This document shows, in pieces, positions 1 through 56,773 of a DNA stretch of 56,773 nt. The stretch is from Verrucomicrobiia bacterium. GTDB lineage: Bacteria; Verrucomicrobiota; Verrucomicrobiia; Limisphaerales; UBA8199. The DNA lies in the NCBI GenBank assembly GCA_035946615.1, contig DASYZB010000037.1:1-56773 (forward strand). The letters run 5' to 3'. The position numbers were made by a program, and so were the translations under genes. Positions within the stretch are counted from its first letter, which is position 1; every line of letters begins with the position of its first letter. The notes under the pieces were generated by a model. The model saw nothing but the letters and a program-made list of their open reading frames with translations. It had not been told where the DNA came from and did not search any database.

Positions 1-411
1 ATTCGCGATGCCGAACGCAATTTGGCGGTGCTGGATTTCGTCGAGAAACACGCCGAACGGAAGGAATTTTCCTGGGGCCTGAGGCAGTTTCAGCCGCAAC
101 TGCTCATGATTCTGACCCGTGCGCGCGGAGCCCAGGCGGTGCAAGCCGATGATTACACGCTGGCCCTGCGCTTGATCGAAGAAGGGCTGGACCTAATCCG
201 CGGCTTTTACCGCGAGCACGCCGGGGTCGAAGCGGCTGAAGAGAGCGGCGAGTTATTTTCTCTGGAGACCTGGCTTGAAGAGGTCCGCGCCAAACGCCCG
301 TTGTCGCGCCGGGAACGGCTCGAACATGCCTTGCACGATGCGGTTAAATCGGAAGATTACGAGCGGGCCGCCAAAGTGCGCGATCAATTGCGCAATCTCC
401 CGCCCGAGTAG
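1..411 (+). CDS. UvrB/UvrC-motif (UVR domain) protein, 5' end outside window
   Basis: The reading frame is open from base 1, so the gene starts upstream; the first possible internal start is a TTG at 22. The visible 136 codons are mostly helical and charged. The last ~35 residues (SRRERLEHALHDAVKSEDYE and onward to RDQLRNL) match the UVR motif, a short helical hairpin used by UvrB and UvrC to contact each other and also present in McsA-type and other small regulators. The protein has no visible zinc fingers in the part seen, so its role cannot be fixed; nucleotide-excision repair or a stress-protease adaptor are both only guesses. Its 3' end overlaps the 3' end of the converging DUF883-like gene by 68 bp. 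Confidence 0.75.
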   Translation: MRDAERNLAVLDFVEKHAERKEFSWGLRQFQPQLLMILTRARGAQAVQADDYTLALRLIEEGLDLIRGFYREHAGVEAAEESGELFSLETWLEEVRAKRPLSRRERLEHALHDAVKSEDYERAAKVRDQLRNLPPE

Positions 412-745
412 CTTGGCGTTTTTTGGCCCAAAGGGCTCCGGCAAGCACTCCCAGGGCGAATGCGAACCCGGCTGAGGAATAAGGGTATTGGTGCATGACC
501 TTATCGGCCGCCAAGGCACTGGAAATGGCATGCTGCTGGATTCGGCGGCAGCCATCCTTGAGCTGTTGGAGGCGCGCCGTGATGTCCAGCTTGTGCTTCT
601 CTTGGAGACCGCTCCCAGCGGCTTGGGCGACTTCCTCAGCCCCCTGGACCACTAGCATTAAATTATCCACCAACTTCTCGAGTGAAGTCTCTTGTGAAAT
701 TAAATCTTTATAATACAACTCCATAACATTACGGGGGCGCGCCAC
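344..745 (-). CDS. DUF883-like (ElaB/YqjD family) membrane-anchored protein
   Basis: The 133-residue product has an acidic, helical N-terminal half with the pattern of the ElaB/YqjD/YgaM group, then one C-terminal membrane segment (SSAGFAFALGVLAGALWAKK, about residues 90-110) followed by basic residues. Family members in Enterobacteria are inner-membrane proteins, some of which bind ribosomes in stationary phase; that role is not shown here. The start is uncertain: GTG at 745 has a weak GAGG upstream, while ATG at 724 gives a protein seven residues shorter. The last ~20 codons run antisense through the end of the UVR-motif gene, longer than the family's usual tail. Confidence 0.7.
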   Translation of the reverse strand: MARPRNVMELYYKDLISQETSLEKLVDNLMLVVQGAEEVAQAAGSGLQEKHKLDITARLQQLKDGCRRIQQHAISSALAADKVMHQYPYSSAGFAFALGVLAGALWAKKRQATRAGDCAIDRALWRPARNLPI

Positions 746-931
746 TGCCCTTGTCGCCTCTTGGTTTCCTTATTGATTCTTAAGGCTAAACCCGCCGAAA
801 AGCAACCTCTGGCCGCAACATCAGCGCGCGAATCAAGCTTGGGGCCAACGCAACTTTCTGCGTATGGGGTCTTGCACCCCGTGACCACGTAATCGAATTT
901 GTGCCGGTCGTTAAGAGCAAGCGATAACTCA

Positions 932-2155
932 ATGCGCCCCGCACTCATCAAATCCGCCCAAACGAGTCCGCCAAGCCGCTGGCTTAACCGCACCGTCATC
1001 GGCATTGGGCTCGCGTCGCTGTTCAGCGATTGGTCGCACGAGATGGCTACTACGGTGATGCCGGCTTTTCTGGCGACCATGGGCGTGGCGGCGATTTGGC
1101 TGGGGCTGATTGAAGGCGTTTCCGATGGGCTTTCCAGTTTCGCCAAAATGGGGTCGGGCTATTACACGGATGGTTTGCGGCGACGCAAACCGATTGCTGT
1201 TATCGGCTACGTCATGACTGCTCTAGGCACGGCCGCGTTCGGGCTGGCTACGGCTGCCTGGCATGTTCTGCTCGCCCGCGCGTTTGCGTGGCTTGGCCGA
1301 GGCGTTCGCACGCCAGTCCGGAAGGCCTTGCTGGCCTCAGCCATCACCCCGGAAACCTATGGCCGAGCCTTTGGTTTTGAGCGGATGATGGATACGCTCG
1401 GGGCAATTGTCGGGCCATTAAGCGCATTTGTTTTGCTGCAAGCCCTCAATCACAGGTACCCGCCTCTTTTCGCTTTGACCCTAATCCCAAGCCTGGTAGC
1501 CGCCGGCCTTATCACATTCCTTGTAAAAGAGAAGGACCGAAAGCCGGTTCCTCATATCTCGTTCGGCGCGCGGCTGCGCTCCTTGCCGCCCGCTTATCGG
1601 AAATTCGTGTTCGCGGTCGGCCTTTTTGGACTGGGCGCTTTCGCCCATACGCTCTTAATCCTGCTCGCGACCCAGAAGCTGACTCCCTCACTTGGTCCGG
1701 CTAAGGCCGCCAGCGCCGCTGTTGGTCTCTACGTTTTGCATAATGTCTTCTACGCGTCGTTCGCCTTTATAGGCGGCTGGCTTGGAGATCGCTTTTCCAA
1801 AAGATGGTTGCTTGCCGGCGGCTATCTCCTGGCAGCGGCGATGTCTCTTTGCATCATCATATTGCCGCTAACAATTTGGACGTTCGCCCTCATTTTCGTG
1901 CTGGGCGGAACCAACGCCGCCCTTGAAGAAACCCTGGAAGATTCCCTTTGCGCCGAACTGGTGGGCGAAGAACAGCATGGGATGGCGTTCGGGGTCCTGG
2001 CCACCGTGAACGGAATTGGCGACTTTTTTTCCAGCCTCGCCGTGGGCGTGTTGTGGACAACGGTCGGCATTTCTGTCGCCTTCGGCTACAGCCTGGTACT
2101 ATCCCTGCTTGGCGCAATTTTAGTCTCGACCATCCGTTCGAGAAGCAGAGTGTGA
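932..2155 (+). CDS. Major facilitator superfamily (MFS) transporter
   Basis: About 407 residues from the ATG at 932; an in-frame TTG at 899 would add 11 residues with no membrane or motif content, so 932 is preferred although no clear Shine-Dalgarno precedes it. The protein has about twelve hydrophobic segments and the MFS loop motif between TM2 and TM3 (GYYTDGLRRRKP), with a second related loop in the C-terminal half (GGWLGDRFSKRW). Substrate cannot be told from sequence; this branch is often annotated as a multidrug or sugar-type permease. It lies alone, directly upstream of the hydrogenase relics, and shares no obvious operon partner. Confidence 0.85.
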   Translation: MRPALIKSAQTSPPSRWLNRTVIGIGLASLFSDWSHEMATTVMPAFLATMGVAAIWLGLIEGVSDGLSSFAKMGSGYYTDGLRRRKPIAVIGYVMTALGTAAFGLATAAWHVLLARAFAWLGRGVRTPVRKALLASAITPETYGRAFGFERMMDTLGAIVGPLSAFVLLQALNHRYPPLFALTLIPSLVAAGLITFLVKEKDRKPVPHISFGARLRSLPPAYRKFVFAVGLFGLGAFAHTLLILLATQKLTPSLGPAKAASAAVGLYVLHNVFYASFAFIGGWLGDRFSKRWLLAGGYLLAAAMSLCIIILPLTIWTFALIFVLGGTNAALEETLEDSLCAELVGEEQHGMAFGVLATVNGIGDFFSSLAVGVLWTTVGISVAFGYSLVLSLLGAILVSTIRSRSRV

Positions 2156-2301
2156 CCCGCATAATCCGAAACCCACTTTTTTGCGTTCGTGGCCTGGCCG
2201 GCGCAATGGGGAAACTCCGGCCTGATGACCTTTATCGTGAACCACAGGGTCGCCGAAAATCCTGAAGGGATTTCGCCCTCCAGCCCCGGGTTGCGACCCC
2301 G

Positions 2302-2574
2302 CCCTTTCAACACGAGCTTATTCATTTGAGTGGGCTGATCGTCGCAACTCAAAACAACGCTGCTCGTATTGCGATGAGTGTCGATAAGGCCGCTCGCGCC
2401 TTAATCAAGAAAGGACAGGTCAATGAAGGTTTGTTGAACCTGGTCGAACTGGCCTTTCGCGCATGCGACCCGTGCTTCGGGTGCGCGACCCACGCTTTGC
2501 CCGGCCATTTGCCCATTTCGATCAGTATTTACGACTCCCAGCGCGCGCTGGTTCGGCAACTGACACAATCCTGA
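2302..2574 (+). pseudogene. C-terminal relic of a cytosolic (group 3-type) [NiFe] hydrogenase large subunit
   Basis: Only the last ~90 codons of a hydrogenase large subunit survive. The readable stretch includes LIVATQNNAARIAMSVDKAA and then RACDPCFGCATH, the L2 motif whose two cysteines hold the Ni-Fe site and whose His marks the cleavage point for maturation. A short tail (about 25 residues) follows and ends in TGA, as in precursors that need an endopeptidase. The N-terminal ~350 residues, including the first CxxC pair, are absent: upstream sequence in this frame reaches a stop at 2263-2265 without recognisable homology. The matching maturation protease relic lies just downstream in the same frame. 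Subgroup (3b, 3c, 3d) cannot be decided from the piece. Confidence 0.8.
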
Positions 2575-2697
2575 GCAAATCGGCTTGTGCCCCGCCTCTC
2601 GAGCTGCGTGTTCCCTAAATCCAAGTCTGTTTTGAAAACCCTCCCCGCCTCTTTGCTCTCCTTCCCTGAGTCATCCAGGAAAGGCAGTCTGGCCGAA

Positions 2698-2997
2698 ATC
2701 CCACAGCCCGGGAAACGAACCCTGCTCCTGGGGTTTGGTAACGACCTGCTCGCCGATGACGCCATTGGCCTGCGCATCGCCGCCACCTTACCTCTTTCTC
2801 CCCGCACTTTTTAGGCATCGGAGAAAGTTTTAGCCTTGGGACGCATCCTCGGTTTGTCCGTCCCCAGCGAAGTCAAAATATTCGCGGTAGAAGTGCTGGA
2901 CCCATTCACGGTGTCACTCAAAATGACTCCGGCAATGGAAGCGGCGGTGCCTGCCATTGTTAAGCGAGTGCTGGCAGCCCTTCCAACAGAATCGTAG
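2698..2997 (+). pseudogene. Hydrogenase maturation protease relic with internal deletion and stop
   Basis: Two pieces of a HycI/HyaD-type hydrogenase maturation endopeptidase lie in one frame separated by a TAG at 2812-2814. The N-terminal piece reads RTLLLGFGNDLLADDAIGLR, the family's GxGNxLxxDDxxG start with its Ni-binding acidic residue. The C-terminal piece (from about 2824) reads LGRILGLSVPSEVKIFAVEV followed by DPFT...MTPAMEAAVP, the family's end. The ~70-80 central residues, with the remaining metal ligands, are missing, so the product would be inactive. An 8-bp inverted repeat (2794-2801 with 2820-2827) brackets the junction. An open stretch back to a GTG at 2587 has no family similarity. 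Placement after the large-subunit relic matches usual hydrogenase operons. Confidence 0.75.
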
Positions 2998-3210
2998 GCT
3001 GTCCGTCTTTGGCCCGCTGATTGCTCTTCTAGTGATTCACGCAAATGCGAAACTGTGCTCAGCCCTTAAATTGCCAGGCCCCCAAAGTTCGCCGACTCGA
3101 TGGGGCACTTGCCGCTTCACAGGCGATTTGGCCAGGGGCTCGATTCTGCCTGGAATCCTTGGGCAGAAGTCAACCGTCTCAAGGTGATTTATAAGATTGC
3201 TGCTTCCTTG

Positions 3211-3240
3211 TTGACAATAGACATCCAAAAACCATTTAAT
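3211..3240 (+). promoter_or_regulatory. Candidate sigma-70-type promoter
   Basis: TTGACA (3211-3216) and TTTAAT (3235-3240) are separated by 18 bp in an AT-rich stretch, 26 bp before the ATG of the large exported protein at 3267. The -35 is a perfect consensus and the -10 matches at five of six positions. Verrucomicrobial housekeeping promoters are not well mapped, so this is by analogy. Confidence 0.45.
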
Positions 3241-3266
3241 CTGAATTGGCAGGCGCATAAATTGAC

Positions 3267-5900
3267 ATGAAATTGTCTTACACCCGTTCAATTTGTATCC
3301 TCGTGGCAACATGGCTTTGCTTCCAGCCGCTTTGCTCGATGGCAGCCGTTTCCGTTGGCATCACGCCGTCGATCATCAGCAATACCTACAGCGCGCCAAT
3401 CACGCTGCAAATCAAAGGCTTAACGGCAGGTGACACCGTGGTCGTTCAGAAATTCATCGATGCCAATACCAATGGCGTGTTGGATAGCAGGGACCCTTTG
3501 TGGCAGCAATTTAGTCTCACCGATGGACAGGCCACCGTCATTGGCGGCGTCACGAATTTCAATGTGCCTGGCGATACGGACAACGTGTCCGGACAAATCA
3601 CTGCCCAGTTGTACCTGCAAAATGACTTTTCCCAAACCCTCGTTGGGAAGTACCTTTTTGTCGTTTCCAGTCCGGCTGGTCATTTCACCCCGCTGACTAA
3701 TTCTTTCAGCATTACCAATTTTGGATTTGCCCAAAAGTTTACTGGCAAGGTCATGAACAACGGGACGAACGTTCCGTATGCCTCTGTATTGCTTTTTCAA
3801 CCGTCAAGCGGTGGTGGCGGTGGCGGTGGCGGAATGAACCCCCAGGGCGGTGCGGTGGCTGACCTTTCAGGGGATTATACGATTAAGGCGCCGCCAGGAA
3901 CTTATGCCTTGGTCCCCTTGAGTTTCAATTTCGTTTCGAGCGTTGGCAGCGCGCCCAATTTTACCCTGAGCAGTGGCCAAACCCTCGTCACAAATCTCAG
4001 CAATAGCTTTATTACAGCGACGCAAAGCATCTCGGGCAAACTGGTGGATGCGAATAATTCGAGCCTGGGCATACCCGGCGTGTTGATGGCGCTGGAATCA
4101 TCCAACAGTTTTCTGGCGGTCAGTTCCACGGATACCAATGGGAATTTCAACGTGCCGGTCGTAGCGGATCAGTGGAAGGTTCAGCCATCGGAACAGTCGC
4201 TGGACACCCATGGCTATTTGGCCTCGCAAAACAAGTTAAACGTCAGCACAGCATCCGGCAGCGTCTCGGGCCTCAGCATCGCTTTGCCCAAGGCCACCGC
4301 CCTGTTTTATGGGACAGTGAAGGACAATTCGGGCAATCCTCTGACACACGTTCAACTCTATTCCTCAGACCAGGTTACCGGCAACTACCAAGATAATGGG
4401 GTTTACACTGATCCGAACGGCAATTATGTGGCGCTGGCGCTGGCGGGGACCTGGCGGATAGGCGTTTCCAGCGATAGCAATCCTGCATTTGCCAATTACA
4501 TTTTCTCCCAGGGCACCCAAACAAACGTAAGCGCGGGACAGGCCATTCAAAACAATTTCACCGCTATCGTGGCCACAAACCAGATTACAGGGAACGTCCA
4601 ATTTAACGGCAACCCTGTTTCATCTGTTCAGGAGTTTGCGTACGCAACCATCAATGGAACATTCTATCAGGCCCAGGCAGATACGGACAGCAGCGGCAAC
4701 TATGCGCTGAACGTCCCGAACGGGGCCTGGAGCGTGAATGTGAACTGCCAGGGGGGAAACAACAGCCTGGATAGCATTCTGGGGAGCGGCAATTACCAGT
4801 GCCCGAGCACCCAAAGCGTCAATATCACTAACAACAACGGCGTTGCCAATTTCATCGTTCAACCCTGCAACGGCGTTCAAATCAGCACCACGTCATTGCA
4901 AAACGGACAGGTGAATACCTATTATAGCGTTTTCCTGAACGGCTCCAGTTGCAGCGGCAACTTGACTTGGTCCGTGAACGACCCGCAGAATTTCCCGCCC
5001 GGCCTGACTCTGGGCTCGAACGGCCAGATTTTTGGCACTCCCAGTACGGCAGGGACCTACAATTTTTCGGTGAATGCCAATGATAATAATGGCCATTCCG
5101 CCAACCAGGGTCTTTCGTTGATGATCATTGGCACTCCCTTGCAAGTGACCTCCTCATTCCTGCTCAACGCAACCAACGGCATCTCTTATAACCAGACCCT
5201 TCAAGCCTCCGGCGGAACGCCTCCTTACAATTGGTCCATCCCAAGCTTTTCCGCCCCGCTACCGCCGAATTTAACCCTGGGAAGCAATGGCGTCCTTTCC
5301 GGCACGCCAACCACAAACGGCACATTTTATTTCGACGTGATCGTCACGGACACCGTCAACAATTCAGTCGAAAAAGACGGCCTGGTGCTGAACGTGGTCA
5401 ATCCGCCGCCGGCGGCATTGGTGATCACAAATAATTCACTGCCCAATGGGAATGTTGGCGCGCTCTATAACGCGCAACTGGCCGTGACTGGCGGGCAACC
5501 ACCTTACTACTGGTCCCTGGCGATTGGATCGGCCAATCCGCCGCCCGGCCTTGTAATTAATCCCAACGGCTTTATCTCCGGCACGCCGACAAGCAGTGGC
5601 CTCTTCTCCTTCAAAGTTCAGGCGACTGATGTCAATTCGTCCTCGACCAACAAAGTCTTTGCCGTTTTGATCAATCCAAGGCCCATTCTGCTGTTCTCGG
5701 GCTGGCAGGCAAACCACTTGCAGATGCAGCTTATCGGCGGCTCAAACCAGAACTACACAATCCAGGCAACAACTAACGTGAGCGTTCCGAATTGGGTTTT
5801 GCTTGTCGTGACCAACAGCCCCACAGCCAGTTCCTTCATCGTGACCGATCCCAATCCCACGAACTCACAACGCTTTTATCGCGCGCTGATTGGACCGTAG
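3267..5900 (+). CDS. Large exported protein with carboxypeptidase-regulatory-like and putative Ig (He_PIG) repeats
   Basis: The 877-residue protein starts with a clear signal peptide (basic start, hydrophobic core, cleavage near residue 26). Residues ~30-160 form a beta-rich domain. A run of eight glycines near residue 185 links to several carboxypeptidase-regulatory-like beta sandwiches (about 170-550), each with a SGNY- or NGNY-type strand. From ~555 to 805 there are three putative Ig (He_PIG) repeats, recognisable by PPGLTLGSNGQIFGTPSTAG and two close variants. The last ~70 residues (IQATTNVSVPNW ... QRFYRALIGP) belong to a C-terminal domain shared with three other exported proteins in this window. 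It is probably a cell-surface or secreted structural or adhesive protein; no catalytic motif is visible. A promoter candidate lies just upstream. Confidence 0.85.
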   Translation: MKLSYTRSICILVATWLCFQPLCSMAAVSVGITPSIISNTYSAPITLQIKGLTAGDTVVVQKFIDANTNGVLDSRDPLWQQFSLTDGQATVIGGVTNFNVPGDTDNVSGQITAQLYLQNDFSQTLVGKYLFVVSSPAGHFTPLTNSFSITNFGFAQKFTGKVMNNGTNVPYASVLLFQPSSGGGGGGGGMNPQGGAVADLSGDYTIKAPPGTYALVPLSFNFVSSVGSAPNFTLSSGQTLVTNLSNSFITATQSISGKLVDANNSSLGIPGVLMALESSNSFLAVSSTDTNGNFNVPVVADQWKVQPSEQSLDTHGYLASQNKLNVSTASGSVSGLSIALPKATALFYGTVKDNSGNPLTHVQLYSSDQVTGNYQDNGVYTDPNGNYVALALAGTWRIGVSSDSNPAFANYIFSQGTQTNVSAGQAIQNNFTAIVATNQITGNVQFNGNPVSSVQEFAYATINGTFYQAQADTDSSGNYALNVPNGAWSVNVNCQGGNNSLDSILGSGNYQCPSTQSVNITNNNGVANFIVQPCNGVQISTTSLQNGQVNTYYSVFLNGSSCSGNLTWSVNDPQNFPPGLTLGSNGQIFGTPSTAGTYNFSVNANDNNGHSANQGLSLMIIGTPLQVTSSFLLNATNGISYNQTLQASGGTPPYNWSIPSFSAPLPPNLTLGSNGVLSGTPTTNGTFYFDVIVTDTVNNSVEKDGLVLNVVNPPPAALVITNNSLPNGNVGALYNAQLAVTGGQPPYYWSLAIGSANPPPGLVINPNGFISGTPTSSGLFSFKVQATDVNSSSTNKVFAVLINPRPILLFSGWQANHLQMQLIGGSNQNYTIQATTNVSVPNWVLLVVTNSPTASSFIVTDPNPTNSQRFYRALIGP

Positions 5901-5958
5901 CGGTTCATCTGGAATGGGGAGCGCGCTCCGAGCTTCCCACGCTTCACGCTTCACGGCT

Positions 5959-7164
5959 CTACGGCCCAAGCTTGAGCACATCCAGCCCGATAATGTCCGG
6001 GTTGCCTTTTCCTATCGAAACCAGCAGCTCAGTGGCTGGCTCGTGACTGAGCTGGATGCGGCAACTGGCCGCCGCCGCTCCTTCGAAAATCACGTTCTGC
6101 ACCTCCTCGATATTGATTCCCGCCCGGCGAACTTGGTCCATCACGAATGCCAGCACGCCAACCCGGTCGTAATGGCGCACCACGAGCTGGCACTTGGCTG
6201 GAGTCCGGCTGGCAAGGTTGACGCAATTCAGCACCACACCGCTCCGGACAAACGTCTCGATAATGCGGATGGCTTCCTCAGCGATTGCATCCTGCGCTTG
6301 TTCGGTTGAGGCGCCGATGTGATGCGTGCCGTAAAGGTTTGGCAAATCCAGGAGCGGCTCGGCAAACGGTCCGCTGCCCTCGCCCGGCTCGGGATCAAAC
6401 ACATCCAGACCCGCGCGCAACTGGCCGGCCTCGAGCGCTGCCCGCAACGCCTCCTGGTCAACCACTTCGCCTCGTGCGGTATTGATCAATATCGCCCCCG
6501 GTTTCATCAGCGCCAGGCGCGCGGCGTTCACCAGCTTGCGAGTCTCCGGTTTGAGCGCGACGTGCAGCGAGACGATGTCCGCCCGGCGGAACACCTCATC
6601 CACGTCCGCGCCGCGTTCCACTCCTAATTCCTCAGCCGTCTTATCCGAAAGCGAACGCGACCAGGCGATGACCGGCAATCCAAAGGCATGCGCGCGCTTG
6701 ATCACCTCGCGCCCAATCTGGCCCACTCCTACCACCCCAAGCGTTTTGCCCAAAAGCCCGTCGGCGCGCGAGAATTCCTTTTTATTCCATTGATGGGCGC
6801 GCAGGGCGGCCACGTTTTCTGGAATCCGCCGGTCAATTGCCAGCAGTAGCCCGAAGACCAACTCCGCCACCGCCACGGAATTTTTTCCCGGGCAATTACT
6901 GACGAACACGCCCCGAGCGCTGGCGGCTTTCACATCGATGGTATTGACCCCGGCGCCGGCCCGGAGCACCAGGGCCAATTGGTCCGAGGCCTTGAGCGCC
7001 TCGGCTGTCACTTGTTTGCCGCGCACGACCAGGATTTTGTAAGAGGCTACAAGGCGGGGCAGGTCCGCTGATTTAACAGAAGGTTCGTAGGTTACCTCGC
7101 AACCCAAGCCCTTGAGTCTTTCGACGTGTTTCTGCGAGAATTTATCCGCAATGAGGGTTTTCAT
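5959..7164 (-). CDS. serA: D-3-phosphoglycerate dehydrogenase
   Basis: The 401-residue protein belongs to the D-2-hydroxyacid dehydrogenase family and is best matched to SerA, which oxidises 3-phosphoglycerate with NAD as the first step of serine synthesis. Visible features are LRAGAGVNTIDV, the nucleotide-binding GVVGVGQIGREV near residue 145, the INTARGEVVD segment, the catalytic His in THHIGASTEQAQ, and a C-terminal ACT-like regulatory region (about 325-401). It lies 4 bp after the stop of the sugar kinase upstream, so the two are very probably co-transcribed. Glyoxylate or hydroxypyruvate reductase are alternatives within the superfamily, but the ACT tail favours SerA. Confidence 0.88.
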   Translation of the reverse strand: MKTLIADKFSQKHVERLKGLGCEVTYEPSVKSADLPRLVASYKILVVRGKQVTAEALKASDQLALVLRAGAGVNTIDVKAASARGVFVSNCPGKNSVAVAELVFGLLLAIDRRIPENVAALRAHQWNKKEFSRADGLLGKTLGVVGVGQIGREVIKRAHAFGLPVIAWSRSLSDKTAEELGVERGADVDEVFRRADIVSLHVALKPETRKLVNAARLALMKPGAILINTARGEVVDQEALRAALEAGQLRAGLDVFDPEPGEGSGPFAEPLLDLPNLYGTHHIGASTEQAQDAIAEEAIRIIETFVRSGVVLNCVNLASRTPAKCQLVVRHYDRVGVLAFVMDQVRRAGINIEEVQNVIFEGAAAASCRIQLSHEPATELLVSIGKGNPDIIGLDVLKLGP

Positions 7165-7168
7165 GGGT

Positions 7169-8269
7169 TCAACGTTGTACGCGCGGGGCGGCGCCAGCTA
7201 CCAGCGCTTCCACTTCTCTGAGTGAGGCCGTCGAGCTATCCCCCGGGGTGGTCATGGCCAGCGCGCCATGGGCCGCCCCGTACTCGATTGCCTTCTGCGG
7301 GTCATTAAACTGCATCAGGCCATAAATGAGGCCGCTGGCAAAGCTGTCCCCGCCACCTACCCGGTCCAGAATCTCGATGCCCTTGCGATGGGGCGCCTGG
7401 TAGAAGCGGCCATCGGCCCAGCAAATAGCGCCCCAATGATTGCGCGTGGCGGAAATCACAGAGCGCAGCGATGTCGCGAGGACCTTAAAGTTGGGATAGG
7501 TCTGAACGGCCTGGCGAATCATCCTCTTGAAGGCATTCAGGTCCAGCCGGGTCAGCCTTTCATTCATCCCTTCGACAGCAAAACCGAGGCAGACGCTAAA
7601 ATCCTCTTCATTGCCCAGCATGACATCTACATGTTTGGCTATCTCCCGATTGACCTCCTGAGCGCGTTGTTGTCCACCGATGCTTTTCCACAGCGATGGC
7701 CGGTAGTTGAGGTCGTAAGAGACAATCGTGCCATGTTTCCGCGCCGCCTGGACGGCTTCAAGAGCCAGCAGGGCGGTGGTGTCGCTAAGCCCTGCGAAGA
7801 TTCCGCCGGTGTGGAACCAGCGCGCGCCGGGCTGGTGGAAGATGTGGTTCCAATCGAAATCGCCCGGCTTAAGCTGGCTGGCAGCGGTGTGGCCGCGGTC
7901 GGGGATGCCCACGGCTCCGCGCACGCCAAAGCCGCGCTCGGTAAAATTCAACCCGTTGCGCGCCGTGCGTCCAACACCGTCATAAGGGGTCCATTGGATA
8001 AAATCGGGAGCTACCCCTCCCTGCAGGATGAAGTCCTCGAGCAATCGCCCTACATCATTATCGGCAAAGGCCGTGCATAAAGCGGTTCGCAGCCCGAAAC
8101 AGCGGCGCAGCCCGCGGGCTACATTGTATTCACCGCCGCCTTCCCAAACCTGGAAGTGGCGGGCGGTGCGCACGCGGCCTTCGCCCGGGTCGAGCCGGAG
8201 CATGACTTCTCCCAAGGCAACCAAATCGAATCGGCAGGAATCCGCAGGTTTGATGTTGAAAACGGCCAT
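7169..8269 (-). CDS. kdgK: PfkB-family sugar kinase, probable 2-keto-3-deoxygluconate kinase
   Basis: A ribokinase-fold (PfkB) kinase of 366 residues from the ATG at 8269, which has GAGG just upstream; an in-frame start at 8311 would add 14 residues of no known content. It opens with LVALGEVMLRLDPGEG and carries the substrate-pocket GGGEYNVARGL, and the C-terminal catalytic signature DRVGGGDSFASGL, whose Asp is the base. KdgK phosphorylates 2-keto-3-deoxygluconate to KDPG, feeding the Entner-Doudoroff cleavage to pyruvate and glyceraldehyde phosphate. Some sequences of this group are slightly atypical, so another sugar acid or fructose-type substrate is possible. The next gene, serA, begins 4 bp after its stop. 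Confidence 0.8.
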   Translation of the reverse strand: MAVFNIKPADSCRFDLVALGEVMLRLDPGEGRVRTARHFQVWEGGGEYNVARGLRRCFGLRTALCTAFADNDVGRLLEDFILQGGVAPDFIQWTPYDGVGRTARNGLNFTERGFGVRGAVGIPDRGHTAASQLKPGDFDWNHIFHQPGARWFHTGGIFAGLSDTTALLALEAVQAARKHGTIVSYDLNYRPSLWKSIGGQQRAQEVNREIAKHVDVMLGNEEDFSVCLGFAVEGMNERLTRLDLNAFKRMIRQAVQTYPNFKVLATSLRSVISATRNHWGAICWADGRFYQAPHRKGIEILDRVGGGDSFASGLIYGLMQFNDPQKAIEYGAAHGALAMTTPGDSSTASLREVEALVAGAAPRVQR

Positions 8270-8351
8270 AGAACCTCGCCGGAATGTTGCGGAAGAAGTC
8301 TCAAATTCCAAGTGCCAAGTTTAAACCGCTAATCTGCGCTGATAATCGCTA

Positions 8352-8780
8352 ATGAGAAAGGCCGCTTTGACATCGCGGCGAGCCGCGCTAATTTGCCCCG
8401 TGCCTTTACGCCTGCCTCGAATCGCCATGGTTTTGGCTTTGGCCAGTTCCATCGGGCTGCACTGGGCTTTTTTTCAATCGGTAGCGTGGATGGGCATGGT
8501 CATTACCTACTCGCAAGAGACCACGGTAAAGGAAGCGTTGGCAAAAACCTTCGACGGCAGGCACCCCTGCCCGCTCTGCAAAGAGATAGCCAAAAGCAAG
8601 AAGTCTGAAAAAAAATCGGAGTTCTCGTGCCAGGTCAAAAAGCTGGACTTTCTCACTCAGACGGCGCGGTTCATCTTCAGCCCTCCAACAGCCTTTTGGC
8701 GCATGACCGGCGATGACCTGCGTCTAACGCCGGTCTGCCGCACCCCTCCCACGCCCCCGCCGCGCGCGGCATTCGTTTAA
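8352..8780 (+). CDS. Small membrane protein with HPCxxC motif, function unknown
   Basis: The 142-residue product has a basic N-terminus, one membrane segment (about residues 23-50), then a soluble part with FDGRHPCPLCKEIAKSKKSE around residue 70 and a Pro-rich tail. A CxxC pair next to His suggests metal or redox chemistry in the periplasm, but this is inference. I recall similar short proteins in other Verrucomicrobiota without assigned function. It is divergent from the kdgK/serA pair and lies 107 bp upstream of the outer-membrane barrel gene, whose mature N-terminus is also Cys-rich, so the two may be a functional pair, possibly in copper or other soft-metal handling. Confidence 0.65.
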   Translation: MRKAALTSRRAALICPVPLRLPRIAMVLALASSIGLHWAFFQSVAWMGMVITYSQETTVKEALAKTFDGRHPCPLCKEIAKSKKSEKKSEFSCQVKKLDFLTQTARFIFSPPTAFWRMTGDDLRLTPVCRTPPTPPPRAAFV

Positions 8781-8887
8781 TCCTGCATTTCGGTGGCCGG
8801 CCGCTTATCGCGGCGGCGGCCAATTCTCTTCTTTTGTAACCTGAGACCCGCTGTGTGGCGGAGTTCTCGCATTTGTTGAATTTAATT

Positions 8888-9814
8888 ATGAAGAACATAA
8901 CGAAATTTGCCGGCGCAACGTTGGTTGCCGCCCTGTTGCCCCAAGCCGGCTGGGCTTGCGCCTGCGGTTGCGGCGTTTTTGATGTCGGAACCAGTTGGAT
9001 GCTCCCGAGCGGCCAAGGCGGGATGGCTTTCCTGAATTACGATTTTCAGGACCAAAATCGCAATTGGGAGGGCACTGCAACGGCCCCTGACGAAAATAAC
9101 AGCGACAAGGAAATACGGACAGACTTCTTCTCGTTCGGGCTGCAGTACATGGTCAATTACAACTGGGGCATCGAGGCAGAGCTGCCTTATGATTATCGCA
9201 CCTTCAAGACAGCAGACCCAGCCGGCAACCTCATCACTCGAAGCTGGAGCCAGGTGGGCGATATTCGCCTCCGGGGGATTTACACGGGGTTTTCCCCCGA
9301 CCTCTCGGCCGGACTGACTTTCGGTTTGAAGCTGCCGAGCGGCAGTTACACCCATGACCCGGAAGTGGTTGACCGCGACACTCAGCTTGGAACCGGGAGC
9401 ACCGACATCCTGTTGGGCGGCTTTTATCGCCATAATCTGACCCGGAATGGCAAATTGGATTGGTTTGCCCAGGCGGACCTGGATGCCCCGATTTTGATCC
9501 AGGCCGGGTATCGTCCGGGGGTGGAATTGGATGCTGCCACTGGGGTTTACTATAATGGCTGGTCCATCGGCTCGGTGCGAATTGCGCCCGTTGCCCAAGC
9601 CATCGTTTCGGACCGCACGCGCGACACCGGGATCAACGCGGCAAGCCCGGCCGCTTCAGGCTACCAGCGTGTCTTGCTTTCTCCGGGAATCGAAGTCGAT
9701 TTCCACCCGGTGAGACTCTACGCGGACGTGGAATTCCCCATTTACCAGAATTTCACCGGCGATCAGTTGGCGGCGCCGGTGCTATTCAAGTTCAGTTTCA
9801 ACATTATGTTTTAG
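8888..9814 (+). CDS. Outer-membrane beta-barrel transporter-like protein with CACGCG N-terminus
   Basis: Translation from the ATG at 8888 gives 308 residues: a signal peptide (to about residue 23) and then CACGCGVFDVGTSW right at the predicted mature N-terminus. An in-frame GTG at 8855 would only add residues ahead of a good signal peptide. The rest alternates polar and aromatic residues in the manner of amphipathic strands and ends in aromatic Phe (FSFNIMF), the usual C-terminus of outer-membrane barrels. Phrases such as FGLKLPSG and DILLGGFYRH are typical of barrel proteins annotated as transporters of unknown substrate. The clustered cysteines could bind a metal; none of this is proven. 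It follows the HPCxxC membrane protein. Confidence 0.75.
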   Translation: MKNITKFAGATLVAALLPQAGWACACGCGVFDVGTSWMLPSGQGGMAFLNYDFQDQNRNWEGTATAPDENNSDKEIRTDFFSFGLQYMVNYNWGIEAELPYDYRTFKTADPAGNLITRSWSQVGDIRLRGIYTGFSPDLSAGLTFGLKLPSGSYTHDPEVVDRDTQLGTGSTDILLGGFYRHNLTRNGKLDWFAQADLDAPILIQAGYRPGVELDAATGVYYNGWSIGSVRIAPVAQAIVSDRTRDTGINAASPAASGYQRVLLSPGIEVDFHPVRLYADVEFPIYQNFTGDQLAAPVLFKFSFNIMF

Positions 9815-9840
9815 GCACGCCATATAAATGACTCTATGAG

Positions 9841-9924
9841 GCAGGCCGTTGGCCTGCAAACGCAGCCTCGGCTCTTTTCCCAGGGCGCTGGCCCTGGGCT
9901 GGTATAAACGAGGCCTTTGGCCTC
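9841..9924. repeat. Triple-palindrome (REP-like) intergenic element
   Basis: Three perfect hairpins lie in 84 bp: gcaggcc-gtt-ggcctgc (9841-9857), cccagggc-gctg-gccctggg (9879-9898) and gaggcc-ttt-ggcctc (9910-9924). The arms are 7, 8 and 6 bp with loops of 3-4 nt. The order and short linkers resemble dispersed extragenic repeats found in planctomycete and verrucomicrobial genomes. The rest of the gap, 9925-10152, holds no gene that I can support. Confidence 0.7.
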
Positions 9925-10152
9925 GGGACTCAACTATGGAGGCTTGGACCGAGTCTTGGCCACTATCACCGCCGTCGCCGCGTCTGCCACTTTGCATAAG
10001 GTCAATTGAGAACTGGGCCTGACAGATGTGGGTAAGGATAAGCGCTTCAGCGGAGTGCCGCTTTGCGCGCTTTGCTGCCGCGCTCCATGAGAGGCGGTCC
10101 GCCGAGCAGTCCCGTCGCGGAGGGGCGTTTCTCCGGCAAGCGGCGAGCTAAC

Positions 10153-11043
10153 CTATTGCGGCCTGTTTGCAGCCACGGGTTGTTTTAGGGAGTCGATCCA
10201 CTTCTGGATCGAGTCCGGGGTGGGTGAGAGAGGCTTGAGCCGTTCGAGCAAGGCGATGGCTTTTTGGGGATGATTGGATTGCTCCTCGAGTTTCGCCAGG
10301 TACCCGAGAATCTGCTCAGCAATGAACTTGTTGTCCTCCGAGTCTTTATCGGGTGATGCCTCCAGGTTCCTCAGGCCCGCTTCCAAGATATTGCGGGCGC
10401 GCTCGGGGTCGTGTTTGAATTCGAAGTAAAGCCGGCCTAAATCGAAGAGCAGTTGGGGGTCGCCCGGATTCTCACGCAGGCCATCCCGCAGAAATGCCTC
10501 GGCCTCGTTCAATTTGCCTATTCGCCGCAACCAATACGAGGTGACGGTATAAGTCTCGACCCGTTTGGGGTCCAGTTCGGCAGAGAGCTTCATCCATGGC
10601 AGAATCTCCTGGACCTCTCCTTCCTTCTCCTCGCCGTTGGCCCCGCCTTCAGTTAAGTGGGTGTGAGACGAAGGAAAGAACTGCCGGCCGAACCGGTCTA
10701 TCCAATTGCGAGGGGCTCCCAGGAACGTTGTTTCGTCGCCGGTGTTCTTGCCTTCCATCGCGCCGGAGTCCTCGGCGATGTGGGGCGTTTGATAGGATTG
10801 AACGTTGTCATAAACTGTTGGGTAAAAACCGCTGTGGAAATAAGCGTCGGCTTTGACGAAAAAATGATTGGCAAACATGCGCCGGGCGTCGCCCAATGCC
10901 ACCGCCATCAGGTTAGCCGCCCCGGCCCGGTTGCCGCGCCATGTCCGGAACCACAAACTCAGATTCGTTGCCAGACAGAAGCCCCCCACAAGCAGAAGCA
11001 GCAGGCAAAGCCAGCCGGCTCGTTCCTGGTTGGAATTCTTCAT
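10153..11043 (-). CDS. TPR-repeat protein with N-terminal membrane anchor
   Basis: From the ATG at 11043 the product has 296 residues: a short cytoplasmic start, a membrane segment (LCLLLLLVGGFCLATNLSLW, about residues 11-30), then a soluble region with tetratricopeptide-like helices (for example AEAFLRDGLRENPGDPQLLF and LGRLYFEFKHDPERARNILE). An open frame continues upstream to 11310 but runs antisense-like through the permease gene in another frame and is not real. It starts 10 bp after the permease stop and is the third gene of an ABC operon. A role in complex assembly or in the same export process is inferred from position only. Confidence 0.8.
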   Translation of the reverse strand: MKNSNQERAGWLCLLLLLVGGFCLATNLSLWFRTWRGNRAGAANLMAVALGDARRMFANHFFVKADAYFHSGFYPTVYDNVQSYQTPHIAEDSGAMEGKNTGDETTFLGAPRNWIDRFGRQFFPSSHTHLTEGGANGEEKEGEVQEILPWMKLSAELDPKRVETYTVTSYWLRRIGKLNEAEAFLRDGLRENPGDPQLLFDLGRLYFEFKHDPERARNILEAGLRNLEASPDKDSEDNKFIAEQILGYLAKLEEQSNHPQKAIALLERLKPLSPTPDSIQKWIDSLKQPVAANRPQ

Positions 11044-11053
11044 GCGGAGGACC

Positions 11054-11830
11054 TCAGTTGAGCGCTTTGCGCCGGAATAACAGGCACGACGCCAGCAAAA
11101 AGAATACGCCGTAAATGGCGGCGTACCCGATGGCCTCCACGCACACAAGCCAATGAACCGAAGGCCAGTTGTGGATGACCAAATCGCGCAAATCAAAAAA
11201 CTCCAAGTGCGGGATGGTGAAGAACAGCGCCTGCAGCAGGCTCCGGCCAGGTTCGGAAAGCTGCATGGCCACTGTGTCCAGGTGCCGCCCCAGCAGGAGA
11301 ATAAAGACAATCGCGAAAAGCGAGATGGTCATATTGGATGAAGGAGCGGTGAAGATAAGCGAGCCGAGCAAAGTCATGGCAATGACGACTCCCAGCATAA
11401 TCCAATGCAGCGTTATGGCTTGGAAGTAATTCGCCAAGGGCCATTCGTGTTCCTTGGACATGGCGACCACGCCGAAAAAGAGGTAAAACGCCAGCAACGC
11501 AAAGCCGCAGGCGAGCCAGCAGCCAAGAAATTTGCCCAGCAACACCTGCGTGCGCGTCACGGGTTTGGCCAGCAGGGGAAAGATGGTGCGGCTTTCGCGT
11601 TCCATGGGAATCTGCCGGGCGGTGGTCGTAATGGCGATGACCAGCGAGCAAATCCAGATGAGGAGCAGGCAGATTTCCTTTAGATAGCGCACAATATGGC
11701 TGTCGTGAAAGAAATTGACCGACCCCATCACCAGGGTGATAAGGGCGGTGAGAAAGAACAGGACATAAAAGTCCTTGCGGCGCACGATTTCTTTGATGAC
11801 AACTCCGGCGATGGCCAAGACGGTGTTCAT
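11054..11830 (-). CDS. ABC-2 type transporter permease subunit
   Basis: From the ATG at 11830 this is a 258-residue protein with about six membrane segments, the size and layout of ABC-2 family permeases (for example FYVLFFLTALITLVMGSVNF and LLASCLLF near the end). The conserved juxtamembrane stretch RQIPMERESRTIFPLLAKPV is typical of this family, as in NosY/CcmB-like and gliding-associated permeases. The open frame upstream of 11830 overlaps the ATPase gene and is not used. It starts 7 bp after the ATPase stop. The cargo is unknown: a drug, lipid, polysaccharide or copper-enzyme maturation role would all fit. Confidence 0.85.
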   Translation of the reverse strand: MNTVLAIAGVVIKEIVRRKDFYVLFFLTALITLVMGSVNFFHDSHIVRYLKEICLLLIWICSLVIAITTTARQIPMERESRTIFPLLAKPVTRTQVLLGKFLGCWLACGFALLAFYLFFGVVAMSKEHEWPLANYFQAITLHWIMLGVVIAMTLLGSLIFTAPSSNMTISLFAIVFILLLGRHLDTVAMQLSEPGRSLLQALFFTIPHLEFFDLRDLVIHNWPSVHWLVCVEAIGYAAIYGVFFLLASCLLFRRKALN

Positions 11831-11837
11831 AAATAGA

Positions 11838-12656
11838 TTATTGTTGAAAGCCAACGACACGCAGGAACACCTGCTCGAGGTTGCACTGATGTTGCGCCAC
11901 CAGGTCCCGGACACGGCCTTCCGCCTTGAGTTCGCCCTGGTGCAGGATAGCGACGCGGTCGCAAACGGTCTCGACCTCACCCAGCTCGTGTGAGGAAAAG
12001 AAAACCGTTTTGCCTTCGCTTTTGAGCCGTTGAATGATCTCGCGCACCTTCATGCGGCCAATGGGGTCCAGCCCACTGGTCGGCTCGTCCAGAATGAGCA
12101 GGTCCGGATTGTTGATGAGTGCCTGGGCCAACCCGGCGCGCTGCTGCATGCCCTTCGAGTAGGTCTTGATCTGCCGTTTGCGGGCATGGTCCAATTCTAC
12201 CAATTTCAGCACTGCATCAATCCGGCGCTCCGTCTCGGCTTTGGGTATCTTAAAGATGCGCGCATAAAAGCGGAGCAGCTCCTCGGCGCTCAAGAATTTG
12301 TAATAATAAGTCAGCTCCGGAAGATAGCCGATGCGCTGGCGGGCGATCGGTTCCCGAACAGTCGTGCCAAATAAATAGGCATCCCCGCTCGTTGCCGGGG
12401 TAAAGCCCAATAGCACATTCATCGTCGTGGTCTTCCCCGCCCCGTTTGGGCCAAGGAATCCGAATACCTCGCCGGGCTCGACCGACAGGTTCAGGCCATT
12501 GACGGCGCGCTTTATTGGGGAACCGGAGCCTCGATTGCGGTATTCGACGCAAAGGTTCTCAATTCTCAGAATCGGCTCGGGCATCGCTGCCCATGCGGAT
12601 TCAAGCTTCGGTAACGTGGCACTTTTAAGCGGTTCTATGGTTAAACTGGCGCTCAT
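11838..12656 (-). CDS. ABC transporter ATP-binding protein
   Basis: A 272-residue ABC ATPase with all expected motifs: Walker A GPNGAGKTTT (about residue 73), a Q-loop region near YLPELTYYYKF, signature YSKGMQQRAGLAQAL, Walker B LLILDEPTSGLDP and the switch His in FFSSHELGEVE. It is of the class that pairs with ABC-2 permeases, and the permease gene follows after 7 bp. The ATG at 12656 gives a 24-residue leader before the domain; an internal ATG at 12584 is an alternative start. It is the first gene of the three-gene operon with the TPR protein last. Confidence 0.9.
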   Translation of the reverse strand: MSASLTIEPLKSATLPKLESAWAAMPEPILRIENLCVEYRNRGSGSPIKRAVNGLNLSVEPGEVFGFLGPNGAGKTTTMNVLLGFTPATSGDAYLFGTTVREPIARQRIGYLPELTYYYKFLSAEELLRFYARIFKIPKAETERRIDAVLKLVELDHARKRQIKTYSKGMQQRAGLAQALINNPDLLILDEPTSGLDPIGRMKVREIIQRLKSEGKTVFFSSHELGEVETVCDRVAILHQGELKAEGRVRDLVAQHQCNLEQVFLRVVGFQQ

Positions 12657-12915
12657 AAATTAGAAATGAAACGGTCCTGCCGCAGCTTCCGCTCACCCCA
12701 AGACCACCACCAGCTCTGGCGTGGGAGCGCCCGCAATCCATGCCCTGGAGACAGCAATATCAGGACCTTAGTCCCGCCGCCCCTGTGGCAGTGCTCGGTG
12801 CTCGGAAGCTTCAATTGTGCCTCAAAAACAGCATGAGATATGCCAGCAATTGCAAAAAGTTGTTGAAATCACCTTGCCCCGGAACGCCTTCCAGGGCCAA
12901 TGACGAGGTCAGCCC

Positions 12916-13070
12916 CAAACCTTTGTAGGAGACGACGTAGAGAGTCTCCGATCAAGATTGTCAGTCTGGCCGCCTTTGGTTCAGCCGGAAGCTGCTGATC
13001 AGAGACTCCTTACGTCGTCTCCTACACTCAGGATGCGGCTCGTTGCTTCGACGCCGTCATCAGCCCTTGG
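12916..13070. repeat. Inverted-repeat element, copy 1 (MITE-like)
   Basis: A ~155-bp unit present again at 56094-56247. Its core (12924-13026) has ~31-bp imperfect terminal inverted repeats beginning tgtaggagacgacgta and ending in the complement tacgtcgtctcctaca. The centre (agattgtcag ... tttggttcagccgg) and about 44 bp of the right flank are also conserved between copies. No ORF for a transposase is inside. It fills the space between the end of the pseudouridine synthase gene and the ABC operon start. Confidence 0.85.
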
Positions 13071-13075
13071 AGCCT

Positions 13076-13678
13076 TCATCCCATACAGAGGGCACGTTCG
13101 GCCAGGTCCAGTTCGCGCCAGCTTCCTGGGGCAAGGTCACCAAGCCAGAACCTCCCGATGCGCACCCGGATCAGACGCAGCGTTGGATGGCCGATGGCGG
13201 CAGTCATCCGGCGCACTTGGCGGTTTTTGCCTTCGACAAGCTCCAATCCAATCCAGCAGGTGGGCACTGTCTTACGAAACCTTATCGGCGGCTCGCGCGA
13301 CGACACAAGCGGCTGCGGCTCCAGTATCCACGCCCTGCATGCCAGGGTCTTGCGCCCTTGCAGACGCAGTCCACCCTCGAGCCGCTTTAATGACTCAGCC
13401 AAAGGGGCTCTTTCGACCTGCGCCCAATATTCGCGTTGATGACCTCGGCGCGGCTGAAGAAGCTCTGTGTTCAATCCTGCTTCGTCGCTCAGCAAAAGCA
13501 GCCCCTCTGAATCCGCATCCAGCCTTCCTAATGGATAGACCCGCCTGGGAAATCCAAACTCAGCCAAGGTGCGGTTGGGTGAACCGTCCGAGGTGAACTG
13601 CGACAGGACACTGTAGGGTTTGTGGAAGGCGAGGAGCATTGGGAGCTGGCGGAACTGGCCCCTCATGGATGCGGGCAT
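13076..13678 (-). CDS. rluE: RsuA/RluE-family pseudouridine synthase
   Basis: The 200-residue product has the core of the short RsuA/RluE group: FHKPYSVLSQF near the start, the catalytic motif YPLGRLDADSEGLLLLSDEA (Asp is the nucleophile that attacks uracil C6), and GKNRQVRRMTAAIGHPTLRL. It lacks an S4 domain, as does RluE, which modifies 23S rRNA; the exact target here is not determined. Three in-frame ATGs at 13678, 13666 and 13639 are possible starts; family length favours one of the inner two. Copy 1 of the inverted-repeat element begins just beyond its stop, and it is followed in the same direction by the exported protein gene upstream at 13684. Confidence 0.85.
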   Translation of the reverse strand: MPASMRGQFRQLPMLLAFHKPYSVLSQFTSDGSPNRTLAEFGFPRRVYPLGRLDADSEGLLLLSDEAGLNTELLQPRRGHQREYWAQVERAPLAESLKRLEGGLRLQGRKTLACRAWILEPQPLVSSREPPIRFRKTVPTCWIGLELVEGKNRQVRRMTAAIGHPTLRLIRVRIGRFWLGDLAPGSWRELDLAERALCMG

Positions 13679-13683
13679 GCCGC

Positions 13684-15375
13684 TCAGAGCTGGTGCAGGC
13701 GGAAAAATTGGGCACCGTTGGTCAAAGCCACCTGGACGGAGATCTGTCCATTATTCGTGGTGAAATTGCCCGTGACCGGCATCCAATTATTCGAGGAGCT
13801 GAGGTTCGTATTGGATTGGAGTGTGAAGTTGGCGGCTGTAGCGGGCCACGAGATCAGGCCCTGGGCGCCGAATTGGGCTAAGGACACCACCGGATTGTAA
13901 GATGAAGATGTCAGCAATTGAGTAATTTGAGTGGACCAGATGCCGAATGTGCCCGATGAATCCTGGCCTGACGGATACATATTAATCATCCAGAAACGGC
14001 TCTGGTCGATCGGGTCCACAGAGACGGTGCTGTAATCGCCCCAGCGGCTGTCGGTGACCGGGCCCCCCAGGAGCTGAGAGAACACTTCGTTGTAATCGTG
14101 GTAGCTGACCAGGCCGGATTGCAGCAGAAGCGGGCTGCCAAACGTGGTGACCCCATTGACTGTTTGGCCAGCCACTGCGTAACAACTGACATAAACGTTC
14201 CCGCTCGAACCGTTGTAAGCGATGATCACCGTGCCATTGGCGTTGGCTGCGATGGATGGAAAAAACAAATCCAATGCCGGGTCCGAAATCGTTCCAGCTT
14301 CGAGCACGGCGGCAGTGGCGGCGTTGATGCGATACCAGCGGATGGCGATGCGCCCATTGAGCTCGGTATTGTGGACCGCGTAAAGGACGCCGTTGACGGC
14401 ATAAACGTGCGCGCTGAGCCGCGCGTCATTGGCTTGCAGCGTGGTCGTTCCATCGGGCTGCATCGGATTAAAGAGCGGCGCGCCCATGTCGGAGTTGTAT
14501 GGCACCTCATACGGAGGGATGCTGATGCTGACCGGCGCGCTCAGTGTGGCGCTATGGCTGGCGGCGTTCAGCACCGCAAAGCTGACCATGTTGGAATGTG
14601 GATCGCTGTCCGTTCCGATGTCGCCCATCGCCAGCACGCTGCCACTGCTGCTGCCATCGAAACAAGCCGCCGGCTGCAGGACCTGCCCGCGAACCGAGTA
14701 GTCCATCACACCGAACCAGGTGCGATTAGCCACCGTGGGTGTGGCGCCAACCAGGTCCGCTTTGGGAATGGAAACCAGCCCCGGCCCAACCGCGTTGGAC
14801 GCGCCATAGAAGTAATCGCCTGCGAGGTAAACCGCATTGCTGTCCAGCCCAAGCGTGGGAAAGTCCGCAAAATAGCCATGGTCCGGGTCAGCGCGAAAAC
14901 TGAAGGCCTGCCAGGCGCCCCGCGGGTCGGGGGTACTGGAGACCGCGAACAGGAAATCGTTGGCATAAAGCGTCGGATCGCTTGCCGTGGCATTGGCATC
15001 CACCTGCGATGCAAACCACCGTTGCGTGGCCGGATCAAAAATCACCCGCGGGTCGCTCACGGCCGGGTACCCCGACACGTTGAGCCCGGCATCAGCCCAG
15101 AACTTCACGTCAGTGATTCGCCCCAGGCTCTGGCCATTGGTTTTGCTGTAAACCGTGAATGAACCGTTGATGAACTCCACAAAATGCTGCGGCCCGATTG
15201 CCCCGTTGCAATCCGGTGGTGTGATCGGATTATTTCCATCCTCAGTCGTGCCGGTGAAGTTCTGGCCGATTTGGAGTGCTACTTGAGCCTGGCATGGCCA
15301 GCCTGCAACCAGCAGCCAACTCGCGGTCAGCCATGCCAAAGGATAGAATCGTAAAGGAGAGGGACTAGTTGTCAC
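13684..15375 (-). CDS. Exported protein with shared C-terminal domain, function unknown
   Basis: The 563-residue product has a signal peptide (residues 1-31, ending in CQAQ) and a beta-rich body with repeating blocks such as DPRVIFDPATQRWFASQ and DSRWGDYSTVSVDPID, which give a propeller-like impression but lack known catalytic motifs. The last ~65 residues (ANFTLQSNTNLSSSNNWMPV ... GAQFFRLHQL) form the C-terminal domain seen in three other exported proteins of this window. It is very likely outside the cytoplasm or at the surface. It ends 5 bp before the start of the pseudouridine synthase gene, but a joint function is unlikely. Confidence 0.8.
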   Translation of the reverse strand: MTTSPSPLRFYPLAWLTASWLLVAGWPCQAQVALQIGQNFTGTTEDGNNPITPPDCNGAIGPQHFVEFINGSFTVYSKTNGQSLGRITDVKFWADAGLNVSGYPAVSDPRVIFDPATQRWFASQVDANATASDPTLYANDFLFAVSSTPDPRGAWQAFSFRADPDHGYFADFPTLGLDSNAVYLAGDYFYGASNAVGPGLVSIPKADLVGATPTVANRTWFGVMDYSVRGQVLQPAACFDGSSSGSVLAMGDIGTDSDPHSNMVSFAVLNAASHSATLSAPVSISIPPYEVPYNSDMGAPLFNPMQPDGTTTLQANDARLSAHVYAVNGVLYAVHNTELNGRIAIRWYRINAATAAVLEAGTISDPALDLFFPSIAANANGTVIIAYNGSSGNVYVSCYAVAGQTVNGVTTFGSPLLLQSGLVSYHDYNEVFSQLLGGPVTDSRWGDYSTVSVDPIDQSRFWMINMYPSGQDSSGTFGIWSTQITQLLTSSSYNPVVSLAQFGAQGLISWPATAANFTLQSNTNLSSSNNWMPVTGNFTTNNGQISVQVALTNGAQFFRLHQL

Positions 15376-15598
15376 TGTATTTAGCGTTGCGATTGATGGC
15401 CGGAAGCAGAACGTCCTTTGGCTCCGGCGAGAATGGAATGTGCGCGCCTGTGCCGCCAGGTGCTGGGAGGACTTGATGCCGGCGCGCGAGCTTATAGGGC
15501 GTCACATCTAAACCCTAATCGAAAGGACACGTGATGACAAGGCTGGGGAAATTGCGGACATCGCCGATACGGCTGTAAACGTTTCGCCAAACCAGCCC

Positions 15599-16051
15599 TT
15601 AACCCCAGCTCACCACAACCGTAAAGGCGGGGGTATGCCGGTACCGCAGCCAGTCGCCTTTGGGCCTGTATTCATTTAGCCCAGGAAGACCCTTTTGCGC
15701 CAGCCGGTGGATGTGGTCGAGTTGTGCCGGAGAGAGTCCTTTCATATAGTCCTCCCACCAGTTGAACCAGCGCCAAAAAAATGGCGAGAACTGTCCATAA
15801 TCCATCACCGGCAGGAGCACATCAAAGCGTTCGGTGGCGCAAACCATCTCGATCAGTTGGCCCAAAACGGCATCCGAGCGGCTTAAAAAGGTCTTACGGC
15901 TGATCCGCCCTCCATCCAAAGCGCACGCCAGACAGCGCATCTCCTGCACCATCCCGCAGCAGGCCATAAACAGCGAGACTTCCGGCTTCTCGCGCAGGAA
16001 CTCGCGTCTGCTCTCGGCCTGAACCTTCGTTTTGACCTGAACTTTAGGCAT
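15599..16051 (-). CDS. Hypothetical cytoplasmic protein
   Basis: I do not recognise this 150-residue protein. It has a basic N-terminus (VQVKTKVQAESRREFLREKP), a Cys-containing middle (MACCGMVQEMRCLACALDGG) and a Trp-rich stretch (FFWRWFNWWEDYMKG). There is no signal peptide or membrane segment. The frame is open and free of frameshift signs, and the start ATG is well placed, so it is probably a real gene. It is divergent from pgk, with 117 bp between the two starts. The 223 bp between it and the exported protein gene contain nothing I can identify. Confidence 0.6.
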   Translation of the reverse strand: MPKVQVKTKVQAESRREFLREKPEVSLFMACCGMVQEMRCLACALDGGRISRKTFLSRSDAVLGQLIEMVCATERFDVLLPVMDYGQFSPFFWRWFNWWEDYMKGLSPAQLDHIHRLAQKGLPGLNEYRPKGDWLRYRHTPAFTVVVSWG

Positions 16052-16168
16052 CTATAAGGCGATGAACCTGAGACCGCATAGATCGTGCCAGAGCATGTCC
16101 AACCGTCATCCTTGACTCTGCCTGCTCCTGGGCTATTCTCGCCCTCCTTATTCAGGGGCTGTGATTTT

Positions 16169-17425
16169 ATGCCAAAACTAACTGTCAAAGATTTGAAGGT
16201 GCGCGGCAAACGCGTCTTGGTGCGCGTCGATTATAATGTCCCCCTCGAAGAAAAAGCCGGCCAGATGCTCATCACCGACGCCACCCGCATCGTGGAAACA
16301 CTCCCCACGCTCCGGCTGCTGATCGAGCGAGGCGCAAAGCTCATCCTGGCCGCCCACCTTGGCCGGCCTAAAGGCAAGCGGGAACCCTCGATGTCCCTAC
16401 GGCCTGTAGCGGCTCGCCTGGCCGACATGCTGGGCCGGCCCGTTGCCTTTGTCGATGATTGCATTGGTGAGAAGGTCGAAAAGACCGTGGGCGTCATGCA
16501 ACCCGGAGACGTTGTCCTGCTCGAAAACGTGCGTTATTACAATGAGGAAGAGGCGAATGACAAACCATTCGCTGAAAAGCTGGCCAAGCTCGCCGAGCTC
16601 TATGTGAACGACGCCTTCGGGGCCGCCCACCGCGCGCATGCCTCGACAGAAGGAGTGGCCCGCGTGATTGCCCAACGCGGCGGCCAATGCGCTGCCGGCC
16701 TGTTAATGGAACGCGAATTGAAATTCCTCGGTGATGAACTCGATAAACCGGCCCGGCCATTCGTCGTCATCCTCGGCGGGGCAAAGGTTTCCGATAAAAT
16801 TCAGGTCATCGATCGGTTGCTCGAAAAGGCCGACACCCTGCTGATCGGCGGGGCCATGGCCTATACCTTCAGGCTGGCACAAGGTTATCAAACGGGCAAA
16901 TCGCTCGTCGAAGCCGATAAAGCCCAAATCGCCAAAGCCGCCCTCGCCAAAGCCCAGCAACGAGGCGTCAAATTCCTGCTGCCACTCGATGATGTGGTGG
17001 CTGACCCGGTCAAAACGGACAAGCTCGATAAGAAGGGCAAACCGGTTATCGAATACCAGAGCGTCCGCGTGAACGGGGAGCTGGATTGCCCGGCGAATGC
17101 TGCAGGCTTGGATATCGGGCCCAAAACAATCCTGGCCTACACAGCCGAGATTGCCCACGCCAAAACCATTTTGTGGAACGGGCCGATGGGGTTGTTCGAG
17201 GACAGCCGGTTTGCCGAAGGCACCAACGCCGTCGCCCGCGCCGTGGCCGAGGTCACGCAAAAGCACGGCGCCAAAAGCATTATCGGCGGCGGCGACAGCG
17301 TCAAAGCCCTCAACAAAGCCAAACTGGGGGACAAAGTCACTTTCATGAGCACGGGCGGAGGGGCCAGTCTCGAATTTCTTGAAGGCCGCGCCCTTCCGGG
17401 TGTTGCGGCCCTTTCCGAAAAGTGA
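16169..17425 (+). CDS. pgk: Phosphoglycerate kinase
   Basis: Phosphoglycerate kinase converts 1,3-bisphosphoglycerate and ADP to 3-phosphoglycerate and ATP in the cytoplasm. The 418-residue length is normal. Visible motifs are RVLVRVDYNVPL near the start, HLGRPKG in the substrate site, GGAKVSDKIQVID and the nucleotide-site stretch IGGGDSVKALN with STGGGASLEFLEG at the end. The ATG at 16169 is preceded by AGGGG at a good distance; an open frame back to 16085 adds 28 residues that no relative would have. It is the first gene of pgk-tpiA-secG, with tpiA starting 8 bp after its stop. Confidence 0.97.
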   Translation: MPKLTVKDLKVRGKRVLVRVDYNVPLEEKAGQMLITDATRIVETLPTLRLLIERGAKLILAAHLGRPKGKREPSMSLRPVAARLADMLGRPVAFVDDCIGEKVEKTVGVMQPGDVVLLENVRYYNEEEANDKPFAEKLAKLAELYVNDAFGAAHRAHASTEGVARVIAQRGGQCAAGLLMERELKFLGDELDKPARPFVVILGGAKVSDKIQVIDRLLEKADTLLIGGAMAYTFRLAQGYQTGKSLVEADKAQIAKAALAKAQQRGVKFLLPLDDVVADPVKTDKLDKKGKPVIEYQSVRVNGELDCPANAAGLDIGPKTILAYTAEIAHAKTILWNGPMGLFEDSRFAEGTNAVARAVAEVTQKHGAKSIIGGGDSVKALNKAKLGDKVTFMSTGGGASLEFLEGRALPGVAALSEK

Positions 17426-17433
17426 GTTGAACT

Positions 17434-18198
17434 ATGAATAAAGAACGAAAGCTGATCATTGCGGGCAATTGGAAGATGAACAAGACCGTGGCCGAAGGGC
17501 TGGACCTGGTGCGCGGCCTGAAGATTGAGCTGGCAAACGTGAAGGAAGTCGATATCGTGGTCTGCCCGCCCTTTACGGCCCTGTGTGAAGTGTCCAAAGC
17601 CATTCTCGATTCCAACATCCGGCTGGGCGCCCAGAACATGAGCGAACATAACGTCGGGGCTTTCACTGGCGAGATCGCCGCCGTCATGCTCAAAGAATTC
17701 TCCGTCCGATACGTCATTCTCGGTCACTCCGAACGGCGGCAGTACCAGAAAGAAAGCGACGCGCTCATAGCGAAAAAGGCGCAGGCGGTCCACACCGCGG
17801 CGCTTAAACCGATCATTTGCGTCGGGGAAACCCTCCAGGAACGGGAAGAGGGCAAAACCGAAGCGGTTCTCGATAGGCAGGTCCGGGGCAGCCTGGCCGG
17901 GTTGACCCGCGAGCAGATGGCCGAAAGCATTCTGGCCTATGAACCGGTCTGGGCCATCGGCACGGGCAAAACCGCCACCACGGCCCAAGCCCAGGAAGCC
18001 CACGCGTTTATTCGTAGTTTATTGGTCAAAATCTTCCACGAAACAGTTGCCCGGCGCGCCCGAATCCAATATGGTGGCAGTGTCAAACCGTCCAATGCGC
18101 GTGAATTGATGAGCCAGCCGGACGTGGATGGCGCCCTGGTAGGCGGAGCTTCCTTGGAAGCGCGCAGCTTTGCGGATATAATCAAAAGCTCGATTTAA
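17434..18198 (+). CDS. tpiA: Triosephosphate isomerase
   Basis: Triosephosphate isomerase interconverts dihydroxyacetone phosphate and glyceraldehyde 3-phosphate. The 254-residue protein has the N-terminal GNWKMNK with the catalytic Lys, the electrophile His98 in LGHSERR, the base Glu170 in AYEPVWAIGTGKTA with the flexible loop that closes over the substrate, and GGSVKPSNA in the phosphate site. It sits between pgk (8 bp gap) and secG (10 bp gap), so the three are almost surely one transcript, an arrangement seen in several bacterial groups. Confidence 0.97.
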   Translation: MNKERKLIIAGNWKMNKTVAEGLDLVRGLKIELANVKEVDIVVCPPFTALCEVSKAILDSNIRLGAQNMSEHNVGAFTGEIAAVMLKEFSVRYVILGHSERRQYQKESDALIAKKAQAVHTAALKPIICVGETLQEREEGKTEAVLDRQVRGSLAGLTREQMAESILAYEPVWAIGTGKTATTAQAQEAHAFIRSLLVKIFHETVARRARIQYGGSVKPSNARELMSQPDVDGALVGGASLEARSFADIIKSSI

Positions 18199-18208
18199 TG
18201 ATTCCGAT

Positions 18209-18661
18209 ATGGGTTTTATTATAGGTCTTTTAACGTTGGTGATGGTGCTGGATTGCGTGATCCTGGTGCTGTTGGTCCTCATCCAGCTCCCGAAAAAGGA
18301 GGCTGGCGCCGGTTTGGCCTTTGGCGGCGCGGCCAGTGACGCCCTCTTTGGCGCAGGCTCGGGCAATGTCCTGACCAAAATTACCAAATACGCGGCGGCT
18401 GTCTTTTTCGCCCTGGCAATCGCGCTGGCGCTTATACAGGCCCGGCGCACCACCAGCACTTTCGAGCAGCGGCTCGAGCAACCCGTCGGAGCGGGCGCCC
18501 TGCCCCCGGCTTCTCAGCAGGCCCCAAGCGGCGCCACCACGCCAACGCCACCCGGCAAACCGCCTGTCCAGCTCACCGCCACCAATCTCAACTTGCTGAC
18601 CCCAACCACCGAAAGCTCCAATGCCGCGCCTGCCGCGACAAATGCCCCTGCCGCTAAATAG
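18209..18661 (+). CDS. secG: Preprotein translocase subunit SecG
   Basis: SecG is the small membrane partner of SecYE that aids protein export. The 150-residue product has two membrane segments (about residues 3-24 and 55-75) separated by the family's Gly-rich loop GLAFGGAASDALFGAGSGNV, then a long Pro/Ala/Thr-rich tail of ~70 residues that is longer than in E. coli. The tail is likely disordered. It is the last gene of the pgk-tpiA-secG set, followed by a GC-rich stem-loop. Confidence 0.92.
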   Translation: MGFIIGLLTLVMVLDCVILVLLVLIQLPKKEAGAGLAFGGAASDALFGAGSGNVLTKITKYAAAVFFALAIALALIQARRTTSTFEQRLEQPVGAGALPPASQQAPSGATTPTPPGKPPVQLTATNLNLLTPTTESSNAAPAATNAPAAK

Positions 18662-18665
18662 GAAA

Positions 18666-18685
18666 CCCGGGGTGCCTGCCCCGGG
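18666..18685 (+). terminator. Possible transcription terminator after secG
   Basis: A perfect stem cccgggg/ccccggg with a 6-nt loop starts 5 bp after the secG stop. It is followed by ctgattt and so lacks a full T run; it may still stop or stabilise the pgk-tpiA-secG message. Confidence 0.4.
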
Positions 18686-18772
18686 CTGATTTGCCGGCGC
18701 GTTTTCAAAGGGGCATTGGCCGCACCGCGCGTTTTTGCCGGTCGGTTCTCCGGCTTGGTCTCCACCCAGGCA

Positions 18773-19714
18773 TTACTGCGCGTACAGCAAAGCCGTGTGC
18801 TCGAGGACCAGCCACTGGTAATCGGCTTTGCTGGCGGCATCACTGCCAAAGGGTAACGCGGGTTGTGCCGCCCCTAAAGTAGCTTTGATCGGCGCTTTGG
18901 TGGCATACCCGAGCCATTTATGGATTTCCGAATGCCCATCGGCAAACGAGATGCCTCCCGCCCCGTTATGGTAGGAAGCCGGCGTATCACCCCAGTACGA
19001 CTGCATCCCGCTGGGATTATTCAGAAAGTAGCCGTCATTGATCGAATCCGGGTGTTCGTCAATCGTGACGAAATAATTGGACGGCTTGGAGACCAGGGCG
19101 ATCTTGAGCCACTGGTGATAAGTGGAGAAGAATTCGTTCTTGCCTTGAACCCAGTTTGCCCCAGCGCCGCCGGTTTGGTTGTAGGGACCAAAGAAAGCGT
19201 TCATGCTGATGCTCCGGGCGCGCCTGTTGAAACCGGCAGCAAGCTGCTGGGCGCTGGCATAGGTATCCGCAGGGCATTTGTACACCGCGATACTCCGGTT
19301 GACATAGGGGGCTAAGATGCCGTTCTTTACATAGTTAATATTGAAATTGCCGTACTGATCGCTCGCCGTCCAATCCATCACGTTGTTTACCCAATTCAGA
19401 TACTTGCCCGTCTGGATGGTCTGCTGGGTTTCTGTCACCCCGAAATTATTGACGGTGTGGTCTCCGTTATCGTCGGCATACATCCTCCATCCGATCAGGA
19501 GCTGCTTGCCGTTGTTGAGGCACATAATCCCATGCGCCTTCTGCCGCGCCCTGCTCAATGCCGGCAGGAGCATGGCAGCCAGAATGGCGATGATAGCAAT
19601 CACCACCAGCAACTCGATTAACGTAAAGCCGCCCCGTGCGGTCGCAGAAACTGTCCTGGCTGAGGGATTCTGCTTTATATAGCCTTTCATAGGTTTAAAT
19701 CTGATGAACCGCAT
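18773..19714 (-). CDS. Prepilin-like exported protein with H-X9-DG motif
   Basis: The product has a type IV prepilin/pseudopilin N-terminus: [20 protein letters not shown], where cleavage is after the second Gly and the Phe is methylated. A Glu at +5 is present. The rest is a globular domain and includes [16 protein letters not shown], the H-X9-DG motif that marks the large planctomycete/verrucomicrobial family of processing-associated pseudopilins. Its exact use, whether secretion machinery or a substrate of it, is unknown. ATGs at 19714 and 19690 are both possible starts. It converges with secG, with ~110 bp between the stops. Confidence 0.85.
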
Positions 19715-20226
19715 CTTAAGCCCGCAAAAGTTTATTGAGAAGTGTGCGTTCTACCGCATAGCATCCACTAAAGCTCATCTGTTGAGCCCGCGATCCAAAC
19801 TGATGCAATGTAACCACTAAAACCGTTTGGGTGCAAGTAGTTATTATTAACTACAATGCATGTACAATTATTGTTTTTTAGAAGCCAATTTCCGGTTGCG
19901 TTTTGGCTGGCGAGCGCGGAAAGGAGGGCCGAATATTGACTCGGGGAGCCAGGTTGGAGGAGGTCCGAGAGATTTTGAAGTTTGATTCTTGCCGCGGAAC
20001 TCCCCGGAAGTTTGCGGAAAGCGGCGGCGCGGTGGAAGAAACCAGCACGAACCATGGAACCACTTTGTGCAGCGCCATGGCGGCGACACTCGTTCTTTCA
20101 GCTTTATCCGATCAGGCTAACAGCTTCGATTTTCAAAAACAGCGCAAAACAGCCCTTCGCGTTATTCCTAACGGAACGCGCCGGGAAAGCAACGTAAAAC
20201 GCGACACGTAAAACGCCAATCCGTAG
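19715..20226. other. 512-bp intergenic region, no gene supported
   Basis: Short ORFs here give no recognisable protein. The only structure seen is a perfect AT-rich hairpin gtagtta-ttat-taactac at 19837-19854, upstream of the prepilin-like gene and downstream of the beta-helix-like gene's stop side. Its purpose is unknown; an operator or protein-binding site for the prepilin-like gene is possible. Confidence 0.5.
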
Positions 20227-22272
20227 TTATTGCCGCAGCCTGAAAAACTGGCCTGGATTGGTCATGGATGTGGTAAACGAATTGTTGGCTCCCTGAACGT
20301 CCTCATAGGGACCTGCAGCGTTCGACGAGGATTGGAGGGTCCAACTCGCTCCCCACGTCAGCGTCAGCGTGCCCCCGGAGATGGAAGAGGTGAGCAGGCC
20401 CATCTGCGGCACCAATTCGCCGGTAGGCAGAAGCCGGGCGGGATAGAGTCCTCCCGCGAGGGAGAACTTGATAAGAGCGAGTTGTTGCAAGGTTAATCCG
20501 CTCGCGTCGGACCCAAAAAAGAGCTGAGTCTCCCCGTCGCCGGAGACCGAGCCATGCCAGTTGGTGATGTAAAGAATGGCAGTGGAGTCCCAAGGCTGCG
20601 CGCTGCTGTTGGCCAGGCGCAAAATCGAAGAGCCGTTGGTAAAACTGATGGACGAGTTGGTGGATGGTCCGCCGGTTAATTGCAGTGGCCCAAGGGACTG
20701 AGTACCTGCGGCCGCATTCCATTCGCCCTGGTCCAAAGTCAGCAGGCCGGATTGGACAATATTTCCGCTGGTGTGCTGGAAGAAGGCGCCAGCGCCGACG
20801 TAAATGTCCTTCACCGTGAGAGTGCCGCCCTCAAGCGTGTAATAAAATGCATCAGGGGCGGCGCCCTGCACCGTGAGTTTCTCGGTGATTTGATTGGAAC
20901 CGCCAGTCTGACGAAACCCACCATAAACGGCAGCATTCACGATTTCGTTCCGGGCCGAAAGAAAGCCGCCCGCCAGGTCGTACTGGTCCGTTTGAAGAAA
21001 GCCGTTTTGCGGAGGCGGAGCTGCGACCAGGACAATATCCCCGGCGACATAATTCGTGCCGCCGTTCTGGTGAAACGTTGAACTTAGAGTCGTGGTCAGC
21101 CCACCGACCGACAGCGTTCCACCATCAAGGTAGTAATCCGCGGGCGCAACCCCAACCTCAATCGCGGCGCCGGACATTACGAGGTTGGATACAATCGTGT
21201 ACTGCCCGTTTATTTGCGTAAACTGGCCGCCGCCGAACGTGACTGAGGTATCGACGTGGATGACTCCGTTGGAGAGCGTGTAATAAGCTCCGCCGCCAAA
21301 TTCACTGGCATGGCCCAACTCCATCGAAGCGGCGGAGTTGGTTCCCCCAGTTTGCGTCACATGAGCGTCCGATCTCTCGTTCAAAGCCATGGTAAAATGG
21401 CTGCCCCTGAGCATGCCGCCGTAGAGGTAATAATTGCCACCGACGCTCATATCGGCATTTACGGTGCCGCCGTATTGGTAAAAGTAGGCGCCGTCGGCGT
21501 AATCACCGGCACCGGCCACGATGCCATTGGTGGCAGTAAGCTGCCCGTCGTAGATATCGAATTCGGCCTCCGTATCAAATTCGATGCTGCCTCCGCCTCC
21601 GTATATGGTGCTGTGACCGCCGACATTGTGGTTGCCGCCGTACTGGACGAATTGGCCGGGCCCTCGCATGCCTCCGATGCCTTCGCCGTTATTGACGGTC
21701 AATGTGCCATTAGTCAGATAATAGGCGGCAGGAGGCACAACGTCGCTGGCATATTGTATGGGATGCCATACCTGCAGCGAGCCCTGCACTTTCACCTCAG
21801 CAAATTCGCCCTGGTCAACCGTGCCGCCGAGTTGGATACCGCCATTGCCGTTTGTGTCGATATTGACTTCCAGCATGGAGGATAGCGCCACGACGGAACT
21901 ATTCGTTCCGATACTCAGCGACGTCATTTGCAGGGGCACCTGGAACCCGGCATAATTCAGCAGGAGCACATTGGAGGAGTTGGTCGGGGATGCAATTTGC
22001 ATTCCTTGAATCTGCATTGACTGAGGAAAGTCCTGCGCGGTGTTGGGGTCCACGGCAAGCGCCTTCCAACCCGCGTTCGTGAGCGCGACGGACTGCCTTG
22101 CGTTCGGAAGAACACCAAGCGACCAGGAGGCTTGGTTTTCCCAGTTGCCGCTCGTTGGACTTATCCAGGAATTCACCTGGGCCAAAACGGAGTTTGAACA
22201 GAATGCCATCGCCAACGCGACGAGGCAAAGCGCCCGTCCCATTCCTGCGCTCCGACATTTTGGAATTCGCAT
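20227..22272 (-). CDS. Large exported beta-helix-like protein with shared C-terminal domain
   Basis: From the ATG at 22272 the product has 681 residues with a signal peptide (ALCLVALAMAFCSNSVLAQ). An open frame to 22323 adds 17 residues before it. The mature part begins SWISPTSGNWENQASWSLG, typical of exported repeat proteins with autotransporter-like passengers. The body (about 180-560) is made of short, Gly-rich, aromatic repeats such as YYLTNGTLTV, YYLYGGML and YYTLSNGVIHV, which would suit a right-handed beta-helix. It ends with the C-terminal module (WTLQSSSNAAGPYEDV ... GQFFRLRQ) shared with three other exported proteins here. No translocator barrel is encoded in the same gene, so export is probably by another route. 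Confidence 0.8.
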   Translation of the reverse strand: MRIPKCRSAGMGRALCLVALAMAFCSNSVLAQVNSWISPTSGNWENQASWSLGVLPNARQSVALTNAGWKALAVDPNTAQDFPQSMQIQGMQIASPTNSSNVLLLNYAGFQVPLQMTSLSIGTNSSVVALSSMLEVNIDTNGNGGIQLGGTVDQGEFAEVKVQGSLQVWHPIQYASDVVPPAAYYLTNGTLTVNNGEGIGGMRGPGQFVQYGGNHNVGGHSTIYGGGGSIEFDTEAEFDIYDGQLTATNGIVAGAGDYADGAYFYQYGGTVNADMSVGGNYYLYGGMLRGSHFTMALNERSDAHVTQTGGTNSAASMELGHASEFGGGAYYTLSNGVIHVDTSVTFGGGQFTQINGQYTIVSNLVMSGAAIEVGVAPADYYLDGGTLSVGGLTTTLSSTFHQNGGTNYVAGDIVLVAAPPPQNGFLQTDQYDLAGGFLSARNEIVNAAVYGGFRQTGGSNQITEKLTVQGAAPDAFYYTLEGGTLTVKDIYVGAGAFFQHTSGNIVQSGLLTLDQGEWNAAAGTQSLGPLQLTGGPSTNSSISFTNGSSILRLANSSAQPWDSTAILYITNWHGSVSGDGETQLFFGSDASGLTLQQLALIKFSLAGGLYPARLLPTGELVPQMGLLTSSISGGTLTLTWGASWTLQSSSNAAGPYEDVQGANNSFTTSMTNPGQFFRLRQ

Positions 22273-22519
22273 AGTCAACCCACCGCTTAGCGTTTGCCCC
22301 GCACTCTGGAACTCTCGGGTCACGGGCGATAGGGAGTAGTGCGCCTACTTTAGACACATTTTCGCCCTACTACGGACGCCCCAACTGATTGGCTCGCCAT
22401 TTTTGCAGGGTTGACCGCGGCAGGCGGGTAACCCGTCAAAGAGGCTCGGATTTCAAGTCGTCTAAGCGCAGATCAGAGCCCTCCTGGCGTCGGCTGCTAC
22501 ATCTTCAAAACCCGTTCGT

Positions 22520-24023
22520 TCAACGGAAAAGGGTGGGATCGAGCCAGAGGGCCCAATTGCAGCCGTTGCTGGCCCCGGAGTTTTCAACCAGGAGTTGCAG
22601 TTTTCTGACGCCCGTGAGGTCTATGTCGTAGCGGGGGTGTTGTGAACCGCGTATAGCGGGGGACCGGAATACCTCCTTGCCGTCGGTTTTGATGACGAAA
22701 ACGACTCCCCAGGCCTCGCCTTGGAAGGCTGTGTGGAGTCCGGCTTCGCCGCGCAAGCTCTTCCATTTACCTGCGAGGTTATAAACATAACGGGATGGGG
22801 AATGAGCGAACAGGCCCGTGGCATAGACTTTCCCAGAGTCCAACAAGGGCGATTCAACCTGGTCGCACAGGGGGATGCGATTGGCAGCCGGTTGGAGCCA
22901 GCCTACCTCGGCCAGTCGCGGCCGGGCATCACCCAAGGGCAGTTGGGCAACTTCAGGCGGGACATCCGCCGGAGTCGGTTTGGGTTCGTTTTCCAAGGTC
23001 GCCACCAGATTTCGGGCGACGGTTTTTTCCAAGGAGGTGGCGTTGCTTTGCTCGAGGTTAGCGATGGCTTTGCGCGCGGCGCCGAGATCTTCCTGGAGCA
23101 CGGTCAGGAGCAGGGGTGCCAGAGCCGGCGTCTTTGCGAGCCTCGGGTCGGGGAGCGGGCCGGTAGATTGGCGCAGGAGATACACCGCGTTCTTTGGGAA
23201 ATCCAGGGTGACCAGGTGGCGGGCAAGGAAGCGGAGACCAATGCCGTCTGACTCCACGTCGATCCTTGGCAACGAAACGAGGGGGTACTTTTCACCGGCG
23301 AACAGGCCGTTGGGGAAGCGCGCTGTACCGGTGACCGGCGCAACAGTCCTATTGGTCCATTGATCAAAGTATTTTGGCATGAGCCATCCGTCACTCAGGA
23401 ACCCGCTGTCGATGAGCGAATGCGGACCTTGCTCGCCGAAGAGATTTTGCGCCACTGCCGGACGAGGGTCGCGGGAGTTAAGGGGAACGATCGGGAAGGC
23501 CTTGCCCCACTTTTGTTTGCCGGTCAGTGCGTCGTCCAGAAAGTGGATTTTGCCGGCGTTGAAATCGAGTTGGATGCAGTACTGGCGCAGGCAATCAATG
23601 CCGAGCATGCCCATGGTGGCGCCCGGCGAGCGAGCCCCACTGCTGGCAATCATCCGTTAAGATGCCAGGTGAGGACAATCTTAACGGAACGCCTCCTAAG
23701 TAGAGTTTTGGCGCGGCATAAACGTTGACCTTTTTTTTGTGGCCCCAGGATTGAAAGGTCGCCGTGTCGATGGGGTTTCCCAGTTTTGGCTCCAAGGATT
23801 TGTCCAGGAAGGTTGACGACGTTCCGGTATCCACGAAAAATGGCAACTCCTCTCCGCTCTCCAAGCGGACTGACACGACCAGAGGGCCTCCGCGACCGGC
23901 TTCCGGATTGATAGGCACATCAGCAGGGAGAGGGGAAGCGACAACGCTCTGAGATGTTCGAGCACATAGAACAACCAGGCACAACAACACGCCAAGGGCG
24001 CTCGTTTTGAACATCAGGCACAT
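22520..24023 (-). pseudogene. Retropepsin-like aspartic protease with C-terminal NPCBM domain, split by frameshift
   Basis: Two overlapping frames read as one gene. The first (24023 to 23595) has a signal peptide and FFVDTGTSSTFLD, the catalytic Asp motif of retropepsin-like proteases. The second (23653 to 22520) continues the fold with MGMLGIDCLRQYCIQLDF and ends in an NPCBM carbohydrate-binding domain (YATGLFAHSPSRYVYNLAGK ... RKLQLLVENSGAS). The join lies between about 23615 and 23655. One extra base in the run of four C at 23635-23638 (G on the coding strand) would restore a single frame reading DDCQQWARSPGATMGMLG. If the indel is real, the protease is broken; if it is a sequencing error, this is one intact gene of ~500 residues. 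Confidence 0.75.
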
Positions 24024-24102
24024 GGTTCGACTTTTTCCGTGCAGAGCAAGAGCTTAATGAGCCCGCGGGATTTGGCTCGAAAATGGCACGGGTCTTGCCA
24101 TA

Positions 24103-26421
24103 ATGGCGGGCATGTTAAGTGTTGTTCGCGGCGTTTGGATCGCACCGCTCCTGTTTCTCAGTTTAGCTTTTGACGTTTCTGGCGAGAGCGATCAACCCAT
24201 TTATACCGATTCACTGCAAAACGGATGGCAGAATTGGGGTTGGACCAGCATCAATTACGGCAACACGACCGTGGTCCATTCCGGCGCCTTATCGATCAGC
24301 GTCACCATCACCAATGGGTGGCAGGCCATTTACATAGCCCATGCGGCGTTTGATTCCAGCCCCTACGCGAGCCTGAAATTCTGGATGAACGGCGGGGCTG
24401 CCGGCGGACAACAACTCCAAATCCAGGGACACGCGGGCGGCGTATCGCAAACGGCTGTTGCCCTCACTCCGCCTGTGGCCAATACCTGGACGCTCTACAC
24501 GGTTTCTCTGGCATCCATCGGAGTGGCCAACCGGCCAGATATGGACGGTTTTTGGATTCAAGGCGTGAACACAAGCCAACCGACTTTTTACCTGGACGAC
24601 ATCACGCTGATGGCGGGGTCCAATGCCCCGCCGGCCACCAACACACCCGTAGCCATTTTCGTGGATGCGCGGCTGAACCGCCACCCCATCAGCCTATTGA
24701 TTTACGGCGTGGCTTTTGCAGGCTCAGCCAGCCAATTGAGCGACCTGAATTGCCCCGTGCACCGCTCCGGTGGGAACAGCGAGACGCGCTACAATTGGGC
24801 GCTCAATGCGCATAACCATGCGGCGGACTGGTATTTCGAAAGCATCGACGACGGGAGCGCCACGCCGGCGGCGACGGCCGACAGCTTCGTGGCGACAAGC
24901 AAGAGCGGCGGGGCCGAACCGATGCTGACCATCCCGATGATCGGCTGGGCGCCCAAGCTCGGGCCGAATCGAGGCAAGCTGGCCAGCTACTCGATTGCCA
25001 AATACGGGCCGCAGACAGGCAACGATGGGCAATGGATGCCCGATGCCGGCAATGGCATCAGCTCAACCAACGGCAACAAACCCATAACCTGGAACGATCC
25101 GAATGACGCGAATTTCGCGACTAATTCCGCCTTTCAACGGGCCTTTGTCGAGCATCTGACCAATCGCTTGGGCTTTTCTACCAATGGTGGCGTGCGCTAT
25201 TACCTCATGGACAACGAGCACAGCCTGTGACAATCGACCCACCAGGATATTCACGCGGTCGGGGCCACGATGCAGGAGATACGCGACAAGTTTTTCGACT
25301 ACGCGGGCATGGTCAAGGCCCTCGATCCCAACGCGCTGGTTTGCGCGCCTGAAGAGTGGGGCTGGTCCGGTTATTTGTACAGCGGCTACGACCAGCAATA
25401 TGGCGGCCAACATGGCTGGGGCTACCTGCCGGACCGCGCGGACAACGGCGGCTGGGATTATTGTCCGTGGCTGCTCAACCAGTTTTATCAGCGGGCAACC
25501 AATACAAACCAGCGGCTCCTGGACTTTTTCACGCTCCATTGCTACCCGCAAGGCGGGGAGTCAGGCGATGACATCTCGACCTCGACGCAATTGCTGCGCA
25601 ACCGCTCGACGCGCCAACTCTGGGATACCAACTATATCGATGCGAGTTGGATCAACAACGTGGTCATGCTGATTCCGCGCATGAAAAACTGGGTCGCTAC
25701 TTATTACCCGGGCACAAAGATCGGCATTACCGAATACAACTGGGGCGCCGAGGCCAACATCAACGGCGCGACCGTGCAGGCCGATATCCTGGGCATATTC
25801 GGGCGCGAAGGCCTGGACCTAGCCACGCGCTGGACAACCCCGGATCCGAGCACGCCTACTTACAAAGCGATGAAGCTGTTTCGCAACTACGACGGCGCCG
25901 ACTCAGGTTTTGGGGATGCCAGTGTCAATGCCACCGGACCCAACCCGGACAACGTCTCGACCTTTGCGGCGTTGCGTTCTTCGGATGGCGCCCTGACCGT
26001 GATGGTCATCAACAAGCAACTGACCGCCGCCGCCACAGCCGCTGTCGGTGTCACCAATTACCCGCTGGCCGGCAGCGGGCAGGTGTGGCAGTTGACTGCC
26101 GCCAACACCATCGCCCGGCTGAGCGACTTGAGCTTTGGCGGCTCGACCTTTACCAGCACTGTCCCGCCACAGAGCGTCACTCTTTTTGTTTTGCCGCCCG
26201 GCACAACGCCCCCGCCCCGGCTGCGCGCGGGCACCCTCAGCCAGACCAACACGTTCGACCTCTGGCTGGACGGAACCGCCGGGCAGCGGTACATCCTGCT
26301 TTCCTCGACCGACCTCAGGACATGGCTGCCTGTGCTGACCAATTTGCTGGCAGACAGTTCCTGGCACATCGTGTTGCCCGCAATCAACCGGAGTTTCTAT
26401 CGAGCCCAGTGGGCCCCCTGA
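24103..26421 (+). pseudogene. GH44-like glycoside hydrolase interrupted by an in-frame TGA
   Basis: A single frame of 772 codons has one stop, TGA at 25228-25230. Upstream lie a signal peptide, a ~160-residue beta-sandwich that resembles a carbohydrate-binding module, and the start of a family-44-like (endoglucanase/mannanase) barrel ending YYLMDNEHSL, with the probable acid/base Glu372. Downstream, the frame resumes as QSTHQDIHAVG and runs through PEEWGWSGYLYSGYDQQYG and GITEYNWGAE (nucleophile Glu544) to a C-terminal FYRAQWAP module shared with other exported proteins here. Relatives have Trp at the stop position (DNExxxWxSTH), so one TGG to TGA change is enough. The rest is undamaged. Possible causes: a recent nonsense mutation, a consensus error, or readthrough (TGA followed by C, a leaky context). 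Confidence 0.85.
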
Positions 26422-26469
26422 GGAGCCGGGCGTGGAGCCTAAGGGAGTGTCAATAAATAACGTTTACAA

Positions 26470-26870
26470 CTAGTGTGGGCGGATAACATAGTTCCATTCG
26501 CCATGGAAACGCGACGTCGTGATGTTAATGGTAGCCATCTCTTCCTCAGTTATTTTTCGTCCGGCGGTATAACTACGGCGGTTCAGGCGGCAAGCGACCT
26601 TCAAACCTTTGGCGGTAGTGGTGCTCGCTATTGAGCGCACGATCGTTTCATAGTCCCGCAACGGTTCGCCGCGCCAGTTGGAACTGATGAACGAGAATAA
26701 TCGATGTTCCACTTTGTTCCACTTGCTGGTGCCTGGAGGAAAGTGGCATACCGCAACCGAAAGACCTGTCTGATCGGCAAAGCGCTGGAGCTCCCATTTC
26801 CACAGCCGTAGACGATAACCATTACTGCCGCCGCCAGATTCGCAGTAGCTTGGGCTATCGTGCAAGGGGC
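26470..26870 (-). pseudogene. ISAzo13-type transposase, C-terminal remnant
   Basis: The readable part has GGGSNGYRLRLWKWELQRFA, VCHFPPGTSKWNKVEHRLFS and RFHGEWNYVIRPH, which match the C-terminal third of ISAzo13-type DDE transposases. The N-terminal two thirds, including the first catalytic Asp, are missing, and the open frame upstream of ~26870 loses similarity and runs into the DUF72 gene's start. No terminal inverted repeats or target duplications could be identified. It sits 48 bp beyond the end of the broken GH44-like gene and so is a plausible agent or bystander of local decay. Confidence 0.8.
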
Positions 26871-26944
26871 GGGCCTTTTCCCCATACCATAGGTTTAAGC
26901 CCGCGCTATGTTCGCTCAGGCAACAGCGCTTGTCGCCATTTCTC

Positions 26945-27667
26945 ATGGAACACATCTTTATCGGGACCAGCGGCTGGTCGTATAAGAGCTGGGAAAAACA
27001 TTTCTATCCGGCAGATGTTCCCAAGGCCCGCCATTTCGAGTTCTACACCACCCAGTTCCGGACCGTTGAAATCAATCTGACCTTCTACCGCCTGCCCACG
27101 CTGAACATGGCGCGAGGCTGGCGCGACAAGGCGCCGCCCGGCTTCGTGTATGCCATCAAAGGCAGCCGGTTCATTACCCATATGAAAAAACTCATGAACC
27201 TTGGACTCGGGTTGGGCAGATTTTTCAGCCGCCTTCGCCCGCTCGAAAAGCGTATCGGGGTCATTTTGTGGCAGTTGCCCCCTGTGCTGCGCAAGGATGG
27301 GCCGCGGCTTGGGAGATTCCTCAAGCGCCTGCCTGAGCGCTATGAGCACGCGGTCGAGTTTCGTCATCCCTCGTGGCTGGATGACGAAATCTTTTCGTTG
27401 CTCGAGCAGCGCCGGGTCGCGCATGTCTCGGTCAGTTCTCTGGGTATGCCGCCCAATTTCACTGTCACCTCGGGTGTGGTGTATATCCGGTTTCACGGGC
27501 TCGAAGGCGGCGCCGCCCACGATTACACTCGCGATGAATTAAAACCATGGGCCGGCCATATCCGGCAACAGGCGCGCCGCGGAAAAAAGGTGTTCGTCTA
27601 TTTCAATAACGACGCGAATGTCCGCGCTCCCGGTAACGCGAAATTGCTGATAGAAATGACCGCCTGA
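26945..27667 (+). CDS. DUF72 (YecE-like) domain protein
   Basis: From the ATG at 26945 this is a 240-residue protein with the DUF72 pattern: FIGTSGWSYKSWEKHFYP at the start, then FRTVEINLTFYRLP, AIKGSRFITHMKK, LWQLPP, a FRHPSW motif and YVYF-type ending VFVYFNNDANVRAPGN. The fold is a TIM-like barrel; function is unknown, and homologues are widely spread in bacteria and archaea. The open frame from 26930 adds five residues and is not needed. Its stop TGA directly abuts the stop of the convergent ligA gene with no base between. Confidence 0.9.
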   Translation: MEHIFIGTSGWSYKSWEKHFYPADVPKARHFEFYTTQFRTVEINLTFYRLPTLNMARGWRDKAPPGFVYAIKGSRFITHMKKLMNLGLGLGRFFSRLRPLEKRIGVILWQLPPVLRKDGPRLGRFLKRLPERYEHAVEFRHPSWLDDEIFSLLEQRRVAHVSVSSLGMPPNFTVTSGVVYIRFHGLEGGAAHDYTRDELKPWAGHIRQQARRGKKVFVYFNNDANVRAPGNAKLLIEMTA

Positions 27668-29860
<2,193 letters not shown>

Positions 29861-30014
29861 GTGCCTCCACCTATGAAAAACGGGGCGGGGCCTTATCATT
29901 TAGCGCCGCCTCCGTAACCACAACGTGCGGGAGGAGGAGCCCTGCACAGGAGAACTAATGGCATGAATCATGCCAAAAATGTCACCCAACAAGCCAGGGC
30001 CGGTGGCACGGGTC

Positions 30015-30042
30015 GCCGACTGCCAGCCGGCGGTTCAGCCGG
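30015..30042. repeat. REP-like palindrome
   Basis: gccgact-gcc-agccggc with one mismatch, followed by the overlapping imperfect stem ccggc/gccgg. The core resembles the palindrome at 47194-47210. Confidence 0.45.
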
Positions 30043-30179
30043 TTGCCAATCAGCGCTACCATGGTAACGCGGACTAACCCGCCGCCGAAGATGCCGGCGC
30101 CACTTTGACATACGCTGTAAAGCTGTAAAGCCAAGCGGCTTGTCAAAACCCACTTGCCTCACTACTCTCCTGCCGCATT

Positions 30180-31349
30180 ATGGCTGATGTTTCACACTCG
30201 GAGAATGAGGCAACTCGTAAAAGGACCTCCCGCCGCTCACCAAAGCAGAAGACGCTTTTAGTGACTGGCTCCAGCGGTCTGATTGGCAGCGAGGTGGTCG
30301 CCTTTTTTAGCAAGCATGGATGGCGTGTCTGCGGTGTGGACAATAATATGCGGGCCGATTTTTTTGGACCTCAGGGAGATACCCGCTGGAACCGGGCGCG
30401 TCTCGAAGAGCAGTTCCCCAGTTACACACATTATGAGTTGGATATCCGTGATCGGCCAGCGGTGCTGAGGTTGCTGAGCGAGTTGAAACCGCACGCGACG
30501 ATTCACACCGCGGCCCAGCCCAGCCACGATTTGGCCGCCAGCCGGCCTTGGGACGACTTTGATGTGAACGCCGTGGGCACGCTCAACCTGCTGGAATCAA
30601 ACCGCCGCATTTGTCCGGAATCGCCATTCGTTCACATGTCCACCAACAAAGTGTATGGGGACGCGCCCAACGAGCTGGCGCTCCAGGAGACCGCGACGCG
30701 CTGGGACTACGCCGATGCAGCCTTTGCCGAGGGCATCCCGGAAAGCTTCCGCATCGATCAATCGCTCCACTCAGTTTTTGGCGCTTCAAAAGTTGCCGCT
30801 GATGTCATGGTTCAGGAATATGGCCGCTATTTTCAAATGCCCACTTGCTGTTTGCGGGGCGGCTGCTTGACCGGCCCGAATCACAGCGGGGTCGAACTCC
30901 ATGGATTCCTGAGCTACCTGATCAAGTGCAATTTGGAGGGCAAGCAGTACAAGGTCTTTGGTTATAAAGGAAAACAAGTCCGCGACAATATTCATTCGCT
31001 GGATGTCGCGCGGTTGATGGCCGAGTTTATCCAGCGGCCACGCTGTGGCGAGGTCTACAACCTGGGGGGCGGCCGCGCCAATTCCATCTCGATTCTGGAG
31101 GCCTTGAAGCTGGCTGAAGACATCAGCGGCAAACCCATGCGCTACGAGTATTCCGACCAAAGCCGCAAAGGCGACCACATCTGTTACATTTCGAATCTGG
31201 GGAAAATCAGAAGCCATTATCCAAACTGGCAAATCACCCGCAGCCTCCAGAACATCTTTGAGGAAATCCACTCGTCCTGGCGCAATCGCAGCCGGAAAGA
31301 GGCGCCCCCCAAGACGACGGCCCACGCGGCATCAGTCCCTGGGGCCTGA
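30180..31349 (+). CDS. NAD-dependent sugar-nucleotide epimerase (CDP-tyvelose/paratose epimerase-like)
   Basis: An extended short-chain dehydrogenase of 389 residues. The N-terminal Rossmann motif is [12 protein letters not shown], and [16 protein letters not shown] and AAQPSHD are typical of the CDP-paratose/tyvelose epimerase branch, which epimerises a nucleotide-linked dideoxyhexose for surface polysaccharide. The usual YxxxK couple is SVFGASK here: the Tyr is replaced by Phe while the Lys stays. I recall some family members with this change, so it need not mean loss of function, but the mechanism must differ or another residue must act. The ~25-residue N-terminal extension ([16 protein letters not shown]) is basic and low in complexity. 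Confidence 0.8.
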
Positions 31350-31381
31350 TGCCCGATGAGCCCATTGAGGATGTCCAGCCC

Positions 31382-31954
31382 TCACTGGATCATTTTGCCG
31401 GAGAAAATGCTTCCGTTATAGACCTGCATAGGCTGGGTGCCATCCGGCACAACAATCCACGTGATGGCGCCCATAATAACGGCACTGGTTAGCGTCCCAT
31501 TCCCGTCCTTATAGAGGTGTTCATTGAGCAGGCAACTGCCCATGGAATGAGAATTCTGCGAGGTATAGACGTATTCAATCTTCCTGATTTGTGTCGCGAC
31601 GGAATTGGTCAGGCCCATCCGCCCGAGGGTTGTATCGTCTGCAAAATACAGGAGCAACGGCACTCCCAGGACTGCGCCGTTGGTCCTGTTGATGACCTCG
31701 ATGGAGTCGCCGCGTGGATCGCTGTTGAGGTGATACACCAATGCCACGCCATCGGGAGGGAGAAAATTTGCCTGGGCGTATGGTTGGACAAACATCTGGT
31801 TATTGACTCTGCGCGCGGCGAAAGAGCCGGAGGGCGCGTTGGAGACGCAGGCGCCGGTGAAAGTGAGCAGAAATTTGTGGTCTTCGGCCCGAGCGGTTGA
31901 GGCCGAAATTGCAGCAATGGCCAGCAGGCCTGCCAGGAGCTTGATCATATTCAT
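31382..31954 (-). CDS. Exported hypothetical protein
   Basis: From the ATG at 31954 this is a 190-residue protein with a signal peptide (KLLAGLLAIAAISASTARA) and a beta-rich mature part (FLLTFTGACVSNAPSGSF, VYHLNSDPRGDSIEV). An open frame to 32068 adds 38 residues of no use. I do not recognise the family. It converges with the epimerase gene (33 bp between stops), and is divergent from the MBL hydrolase gene. Confidence 0.65.
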   Translation of the reverse strand: MNMIKLLAGLLAIAAISASTARAEDHKFLLTFTGACVSNAPSGSFAARRVNNQMFVQPYAQANFLPPDGVALVYHLNSDPRGDSIEVINRTNGAVLGVPLLLYFADDTTLGRMGLTNSVATQIRKIEYVYTSQNSHSMGSCLLNEHLYKDGNGTLTSAVIMGAITWIVVPDGTQPMQVYNGSIFSGKMIQ

Positions 31955-32112
31955 GGGGTAGAATAAATCCCACGCGACGTTGGGAAATGGGGTCTGTTGC
32001 TTACTTACGCCGGGTAGAAACTCCAAGAACAAGCCCGCCGCATTCAATGCAATGCCAGGCCATGCCACTCCTGGATAGCCAATCGCCGCTGGGCCTGATA
32101 GATTAAGCGGAC

Positions 32113-33030
32113 ATGTCGTTTTCGTTCATTTTTCTGGGCTCAGGGACTTCGCAGGGCGTCCCCATCATCGGCAAAGATTATCCGGCCGAATTCCTCGCCA
32201 ACCCCAAGAACCACAGAACCCGCCCGTCGATTTACGTCGAGACGACCCAGACGAGATTGGTCGTGGACACCACGCCGGAGTTTCGAATCCAGATGTTGCG
32301 CGAAGGGCTGGGTTTCCTGGACGCGGTGCTTTTCACCCATTCGCATGCCGACCACATCATGGGTTTGGACGATTGCCGCCGGGTGTGTGATCTGCGCGGG
32401 GGCACGGCCCTGCCCATCTATGCCGATGAACGGACCATGGCAGACCTGCGGCGGGTTTTTGCTTATGCGTTCCATAATGGTCCATGGCCCAAGGGTTACT
32501 TTATCCCTGAGCCGCGCCTTATCGACGGGCCGTTTGCCGTGGGCGACCTGGAGATTATCCCACTCCGGCTTCCGCATGGGCGCGCGGAGACGTTGGGATT
32601 CCTCTTTACTCAGGAAGACCGCAGCCTTCTGGCCTATTTGAGCGATTGCAAAGAGGTCCCCCCCGCTGTGATTGAAAAAATCCGGGGCGTGAGCGTGGTG
32701 GTCCTGGACGCACTGCGCCGATTGCCGCATCCGACGCATATGTCGTTGGATGAGGCCCTAACGGCAGCCCGGCGGATTGGCGCAGAACGGACTTATTTTA
32801 CGCATTTAACTCACGACTATGACCATGACTCCGCGCAATCTGAGTTGCCAGAGGGAGTGGAATTGGCCTATGACGGCCTGAAGGTAAGAATCGAAGGTAA
32901 GAGAGTCATGCAAGTTGCCGTGCTTGAGGATGTTGCGAACAGCCCCCGGGCGGGTTGCGCACCTCAGGAAAGGGATGGGACCGGCCATTTTGCCGGCTCC
33001 CCTGCGCAAGAAAAAGAACTGCATGGTTGA
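32113..33030 (+). CDS. MBL-fold metal-dependent hydrolase (PhnP-like)
   Basis: The 305-residue protein has the metallo-beta-lactamase fold motif [14 protein letters not shown], in which the His and Asp residues bind a pair of metals. The start ([17 protein letters not shown]) and the later LSDCKEVP and [10 protein letters not shown] segments put it in the PhnP/ribosyl-cyclic-phosphate phosphodiesterase branch. No phn genes are nearby, so a general phosphodiesterase role is safer than phosphonate use. The last ~35 residues after LEDVANSP look unlike the family and may be a tail. The next gene begins 39 bp downstream. Confidence 0.85.
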
Positions 33031-33069
33031 ACCGGAAGAGCAACCGGAATGTCGATGGTTTGTCTTTGA

Positions 33070-34731
33070 ATGAAGTGGTTCCTGATAATGGGGGTGTTTG
33101 GTTACGCAGGGGTCTTTGCGCTGCAAGGGGCGGCTCCCGGAGACCAAGTCGTGGTGGTGTATAATTCACGCGTGCCGGAGTCCAAGGCAGTCGCTGAATA
33201 TTACGCCCAAAAACGGCAGGTGCCGGTTCACCAGATTTTTGGTTTCGATCTTTCCACAAACCAGGAGATTTCTCGCGCCGAGTTTCGGGATTCATTCCAG
33301 CAACCGTTGGCCCAGAGAATTGCCGATGCAAAGCTATGGCGCATCGGTTCGCATATCACCCGAGCGACGGCAACACAACCTGGCCGTGTGGATTGGCTGC
33401 CGTTGGGGTCAAAGATACGCTATGCGGTGCTTTGCTATGGGGTGCCGATCAAAATTGCAAGCGACCCCAATCTCAAAGAAGAGGGCATGGAGAAACTACG
33501 TCCTGAAATGCGCCGCAACGAGGCCGCCGTCGATAGCGAGCTAAGCTTGTTGCCCTTGTTGGAGGAGCACCTGCCCTTGTCCGGGCCGCTGCGCAACCCT
33601 CTCTATGCGGCGACCAATAGCGCGCAGTTTCATCCCACCAACGGGGTGTTAATGGTGTCGCGCCTGGACGGTCCGAGCGCCGCCATCGCGCGCGGGTTGG
33701 TCGATAAGGCGATCCAAGCGGAGACAGATGGCCTCTGGGGACGGGCTTATTTCGATCTACGCAACACAACCGAGCCCGGCTACAAAATGGGCGATGATTG
33801 GATTCACGACGCGGCGGAAATCTGCAAGCACCTTGGATTTGAGACGGTTGTGGATGACAACCCCGGCACGTTCCAGGCCGGCTTTCCCATGAGCAACATC
33901 GCCATTTACATGGGCTGGTATGATGAGAACGTCTCCGGGCCTTTCACCGAACCGACAGTGGAATTTATGCCCGGGGCTTTTGCCTATCACCTGCACTCCT
34001 TCAGCGCAGCGGACTTGCGCAATCCCGAGCGATTTTGGACGGGCCCTTTGCTGGCCAAAGGGGCAACTATCACGATGGGCTGCGTGAATGAACCCTATCT
34101 GGCGGGCACACCGGAGCTGGCGGTGTTTGCGGCGCGGTTTTTCTTCAATGGCATGACCTTCGGCGAAGCGGCCTATGCCTCCCAGCCGGTGCTCTCCTGG
34201 CAAACCACCGTCGTGGGCGACCCGCTCTACCGGCCATTCGGCAAAAACCCGGACTTGGTCCAGGATGAACTTCAACAACGCCACAGCAAGCTGCTGGAAT
34301 GGGCCTACCTGCGGCTCATCAACGTCAATCTTGCCATGGGAAAGAAAACTCTCGCCGATGCGGTCACGCTGTTGCAGGAACTTCCTACCACCAGCCAGAG
34401 CCCCGTGTTATCGGAAAAGCTTGGCGACCTCTACCTGGCTCAGGGCAAGCCCTCTTCGGCAGTTCACACCTATGCTCAGGCCCTCAAGCTCGGACCTTCC
34501 CCCCAAGCCCGCATCCGGCTGCTCCTAACGTTAGGCGAGAGGCTCGCCGCGTTGGACCGACCTGGCGAGGCCTGCGAGCAATATCAAATGCTGCTGCGGG
34601 ATTTTCCCAATTACCCCCAAAAATCCAGCATCTATCAAAAGCTCCTGGCTCTTGCCCAAAAACTCCACAACACGGCCGAGATTGCGAAGTACCAGGCCGC
34701 CCTCGGCCAGGACCCGCAAGCCAAAAAGTGA
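33070..34731 (+). CDS. TIGR03790-type exported protein with C-terminal TPR
   Basis: The 553-residue product has a hydrophobic N-terminus that looks like a signal peptide (MGVFGYAGVFALQGAAPGDQ), then the TIGR03790 domain (VVVVYNSRVPESKAVAEYYA, RYAVLCYGVPIKI, AIYMGWYDENVSG, GATITMGCVNEPY, QPVLSWQTTVVGDPLYRPFG), found in Planctomycetes, Verrucomicrobia and Acidobacteria with no known function. The last ~130 residues are TPR-like helices (LGDLYLAQGKPSSAVHTYAQ). The WQTTVVGDPLYRP segment recalls caspase-like Gingipain-type folds, but catalytic residues were not established. Confidence 0.85.
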   Translation: MKWFLIMGVFGYAGVFALQGAAPGDQVVVVYNSRVPESKAVAEYYAQKRQVPVHQIFGFDLSTNQEISRAEFRDSFQQPLAQRIADAKLWRIGSHITRATATQPGRVDWLPLGSKIRYAVLCYGVPIKIASDPNLKEEGMEKLRPEMRRNEAAVDSELSLLPLLEEHLPLSGPLRNPLYAATNSAQFHPTNGVLMVSRLDGPSAAIARGLVDKAIQAETDGLWGRAYFDLRNTTEPGYKMGDDWIHDAAEICKHLGFETVVDDNPGTFQAGFPMSNIAIYMGWYDENVSGPFTEPTVEFMPGAFAYHLHSFSAADLRNPERFWTGPLLAKGATITMGCVNEPYLAGTPELAVFAARFFFNGMTFGEAAYASQPVLSWQTTVVGDPLYRPFGKNPDLVQDELQQRHSKLLEWAYLRLINVNLAMGKKTLADAVTLLQELPTTSQSPVLSEKLGDLYLAQGKPSSAVHTYAQALKLGPSPQARIRLLLTLGERLAALDRPGEACEQYQMLLRDFPNYPQKSSIYQKLLALAQKLHNTAEIAKYQAALGQDPQAKK

Positions 34732-34742
34732 GGGAGCACATG

Positions 34743-34769
34743 GTCCGCTCCACGACGGTTCGTGCGGAC
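34743..34769. terminator. Stem-loop between convergent genes, possible terminator
   Basis: gtccg-ctc-cacga-cggt-tcgtg-cggac: a 10-bp stem with a 3-nt bulge on one side. It sits 12 bp after the TIGR03790 gene stop and 23 bp before the stop of the hybrid kinase gene. No T run on either strand. Confidence 0.3.
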
Positions 34770-34791
34770 AGGTACGAGAGGAACAATGCTT

Positions 34792-37566
34792 CTATCCCCT
34801 GGCAATCGGGGTTCCCTGCTGCTTGCGGCCATCGAGGCATTGGCGCACCGCGCGGGCAAGCTGTGGCGGCACATACGGTTTGGAGAGGAAGACCGTGTCG
34901 CTCTGGCCGAAATCGCGGCCCATGATTTCCGGGCTGTAGCCGCTGCTGTAAATAACCTTCAAATCGGGTTTGCGCTTTTTAAGTTGCGCGGCCAGTTCCT
35001 TGCCGGTCATTCCTTCGGGCATCACCATGTCAGTCAGCAGCAGTTGAATCTCGCCGTTGAACTCATCCCAAATGCGCAAGGCCTCGACCCCGGACGCCGC
35101 CTGAATGACCTGATAGTCATATTGCTGCAAGACTTCGCAAACCAATTCCCGCAGGACTGGCTCGTCTTCCACCACCAGGATGGTTTCTTTTCCACCCCGG
35201 ATGGGTTCGGCCGGGACGGATAATTCGGCCGGCGCTTCATCCGTGCGCGAGGTGATGGGAAAATAAATTTTGAATGTGGTCCCGGCTTCCACGCGGCTGG
35301 CGACCTCGATCCAACCCAGGTGCTGCTTCACGATTCCATAGACAGTCGCCAGGCCCAAACCGGTGCCTTTGCCGACCTCTTTTGTTGAAAAGAAAGGCTC
35401 GAAAATGCGGTCCAGGGTTTTTCGGTCCATGCCCAAGCCCGTATCTTGAACCAGGAGACAGACAAACTGTCCCGCGCGGGCATCCGGATGCTGGGCGGCG
35501 TAGGTTTCATCAATCTCAACGGTGGAGGTTCCGATGAGCAGTTTGCCTCCTTTGGGCATTGCATCGCGGGAATTGACCGCCAGATTCATCACGATTTGTT
35601 CGAGCATGCCGGCATCGGCTTCGACGCGCGGCAGGTTGGGCGCGTACTTGGCATCCAGTGTGATGTCCTCCCCCAGCAATCGCAAAAGCATGTTGGCCAG
35701 GTTCTGCAAAACCGCATTGAGGTCCAGGACCCTGGTCTGAAGAACCTGTTTGCGGCTGAACAGGAGCAATTGGCGGGTGAGCGTAGCGGCGCGTTTGGCA
35801 GCATCGGAAATCTGCTTGAGGGCGGTGGCTGAATGAGGATCCGCCTGGCACCGAGACAGCAGCGATTCAGTATAGCCCTGGATGACGGTCAAAACGTTGT
35901 TAAAGTCGTGAGCAACCCCTGCCGCCAATTGCCCCACTGACTCGAGCTTCTGCGCATGGCGGAATTGGGCCTCCAGATTCAGAACATCGGTAATATCGGT
36001 CCCGTAACAATGGACCACATGGTTGGCTACCACCGGGAAAAAAGACCAGGTAATGGTGCGCCCTGCGAGGCACACCTCTTCGCGCAGCCGTTTCTCGCCG
36101 CTGGCCAGGCATTCGCACGCAATCCCCGCAGCACTCGGTGGAAGAATCTCCAGCAGATTCTCCTTGCCCAGAGATCTGGCCATATCATGCGCCGCATCGT
36201 TCGAGTAAGTCACGCTGCCGTCGGCGGCGAACTCGAAAATAGGATTGGGATTTACCTGAGGAAAGGCAGCTAGTTTTTGAATGGCCTTCTCGGCCTGCTT
36301 GTGTTCGGTTATATCCGTCAAACTGCCGGACAGGCCCAGCACCGTTCCATCCGGATTGAAGGTGCGTTGGGCATAAACCTCCACCCAGCGGACGGTGCCG
36401 TTTTTGGTCAGAAATCGCGTTTCGTATCGGCAGTAATCGACTTTGCCCTCGATAAGCTGAAGAAAGATGTGCCGATTATGCTCCCGATCTTCCTCATGGA
36501 GGTACTCAACAAAAAATGAGCCAAGGGTCGGCTTGACTTCAAAACCGGTTACCACCGTCCAGGCGGGGTTGAGGAAAGTCCAATGCCCGAACTCGTCCAT
36601 TTGGAAGATGACTTCCTTTATATTCTCGACCACCGAGCGGTATTTGACTTCGCTGGCGTCCAGGGCCTCCTCGGAGCGCTTGCGCTCGATACACAGGGAG
36701 ATGCCGTTGGCCACTGAGCCCATCTCCTGGCTGATGGCGTCGCTGAGTGGCTGTTGCGAAAAGATGGACATCAACCCCACCAGCTTGTCTTCCAATACCA
36801 GCGGATAAGCCGCATAGGAGGCGAGGCCTTCCTTTTTGATCCACCCCTGGTCCACGATGCGCTCGTCATGGGCCAGTTGTTTGATTACAAGCGGCTTTCC
36901 TTGGCTGAGGGAATCGAGGTCCAGGCAGACCTCGGGCCAGGGATGCGCTGGTTGGTTGGGTCTGATGATCTGCCCGGCGGCGGCACGTGTGTCGAAGCAA
37001 CCTTTGCGCGGATCGAAGGTGGCAATTTGCGCGAGGGCCGCGTTGAGGAACTGAGCCATAGCCTTGGCGCAGCGATCGAGAATGACTTCGAGCGAATCGC
37101 GGCGCGTCAAGGCCAGCCCTACCTCAGCCCCAAAGGCGGCCAGGCGCGCCTGCTCGAATGCAGCGACAGCCGCCGCCCGTTTGCGCTGAATGGCATAGCG
37201 GATACTCCGTTCCAGCGATTTAGCATGGAGGTCGGCCTTGACCAGATAATCGGCGGCGCCGGCCTGCATGGCTTCCAGATCGACCTGATGCTGGCCGGAG
37301 CCCGTCAGCAAAATGACGGGAGCCGAGCAGCCCCGCTCGATGGCAGCTCGCAGGAGTTCCACACCGTTTTGTGCCCCCAGCCGGTAATCTAACAGCGCCA
37401 CGTCGTGCTGGTTGCGGCTCAGGTTTTCCAGCCCGGTGTCGAATGTCTTTACCCAATCCAAGACGAAACGCTGTCCCGGGATTTCAGAAAACAACTCACG
37501 CGCCAGGATGTAATCATCTTCATCGTCTTCGACCAACAAGACTCGGATTGTCTCCCCCGGGTTCAT
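34792..37566 (-). CDS. Hybrid sensor histidine kinase (REC-GAF-PAS-PAS-HisKA-HATPase-REC)
   Basis: The 924-residue protein is cytoplasmic, with no membrane segment. Domains in order: receiver (about 8-125; DDEDD acidic patch and phosphoacceptor region ALLDYRLG), GAF-like (~150-290), two PAS domains (~310-540, each followed by PAC-like text such as VLGLSGSLTDITEHKQAEKA), HisKA with phospho-His553 in LAAGVAHDFNNVLTVIQGY, HATPase with N-box (VMNLAVNSRDAMPKGG) and G-boxes (DTGLGMDRKT, GTGLGLATVYG), and a C-terminal receiver (ILVVEDEPVLREL ... LLLTDMVMPEGMTG). Receivers at both ends suggest it both takes signal from an upstream kinase and passes phosphate on. It is the last gene of a three-gene set and starts 7 bp after the response regulator stop. 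Confidence 0.93.
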   Translation of the reverse strand: MNPGETIRVLLVEDDEDDYILARELFSEIPGQRFVLDWVKTFDTGLENLSRNQHDVALLDYRLGAQNGVELLRAAIERGCSAPVILLTGSGQHQVDLEAMQAGAADYLVKADLHAKSLERSIRYAIQRKRAAAVAAFEQARLAAFGAEVGLALTRRDSLEVILDRCAKAMAQFLNAALAQIATFDPRKGCFDTRAAAGQIIRPNQPAHPWPEVCLDLDSLSQGKPLVIKQLAHDERIVDQGWIKKEGLASYAAYPLVLEDKLVGLMSIFSQQPLSDAISQEMGSVANGISLCIERKRSEEALDASEVKYRSVVENIKEVIFQMDEFGHWTFLNPAWTVVTGFEVKPTLGSFFVEYLHEEDREHNRHIFLQLIEGKVDYCRYETRFLTKNGTVRWVEVYAQRTFNPDGTVLGLSGSLTDITEHKQAEKAIQKLAAFPQVNPNPIFEFAADGSVTYSNDAAHDMARSLGKENLLEILPPSAAGIACECLASGEKRLREEVCLAGRTITWSFFPVVANHVVHCYGTDITDVLNLEAQFRHAQKLESVGQLAAGVAHDFNNVLTVIQGYTESLLSRCQADPHSATALKQISDAAKRAATLTRQLLLFSRKQVLQTRVLDLNAVLQNLANMLLRLLGEDITLDAKYAPNLPRVEADAGMLEQIVMNLAVNSRDAMPKGGKLLIGTSTVEIDETYAAQHPDARAGQFVCLLVQDTGLGMDRKTLDRIFEPFFSTKEVGKGTGLGLATVYGIVKQHLGWIEVASRVEAGTTFKIYFPITSRTDEAPAELSVPAEPIRGGKETILVVEDEPVLRELVCEVLQQYDYQVIQAASGVEALRIWDEFNGEIQLLLTDMVMPEGMTGKELAAQLKKRKPDLKVIYSSGYSPEIMGRDFGQSDTVFLSKPYVPPQLARAVRQCLDGRKQQGTPIARG

Positions 37567-37573
37567 GCTCGCT

Positions 37574-38026
37574 TCATTTGGCTGCAGGCAATTCCACCGT
37601 TTTGAACCAATACTGTCCGAGGACTTTCATAACCTCAACCAGCGCCTCGAATTGGAATGGCTTTGATATAAAAGAATTGGCGCCCAGCTCATAAATGGCC
37701 CCCACATCCGTGTCGGCCTTCGAAGTCGTCAGCACGACAATAGGAATGCGTTTGAGGTCCGGGTTGGCCTTTATCTCGCGCAGGGCTTCGCGCCCATCCT
37801 TGCGCGGCATATTCAAATCCAGAAGGATGAGCGCCGGACGCGGAGAACCCTCAACCTGCTCGTACTTGCCTCGATGCCAGAGGTAATCCAACAACTCTTC
37901 CCCGTTCTCGACGAAGTGCAGGTCGCCCGGCACCTTCGATTCGGCCAGGGCATCGTGGGCCAACAAGCGATCGTCGTCGTCGTCATCGGCCATGAGAATA
38001 ACGCAGGTTTTGGTTTGAGCTGTCAT
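37574..38026 (-). CDS. Single-domain response regulator (Rcp1-like)
   Basis: From the ATG at 38026 this is a 150-residue stand-alone receiver of the Rcp1/phytochrome-associated type: ILMADDDDDDRLLAHDAL acidic patch, LILLDLNMPRKDGREAL with the phosphoacceptor Asp, VLTTSK switch Thr and SKPFQFE with the conserved Lys. It has no output domain. The start ATGA overlaps the TGA stop of the histidine kinase gene by 4 bp, so translation is coupled. An open frame reaching 38143 is not used. It most likely carries phosphate from the kinase to the hybrid kinase downstream or to an unlinked target. Confidence 0.93.
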   Translation of the reverse strand: MTAQTKTCVILMADDDDDDRLLAHDALAESKVPGDLHFVENGEELLDYLWHRGKYEQVEGSPRPALILLDLNMPRKDGREALREIKANPDLKRIPIVVLTTSKADTDVGAIYELGANSFISKPFQFEALVEVMKVLGQYWFKTVELPAAK

Positions 38027-39732
38027 AAGGGTGTTTCTGCTTTGGCCTGCCGTACAGGCAATGTGATGATGAAAGTGGCCCCTTGGCCTGGTTTGCTGTG
38101 CGCCAGGATATTGCCGTGGTGACGGTCCACGATTCTTCGGCAAACCGCCAGCCCCACGCCCGTCCCCTCATATTCCCCACGGCCATGCAGCCGTTGAAAT
38201 ACCGCAAAGATGCGGTCCAGGTACTTTTCGTCAAAGCCGATGCCGTTGTCCTTGAAGCTGAGTTCGCACCATGGCTCTCCGGAGGGAGTGGTATAGGCGC
38301 GGCTGGTGATCTGGACTACAGGGACGGCGCCGGGGGGCTGGAACTTCAAAGCGTTGCTGATCAGGTTGAGCAGGAGTTGGCGCATCTGCATCGGGTCGGC
38401 CTCGATGGTCGGCAGAGGGCCCGCTTCGATTTTGGCGCCGGTCTTTTCTATTCGCACTTCCAGATCGCTGAGCACCTCATTGGCTACCCCCGTCAGGTCC
38501 ACCTCCACGAACGGCTCGGAGCTTCGAATGACCCTCGAGAAAGCCAGCAGGTCATTGATCAGCGTGCGCATGCGTGTAGCCGCGCTCTGCATGCGGTCCA
38601 GGTAATCCCGGATTTCGGGAGATTGGATGGATTCGCATTTGACTTTCAAGCGGTCGCCAAAGGCCTGGATTTTGCGCAGTGGCTCCTGCAAATCATGCGA
38701 GGCCACAAAGGCGAACTGTTCCAATTCCGCGTTGGAGCGCGTCAATTCCGCGGCCTTTTGGGCAAGGGTTTCTTCCACGCGCTTGCGCTCGGTGATGTCC
38801 TTGAAGACCAGCACCGAGCCAACCATCCGCCCGTCCTGCGTGATGGGGGTCTTGACGTATTCAACCGTGAAGCAGCTCCCATCTTTGCGATGAAATACCT
38901 GCTCGCCCGGGCTTTGGCTGCCCAACTCCGCATGGCTTTTGCCGTTTTCGCCATTGGCGAAAAAAATCTCCTGCTCACTTTTTCCGATGAGTTCGGTCAC
39001 CGGCCAGCCGGTGAGTTTGGCCACCGTCGGATTGACGAAGGTGGTCTTGCCTTCCTCATCCAGGCCGCAGATGCCTTCACCGGCTGCGTTGAGGATCATC
39101 TCATAGCGGCGCTGCAGGCTGTGCAATTCTTGCGTTCGAGCCTGAACGTGCAATTCCAGCACGCTCTTGGAACTTTCCAGTTCCTGGCGTCTTTGGGCCA
39201 GGGCTCTCTCGGCCCGGTTGCGTTTGTCCAGTTCTTCCTGCAACCCCGTGTTGTTAGCCGCCAGAGTTTTGAGGCGCGACTCTAACTCGGCCTGACGCAC
39301 CAGCAGCCCATCTTTGACCCGCCGCGTCTCGTTGAGTTGGCTCTGTAGTCCGGACGCGTTGGCCTGCAATTCGTCCGCCCTCTGGTGGAGCCGGCCGGCA
39401 AAGCGGCGGCGCCAGGCGGCGGCGGCGTAAAATAGCGGCGCCAGAGAGCCGACTCCTCCCAGCCCAGCAACCGTCGTAACACTCACCGCTATTTGGTCCA
39501 TCCGGCGCAACAGGGCAAAATTCTCCTCTGCTGCCCCAAGCCCGCCTCGCAACTCAACCTCAACGGCCTTGTCGTGAAGCGTGCTTTTGCCGTAGGAGTA
39601 AATCAGAATGCTCAAACCCACTGTCGCGGCCAGGACAAGCCCCGCAAAAAAAATAGAGCGCCGGATGGCCGCGCCGCCTTCTTCGGCTGCACTCGAAACC
39701 ATCTCGTCGTTCCATGCTACCGCGTTACTCAT
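38023..39732 (-). CDS. Membrane sensor histidine kinase with PAS domain
   Basis: The 569-residue protein has two N-terminal membrane segments (about 26-46 and 82-107), with a short extracytoplasmic loop between, then a long coiled coil (ELQANASGLQSQLNE through RRQELESSKSVLELHVQART), a PAS domain (about 215-330, AGEGICGLDEEGKTTFVNPT), HisKA with phospho-His346 in FAFVASHDLQEPLRKI, and a HATPase (LLNLISNALKFQPPGA, FKDNGIGFDEKY, GTGVGLAVCRRIVDRHHG). The ASHDLQEPLRKI phrase is typical of phytochrome-like kinases that pair with Rcp1-like regulators, and such a regulator follows at once. The upstream 279 bp (39733-40011) lead to the divergent lpxI gene. Confidence 0.93.
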   Translation of the reverse strand: MSNAVAWNDEMVSSAAEEGGAAIRRSIFFAGLVLAATVGLSILIYSYGKSTLHDKAVEVELRGGLGAAEENFALLRRMDQIAVSVTTVAGLGGVGSLAPLFYAAAAWRRRFAGRLHQRADELQANASGLQSQLNETRRVKDGLLVRQAELESRLKTLAANNTGLQEELDKRNRAERALAQRRQELESSKSVLELHVQARTQELHSLQRRYEMILNAAGEGICGLDEEGKTTFVNPTVAKLTGWPVTELIGKSEQEIFFANGENGKSHAELGSQSPGEQVFHRKDGSCFTVEYVKTPITQDGRMVGSVLVFKDITERKRVEETLAQKAAELTRSNAELEQFAFVASHDLQEPLRKIQAFGDRLKVKCESIQSPEIRDYLDRMQSAATRMRTLINDLLAFSRVIRSSEPFVEVDLTGVANEVLSDLEVRIEKTGAKIEAGPLPTIEADPMQMRQLLLNLISNALKFQPPGAVPVVQITSRAYTTPSGEPWCELSFKDNGIGFDEKYLDRIFAVFQRLHGRGEYEGTGVGLAVCRRIVDRHHGNILAHSKPGQGATFIITLPVRQAKAETPL

Positions 39733-40038
39733 TTTTGTCTGGCGGGATCACTAGCGGTCCGGCGGCTTTGGGTTCTGCACCGCGACTGGTTAGGACCGAA
39801 GGAATCTGCAATTGAGATAGCAAGCTATACGCCAAAGCCTTGCAGTGACGAGCCGTTGGAATTCGGGGGCCTGCGCGACCTGGACGGTTTACAAATATTC
39901 TCAATTGTCTTTTAATGAGACAGAAATGTGCCATAAGAAGACGGCTCCAAACGGATTTGCAGCGCTTGCCCCCAGGCTTCGGGTTCCCGAGGCTTTATTA
40001 TTCAAGCCTGAATGGTCAGTTCTGAGACTCCTGCGGTT

Positions 40039-40860
40039 ATGAATGAAGGCATTGAGAGCCTCGGCATTATCGCCGGTAATCGGTCGTTGCCTCTGGTCTT
40101 TGCCCGGCAGGCCCGCGCGCTGGGTGTCAAACGCCTCGTGGCCGCCGCTTTCGAAGGGGAGACCGACCCCGCTCTTGCTCCGCTGGTCGATGAAATCGTC
40201 TGGCTTAAGGTTGGCCAACTCTCGAAAATGATCGCCGCTTTCACCAAACGCGGCATCACCCGTTGCGTTATGGCCGGTCAAATCGCCCCGAGAAACCTTT
40301 ACGACATCCGTCCCGACCTCCGCGCGATGGCCCTCCTGCTTCGGCTCAAGGAGAAGAATGCCCATACCATCTTCCCCGCAATTGCTGGCGAACTCAAAAA
40401 GGATGGCATCGAGCTCATCGAAGCCACCCCTTGGCTCAAGTCATTGATGCCCGCCACCGGGTTCCGGCTCGGCCCCAAATTGTCCGGCGCGCAGCAGGCT
40501 GGCCTCGTCCTTGGTTTCCGCATAGCCAAAGAGATTTCGAGATTGGACATTGGCCAGACCGTTGTCGTCAAAGAAGGCGCCGTGCTGGCCGTCGAGGGAT
40601 TTGAAGGCACCGATGCGTGCCTCGAGCGCGGAGGCCAACTGTCCGGACGCCAGGGCGGGGCCCTGGCAGTCAAGGTAGCCAAGCAAAACCATGACCTGCG
40701 CTTCGATATCCCCTGCCTTGGGCCCGAGACAATCCAGACCTGCGCCGCAGCGCGGATTTCAGCGCTGGGTTTCGAGGCCGGCAAGGCCTTGCTGCTGGAA
40801 CTGGAAACTTGCCAAGGGCTGGCCGAACGCCATAAGATTACGATCACTGCGATCAACTGA
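40039..40860 (+). CDS. lpxI: UDP-2,3-diacylglucosamine pyrophosphatase LpxI
   Basis: LpxI removes UMP from UDP-2,3-diacylglucosamine to give lipid X in lipid A synthesis; it replaces LpxH in many bacteria. The 273-residue protein from 40039 begins LGIIAGNRSLPLVFARQARA and carries the family's GQLSKMIAAFTKRGITRCVM, the KLSGAQQAGLVLGFRIAKEI stretch and the C-terminal region with VVVKEGAVLAVEGFEGTDAC and KVAKQNHDLRFDIPCLGPET. An in-frame ATG at 40012 would add nine residues; the later ATG fits relatives better, but neither has a strong Shine-Dalgarno. Its presence shows a lipid A-containing outer membrane. Confidence 0.93.
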   Translation: MNEGIESLGIIAGNRSLPLVFARQARALGVKRLVAAAFEGETDPALAPLVDEIVWLKVGQLSKMIAAFTKRGITRCVMAGQIAPRNLYDIRPDLRAMALLLRLKEKNAHTIFPAIAGELKKDGIELIEATPWLKSLMPATGFRLGPKLSGAQQAGLVLGFRIAKEISRLDIGQTVVVKEGAVLAVEGFEGTDACLERGGQLSGRQGGALAVKVAKQNHDLRFDIPCLGPETIQTCAAARISALGFEAGKALLLELETCQGLAERHKITITAIN

Positions 40861-40894
40861 TCGGGACCCAGTAAATCCATCAACTCTTATCCGG

Positions 40895-41395
40895 ATGTTA
40901 ACCTCTCACGAAATCCTCGGTTTCATGTCGCAATCTCTGGCCCTCGAAATCCTCACCTTTGCCTATGAGGAGGACAAGCCGCTCTACCGCGCCACGCTCG
41001 GAGCGGTGGCCGAATCGCGCAAGCTGCGGCCCGTTTTTATGGAACGCCAGCCCCGCGCCCAACGCCACACCGCCATGCTCGCCACCCTGGCCAAGCCCGC
41101 CCTTGAACCGGTTACCGGCAACCTCATCCGCACCTGGCTGCTCAAAAAATACAAGCCCATGCTGGCCGATTTCCTCGATGCCCTGGCCATTCCCCACAAA
41201 GACGGCGTGGTTGACGACCTGCCCAACACCATGGACGATGCCAAACTCCATGCGGCAATTGATGCGTTGGTGGCCAAATACCCGCCCGAGGTTGTCGCGG
41301 TCTATCTCAATGCGTTCAATGAAATGAATGATGTCGAATGGGCCAACCTCAAGCAGATGCTTGAAACCGACAAACGCCTCCAACTGGGCGGCTAG
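40895..41395 (+). CDS. Conserved hypothetical protein downstream of lpxI
   Basis: From the ATG at 40895 a 166-residue, largely helical, soluble protein (MLTSHEILGFMSQSLALEIL ... LPNTMDDAKLHAAIDALVAK). The open frame back to 40691 overlaps lpxI and is rejected. I recall similar proteins only vaguely, without function, in Verrucomicrobiota. It starts 34 bp after the lpxI stop and may be in the same transcript, so a link to lipid A or envelope work is possible. A GC stem-loop lies 19 bp after its stop. Confidence 0.6.
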   Translation: MLTSHEILGFMSQSLALEILTFAYEEDKPLYRATLGAVAESRKLRPVFMERQPRAQRHTAMLATLAKPALEPVTGNLIRTWLLKKYKPMLADFLDALAIPHKDGVVDDLPNTMDDAKLHAAIDALVAKYPPEVVAVYLNAFNEMNDVEWANLKQMLETDKRLQLGG

Positions 41396-41413
41396 GCCTC
41401 CATCTAAAAACCA

Positions 41414-41429
41414 GCCCCGTGTTCGGGGC
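41414..41429. terminator. GC-rich stem-loop after the small gene
   Basis: gccccg-tgtt-cggggc, 19 bp after the stop at 41395. On the minus strand it is followed by a T run (the complement of aaaaa at 41406-41410), on the plus strand not, so its direction is unsure. Confidence 0.35.
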
Positions 41430-41582
41430 CTTCAAAAGAGGAATTGTATGGGTTATCAAAGGTCCTCCACGAGTTGGCAAGCGGCTGGAATGGGCTTATG
41501 TTCGGCCAAAAGATGACTGCTGGCCGCTAAGATTAATTCAATGTATGACTCGTGCGCTGCAAGCCATAAGCCCTGTTGAGCT

Positions 41583-43043
41583 ATGAGGAAACAATTATAT
41601 TCAGCCGTCGCGGCGGTATCACTGGTTGCCGCGTGGGGCCCGGGCGCTTGCGCAAAGGACCCTCCCGCCGGCCTGGACCTGGTCCGGCAGCTTAATCGCG
41701 CCTTTGAAGATGTTGCCGAGAGGGTGTCACCGGCGGTGGTGGTGATTAACGTCGTCCAGAAAACTACCAGCCCTTCCTCGGAAGGCGAAGAGGACGATTC
41801 GTTTCAGGGGCTGCCGCCGGGTTTCTGGCGCAAGTTCCACGAACAATTCAAACGGCAAATGCCTGACGAAAGCCGCGCGGAGGGTTCAGGTATTATCGTT
41901 CGCGACAACGGCTATATCCTGACCAACGGCCATGTAATCCAGGACGCCGAAAGCATCCAAGTCCGTCTGCAGGACGGGCGTGTCTTTAAAGGGGTCCTTC
42001 GCGGGATCGATTCCCAATCGGATGTGGCCGTCATCAAGATCGAGGCCGGCGGGTTGCCTGTCGCCAAGCTGGGAGATTCCAATAAGACACGCGTGGGGGA
42101 ATTCGCCATTGCCATCGGGGCGCCATTCAGCCTCGATTACAGCGTCACGTTCGGCCACATCAGCGCCAAAAGCCGCTCCGTTATCGAGGGCTACGAAGGC
42201 GCAGGGATGGACCAGGATTTCCTCCAGACCGATGCGTTGATCAACCCGGGCAACAGCGGCGGCCCGCTGCTCAATATTGAAGGACAAGTCATCGGCATCA
42301 ACACCCTTATCCGCGGATTGCACACCGGCATTGCCTTCGCCATCCCCAGCAATCTGGCCCGCGAGGTGGCCGACCAAATCATTGCCTATGGCAGATTTAG
42401 CCGGCCCTGGCTCGGCATTTACATCCAATCGCTGCGCGAGAATGCGGATCTGCGCCAGCAATTCCGCGACATTAACGACGGTGTCGTTATTTCACGGATT
42501 CTGCCTAAAGGCCCCGCTGGCAAATCCAACTTGAAACCAACGGATGTCATCCTGGCCATTGACGGCCAGCACGTGAGCACCGCCGAGCAACTCCGGGCCG
42601 CGATTCGTGAAAAGAAGATCGGCAGGCCAGTTCGGCTGGATGTGTTCCGCGACGGCAAGACCATTGAGGTCTCCGTGAGCCCTGGTGAATATGTCGATCC
42701 GACGCCCGTTGCCGTGGAAACCAAGGCGCCCACAAAAGGGCCTGCCGGCGCTATGGCGGACCTGGGCATCACGGTCAAGCCTCTGACCCCTGAGCTGGCC
42801 AGCCAGTTCGGCGTGGACACCGCCCGGGGAGTGGTCATCGCTGCGGTGGAACGAGATTCGCCTGCCGGGCGCAAAGGCCTCAAGCCGGGCGAGATCATCA
42901 CCTCGATAAACCGGCGGCAGATCAGCTCGCCCAAGGAGTTCCGCGAGGCCCTCAAAACGTTGGATTTGGACAAGGGTGTTCTGGTTGACCTGCTGAGCAG
43001 CGAAGCAGCCCGTTTTGAGATTCTCAAACGCACCGAGCCCTAG
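41583..43043 (+). CDS. HtrA/DegP-family periplasmic serine protease with two PDZ domains
   Basis: The 486-residue protein has a signal peptide (about 1-24), a trypsin-like domain with the catalytic triad His117 (ILTNGHVIQ), Asp147 (QSDVAVIKI) and Ser225 (INPGNSGGPL), and two PDZ domains (about 265-365 and 385-475; DGVVISRILPKGPAGKSNLK and TARGVVIAAVERDSPAGRKG). The layout matches DegP, which degrades and refolds damaged periplasmic proteins. The spacing of triad residues is as in E. coli DegP. It lies alone, 188 bp after the small hypothetical gene and 48 bp before pta. Confidence 0.93.
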   Translation: MRKQLYSAVAAVSLVAAWGPGACAKDPPAGLDLVRQLNRAFEDVAERVSPAVVVINVVQKTTSPSSEGEEDDSFQGLPPGFWRKFHEQFKRQMPDESRAEGSGIIVRDNGYILTNGHVIQDAESIQVRLQDGRVFKGVLRGIDSQSDVAVIKIEAGGLPVAKLGDSNKTRVGEFAIAIGAPFSLDYSVTFGHISAKSRSVIEGYEGAGMDQDFLQTDALINPGNSGGPLLNIEGQVIGINTLIRGLHTGIAFAIPSNLAREVADQIIAYGRFSRPWLGIYIQSLRENADLRQQFRDINDGVVISRILPKGPAGKSNLKPTDVILAIDGQHVSTAEQLRAAIREKKIGRPVRLDVFRDGKTIEVSVSPGEYVDPTPVAVETKAPTKGPAGAMADLGITVKPLTPELASQFGVDTARGVVIAAVERDSPAGRKGLKPGEIITSINRRQISSPKEFREALKTLDLDKGVLVDLLSSEAARFEILKRTEP

Positions 43044-43091
43044 AGCCTGTTTGAGTTGCAGTTTTTTCTGCGCTGGGCTACTTAGAGCCCC

Positions 43092-44162
43092 ATGCGATTC
43101 ATCGGCAGCGTCATCGAGAAATTGCAGCGACATCCCAAGCGCATCGTATTTCCGGAAGGAACCGACCCGCGCGTGCTCCAGGCTGCTCGCCAATATTTCT
43201 CGCTCCAACTGGGCGCCCCGATTCTTCTGGGGGATCGCTCCAAGATTAAGGAGATGGCCCGGACCCTGAACATCCCTTTGGAGGGAATTCGGGTTATTAA
43301 TCCCGCCGAAAGCGAAGACATCGAGAGCTTTGCCCGCCGCTTCGAGGTGCTGCGCCGCTACAAAGGCCTCAAGAGCAACGAAGCCCGTGACGCCATTCTC
43401 CAGCCCAATTTTTTCGGGGCGATGATGACCGCCATGCACCAGGCCGACGGCCTGGTCTCGGGCGCCGCCCAGACTTTCGGGAGTGTCCTGCGCCCGCTTT
43501 TGCAGATCATCAAGGTCGCTCCGCAAACCACCACCGCCTCCAGTTGCCTGATCATGGAAGTGGAGGATTCCCGCTACGGCGAGAATGGAGTTCTCTTTAT
43601 GGCCGATTGCGGGGTAATCCCCCAACCCACCGTCGAGCAGTTGGCCGACATCGCCGTTTCGACCGCCCGGCTTGCGCGCCACCTCATGGGTGTGCGGCCT
43701 CGGGTTGCGTTGCTCTCATTTTCGACCAAAGGCAGTTCGCGAGACCCATCCATCGGGCGCATTCAGGCCGCCGCTGCCCTGGCTCAAAAGCAGGCCCTGG
43801 AAAAGCAGGTCGATGCCCTGTTCGAGGGCGAGCTGCAGGCCGATACCGCCATTGTGCCGGAGATTGCCCAGCGAAAATCACCAGAGGGCAAGATCATGGG
43901 CAACGCGAACGTGCTTATTTTTCCAGATCTCAACTCAGGCAACATCGCCAGCAGGCTGGTCCGCCATATTGCGCGGGCGAATGCTTATGGCCAAATCCTT
44001 CTGGGCCTGGACCGGCCTGCTGCGGATGTTTCACGCGGCTCGACCGCGCATGATATCCTTGGTGTGGCTGCCATTGTCGGAGTTCAGGCCATCGGTTATC
44101 ACCTGCTTTATCCGGGCGCGGGCCAGAAATTGCCCGGTGAAGAAGAACCGGTTCCGGCCTAG
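43092..44162 (+). CDS. pta: Phosphate acetyltransferase
   Basis: Phosphotransacetylase of the short class (about 355 residues, no N-terminal extension). It interconverts acetyl-CoA and acetyl phosphate. Diagnostic parts are RIVFPEGTDPRVLQAARQY, MHQADGLVSGAAQTFGSVLR, VALLSFSTKGSS, GKIMGNANVLIFPDLNSGN and the end LLGLDRPAADVSRG. No acetate kinase gene is beside it, so acetyl phosphate may be made elsewhere or used as a signal. hisC begins 16 bp after its stop, giving a pta-hisC-argA set in one direction. Confidence 0.92.
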   Translation: MRFIGSVIEKLQRHPKRIVFPEGTDPRVLQAARQYFSLQLGAPILLGDRSKIKEMARTLNIPLEGIRVINPAESEDIESFARRFEVLRRYKGLKSNEARDAILQPNFFGAMMTAMHQADGLVSGAAQTFGSVLRPLLQIIKVAPQTTTASSCLIMEVEDSRYGENGVLFMADCGVIPQPTVEQLADIAVSTARLARHLMGVRPRVALLSFSTKGSSRDPSIGRIQAAAALAQKQALEKQVDALFEGELQADTAIVPEIAQRKSPEGKIMGNANVLIFPDLNSGNIASRLVRHIARANAYGQILLGLDRPAADVSRGSTAHDILGVAAIVGVQAIGYHLLYPGAGQKLPGEEEPVPA

Positions 44163-44178
44163 CGCAACGGGATGCTTT

Positions 44179-45384
44179 ATGGCCCTGCCCTTTTCCATAA
44201 ATCCAGCGCTCAAGGACCTGCCGGTCTATCAACCTGGCCGCCCTATCGAAGAAGTGGCGCGCGAACTGGGGTTGCCCGCCCATGATATCATCAAGCTCGC
44301 CTCCAATGAGAATCCACTGGGACCCTCGCGCCTCGCTCTCGATGCGATGCGCAAGGCCTTGCGCCAGGTCAATCTCTATCCCGACGGCAGCGCTTTCGAG
44401 TTGAAAGCAAAGCTGGCAGCCCGGCTCGGCCTGGCTCCGTCCCATCTGATATTCGGGAACGGCTCCAATGAAATCATCGAATTCCTTGGTCATGCCCTCC
44501 TGCCACGGCGCGCCCAGGACAAGCCGGAGACGCCCAGTGATTTTGCTCATGCGGCCACTCCGGCGCCCACTGCCCGCGAAGAACGCGCCGAGATTCACAC
44601 GCCTGTCTCAGCCGATGCAGAGGTCATCGTGTCGCAATATTGTTTTGCGGTCTATCCCATCGTCACGGCGCTCTTTGGGGCGCGGTTGATAGTCGTGCCC
44701 GCCAGAGATTACGGGCATAACCTGGATGCGATGCTCGAAGCAATCACACCCCGAACGCGGCTCATTTTTGTTGCCAACCCCAATAACCCCACCGGCACAG
44801 TCGTCACACCTGCCGAGCTGGAACGATTCATCAACGGCGTTCCCGAACAGGTGGTCATTGCCCTGGACGAAGCTTATATCGAGTTTCTCGAGCAACCGCT
44901 CGATCTCCTGCCCGAAATCCGCGCTGGACGAAAACCCAATTTGCTCCTCATGCGGACTTTTTCCAAGATATACGGCCTGGCGGGGGTGCGTCTGGGGTAT
45001 GGGATAGGGCATCCGGCGCTGATCGCTGAGCTGGAAAAAATCCGGCAGCCATTCAATATCAATTCCGTGGCACAGGCAGGAGCGCTGGGTGCGTTGGACG
45101 ATTCGGCTCATGTCGAAAAGACGGTCCGAAATAACAAGCGCGGGCTGCGGTTTTATAGCAGCGCCTTTCGCAAGCTCGGTCTCCAATTCGTTCCTTCAGC
45201 CGCCAATTTCATCCTGGTGCGCGTCGGCGAGGGCGAGCGCGTTTTCTGTGAGCTCCAAAAGACCGGCGTCATTGTTCGGCCAATGAGCGGTTACCAGCTC
45301 CCGGAATGGATACGCATTTCCATCGGCACACCCAAACAAAACCGGCGCTGCATCGAGGCGCTTAAGAACAGCCTGGCAAAGTGA
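44179..45384 (+). CDS. hisC: Histidinol-phosphate aminotransferase with an internal insertion
   Basis: A class I/II PLP aminotransferase of 401 residues from the ATG at 44179 (open frame upstream is antisense-like to pta and is not real). Motifs: KLASNENPLGPS, VANPNNPTGTVV, DEAYIEFLE and the PLP Lys263 in LMRTFSKIYGLAGVRLGYG. HisC makes histidinol phosphate from imidazoleacetol phosphate and glutamate. Between HALL (residue ~108) and AEVIVSQYCF (~147) the protein carries a ~37-residue polar/Pro/Ala-rich segment (from PRRAQDKPETP to EIHTPVSAD) where relatives have about five residues. The frame is intact, so the piece is expressed as a loop. The gene overlaps argA by 4 bp. Confidence 0.9.
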   Translation: MALPFSINPALKDLPVYQPGRPIEEVARELGLPAHDIIKLASNENPLGPSRLALDAMRKALRQVNLYPDGSAFELKAKLAARLGLAPSHLIFGNGSNEIIEFLGHALLPRRAQDKPETPSDFAHAATPAPTAREERAEIHTPVSADAEVIVSQYCFAVYPIVTALFGARLIVVPARDYGHNLDAMLEAITPRTRLIFVANPNNPTGTVVTPAELERFINGVPEQVVIALDEAYIEFLEQPLDLLPEIRAGRKPNLLLMRTFSKIYGLAGVRLGYGIGHPALIAELEKIRQPFNINSVAQAGALGALDDSAHVEKTVRNNKRGLRFYSSAFRKLGLQFVPSAANFILVRVGEGERVFCELQKTGVIVRPMSGYQLPEWIRISIGTPKQNRRCIEALKNSLAK

Positions 45385-46685
45385 AACTGACCGATCTTCG
45401 CGGCATCCTGCAGTACATCCCGCAATTCCGGGAGAGGACGTTTGTCATCAGTATCGACGGGGCTATCATCACTGATGAGAACTTCGGCAATATACTGATG
45501 GATATTGCCGTCCTGCGCTCGCTCAACATCCGCCTGGTGCTGGTTCATGGCGCCTCAGCCCAGATTAAGATTCTGGCCCAGGAACAAGGCATCACGCCCT
45601 CCAATCTCGATGGCACCGGGATAACCGATGAACCGACCCTGAGGCTGGCATTGCTGGCCGCAAACCGCCTCAGCCATGAGGTCCTCGAAGGCCTCTCTGC
45701 CAATGATCTCCGCGGGGCCTGCACCAACGCCATCATCGCCCATCCCCTGGGCATCCTCCACGGCGAAGACCAGTTGCTCACCGGCAAGGTCGAGCGCATC
45801 GATGTCGAGTTGTGCCAAAAACTCCTCGATAACGGCATCATCCCGGTGCTGCCCCCTCTGGGCTTCGATGGCGACGGCAAGACTTACCGCGTGAACTCGG
45901 ACAGCATTGCTGTGGCGGCAGCCGAAGCGCTCAAAGCCACCAAGCTGATGTTTATTACCACCCAGGACGGCATCCTGGTAGGCGAGCGCGTCATCCGCCA
46001 GATGCCCGTGACCGATCTCGAGTCCGTTTTAGCATTGCAGAAAAATGACATCCACCCGGCCATGGTCTCCAAAGCCGTTCATGCCGCCGCCGCCTGCAAG
46101 GCAGGCATTCCCCGGGTCCATGTCATCAACGGTTCGCTCGAAGAAGGGTTGCTGGCGGAGGTGTTCACCAACGAAGGCGTCGGCACCCTCATTTACGGCA
46201 ATGAATTCCAGCAAATCCGCCGGGCCATGAAAAAGGACGTGCGCAGCATCCTGAACCTGACGAAGCCTTCGGTGGCCACCGAAGAACTCGTGAAACGCAC
46301 CCGATCGAGCATCGAGAAGCAGCTTGGGGATTATTTCATTTTCGAGATCGACAAGAATCCCGTCGCTTGCGTTGCGCTGCACGCCTTTCCTGAGCAAGGC
46401 AAGGGGGAATTGGCATGCCTCTACGTCAGCCCCGCCCATGCCAACCAGGGCATCGGACGCAAGTTGATCCAGTTTGCCGAAAATAAAGCACGCGAGGCCG
46501 GCTTCACCGAACTCATCAGCCTCTCGACCCAAGCCTTTACCTATTTCCAATCCAAGGGCGGCTTTTCCGAAGGCTCGCCTGATGACCTGCCGCCGGCGCG
46601 CCGTGAGAAGTACGAACAAAGCGGGCGCAACTCGAAGGTGCTTATCAAGAAATTAAAGCAGCCGGCTCCCGCCTCAGCCGCCTGA
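45381..46685 (+). CDS. argA: Amino-acid N-acetyltransferase (N-acetylglutamate synthase)
   Basis: The 434-residue protein has an N-terminal amino-acid-kinase-like domain (VISIDGAIITDENFGNILMD, LVLVHGASAQI, VNSDSIAVAAAEALKATKL) and a C-terminal GNAT acetyltransferase domain (ACLYVSPAHANQGIGRKLI), the layout of ArgA, which starts arginine synthesis by acetylating glutamate with acetyl-CoA. It begins with GTG overlapping the hisC TGA by 4 bp (GTGA), so it is translationally coupled. Arginine feedback on the kinase-like domain is usual in the family but not shown here. Downstream there are ~640 bp before glgB. Confidence 0.93.
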   Translation: MKLTDLRGILQYIPQFRERTFVISIDGAIITDENFGNILMDIAVLRSLNIRLVLVHGASAQIKILAQEQGITPSNLDGTGITDEPTLRLALLAANRLSHEVLEGLSANDLRGACTNAIIAHPLGILHGEDQLLTGKVERIDVELCQKLLDNGIIPVLPPLGFDGDGKTYRVNSDSIAVAAAEALKATKLMFITTQDGILVGERVIRQMPVTDLESVLALQKNDIHPAMVSKAVHAAAACKAGIPRVHVINGSLEEGLLAEVFTNEGVGTLIYGNEFQQIRRAMKKDVRSILNLTKPSVATEELVKRTRSSIEKQLGDYFIFEIDKNPVACVALHAFPEQGKGELACLYVSPAHANQGIGRKLIQFAENKAREAGFTELISLSTQAFTYFQSKGGFSEGSPDDLPPARREKYEQSGRNSKVLIKKLKQPAPASAA

Positions 46686-47321
46686 GTGTGGCATGAAATC
46701 ACGGAGCCGCCTCCATTTTTCAGGGCTTTCGACCACGAGGGACGAGGACGAATAGCGGCAGTTCTATTTTAAAAAAGGCTCTTATAAAACAGAAAGACCG
46801 GGCTTTTGACCCGGCCTCTCCGACACACTCACAATGAGAACTTTAAATCTTCACCGATGCGGCCACACAAACCAGCATCGAACACACCCTTATCCTACTC
46901 CATGCCCTGTCCCCTGCCAGTCACCAGTTCTGGGGACAAGGCTCAAAATGGCCTGCAATGCTTCCCATTGATCGGAGTGGAAAAACGGAGAGGTCCCTTC
47001 TCATTCCGTCTGTATCTGTTTAGCGTTGCGCAGACTTTCAGTTTGCCGCATCGCGGATTTCCAAGTGGCGCACAGATGAATTCATGCGTTCAACGCAGGA
47101 AGTGCCAAAGCCGCCCACCCCAGGCGAGCCAATCTGAGCCTCGCGGGTGGCTTCAGGTGCTGCAATCACCAACGGCCCTGCTTGCCCCTTAGCGCCGGCT
47201 GGCAGCCGGCTGTATCGCCAATTGTCAATTGGCCGTACGCTCTCAACCAATACCTGTCGCCCCCGCAGGATTTCCTCAAACTCCTGTGCAAAGCCAGCCT
47301 GTTCTGCTAGATTGTCCCACC
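46686..47321. other. 636-bp intergenic region between argA and glgB
   Basis: No gene is supported. It holds a weak stem ccggg-cttttga-cccgg at 46798-46814, A-rich sequence before it, and the palindrome pair at 47194-47232. The open frames that cross it (46806-47192 and others) give no recognisable product. A glgB promoter must lie here but no clear -35/-10 pair was seen. Confidence 0.45.
47194..47232. repeat. Paired palindromes (REP-like)
   Basis: gccggct-ggc-agccggc (47194-47210) and ccaattg-t-caattgg (47218-47232), both perfect, 7 bp apart and 90 bp before glgB. The first core resembles 30015-30031. Confidence 0.5.
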
Positions 47322-49520
47322 ATGGTCCTGACCCAAGAAGAATTGCTGAGTTTGGTTGAGCTAAAAAGCCGCTCCCCGCACCAACTGTTGGGCTTGCACC
47401 GGCTCGGGGATGGCGCGGGCTTGGTTGCCCGCGCAATGGCCCCTGGAGCCGCTAAAATTGAAATCCAACCCGTTCACGAGAAAGACAAGCCGGTCATCAA
47501 GCTCAAGCGAATTCCCAAGACCGACCTGTTCGAGGGCGCCACCAAGGAAGCGGACCGAATCTATGCCTACGACGTCGTCATTACCGACCGGTCCGGCGCC
47601 GTCCACCGCGCGCGCGACCCCTATTCTTTCCTGCCCACCCTGGGCGAGGGCGACCTCTACCTGTTCGGCAAAGGGGACGAACGCCGCATTTACGATAAAC
47701 TCGGCGCGCAATTGCGCGCCCTGGACGGTGTCGCAGGGACCAGCTTCGCTTTGTGGGCGCCCAATGCTCAGCGCATCAGCGTCGTGGGCGATTTCAACCA
47801 GTGGGACGGGCGCCTTCACCAGATGCGCTCCCTGGGGCCGTCCGGTGTGTGGGAAATCTTTGTGCCGGGCGTCGGCGAAGGGGCCCTCTACAAATTCGAG
47901 ATTCTCGACGCCCACAGCCGAATCCGGCTCAAGACCGATCCCTACGGCTTTTTCTATGAAACGCCTCCCAAAAATGCCTCCATCGTTTGGAATAATCGCA
48001 AGTTCACCTGGACCGACGAGGCCTGGCTGATGCAGCGGCCGCAGCGGGACCCCTTGCGCGCCCCGGCAAGCATTTACGAAATGCACCTGGGCTCCTGGCG
48101 CAAAAAATCCCTGGGCGAATCCCTCAGCTACCGTGAGTTGGCCGAGCCGCTTGTCCAATATCTCAAGGAGATGGGATTCACCCATGTCGAATTCATGCCC
48201 GTGGCCGAGCATGCCTTTTATCCGTCGTGGGGTTACCAAGTCACCGGCTTTTACGCCCCAACCAGCCGTTACGGAACGCCTGAGGACTTCCAGTTCCTGG
48301 TTAACGCCCTCCATCAGGCCGGTATCGGCGTCATTGTCGATTGGGTCCCAGCTCACTTCCCCCGCGATGATTGGGCCCTGGCCTATTTCGACGGAACCGC
48401 CCTTTACGAACATGAAGACCCGCGCCGGGGCGCCCACCAGGACTGGGGAACGCTCATCTTCAATTATGGCCGCCACGAGGTCAGCAATTTCCTCACCGCC
48501 AACGCCCTGTTCTGGTGCGAGCGTTTCCACATCGACGGCCTTCGCGTCGATGCCGTCGCCTCGATGCTCTACTTGGATTACTCGCGCAAGGAAGGCGAAT
48601 GGCTCCCCAACCAATATGGCGGGCGCGAGAACCTCGAAGCCATCGATTTCATCCGTAAGTTCAACCATATCACCCACACTCAATTCCCCGGCGTCATGAC
48701 CATCGCCGAGGAATCCACCGCCTGGCCCCTGGTCACACGCCCCCCTTATTTGGGTGGCCTTGGGTTTTCATTCAAATGGAATATGGGCTGGATGCATGAT
48801 ACGCTGGACTATTTCAGCCATGAACCGGTGCATCGGAAATATCATCAGAACGACCTCACCTTCGCCATGCTCTACCATCATAATGAGAATTTCATCCTCC
48901 CGCTCTCTCATGACGAAGTCGTGCATGGAAAAGGCTCGTTGCTGGGCCGGATGCCCGGAGATGATTGGCGCCGATTCGCCAACCTCCGCACGTTGCTGGG
49001 ATACGAATGGTGTTTTCCAGGCAAGATGCTCCTGTTCATGGGAGGCGAATTCGGCCAAAGCGCCGAGTGGAATGCCAACGGCGAGCTGGACTGGTGGCTG
49101 CTTGAAGCCGGCCCATACCACGCCGGTTTGCGCCGGTTCGTTCAGGATTTGAACCGGTTTTATCTCGCCCAACCTGCCCTGTGGAAGTCCGATTATGATC
49201 CAAGCGGCTTTTTTTGGCTCGATTGCTCCGATAACGAGAACAGCGTCCTCTCGTTCGTCCGCCAGGATGTCTCGACCACTAGTCCCTTGGCCGTCATCCT
49301 CAACCTCACCCCCGTGCCCCGCTACCGCTATCGCCTCGGCTTGCCTCGCGCCGGCAAGTGGCTTGAGGCAGTCAACAGCGATGCCTCAATTTACGGGGGC
49401 AGCAACGTCGGCAACCTCGGCGGCGTCGTCGCGGCACAAGGCAAATCCCACAATCAACCCTGCTCGGCTGAACTGACCCTGCCCCCCTTGAGCATCCTCG
49501 TCTTTAAACCAGAGGCCTGA
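47322..49520 (+). CDS. glgB: 1,4-alpha-glucan branching enzyme
   Basis: GlgB makes alpha-1,6 branches in glycogen. The 732-residue protein from the ATG at 47322 (open frame to 47229 is not needed) has an N-terminal extra module, CBM48 (FALWAPNAQRISVVGDFNQW), the GH13 barrel with YEMHLGSWRKK, the nucleophile Asp410 in DGLRVDAVASMLYLDYSRK, acid/base Glu463 in TIAEES, and LPLSHDEVVHGKGSL, and an all-beta C-terminal domain. Residue numbers are close to E. coli GlgB (405 and 458), which supports the start. It precedes the Tat-exported Gfo/Idh gene by 12 bp. Confidence 0.96.
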   Translation: MVLTQEELLSLVELKSRSPHQLLGLHRLGDGAGLVARAMAPGAAKIEIQPVHEKDKPVIKLKRIPKTDLFEGATKEADRIYAYDVVITDRSGAVHRARDPYSFLPTLGEGDLYLFGKGDERRIYDKLGAQLRALDGVAGTSFALWAPNAQRISVVGDFNQWDGRLHQMRSLGPSGVWEIFVPGVGEGALYKFEILDAHSRIRLKTDPYGFFYETPPKNASIVWNNRKFTWTDEAWLMQRPQRDPLRAPASIYEMHLGSWRKKSLGESLSYRELAEPLVQYLKEMGFTHVEFMPVAEHAFYPSWGYQVTGFYAPTSRYGTPEDFQFLVNALHQAGIGVIVDWVPAHFPRDDWALAYFDGTALYEHEDPRRGAHQDWGTLIFNYGRHEVSNFLTANALFWCERFHIDGLRVDAVASMLYLDYSRKEGEWLPNQYGGRENLEAIDFIRKFNHITHTQFPGVMTIAEESTAWPLVTRPPYLGGLGFSFKWNMGWMHDTLDYFSHEPVHRKYHQNDLTFAMLYHHNENFILPLSHDEVVHGKGSLLGRMPGDDWRRFANLRTLLGYEWCFPGKMLLFMGGEFGQSAEWNANGELDWWLLEAGPYHAGLRRFVQDLNRFYLAQPALWKSDYDPSGFFWLDCSDNENSVLSFVRQDVSTTSPLAVILNLTPVPRYRYRLGLPRAGKWLEAVNSDASIYGGSNVGNLGGVVAAQGKSHNQPCSAELTLPPLSILVFKPEA

Positions 49521-49532
49521 ATCTGATTCTCT

Positions 49533-50912
49533 ATGAAAACTACCACTACCCCTTCGGCTGTTTCCCGCCGCCAATTCCTCGCCTCAACGGGCGCCGCTCT
49601 GGCTGTCCCGCTCATCGTTCCCTCCAGCGTATTGGGGGCGGATGGTCACACCCCGCCCTCCGAGCGCGTCGTCATGGGCGCAGTCGGCTATGGCGGCCAA
49701 GGCCCATGGGACACCGACGAGCTGATGAAGGACCCGGTCTGCCAGATGATCGCCGCCTGCGACCTGGATAAAGGCCACCTGCGCCACGCCGTCACTATCA
49801 TCAACGCACACTACGACAACCAGGACTGCCGGGGCTATCACGATTACCGCGAACTGATGGCCCGCGACGACATCGACGCGGTCATGCTCGCGGTTCCGGA
49901 CCACTGGCACGCGCTGATCGCGACCGAGGCCGCCTCTCGCCACAAGGACATCTACGGCGAGAAACCACTGGCGCGCACTATTGCCGAACAGCAGGCCATC
50001 GTCCGCGCCGTCCAGCAAAACAACCGCATTTGGCAGACCGGCTCGTGGCAGCGGTCCGTCGATAACTTCTGGTACGCTTGCGAAATCGTTCGCAATGGAC
50101 TTATCGGCAACGTGACGCGCGTCGAAGTCGGTTTGCCCGGGGGACAAAACAGCGGCCATCCCGGCTTTGACGGCCTTCCGGACCAAAACGGCTGCACCTC
50201 ACCCCCGCAGGAGCTGGACTATAACTTCTGGGTCGGCCCTTCCGAGATGGTGCCCTATGTCCAGTGCCGCGTGCATGGGAACTGGCGCTGGAACTACAAC
50301 ACCGGCGGTGGCCAGCTCATGGACTGGATCGGGCATCATTGCGACATCGCCCACTGGGGACTGGGCTTCGACCATACCGGACCCAGCGAAGTCGAGGTCG
50401 AGCACGCCGAGTTTCCGCCTCCTCGTGCTATTTGGAACACCTCGCCCAAATACCGCATCTCGGCCAAGTATCTAAGCTCTGTGACCGGCTACCCCAATGA
50501 TGTCCAAATGACCATCGCCGGCGCCGGACCAGAGAGTTACCCCGACATTAAGATGGGCTGCAAATGGACCGGCTCCGAAGGCTGGATTTGGGTGGACCGG
50601 GGTGGGTTTGAGTCCTCGGACCCGCGTTGGAAGAACCAGAAGATGGAATTGCCCGATAACCTGCGCAAGGTCCAGCTTTACCGTTCCACCAACCACTGGC
50701 GCAACTTCCTGGAGTGCGTCAAATCGCGCAAGCCGGCCATTACGCCCGTCGAAACGGCGCACCACTCGACAATTCCCGGTCACCTGGGCCTCATCTCCAT
50801 GTTGACCGGCCGCAAGCTCAAATGGAACGTGGCGACCGAGCAGATACTCGATGACCCAGATGCCGCCCTGCTCCTAACTCGGCCCTACCGCGCGCCCTGG
50901 CGCCTGGGCTGA
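49533..50912 (+). CDS. Tat-exported Gfo/Idh/MocA-family oxidoreductase
   Basis: The 459-residue protein has a twin-arginine signal (VSRRQFLASTGAALAVPLIV) and a Rossmann domain with VVMGAVGYGGQGPWDT near residue 48, then DIDAVMLAVPDHWHALIATE and IYGEKPLARTIAEQQ, where the EKP Lys is the catalytic hallmark of the family, and the substrate-domain part GGGQLMDWIGHHCDIAHWGL. Exported members are very common in Planctomycetes and Verrucomicrobia and oxidise sugars or act on glycosides; the substrate here is unknown. It starts 12 bp after glgB and may share its transcript. Its last 39 bp overlap the convergent Spy-like gene. Confidence 0.9.
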   Translation: MKTTTTPSAVSRRQFLASTGAALAVPLIVPSSVLGADGHTPPSERVVMGAVGYGGQGPWDTDELMKDPVCQMIAACDLDKGHLRHAVTIINAHYDNQDCRGYHDYRELMARDDIDAVMLAVPDHWHALIATEAASRHKDIYGEKPLARTIAEQQAIVRAVQQNNRIWQTGSWQRSVDNFWYACEIVRNGLIGNVTRVEVGLPGGQNSGHPGFDGLPDQNGCTSPPQELDYNFWVGPSEMVPYVQCRVHGNWRWNYNTGGGQLMDWIGHHCDIAHWGLGFDHTGPSEVEVEHAEFPPPRAIWNTSPKYRISAKYLSSVTGYPNDVQMTIAGAGPESYPDIKMGCKWTGSEGWIWVDRGGFESSDPRWKNQKMELPDNLRKVQLYRSTNHWRNFLECVKSRKPAITPVETAHHSTIPGHLGLISMLTGRKLKWNVATEQILDDPDAALLLTRPYRAPWRLG

Positions 50913-51362
50913 AGGCGCGTTGGTTTGTGCCGCAGGTTGGTTGGTGTGGCCCCAGCCCAGCGGAGGCTGGCGGTGCTGCGGATGCTTGAGCAGTTCATCA
51001 AACCGAGCCTGCTGTTCAGCCGTCAACACCTCGCGGAACTGCACCCGAGTGAGTTGAAACTCGGCTCGTACTTGGGGAAGGATCGGCTCCATGATCTGCC
51101 GGGTGCGTTCCTGGCTTTGTTTGAGGATTTTGTCGATGCGTTCCCGCTGCTCGGGCGTCAGGTTCAGGTCGCGTTGTATCCGGCGCAGGAACTCCAACCG
51201 CATGACTCCCGGCGAGAGCGGTTGCCCTGGACGGCCGTTATTCTGCCCCCGAACGGGGCGCCAAGGAAAAACTGTGGCTGAATGCCACACTAACAGCGAG
51301 CCCGTCACCAGGCCGCTGACAAAGATCACCAAGGTGGCGAGGATGACCTTCCAGGTGTTCAC
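50874..51362 (-). CDS. Spy/CpxP-like periplasmic protein with membrane anchor
   Basis: The 162-residue product has a membrane segment or uncleaved signal (ILATLVIFVSGLVTGSLLVW), then a helical LTPEQRERIDKILKQSQERT motif and LTAEQQARFDELLKHPQ, the LTxxQ repeats of Spy/CpxP-like periplasmic chaperones and heavy-metal sensors. A Pro/Ala/Gln-rich tail ends the protein and lies antisense over the end of the Gfo/Idh gene. It is the third gene of the operon behind the ECF sigma factor and starts 5 bp after the stop of the small membrane protein, which fits a periplasm-stress circuit. Confidence 0.8.
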   Translation of the reverse strand: MNTWKVILATLVIFVSGLVTGSLLVWHSATVFPWRPVRGQNNGRPGQPLSPGVMRLEFLRRIQRDLNLTPEQRERIDKILKQSQERTRQIMEPILPQVRAEFQLTRVQFREVLTAEQQARFDELLKHPQHRQPPLGWGHTNQPAAQTNAPSAQAPGRAVGPS

Positions 51363-51367
51363 CGGAG

Positions 51368-51673
51368 TTAATTCGCAGCCGGTTCCTGATTGGCCCCAGC
51401 CATCACAGTATTTTCCAGGTCCTGAGACAAATCGCCCGAGGCCGGTCTGCTGGACGAGCTAAACAGGGACCAGGCGCCCAGGAGCAGCATCAGGGCCACA
51501 CACGGGGCTGCTGCCCGCCACAGAGCGCGCGCCCAGAGTTCCCATACATCGGCAAGCGGCTCGGACCGCAGCCGCGCCATGACGCGCTGGCTGAAGGTGT
51601 AGGGCACAGCCGGGCTGGGCGCGGCCGCCCGGCCAGCAGCGATTAGCTTGCGTTGGAGTTCATCCAAATTCAT
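51368..51673 (-). CDS. Small membrane protein in anti-sigma position
   Basis: The 101-residue protein has a soluble N-terminal half (MNLDELQRKLIAAGRAAAPS, TFSQRVMARLRSEPL), one membrane segment (about 53-69, VALMLLLGAWSLFSSSS) and a short outside tail. It has no zinc-binding HxxxCxxC anti-sigma motif. Its place between the ECF sigma gene (40 bp upstream) and the Spy-like gene makes an anti-sigma role likely, but this is from gene order only. Confidence 0.7.
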   Translation of the reverse strand: MNLDELQRKLIAAGRAAAPSPAVPYTFSQRVMARLRSEPLADVWELWARALWRAAAPCVALMLLLGAWSLFSSSSRPASGDLSQDLENTVMAGANQEPAAN

Positions 51674-51713
51674 ACGGTCTATAGTAGTTCAGACGGGCCA
51701 TCCTGCGACCCGG

Positions 51714-52289
51714 TTACAGATACTTTTCCTTTGCGATTTTTGCCAGCACCTTTCGCATCTCCGCCCGCGCCCGGAAGGCCCGCACTTTCACCAACGGCAC
51801 CGACCACCCCGTCAGGTTCGCTATCTCCTTGATCGAGTGCTCTTCCAGCTCCTGCAGCGTAATGACCAGCCGGGCAGAGGGGGAAAGGTGCTCGAGCACC
51901 CGTTGTATCAACTGGCGCGCCGCATCGGCCTCTTCGCTGGCCGAATCCGGCTGCCGGGCAAAATGTTCCAGCCAATCGCTTTCCGGCTGGCTCAACTCGG
52001 AAAAGCTCATCTCGCGATTGCGTTGATGACCGCGCAGAAAATCGTAGCAAGTGCGCACCGCCAGGCGCATCAGCCAGTGTTCGAAGGGCGCTTCACCCCG
52101 AAACCCGCTGAGCTTCTGGAAGGCCTTAAGCCACACCTCTTGGACAATGTCCTCGACTTCGCTTTCCCGGCGCGCATAGCGCCGGGCGGTGGCAAAGACG
52201 CGCGGCGAATACTTCTCGACCAGCGGCTCGAAACTCGCCGCGTCTCCTCGCAACACGGCGGCTATCAGTTCCGGTTCGCTTTGTTCCAT
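51714..52289 (-). CDS. ECF-type RNA polymerase sigma factor
   Basis: From the ATG at 52289 the protein has 191 residues with sigma region 2 (AVLRGDAASFEPLVEKYSPR, RRESEVEDIVQEVWLKAFQK with the -10-recognition part FRGEAPFEHWLMRLAVRTC) and region 4 (LSPSARLVITLQELEEHSIK, IANLTGWSVPLVKVRAFRAR with the -35-recognition helix). An open frame to 52343 is longer than needed. It is the first gene of a three-gene operon and is divergent from the giant CRTAC1-type gene with 91 bp between starts. The trigger is not known. Confidence 0.92.
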   Translation of the reverse strand: MEQSEPELIAAVLRGDAASFEPLVEKYSPRVFATARRYARRESEVEDIVQEVWLKAFQKLSGFRGEAPFEHWLMRLAVRTCYDFLRGHQRNREMSFSELSQPESDWLEHFARQPDSASEEADAARQLIQRVLEHLSPSARLVITLQELEEHSIKEIANLTGWSVPLVKVRAFRARAEMRKVLAKIAKEKYL

Positions 52290-52380
52290 CGGCGGCAGTA
52301 TGCCCGGGGACAAATAAATGTCAAAAATGCCAGTAGTTGCCAAGCCCTGCCGCCGGCCTGTAAACTGGGATTCTGACTCA

Positions 52381-55300
52381 ATGCAGCGTGTATTACTGAC
52401 CCTCTGCCTGGTTCTGGCAGGGACCTCGGGAACCCTTAACGGGGCCGCGCAACTCTCCTGGCATCAAGACAGCGGATTCCGATGGGCCGAGCTGCCCGTG
52501 CATCCCACTGGAAAAACAGGGTTCAAACTCCTCTCCCCCGATGAGACCGGCATCACCTTTACCAATACACTCGATACACTCGAGGGTGAGGCCAACCGTG
52601 TCCTGTTCAACGGCTCAGGGGTCGCGGTCGGCGATTTCGATAACGACGGTCTGCCGGACATTTTCTTTTGCAGTTTGAATGGGCATAATGCCCTCTACAA
52701 GAACCTTGGCGGGATGAAGTTTAAAGATGTCACCGCCGGGTCCGGAATCGTCTGCTCGAACCAGTTCTGCAGGGGGGCTGTTTTTGCCGACATTAATGGT
52801 GATGGCTTCCTCGACCTGCTGGTCGCCACGACCGGCAGCGGAGTCTTATGTTTCCTGAACGATGGACACGGAAAGTTCTCGGACATTACAAGCTCGGCCG
52901 GCACTGCCACCCGGTTTGGCAGCATCACCATGGCCTTGGCCGATGTCGATGGCAACGGCGCCTTGGACCTTTATGTGGCTAATAATCGGACCGACGACAT
53001 CCGCGATCACGGACAGGTCGATCTGCAGATGGTCAATGGCAAACTCGCCATTCCCCCTGCGCTCCAAAACCGCCTGGTCCTCATCAACGGAAAACTCTTC
53101 GAGTACGGCGAACCCGATATTCTGTATCTAAACGACGGACACGGCCATTTCAGCCCAGTTTCGTGGACGGGCGGCTCCTTCCTCGATGCAGCAGGCAATC
53201 CATTAACCGGCCCGCCTCTCGACTGGGGGTTGACAGCAACTTTCCGCGATATTAACGGCGACGGCTTTCCCGACCTGTACGTTTGCAACGATTACTGGAC
53301 CCCCGACCGCATCTGGCTCAACGATGGGCAGGGGCATTTTCGAGCGGCTGATAACCTTGCCATTCGCCATACCAGCGCCAGCTCGATGGGCGTCGATTTT
53401 GCTGACCTGACCCGTTCGGGCCATCTCGACTTGTTCGTTGTGGATATGTTGAGCCGCGATCTGCGCCTGAGAAAACGCCAAATGTTTGCTCAAACCCCCA
53501 CCGTCTCACCGGTTGGTCTCATTGATAACCGGCCCCAAATCATGCGGAATACCCTCCTTGCAAATCGGGGCGACGGGACCTTTGCGGAAATTGCTGATTA
53601 CGCAGGCCTGTTGGCCTCCGATTGGTCCTGGTCCCCCATCTTTTTGGACGTGGACCTCGACGGCTACGAAGACATTTTAATCGGGGCCGGCCACACCCGG
53701 GACGTGCAAGACCTCGATGCGCAAGCCCAGATTCGCGCCAATTCACGCGCTCGCGGCCAAATTGCCAATATCCCGGACCCTCAAGCTCGCCGCGAGGCCT
53801 TTATCCAGTTAAAGCTGCAAAACGCCCGGTTTTATCCCGCCTTGGACATGCCGATTGTGGCATTTCATAACCTGGGTCATTATCGGTTTCAGGAAAGCAC
53901 CGACGCGTGGGGCACAGGCGACCTCGGGGTGCATCATGCCATGGCGCTGGCCGACCTGGATGGAGACGGCGCCCTGGATTTAATCGTTAATAACCTCGGC
54001 AGCGCAGCGGGCATTTACCGCAATGAAACCTCGGCCCCACGGGTCGCTGTGCGTCTTCGGGGCTTGCCGCCCAATACTCAGGCCATAGGCGCCCAAATCA
54101 GGTTCCTGGGTGGTACCGTCCAAATGCAAAGCCAGGAAGTCATTTGCGGCGGCCGTTACATGGCCGGCTCGGATACCTTGGCCGTTTTTGCTCCCGGCAA
54201 TGTGACGCATGGAATGACTATCGAGGTCCGCTGGCGCGATGGCAAGCAGAGCGTCGTCCACGAGGTTAAAGCAAACCGGATTTACGAAATCGACGAGCGC
54301 TCCATCGATGCACGACAAGCACCAATCGCCCGCAAACCCGCCGAAACACCCATGTTTGAAGATGTCAGCGGGGTGCTCAACCACTCTCATCACGAGGACG
54401 ATTTCAATGATTTCGAGCGCCAGCCCCTCTTGCCGCGAAAACTCAGCCAGCTAGGCCCCGGCGTCGCCTGGGCGGACCTTGACGGCGACGGATTCGACGA
54501 CCTTGTCGTTGGAAGCGGCAAGGGCGGTCAAATGGCTGTTTTTCACAACAATCGCCACGGCGGTTTCGAGAGAATGACCGGACCTGCCTTCGAGAAGCAG
54601 TCCTCTCGCGACCAAACCGGCATCGTCGTCTGGCAAGAAACAGGCCGAGCGCCCACCGTTCTGGCCGGGTCAGCCAATTATGAGGAGGACCCACCTGGAC
54701 CTAGTGGTGTGCAAGAGTTTGACACGCGGACCGGATTGATTTCCGAGGTCCTCACCAATCAGGATTCCAGCGCCGGACCGCTCGCCCTCGGAGAGCTGCG
54801 GGGAGACGGTCATCTCGAGTTATTCGTCGGCGGTCGAGTCATCCCTGCCCGCTATCCCGAGGCGGCTTCATCCCGCCTGTACCGGCGCCGCGGAGCTGAT
54901 TGGGAAGCTGATGAGGAGAATACGCGCGCGGTGGAGAAGGTGGGCCTCGTCAGCGGCGCCGTGTGGAGTGATTTGGATGGAGACGGCTTTCCGGAGCTGG
55001 TTCTGGCCTGTGAGTGGGGGCCAATCCGTGTCTTTAAAAATAATGCGGGAAAGCTAATCGAAGAAACCCACGCGCTCGGGCTGGACAAGTACATCGGCTG
55101 GTGGAACGGCGTGACCACAGGCGATCTGCGTGGGAATGGCCGGATGGACATTGTTGCCAGCAACTGGGGGCTCAATTCACCATACCACCCTACCCCTGAA
55201 CACCCCGTTTCATTGTATTATGGTGATTTGGCCGCCCGCGGCACGGTCGATCTCATCGAAGCCGAATACGACCCTGCGTTGAATGCGGATGCCCCCCGCC

Positions 55301-56082
55301 GCATGCGCAACCTGGTCGCTGCCGCTTTGCCCGATTTGCCTCTGCGGTTCCCCACTCAAAAAGCTTTCAGCCTGGCGACAATTCAGGACGTTTTGGGCCA
55401 AAGCCAATCCCTGGCCCGCAAACTCGAGGCCAATACCCTCGCATCCACCGTCTTTTTAAATCAAGGCCCCCGGTTTGAACCTGTCCCATTGCCTGCCGAG
55501 GCCCAGTACTCACCCGCCTTTAGCGCCGTGGTCGCCGATTTTGATGGCGACGGCCACGAAGACCTCTTCCTAAGCCAAAACTTCTTCCCAAATGAAGTCG
55601 AGGTCCCACGATACGATGCCGGTCGAGGTCTCCTCCTGCTGGGCGATGGAACCGGAACCCTCAGGCCCATTGCAGGCCAGGTTTCAGGAATCAAGGTCTA
55701 TGGCGAACAACGCGGAGCCGCGGTGGCTGATTTCGACCAGGATGGCCGAGCCGATCTCGTGGTCACGCAGAACGGAGCCGTTACCCGGCTTTTTCACAAT
55801 CGCGCGGCAAAACCCGGACTGCGCGTGCGGTTGGCCGGGCCGCCCGGAAATCCCACCGGCATCGGGGCGCAGGTCCGCCTGCTGTTTGGAGATGAACTGG
55901 GACCAATCCGCGAAATCCATGCCGGCAGTGGCTATTGGTCTCAGGACAGCCCGGTCATCGTTCTGGCTACGCCCAAAGTCCCCTCAAAAGTCTGGACCCG
56001 CTGGCCTGGAGGCCGTGTAACGGCTGTTCAAATCCCGCCTTCCGCGCATGAAATCACCGTTCCTTTGCCAGAAAGCCGTTGA
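52381..56082 (+). CDS. Giant CRTAC1-type exported protein: duplicated FG-GAP/VCBS propeller plus ASPIC/UnbV
   Basis: From the ATG at 52381 the protein has 1233 residues with a signal peptide (VLLTLCLVLAGTSGTLNGAA). It carries many calcium-binding-like VCBS/FG-GAP repeats, for example VGDFDNDGLPDIFFCSL, ADINGDGFLDLLVA, RDINGDGFPDLYVC, ADLDGDGALDLIVN and WADLDGDGFDDLVVGSG. An ASPIC/UnbV domain follows the first set (about 555-660; LPPNTQAIGAQIRFLGG) and another closes the protein after the second set (NPTGIGAQVRLLFGDELGPI). So the protein is two rounds of propeller plus ASPIC/UnbV. Such proteins are surface or exported and are common in this phylum; binding or structural roles are likely, no enzyme site is clear. 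It ends 12 bp before copy 2 of the inverted-repeat element. Confidence 0.9.
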   Translation: MQRVLLTLCLVLAGTSGTLNGAAQLSWHQDSGFRWAELPVHPTGKTGFKLLSPDETGITFTNTLDTLEGEANRVLFNGSGVAVGDFDNDGLPDIFFCSLNGHNALYKNLGGMKFKDVTAGSGIVCSNQFCRGAVFADINGDGFLDLLVATTGSGVLCFLNDGHGKFSDITSSAGTATRFGSITMALADVDGNGALDLYVANNRTDDIRDHGQVDLQMVNGKLAIPPALQNRLVLINGKLFEYGEPDILYLNDGHGHFSPVSWTGGSFLDAAGNPLTGPPLDWGLTATFRDINGDGFPDLYVCNDYWTPDRIWLNDGQGHFRAADNLAIRHTSASSMGVDFADLTRSGHLDLFVVDMLSRDLRLRKRQMFAQTPTVSPVGLIDNRPQIMRNTLLANRGDGTFAEIADYAGLLASDWSWSPIFLDVDLDGYEDILIGAGHTRDVQDLDAQAQIRANSRARGQIANIPDPQARREAFIQLKLQNARFYPALDMPIVAFHNLGHYRFQESTDAWGTGDLGVHHAMALADLDGDGALDLIVNNLGSAAGIYRNETSAPRVAVRLRGLPPNTQAIGAQIRFLGGTVQMQSQEVICGGRYMAGSDTLAVFAPGNVTHGMTIEVRWRDGKQSVVHEVKANRIYEIDERSIDARQAPIARKPAETPMFEDVSGVLNHSHHEDDFNDFERQPLLPRKLSQLGPGVAWADLDGDGFDDLVVGSGKGGQMAVFHNNRHGGFERMTGPAFEKQSSRDQTGIVVWQETGRAPTVLAGSANYEEDPPGPSGVQEFDTRTGLISEVLTNQDSSAGPLALGELRGDGHLELFVGGRVIPARYPEAASSRLYRRRGADWEADEENTRAVEKVGLVSGAVWSDLDGDGFPELVLACEWGPIRVFKNNAGKLIEETHALGLDKYIGWWNGVTTGDLRGNGRMDIVASNWGLNSPYHPTPEHPVSLYYGDLAARGTVDLIEAEYDPALNADAPRRMRNLVAAALPDLPLRFPTQKAFSLATIQDVLGQSQSLARKLEANTLASTVFLNQGPRFEPVPLPAEAQYSPAFSAVVADFDGDGHEDLFLSQNFFPNEVEVPRYDAGRGLLLLGDGTGTLRPIAGQVSGIKVYGEQRGAAVADFDQDGRADLVVTQNGAVTRLFHNRAAKPGLRVRLAGPPGNPTGIGAQVRLLFGDELGPIREIHAGSGYWSQDSPVIVLATPKVPSKVWTRWPGGRVTAVQIPPSAHEITVPLPESR

Positions 56083-56093
56083 GCTTGCGCTCT

Positions 56094-56247
56094 CAAACCT
56101 TTGTAGGAGATGACGTAAGGAGTCTATGATCAAGATTGTCAGGGCGCCTTTGGTTCAGCCGGAAGTTGCTGATCAGAGACTCCTTACGTCGTCTCCTACA
56201 CTCGGGATTGGCGGCTCGTTTGCTTCGATTTTGTCATTAGCCCCGAG
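56094..56247. repeat. Inverted-repeat element, copy 2 (MITE-like)
   Basis: Second copy of the unit at 12916-13070, here with terminal inverted repeats at 56102-56132 and 56170-56200. It starts 12 bp after the CRTAC1-type gene stop. The copies differ by scattered changes and a ~4-bp gap in the centre. Confidence 0.85.
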
Positions 56248-56333
56248 CAATCAGTCCCGGGTTGACCAAACCACTCGACAAAGTTTCCGACAAAGGGAGG
56301 CAAAAGGCGCCTGCTAAAAGTCCAAAATCCAGT

Positions 56334-56351
56334 GCGGTAGTCCTCTACCGC
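56334..56351. repeat. Hairpin in the 56.25-56.68 kb intergenic region
   Basis: gcggtag-tcct-ctaccgc, perfect, with outer near-complements tccaaaa and ttttggga, and TTTT following on the plus strand. No gene is supported between 56248 and 56680; the rest includes a T-rich stretch (56490-56560) that may hold the promoter of the next gene. Confidence 0.45.
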
Positions 56352-56680
56352 TTTTGGGATGTCCTCCCGTTCTGACCTCGCCCTCCCAATTCCTGCCACT
56401 GGGCGTGAGAAGGAAACTCAAGCCCAACGAAGCGCCTAAAAAGGGATAAATCAGCCCATTTTTGGGATGAACGGCCCTCAAAAAAGGCTGAATGTAACTT
56501 TTTGCATTTTTTTCTTGCATCTTTTCCGCCTCTGTGTTCTTTTATTAACAATTCCATGTCACTGGTTGCAACAGTCCGTTGCGTTCCGACCTCCCGGCCG
56601 GACCAGCGATCAATTCGTCGGTGCCACAAATCCACAAAGATTGACCGGCGCAAAGCCGTGCAGTTCAGTCCGAGCATCCT

Positions 56681-56773
56681 ATGAAAACCCAGTATATCGT
56701 TAGTCTATTGGCGGCGGTTTCGTTTCTTGCGGTGCATGAGGTCAATGCGGGGACCTCAATTGCGGTTCAGTTC
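56681..56773 (+). CDS. Start of an exported protein, 3' end outside window
   Basis: ATG at 56681 opens MKTQYIVSLLAAVSFLAVHE followed by VNAGTSIAVQF, a textbook signal peptide with cleavage near VNA. The frame is open to the end of the window. The mature part is too short to name. Confidence 0.7.
   Translation, partial: MKTQYIVSLLAAVSFLAVHEVNAGTSIAVQF

Follow-up and report, generated by a model that had tools for sequence, protein, structure and literature searches.

The window, the whole 56,773-nucleotide stretch of DNA analysed here, very probably contains the 3′ end of a decayed group 3c [NiFe] hydrogenase operon, produced by a deletion between a dispersed repeat and mvhA and by decay of the adjoining protease gene. 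Three features make up the locus (C numbers denote contigs of this genome and G numbers other genomes):

2246..2338, + strand: 5′ portion of a dispersed repeat, truncated at 2338; the copies on C73 and C18 run past this point
2335..2574, + strand: relic of an MvhA/VhuA-type large subunit, last 79 codons and stop, recognized by homology to seven intact same-family genes
2575..2997, + strand: relic of a hydrogenase maturation protease, recognized by homology to intact proteases adjoining MvhA in four same-family genomes

The large-subunit relic and its relatives

The stump holds, in frame, the L2 motif DPCFGCATH, followed after its His by a tail of 26 residues that ends at the stop at 2572–2574; the intact motif and cleavage tail of the original prediction are thus both present. 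The translation of 2302–2571 matches the C terminus of intact large subunits in same-family genomes at up to 75% identity (E 2.6e-39), a significant match to hydrogenases for the 90 codons initially delimited, and the best ORF-level match of the stump reaches E 5e-42, with 76% identity across 84 amino acids. Judged by sequence comparison, this likeness is far above chance, and the homology to intact family genes bears out the proposal that the stump derives from the C terminus of a cytosolic group 3 hydrogenase. The proposed span, 2302–2574, needs trimming, as hydrogenase sequence begins at ~2335 and 2302–2338 is dispersed repeat, with 2335–2338 fitting both. In an alignment that begins at the first homologous codon, the 79 residues show 70–78% identity to seven intact family orthologues, compared with 35% for the organism's own hydrogenase on C18. 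Most of the gene is indeed lost, but the share is ~85% rather than the ~80% at first estimated: 79 of ~510 codons are left, and ~15% of the 514-codon frame of the intact G006 orthologue survives. The open frame around the stump (2266–2571, 102 codons) starts in repeat DNA, an 82-amino-acid ORF containing the stump spans 2326–2574, and a full-length frame and the N-terminal L1 motif are absent. A Pfam search of the stump and both protease pieces gave no match, and an Rfam search of 2100–3300 returned nothing.

To which subgroup did the enzyme belong? In G006, homologues of MvhG, MvhD, HdrA, HdrB, and HdrC (the last recognized by Fer4 domains only) precede the large subunit, whose best NCBIfam match is VhuA (E 4.6e-118, under the curated cut-off) and whose best PDB matches are 7t2r (7t2r_D) and the MvhA chain of 5odc. 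Because this intact relative combines VhuA and MvhA matches with an Hdr-Mvh operon context, we assign the stump to group 3c (MvhA/VhuA, Hdr-linked) and to neither HyhL nor HoxH, which settles on MvhA the three-way comparison that had been suggested. The family matches were computed; the group names (3c, HyhL and HoxH types) are background.

Our family set comprised 13 genomes, this one included, and the relatives compared belong to other genera. Some match to translated 2302–2571 was found in 11 of the 13 (own included). Seven of the 12 other genomes have an intact orthologue, 66–75% identical to this translation, with the L2 region fused within a single frame of 506–585 amino acids; the weaker matches (32–47% identity) are mainly to a second hydrogenase type. 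The intact loci are HdrA-MvhD-MvhG-MvhA operons, mostly with HdrC and HdrB. A weak C-terminal match on C11 of G012 carries two stops in six-frame translation.

Across the order, 40 of 320 genomes match at E 1e-15 or better, giving 42 matches, 37 of them in frames of at least 506 amino acids. Five frames are short: contig ends truncate those of G139 and G124, and those at G006:C61 and G118:C1:1084714 are frame-broken copies within otherwise long operons, whose genomes each have a second, intact copy. The window stump is the sole match of the 42 whose upstream operon is gone. The G006 case (C61, 4348–5833) is a second group 3c large subunit in two overlapping frames (340 and 166 amino acids matched), split by a frameshift or an assembly error. 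G118, a single-contig genome, has a second HdrA-MvhDG-MvhA operon (C1:1078000–1092000), nearly complete, in which the reading frames of MvhG and MvhA are broken several times; these breaks may be sequencing errors. A search of a genome collection with the C-terminal alignment found at least 592 loci, of which 583 were confirmed. Among the best 80 of these 583, 78 cover at least 448 MvhA positions and the other two start close to a contig end; by hand count, 60 of the 80 have a protease homologue inside the fetched stretch. None of the titles retrieved from the literature concerned this relic, and a report may exist in print.

The stump itself reads cleanly, with no stop and no frameshift across its 79 codons. 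Compared with eight other copies it has three unique residues (M39L, Y44C, V63I). Since intact copies, each left out in turn, have 0–4, a range that includes the stump's three, its substitutions do not demonstrate decay. In a wider set of 26 other rows, the Tyr before DPC is conserved in all 26 and replaced by Cys in the relic only, and Leu at position 39 recurs once. Either the stump is young or unique-residue counts do not separate it from a constrained gene. Most pairs approach saturation at synonymous sites (pS 0.39–0.82), and trees built on 76–78 columns are mostly unresolved, with the stump's neighbour differing between them.

The repeat breakpoint and the broken protease

The window repeat consists of an outer repeat and a nested element (2299–2338) delimited, at other places in the genome, by the inverted sequences CCCCGCCCTTTC and GAAAGGGCGGGG. 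Positions 2246–2338 are 94% identical to C73:4865–4958 and 87% identical to C18:21051–21143. These two copies share more than 100 bases of further sequence beyond the point at which the window becomes hydrogenase, and the window copy ends inside the nested stretch. As the breakpoint at 2338 lies inside a repeat that continues at other sites, the deletion would have cut repeat and gene alike. Up to 4 bp at the junction (CTGA, 2335–2338) are common to the repeat and mvhA.

Copies of the dispersed repeat lie at C73:4865–5011 and C18:20998–21143 and on C57, C46, C100, C1, and C33. The inner stretch occurs at five places in the genome, twice at full length. Since other repeat copies are without it, the part bounded by CCCCGCCCTTTC and GAAAGGGCGGGG looks like a small nested insertion; it is ~90 bases long, and copies with and without it coexist in one genome. 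The repeat shows no unusual folding (z −1.19).

Directly after the stump's stop begins a second relic, absent from the original prediction. Its N-terminal part (~2713–2780, KRTLLLGFGNDLLADDAIGLRI) is 57–73% identical to intact family proteases and keeps the N-terminal motif GFGNDLLADDAIG; its C-terminal part, ending at the stop at 2995–2997, is 50–61% identical. Against NCBIfam TIGR00072 the two pieces score E 0.0017 and 0.0016, each under the curated cut-off. In an alignment with four intact proteases, 56 middle columns are missing from the relic, then one residue, then two (PH, present in 4 of 4 intact rows), and an in-frame TAG stands at 2812–2814. Two conserved residues that bind metal in HybD, Asp in the VVD motif and His in TPH, fall in gaps. 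Every gap is a multiple of three, which we counted against decay. An intact protease lies directly 3′ of MvhA in four of the seven intact family loci (G002, G003, G011, and G012); the stretches fetched from G005, G006, and G008 yielded no protease homologue.

The rest of the genome and the site

If a group 3c hydrogenase was lost, what remains of H2 metabolism? A joined HdrC/HdrB/HdrA/MvhD/MvhG/MvhA query of 2196 amino acids found no HdrABC or MvhD part in this 96%-complete genome; its matches were the stump and the C18 hydrogenase subunits (30–38% identity) only. The operon partners MvhG, MvhD, and HdrA (and HdrB and HdrC), present in intact relatives, are thus absent from window and genome. 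A PF00374 search of the genome recovered the C18 large subunit only, which is complete (475 amino acids) with its own L2 motif, DPCLSCSTH. Its best PDB match is 7t2r_D (E 2.9e-160), and that of the C18 flavoprotein subunit is 7t2r_B (E 3.5e-195). C18 encodes an intact HydBCASL/Hox-like [NiFe] hydrogenase whose nearest PDB relative is the 7t2r enzyme, presumably the structure of NiFe-HydABCSL. PMC8880783 describes NiFe-HydABCSL as coupling reversible H2 oxidation to ferredoxin reduction. Since the C18 hydrogenase is intact, the organism most likely still handles H2, and the loss of H2 metabolism first proposed for this lineage does not hold.

The site itself is less informative. The MFS gene upstream has orthologues (72–73%) in two other family genomes only, and no hydrogenase lies beside either in the fetched stretches (the G004 orthologue is at a contig start). 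No relative compared carries a group 3c operon at this site; the intact operon sought in sister genomes exists in seven of them, but not beside the MFS gene. Among window ORFs of at least 100 codons, only the Gfo/Idh/MocA oxidoreductase gene at 49527–50909 strongly matches a gene near an intact operon (61% identity to a G006 gene ~6 kb from the group 3c operon). It sits 47 kb from the stump, and because the family is so large the match may be chance. That the lineage once carried a hydrogenase here, as originally proposed, is likely, and so is loss of the operon in place, but synteny, whether of the MFS relatives or of the intact operons, lends no support. The 877-residue exported protein at 3267–5900 (CarboxypepD_reg repeats) has a 59% identical paralogue at C9:37908–40484; its homologues elsewhere in the family are partial.

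Origin of the relic and comparison with known systems

The ancestral operon would have comprised HdrA-MvhD-MvhG-MvhA, probably with HdrC and HdrB, followed by the maturation protease; stump and broken protease are homologous to the ends of the relatives' operons and lie in the same order. We infer a deletion, as one event, that ran from the repeat into mvhA and would have removed the upstream operon together with ~85% of mvhA. The protease, which an internal deletion and a stop have disrupted, would have decayed through separate events. The stump would be without function, and the lineage would have lost Hdr-linked H2 oxidation with electron bifurcation while keeping its other [NiFe] hydrogenase. 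The relic is an ordinary pseudogene, formed by the usual decay of genes.

Could the stump instead be a functional split subunit, like the VhuU of methanococci, joining a large subunit that lacks the L2 motif? VhuU is its top NCBIfam match (E 1.2e-7), no stop interrupts its frame, and it shows conservation like that of intact genes. The match, however, reaches 31.4 bits where the curated cut-off is 70, the genome has no MvhA body lacking its C terminus (the single PF00374 protein is the complete one on C18, with an L2 motif of its own), relatives have the region fused in one frame, the stump's frame starts in repeat DNA and the adjoining protease is destroyed. We consider a split subunit extremely unlikely. 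Equally hard to credit is that the 82-residue frame is translated and selected as a free peptide, for instance one that acts in the manner of VhuU or serves as a decoy while the C18 enzyme matures.

It is also conceivable that the lineage never had the intact operon, and that a fragment came to lie beside the repeat through horizontal transfer or recombination. The lack of synteny with relatives and the weakly supported tree placement of the stump would fit such an arrival. Against it, two adjoining genes are kept in operon order, and since the group 3c gene is intact in 7 of 12 other family genomes, ancestral presence followed by loss is the simpler account; we regard arrival as a fragment as improbable. 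An assembly artefact, in which a chimeric contig joined at the repeat hides an operon that is intact in the organism, might be suspected from the position of the junction and from an assembly of 161 contigs. Yet the rest of the operon is missing from the 96%-complete genome, damage to the protease lies more than 400 bases from the repeat, and a join via shared repeat would not give a copy that is cut at the junction when other copies run on. We give a chimera next to no credence and favour deletion and decay of a resident operon.

Read as deletion and decay, the locus would record how one member of a family lost its Hdr-linked group 3c hydrogenase, whose gene 7 of the 12 other genomes retain, with a breakpoint still readable within a repeat element. 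Sequencing of congeners could possibly date the loss. The locus also calls for caution: in a genome with a second hydrogenase, a stump does not mean that H2 metabolism was lost.

How does the relic compare with known systems? Like VhuU, the separate C-terminal selenopolypeptide of the Vhu hydrogenase, the stump is a short frame with the L2 region; it differs in scoring under the VhuU cut-off, in having Cys where VhuU has Sec, and in having no partner large subunit in the genome. The protease relic matches the HyaD/HybD/HycI family in its N-terminal part, with GFGNDLLADDAIG, and in its C-terminal part, but is without the central third and the conserved His and carries an in-frame TAG. The MvhADG-HdrABC complex (PDB 5odc) carries out Hdr-linked H2 oxidation with electron bifurcation. 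Whereas that system has an L1 motif, a small subunit and Hdr partners, the window keeps only the last 79 codons of its large subunit, and these align to the C-terminal end of MvhA/VhuA, with the L2 motif and the tail.

Follow-up and report, generated by a model that had tools for sequence, protein, structure and literature searches.

The GH44 locus and its neighbours

The window analysed here is a stretch of 56,773 nucleotides from an uncultured, Limisphaerales-like (Verrucomicrobiota) bacterium, and its features of interest are collected in Table 1. A frame opened by the ATG at 24103 on the forward strand meets an in-frame TGA at codon 376 and then stays open, with no second internal stop, as far as the TGA at 26419-26421; with codon 376 taken as Trp, the product has 772 aa. 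Read in this way, it matches the Pfam family Glyco_hydro_44 (PF12891) over residues 236-483 (E 4e-61, 207 bits against a cut-off of 25.1 bits), so that profile positions 1-222 of 223 are recovered over the catalytic domain and the match spans codon 376. The cellulases 3ii1 and 3fw6 of the PDB match residues 179-701 (E about 1e-220) and have W at the position of codon 376, and residues 31-168 match the small endoglucanase domain 7t7y. Because homology is unbroken across the stop, two open reading frames adjacent by chance are excluded.

Table 1. Features at the glycoside hydrolase family 44 (GH44) locus, in window coordinates
Feature	Position	Strand	Evidence and remarks
Aspartyl protease gene, C-terminal part with NPCBM, in another frame than the N-terminal part	22520..23617	-	NPCBM E 4e-24
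Same gene, N-terminal part, divergent, broken by frameshift	23619..24014	-	Asp_protease_2 E 3e-5; tblastn with the 515-aa ortholog L066
N-terminal GH44 fragment, 375 aa	24103..25230	+	Signal-peptide-like start, N-terminal carbohydrate-binding-like domain, first half of catalytic domain
Glu372 codon, presumed acid/base	25216..25218	+	Position located; role from GH44 knowledge
Premature TGA, codon 376	25228..25230	+	TGG in 23/23 aligned relatives
Downstream frame, intact: second half of GH44 (to about residue 701) and C-terminal module (702-772)	25231..26418	+	
Glu544 codon, presumed nucleophile, absent from the truncated product	25732..25734	+	Role from GH44 knowledge
Truncated ISAzo13-type transposase, C-terminal fragment	26470..26955	-	Profile positions 189-308 of 308 only

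Inspection by eye suggests that the product begins with a signal peptide. Glu372, in the motif DNEHSL that runs into the stop, lies four residues ahead of it, and Glu544, in the motif ITEYNW, lies beyond it; from knowledge of the GH44 family, we take the former (DNE motif) to be the acid/base catalyst and the latter to be the nucleophile. With one residue before codon 376 and the other after it, no uninterrupted product contains both. The C-terminal module of about 70 residues (26206-26418) has weakly similar matches in several other proteins of the same genome (contigs C83, C94, C12, and C105) and may serve these proteins in common for anchoring or sorting.

The genes on both sides of the GH44 gene are also damaged. 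Upstream, the aspartyl protease/NPCBM gene (22520-24014) switches frame at 23617/23619, with no overlap between its two parts, as traced by tblastn with the ortholog L066, and its ortholog in genome G012 is an open frame of 515 aa with 72% identity to the C-terminal part. This frameshift is absent from an earlier interpretation of the same DNA made from its letters alone (hereafter the sequence-only reading). Of the type to which the transposase on the other side belongs, the genome has no full copy, its six matches being partial and two of these lying at contig ends. Pfam-matched genes in the remaining window look complete, and the three adjacent damaged features could reflect either genuine decay of this region or poor resolution of the assembly there. 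Proteins encoded next to the GH44 gene gave no tblastn matches at the GH44 loci of relatives, which places the gene outside any fixed gene cluster.

The stop position in relatives and selection downstream of it

A GH44 match was found in 36 of the 146 genomes drawn from the same family and order, and none of these 36 carries an in-frame stop in it. At codon 376, TGG stands in each of the 23 relatives whose sequences align there. The closest of them (L042, 68% identical) reads AGC CTC TGG CAA TCA where the window reads AGC CTG TGA CAA TCG. The scan of genome contigs returned no near-identical record, the closest showing 68-71% protein identity, and the relatives compared include none of the same genus. 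Those relatives that carry names are metagenome assemblies assigned to Limisphaerales or Verrucomicrobia subdivision 3, to which the bacterium of the window therefore probably belongs. The lesion is thus missing from every functional relative compared (23/23 TGG), as is expected of a nonsense pseudogene. The sequence-only reading had described an in-frame TGA at a conserved Trp of a GH44-like glycosidase, a Trp at this spot in relatives, and an intact frame past the TGA that includes Glu544 and a C-terminal module, and all of this is borne out by the profile match across the stop, the TGG codons of the relatives, and the frame that stays open to 26419-26421.

The part of the gene beyond the stop bears no trace of relaxed selection, since none of the three comparisons made (invariant columns, branch counts, and dN/dS) revealed an excess of changes. 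At the 62 post-stop columns invariant in all other sequences, the window protein has 0 private changes, the relatives having 0 to 7; when one exception is allowed, the columns number 99 and the window protein has a single change (P385A), against 0 to 11 in the relatives. Branch-specific changes at columns conserved in outgroups number 8 in the window and 17 in the closest relative after the stop, and 6 and 12, respectively, before it. Before the stop as well as after it, pairwise dN/dS lies at 0.02-0.07, values that are rough because synonymous sites are near saturation. In a long-dead gene, decay at conserved post-stop positions would be expected; as these positions are unchanged, the stop is either very young or not real, and unrelaxed selection is expected either way, whether the lesion is recent or the base is wrong. 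The downstream conservation predates the stop and does not count as evidence for readthrough.

UGA decoding in the genome

The decoding machinery of the genome is ordinary. RF2 is present (471.6 bits against a curated cut-off of 370), and more of the long ORFs in the window end in TGA (29 of 54) than in any other stop codon, in a mechanical count of ORFs of at least 200 aa that may include spurious ones. The tRNA-Trp carries the anticodon CCA; read by eye, its sequence retains A9 and G24 and has an anticodon stem of five pairs, topped by a G-U wobble. This tRNA is 100% identical to those of several relatives, which either have TGG in the GH44 gene or lack the gene. In a search of the genome for a suppressor tRNA, the only close match to tRNA-Trp was the normal one, a second match reaching 79% at a different place.

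Three large protein families of the genome were sampled for internal stops (52 ABC, 31 MFS, and 57 GFO/IDH/MocA matches), and none of these approximately 140 matches contains a true one. Two MFS matches had been flagged as containing stops; their DNA shows intact genes, the alignments having overrun the gene ends. The check proposed by the sequence-only reading, that other genes of the genome might carry TGA at conserved Trp positions, therefore turned up no such case in these families. Together with RF2 and the CCA anticodon, this is not the picture of a code in which UGA means Trp.

The Rfam tRNA-Sec model has a match above its cut-off (53.5 against 47 bits; L049 1498-1587, on contig C53 of the same genome), which ARAGORN identifies as a tRNA-Ser with the anticodon TGA, and we rejected it as a selenocysteine tRNA. 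A tRNA-Ser that passes the tRNA-Sec cut-off is a trap when selenocysteine machinery is called. For SelB, nothing in the assembly, which is 96.07% complete, exceeds the cut-off, and the best match, which adjoins tRNA-Trp and tRNA-Thr, is probably EF-Tu. The pair of tRNA-Sec and SelB that a selenoprotein demands was accordingly not recovered. The RNA from the stop onwards (25228-25300, 73 bases) is predicted to fold less stably than its shuffles (z = +1.2), and the stimulatory structure typical of programmed readthrough is therefore not seen in this segment.

Origin of the stop and comparison with known systems

The best reading of the locus is, in our view, a recent nonsense mutation in the GH44 gene, at a decaying or strain-variable spot, to which we assign a probability of roughly 0.64. 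A GH44 gene of the endoglucanase/xyloglucanase type, coding for an enzyme that degrades plant cell walls, would very recently have taken up one nonsense change, in the codon of a conserved Trp. Translation would then end at residue 375, past the acid/base Glu but leaving the second half-barrel and the nucleophile Glu544 untranslated, and the downstream frame would persist through too little time for decay. Because Glu372 precedes the stop and Glu544 follows it, the 375-residue protein should be inactive, save for a trace of activity from basal misreading of UGA. We infer that the TGA base is real and that GH44 activity has been lost. The fresh frameshift in the adjacent gene and the IS remnant on the other side count in favor of a recent mutation; against it stands the compatibility of the same evidence with a consensus error in what appears to be a metagenome-assembled genome.

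Such an error is the main rival, although a clearly less probable one: the TGA and the neighboring frameshift would have been introduced in consensus calling or assembly, or would represent a minor variant in a mixed population, and the gene of the organism would be intact. The assembly, of 161 contigs and 96.07% completeness, is probably metagenome-derived, and it shows two fresh-looking lesions inside 1.7 kb, yet no true internal stop in the sampled families; the perfect conservation downstream of the GH44 stop also suits this explanation. A substitution in unique, non-repetitive coding DNA is, however, atypical of short-read errors, and the adjoining IS remnant suggests real local turnover.

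The fresh nonsense mutation that the sequence-only reading named among its options holds up, but its other option, readthrough as a serious possibility, found no support. Regulated or adaptive reading of UGA as Trp, by which one gene would give two products, could appeal to the conserved Trp at the site, Trp being the usual insertion at a leaky UGA, to the clean and conserved downstream frame, and to the study of Belinky et al. (2021; PMC7918605), in which many bacterial genes with an in-frame stop have dN/dS below 1. Programmed readthrough would nevertheless be expected to leave a stop conserved in orthologs with constraint downstream, and this stop is found in one genome, unshared by relatives, sharing being the criterion of that study. 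The RNA beyond the stop is predicted to be less structured than its shuffles, the tRNA-Trp, identical in relatives, is devoid of known UGA-reading features, and the truncated product ends within the catalytic domain rather than at a domain border. Recent origin fully accounts for the intact downstream half, and we consider it very improbable that a natural, tuned readthrough holds a secreted GH44 enzyme of this lineage down to trace amounts of the full-length form. Low-level basal leakage may occur and would be nothing special; a leaky UGA could in this way yield some full-length enzyme.

Two further explanations are more improbable still. Recoding of UGA as selenocysteine, or its reassignment to Trp throughout the genome, draws on the tRNA-Sec model match, which is undone by the tRNA-Ser call, by the sub-threshold SelB match, by the presence of RF2 and the frequent use of UGA as a stop, and by the 28 TGG codons found elsewhere in the GH44 gene itself. 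It is just as hard to credit that two half-barrels are translated separately by re-initiation past the stop: the stop does divide the catalytic domain at roughly its midpoint, and 14 codons downstream there is an ATG (25270), but a separate C-terminal half would lack a signal peptide, inspection by eye shows no obvious ribosome-binding site ahead of 25270, and none of the relatives has a split GH44.

Automated annotation would give a truncated GH44 protein of 375 aa at this locus, and this strain's enzyme is best regarded as probably inactive. The case illustrates cleanly that a frame which stays open and conserved past a stop, when known from one genome, does not amount to evidence of readthrough; its importance beyond annotation is small.

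Among the closest known systems is the GH44 family itself (3ii1/3fw6; Paenibacillus Cel44C, 2yih/2ykk; the clostridial Cel44A type, 2e0p), which the product resembles over the full domain (residues 179-701) and in both Glu motifs, whereas the aligned relatives are free of the premature TGA that replaces the Trp after the acid/base motif. The system in which UGA is read as Trp by an unusual tRNA-Trp, with a 4-bp anticodon stem and A9C or G24A (PMC13092985), shares with the window a UGA at a Trp position, in contrast to the A9, G24, and five stem pairs of the tRNA in this genome and its relatives. Recent single-lesion pseudogenes and in-frame stop polymorphisms (PMC7918605) are similar in having a single stop, an otherwise intact gene, and low dN/dS; that study demands a stop common to two or more species, whereas the window stop occurs in a single genome. 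Most such stops do not outlast the time scale of population polymorphism (PMC7918605), and the stop in the GH44 gene fits this short-lived kind.
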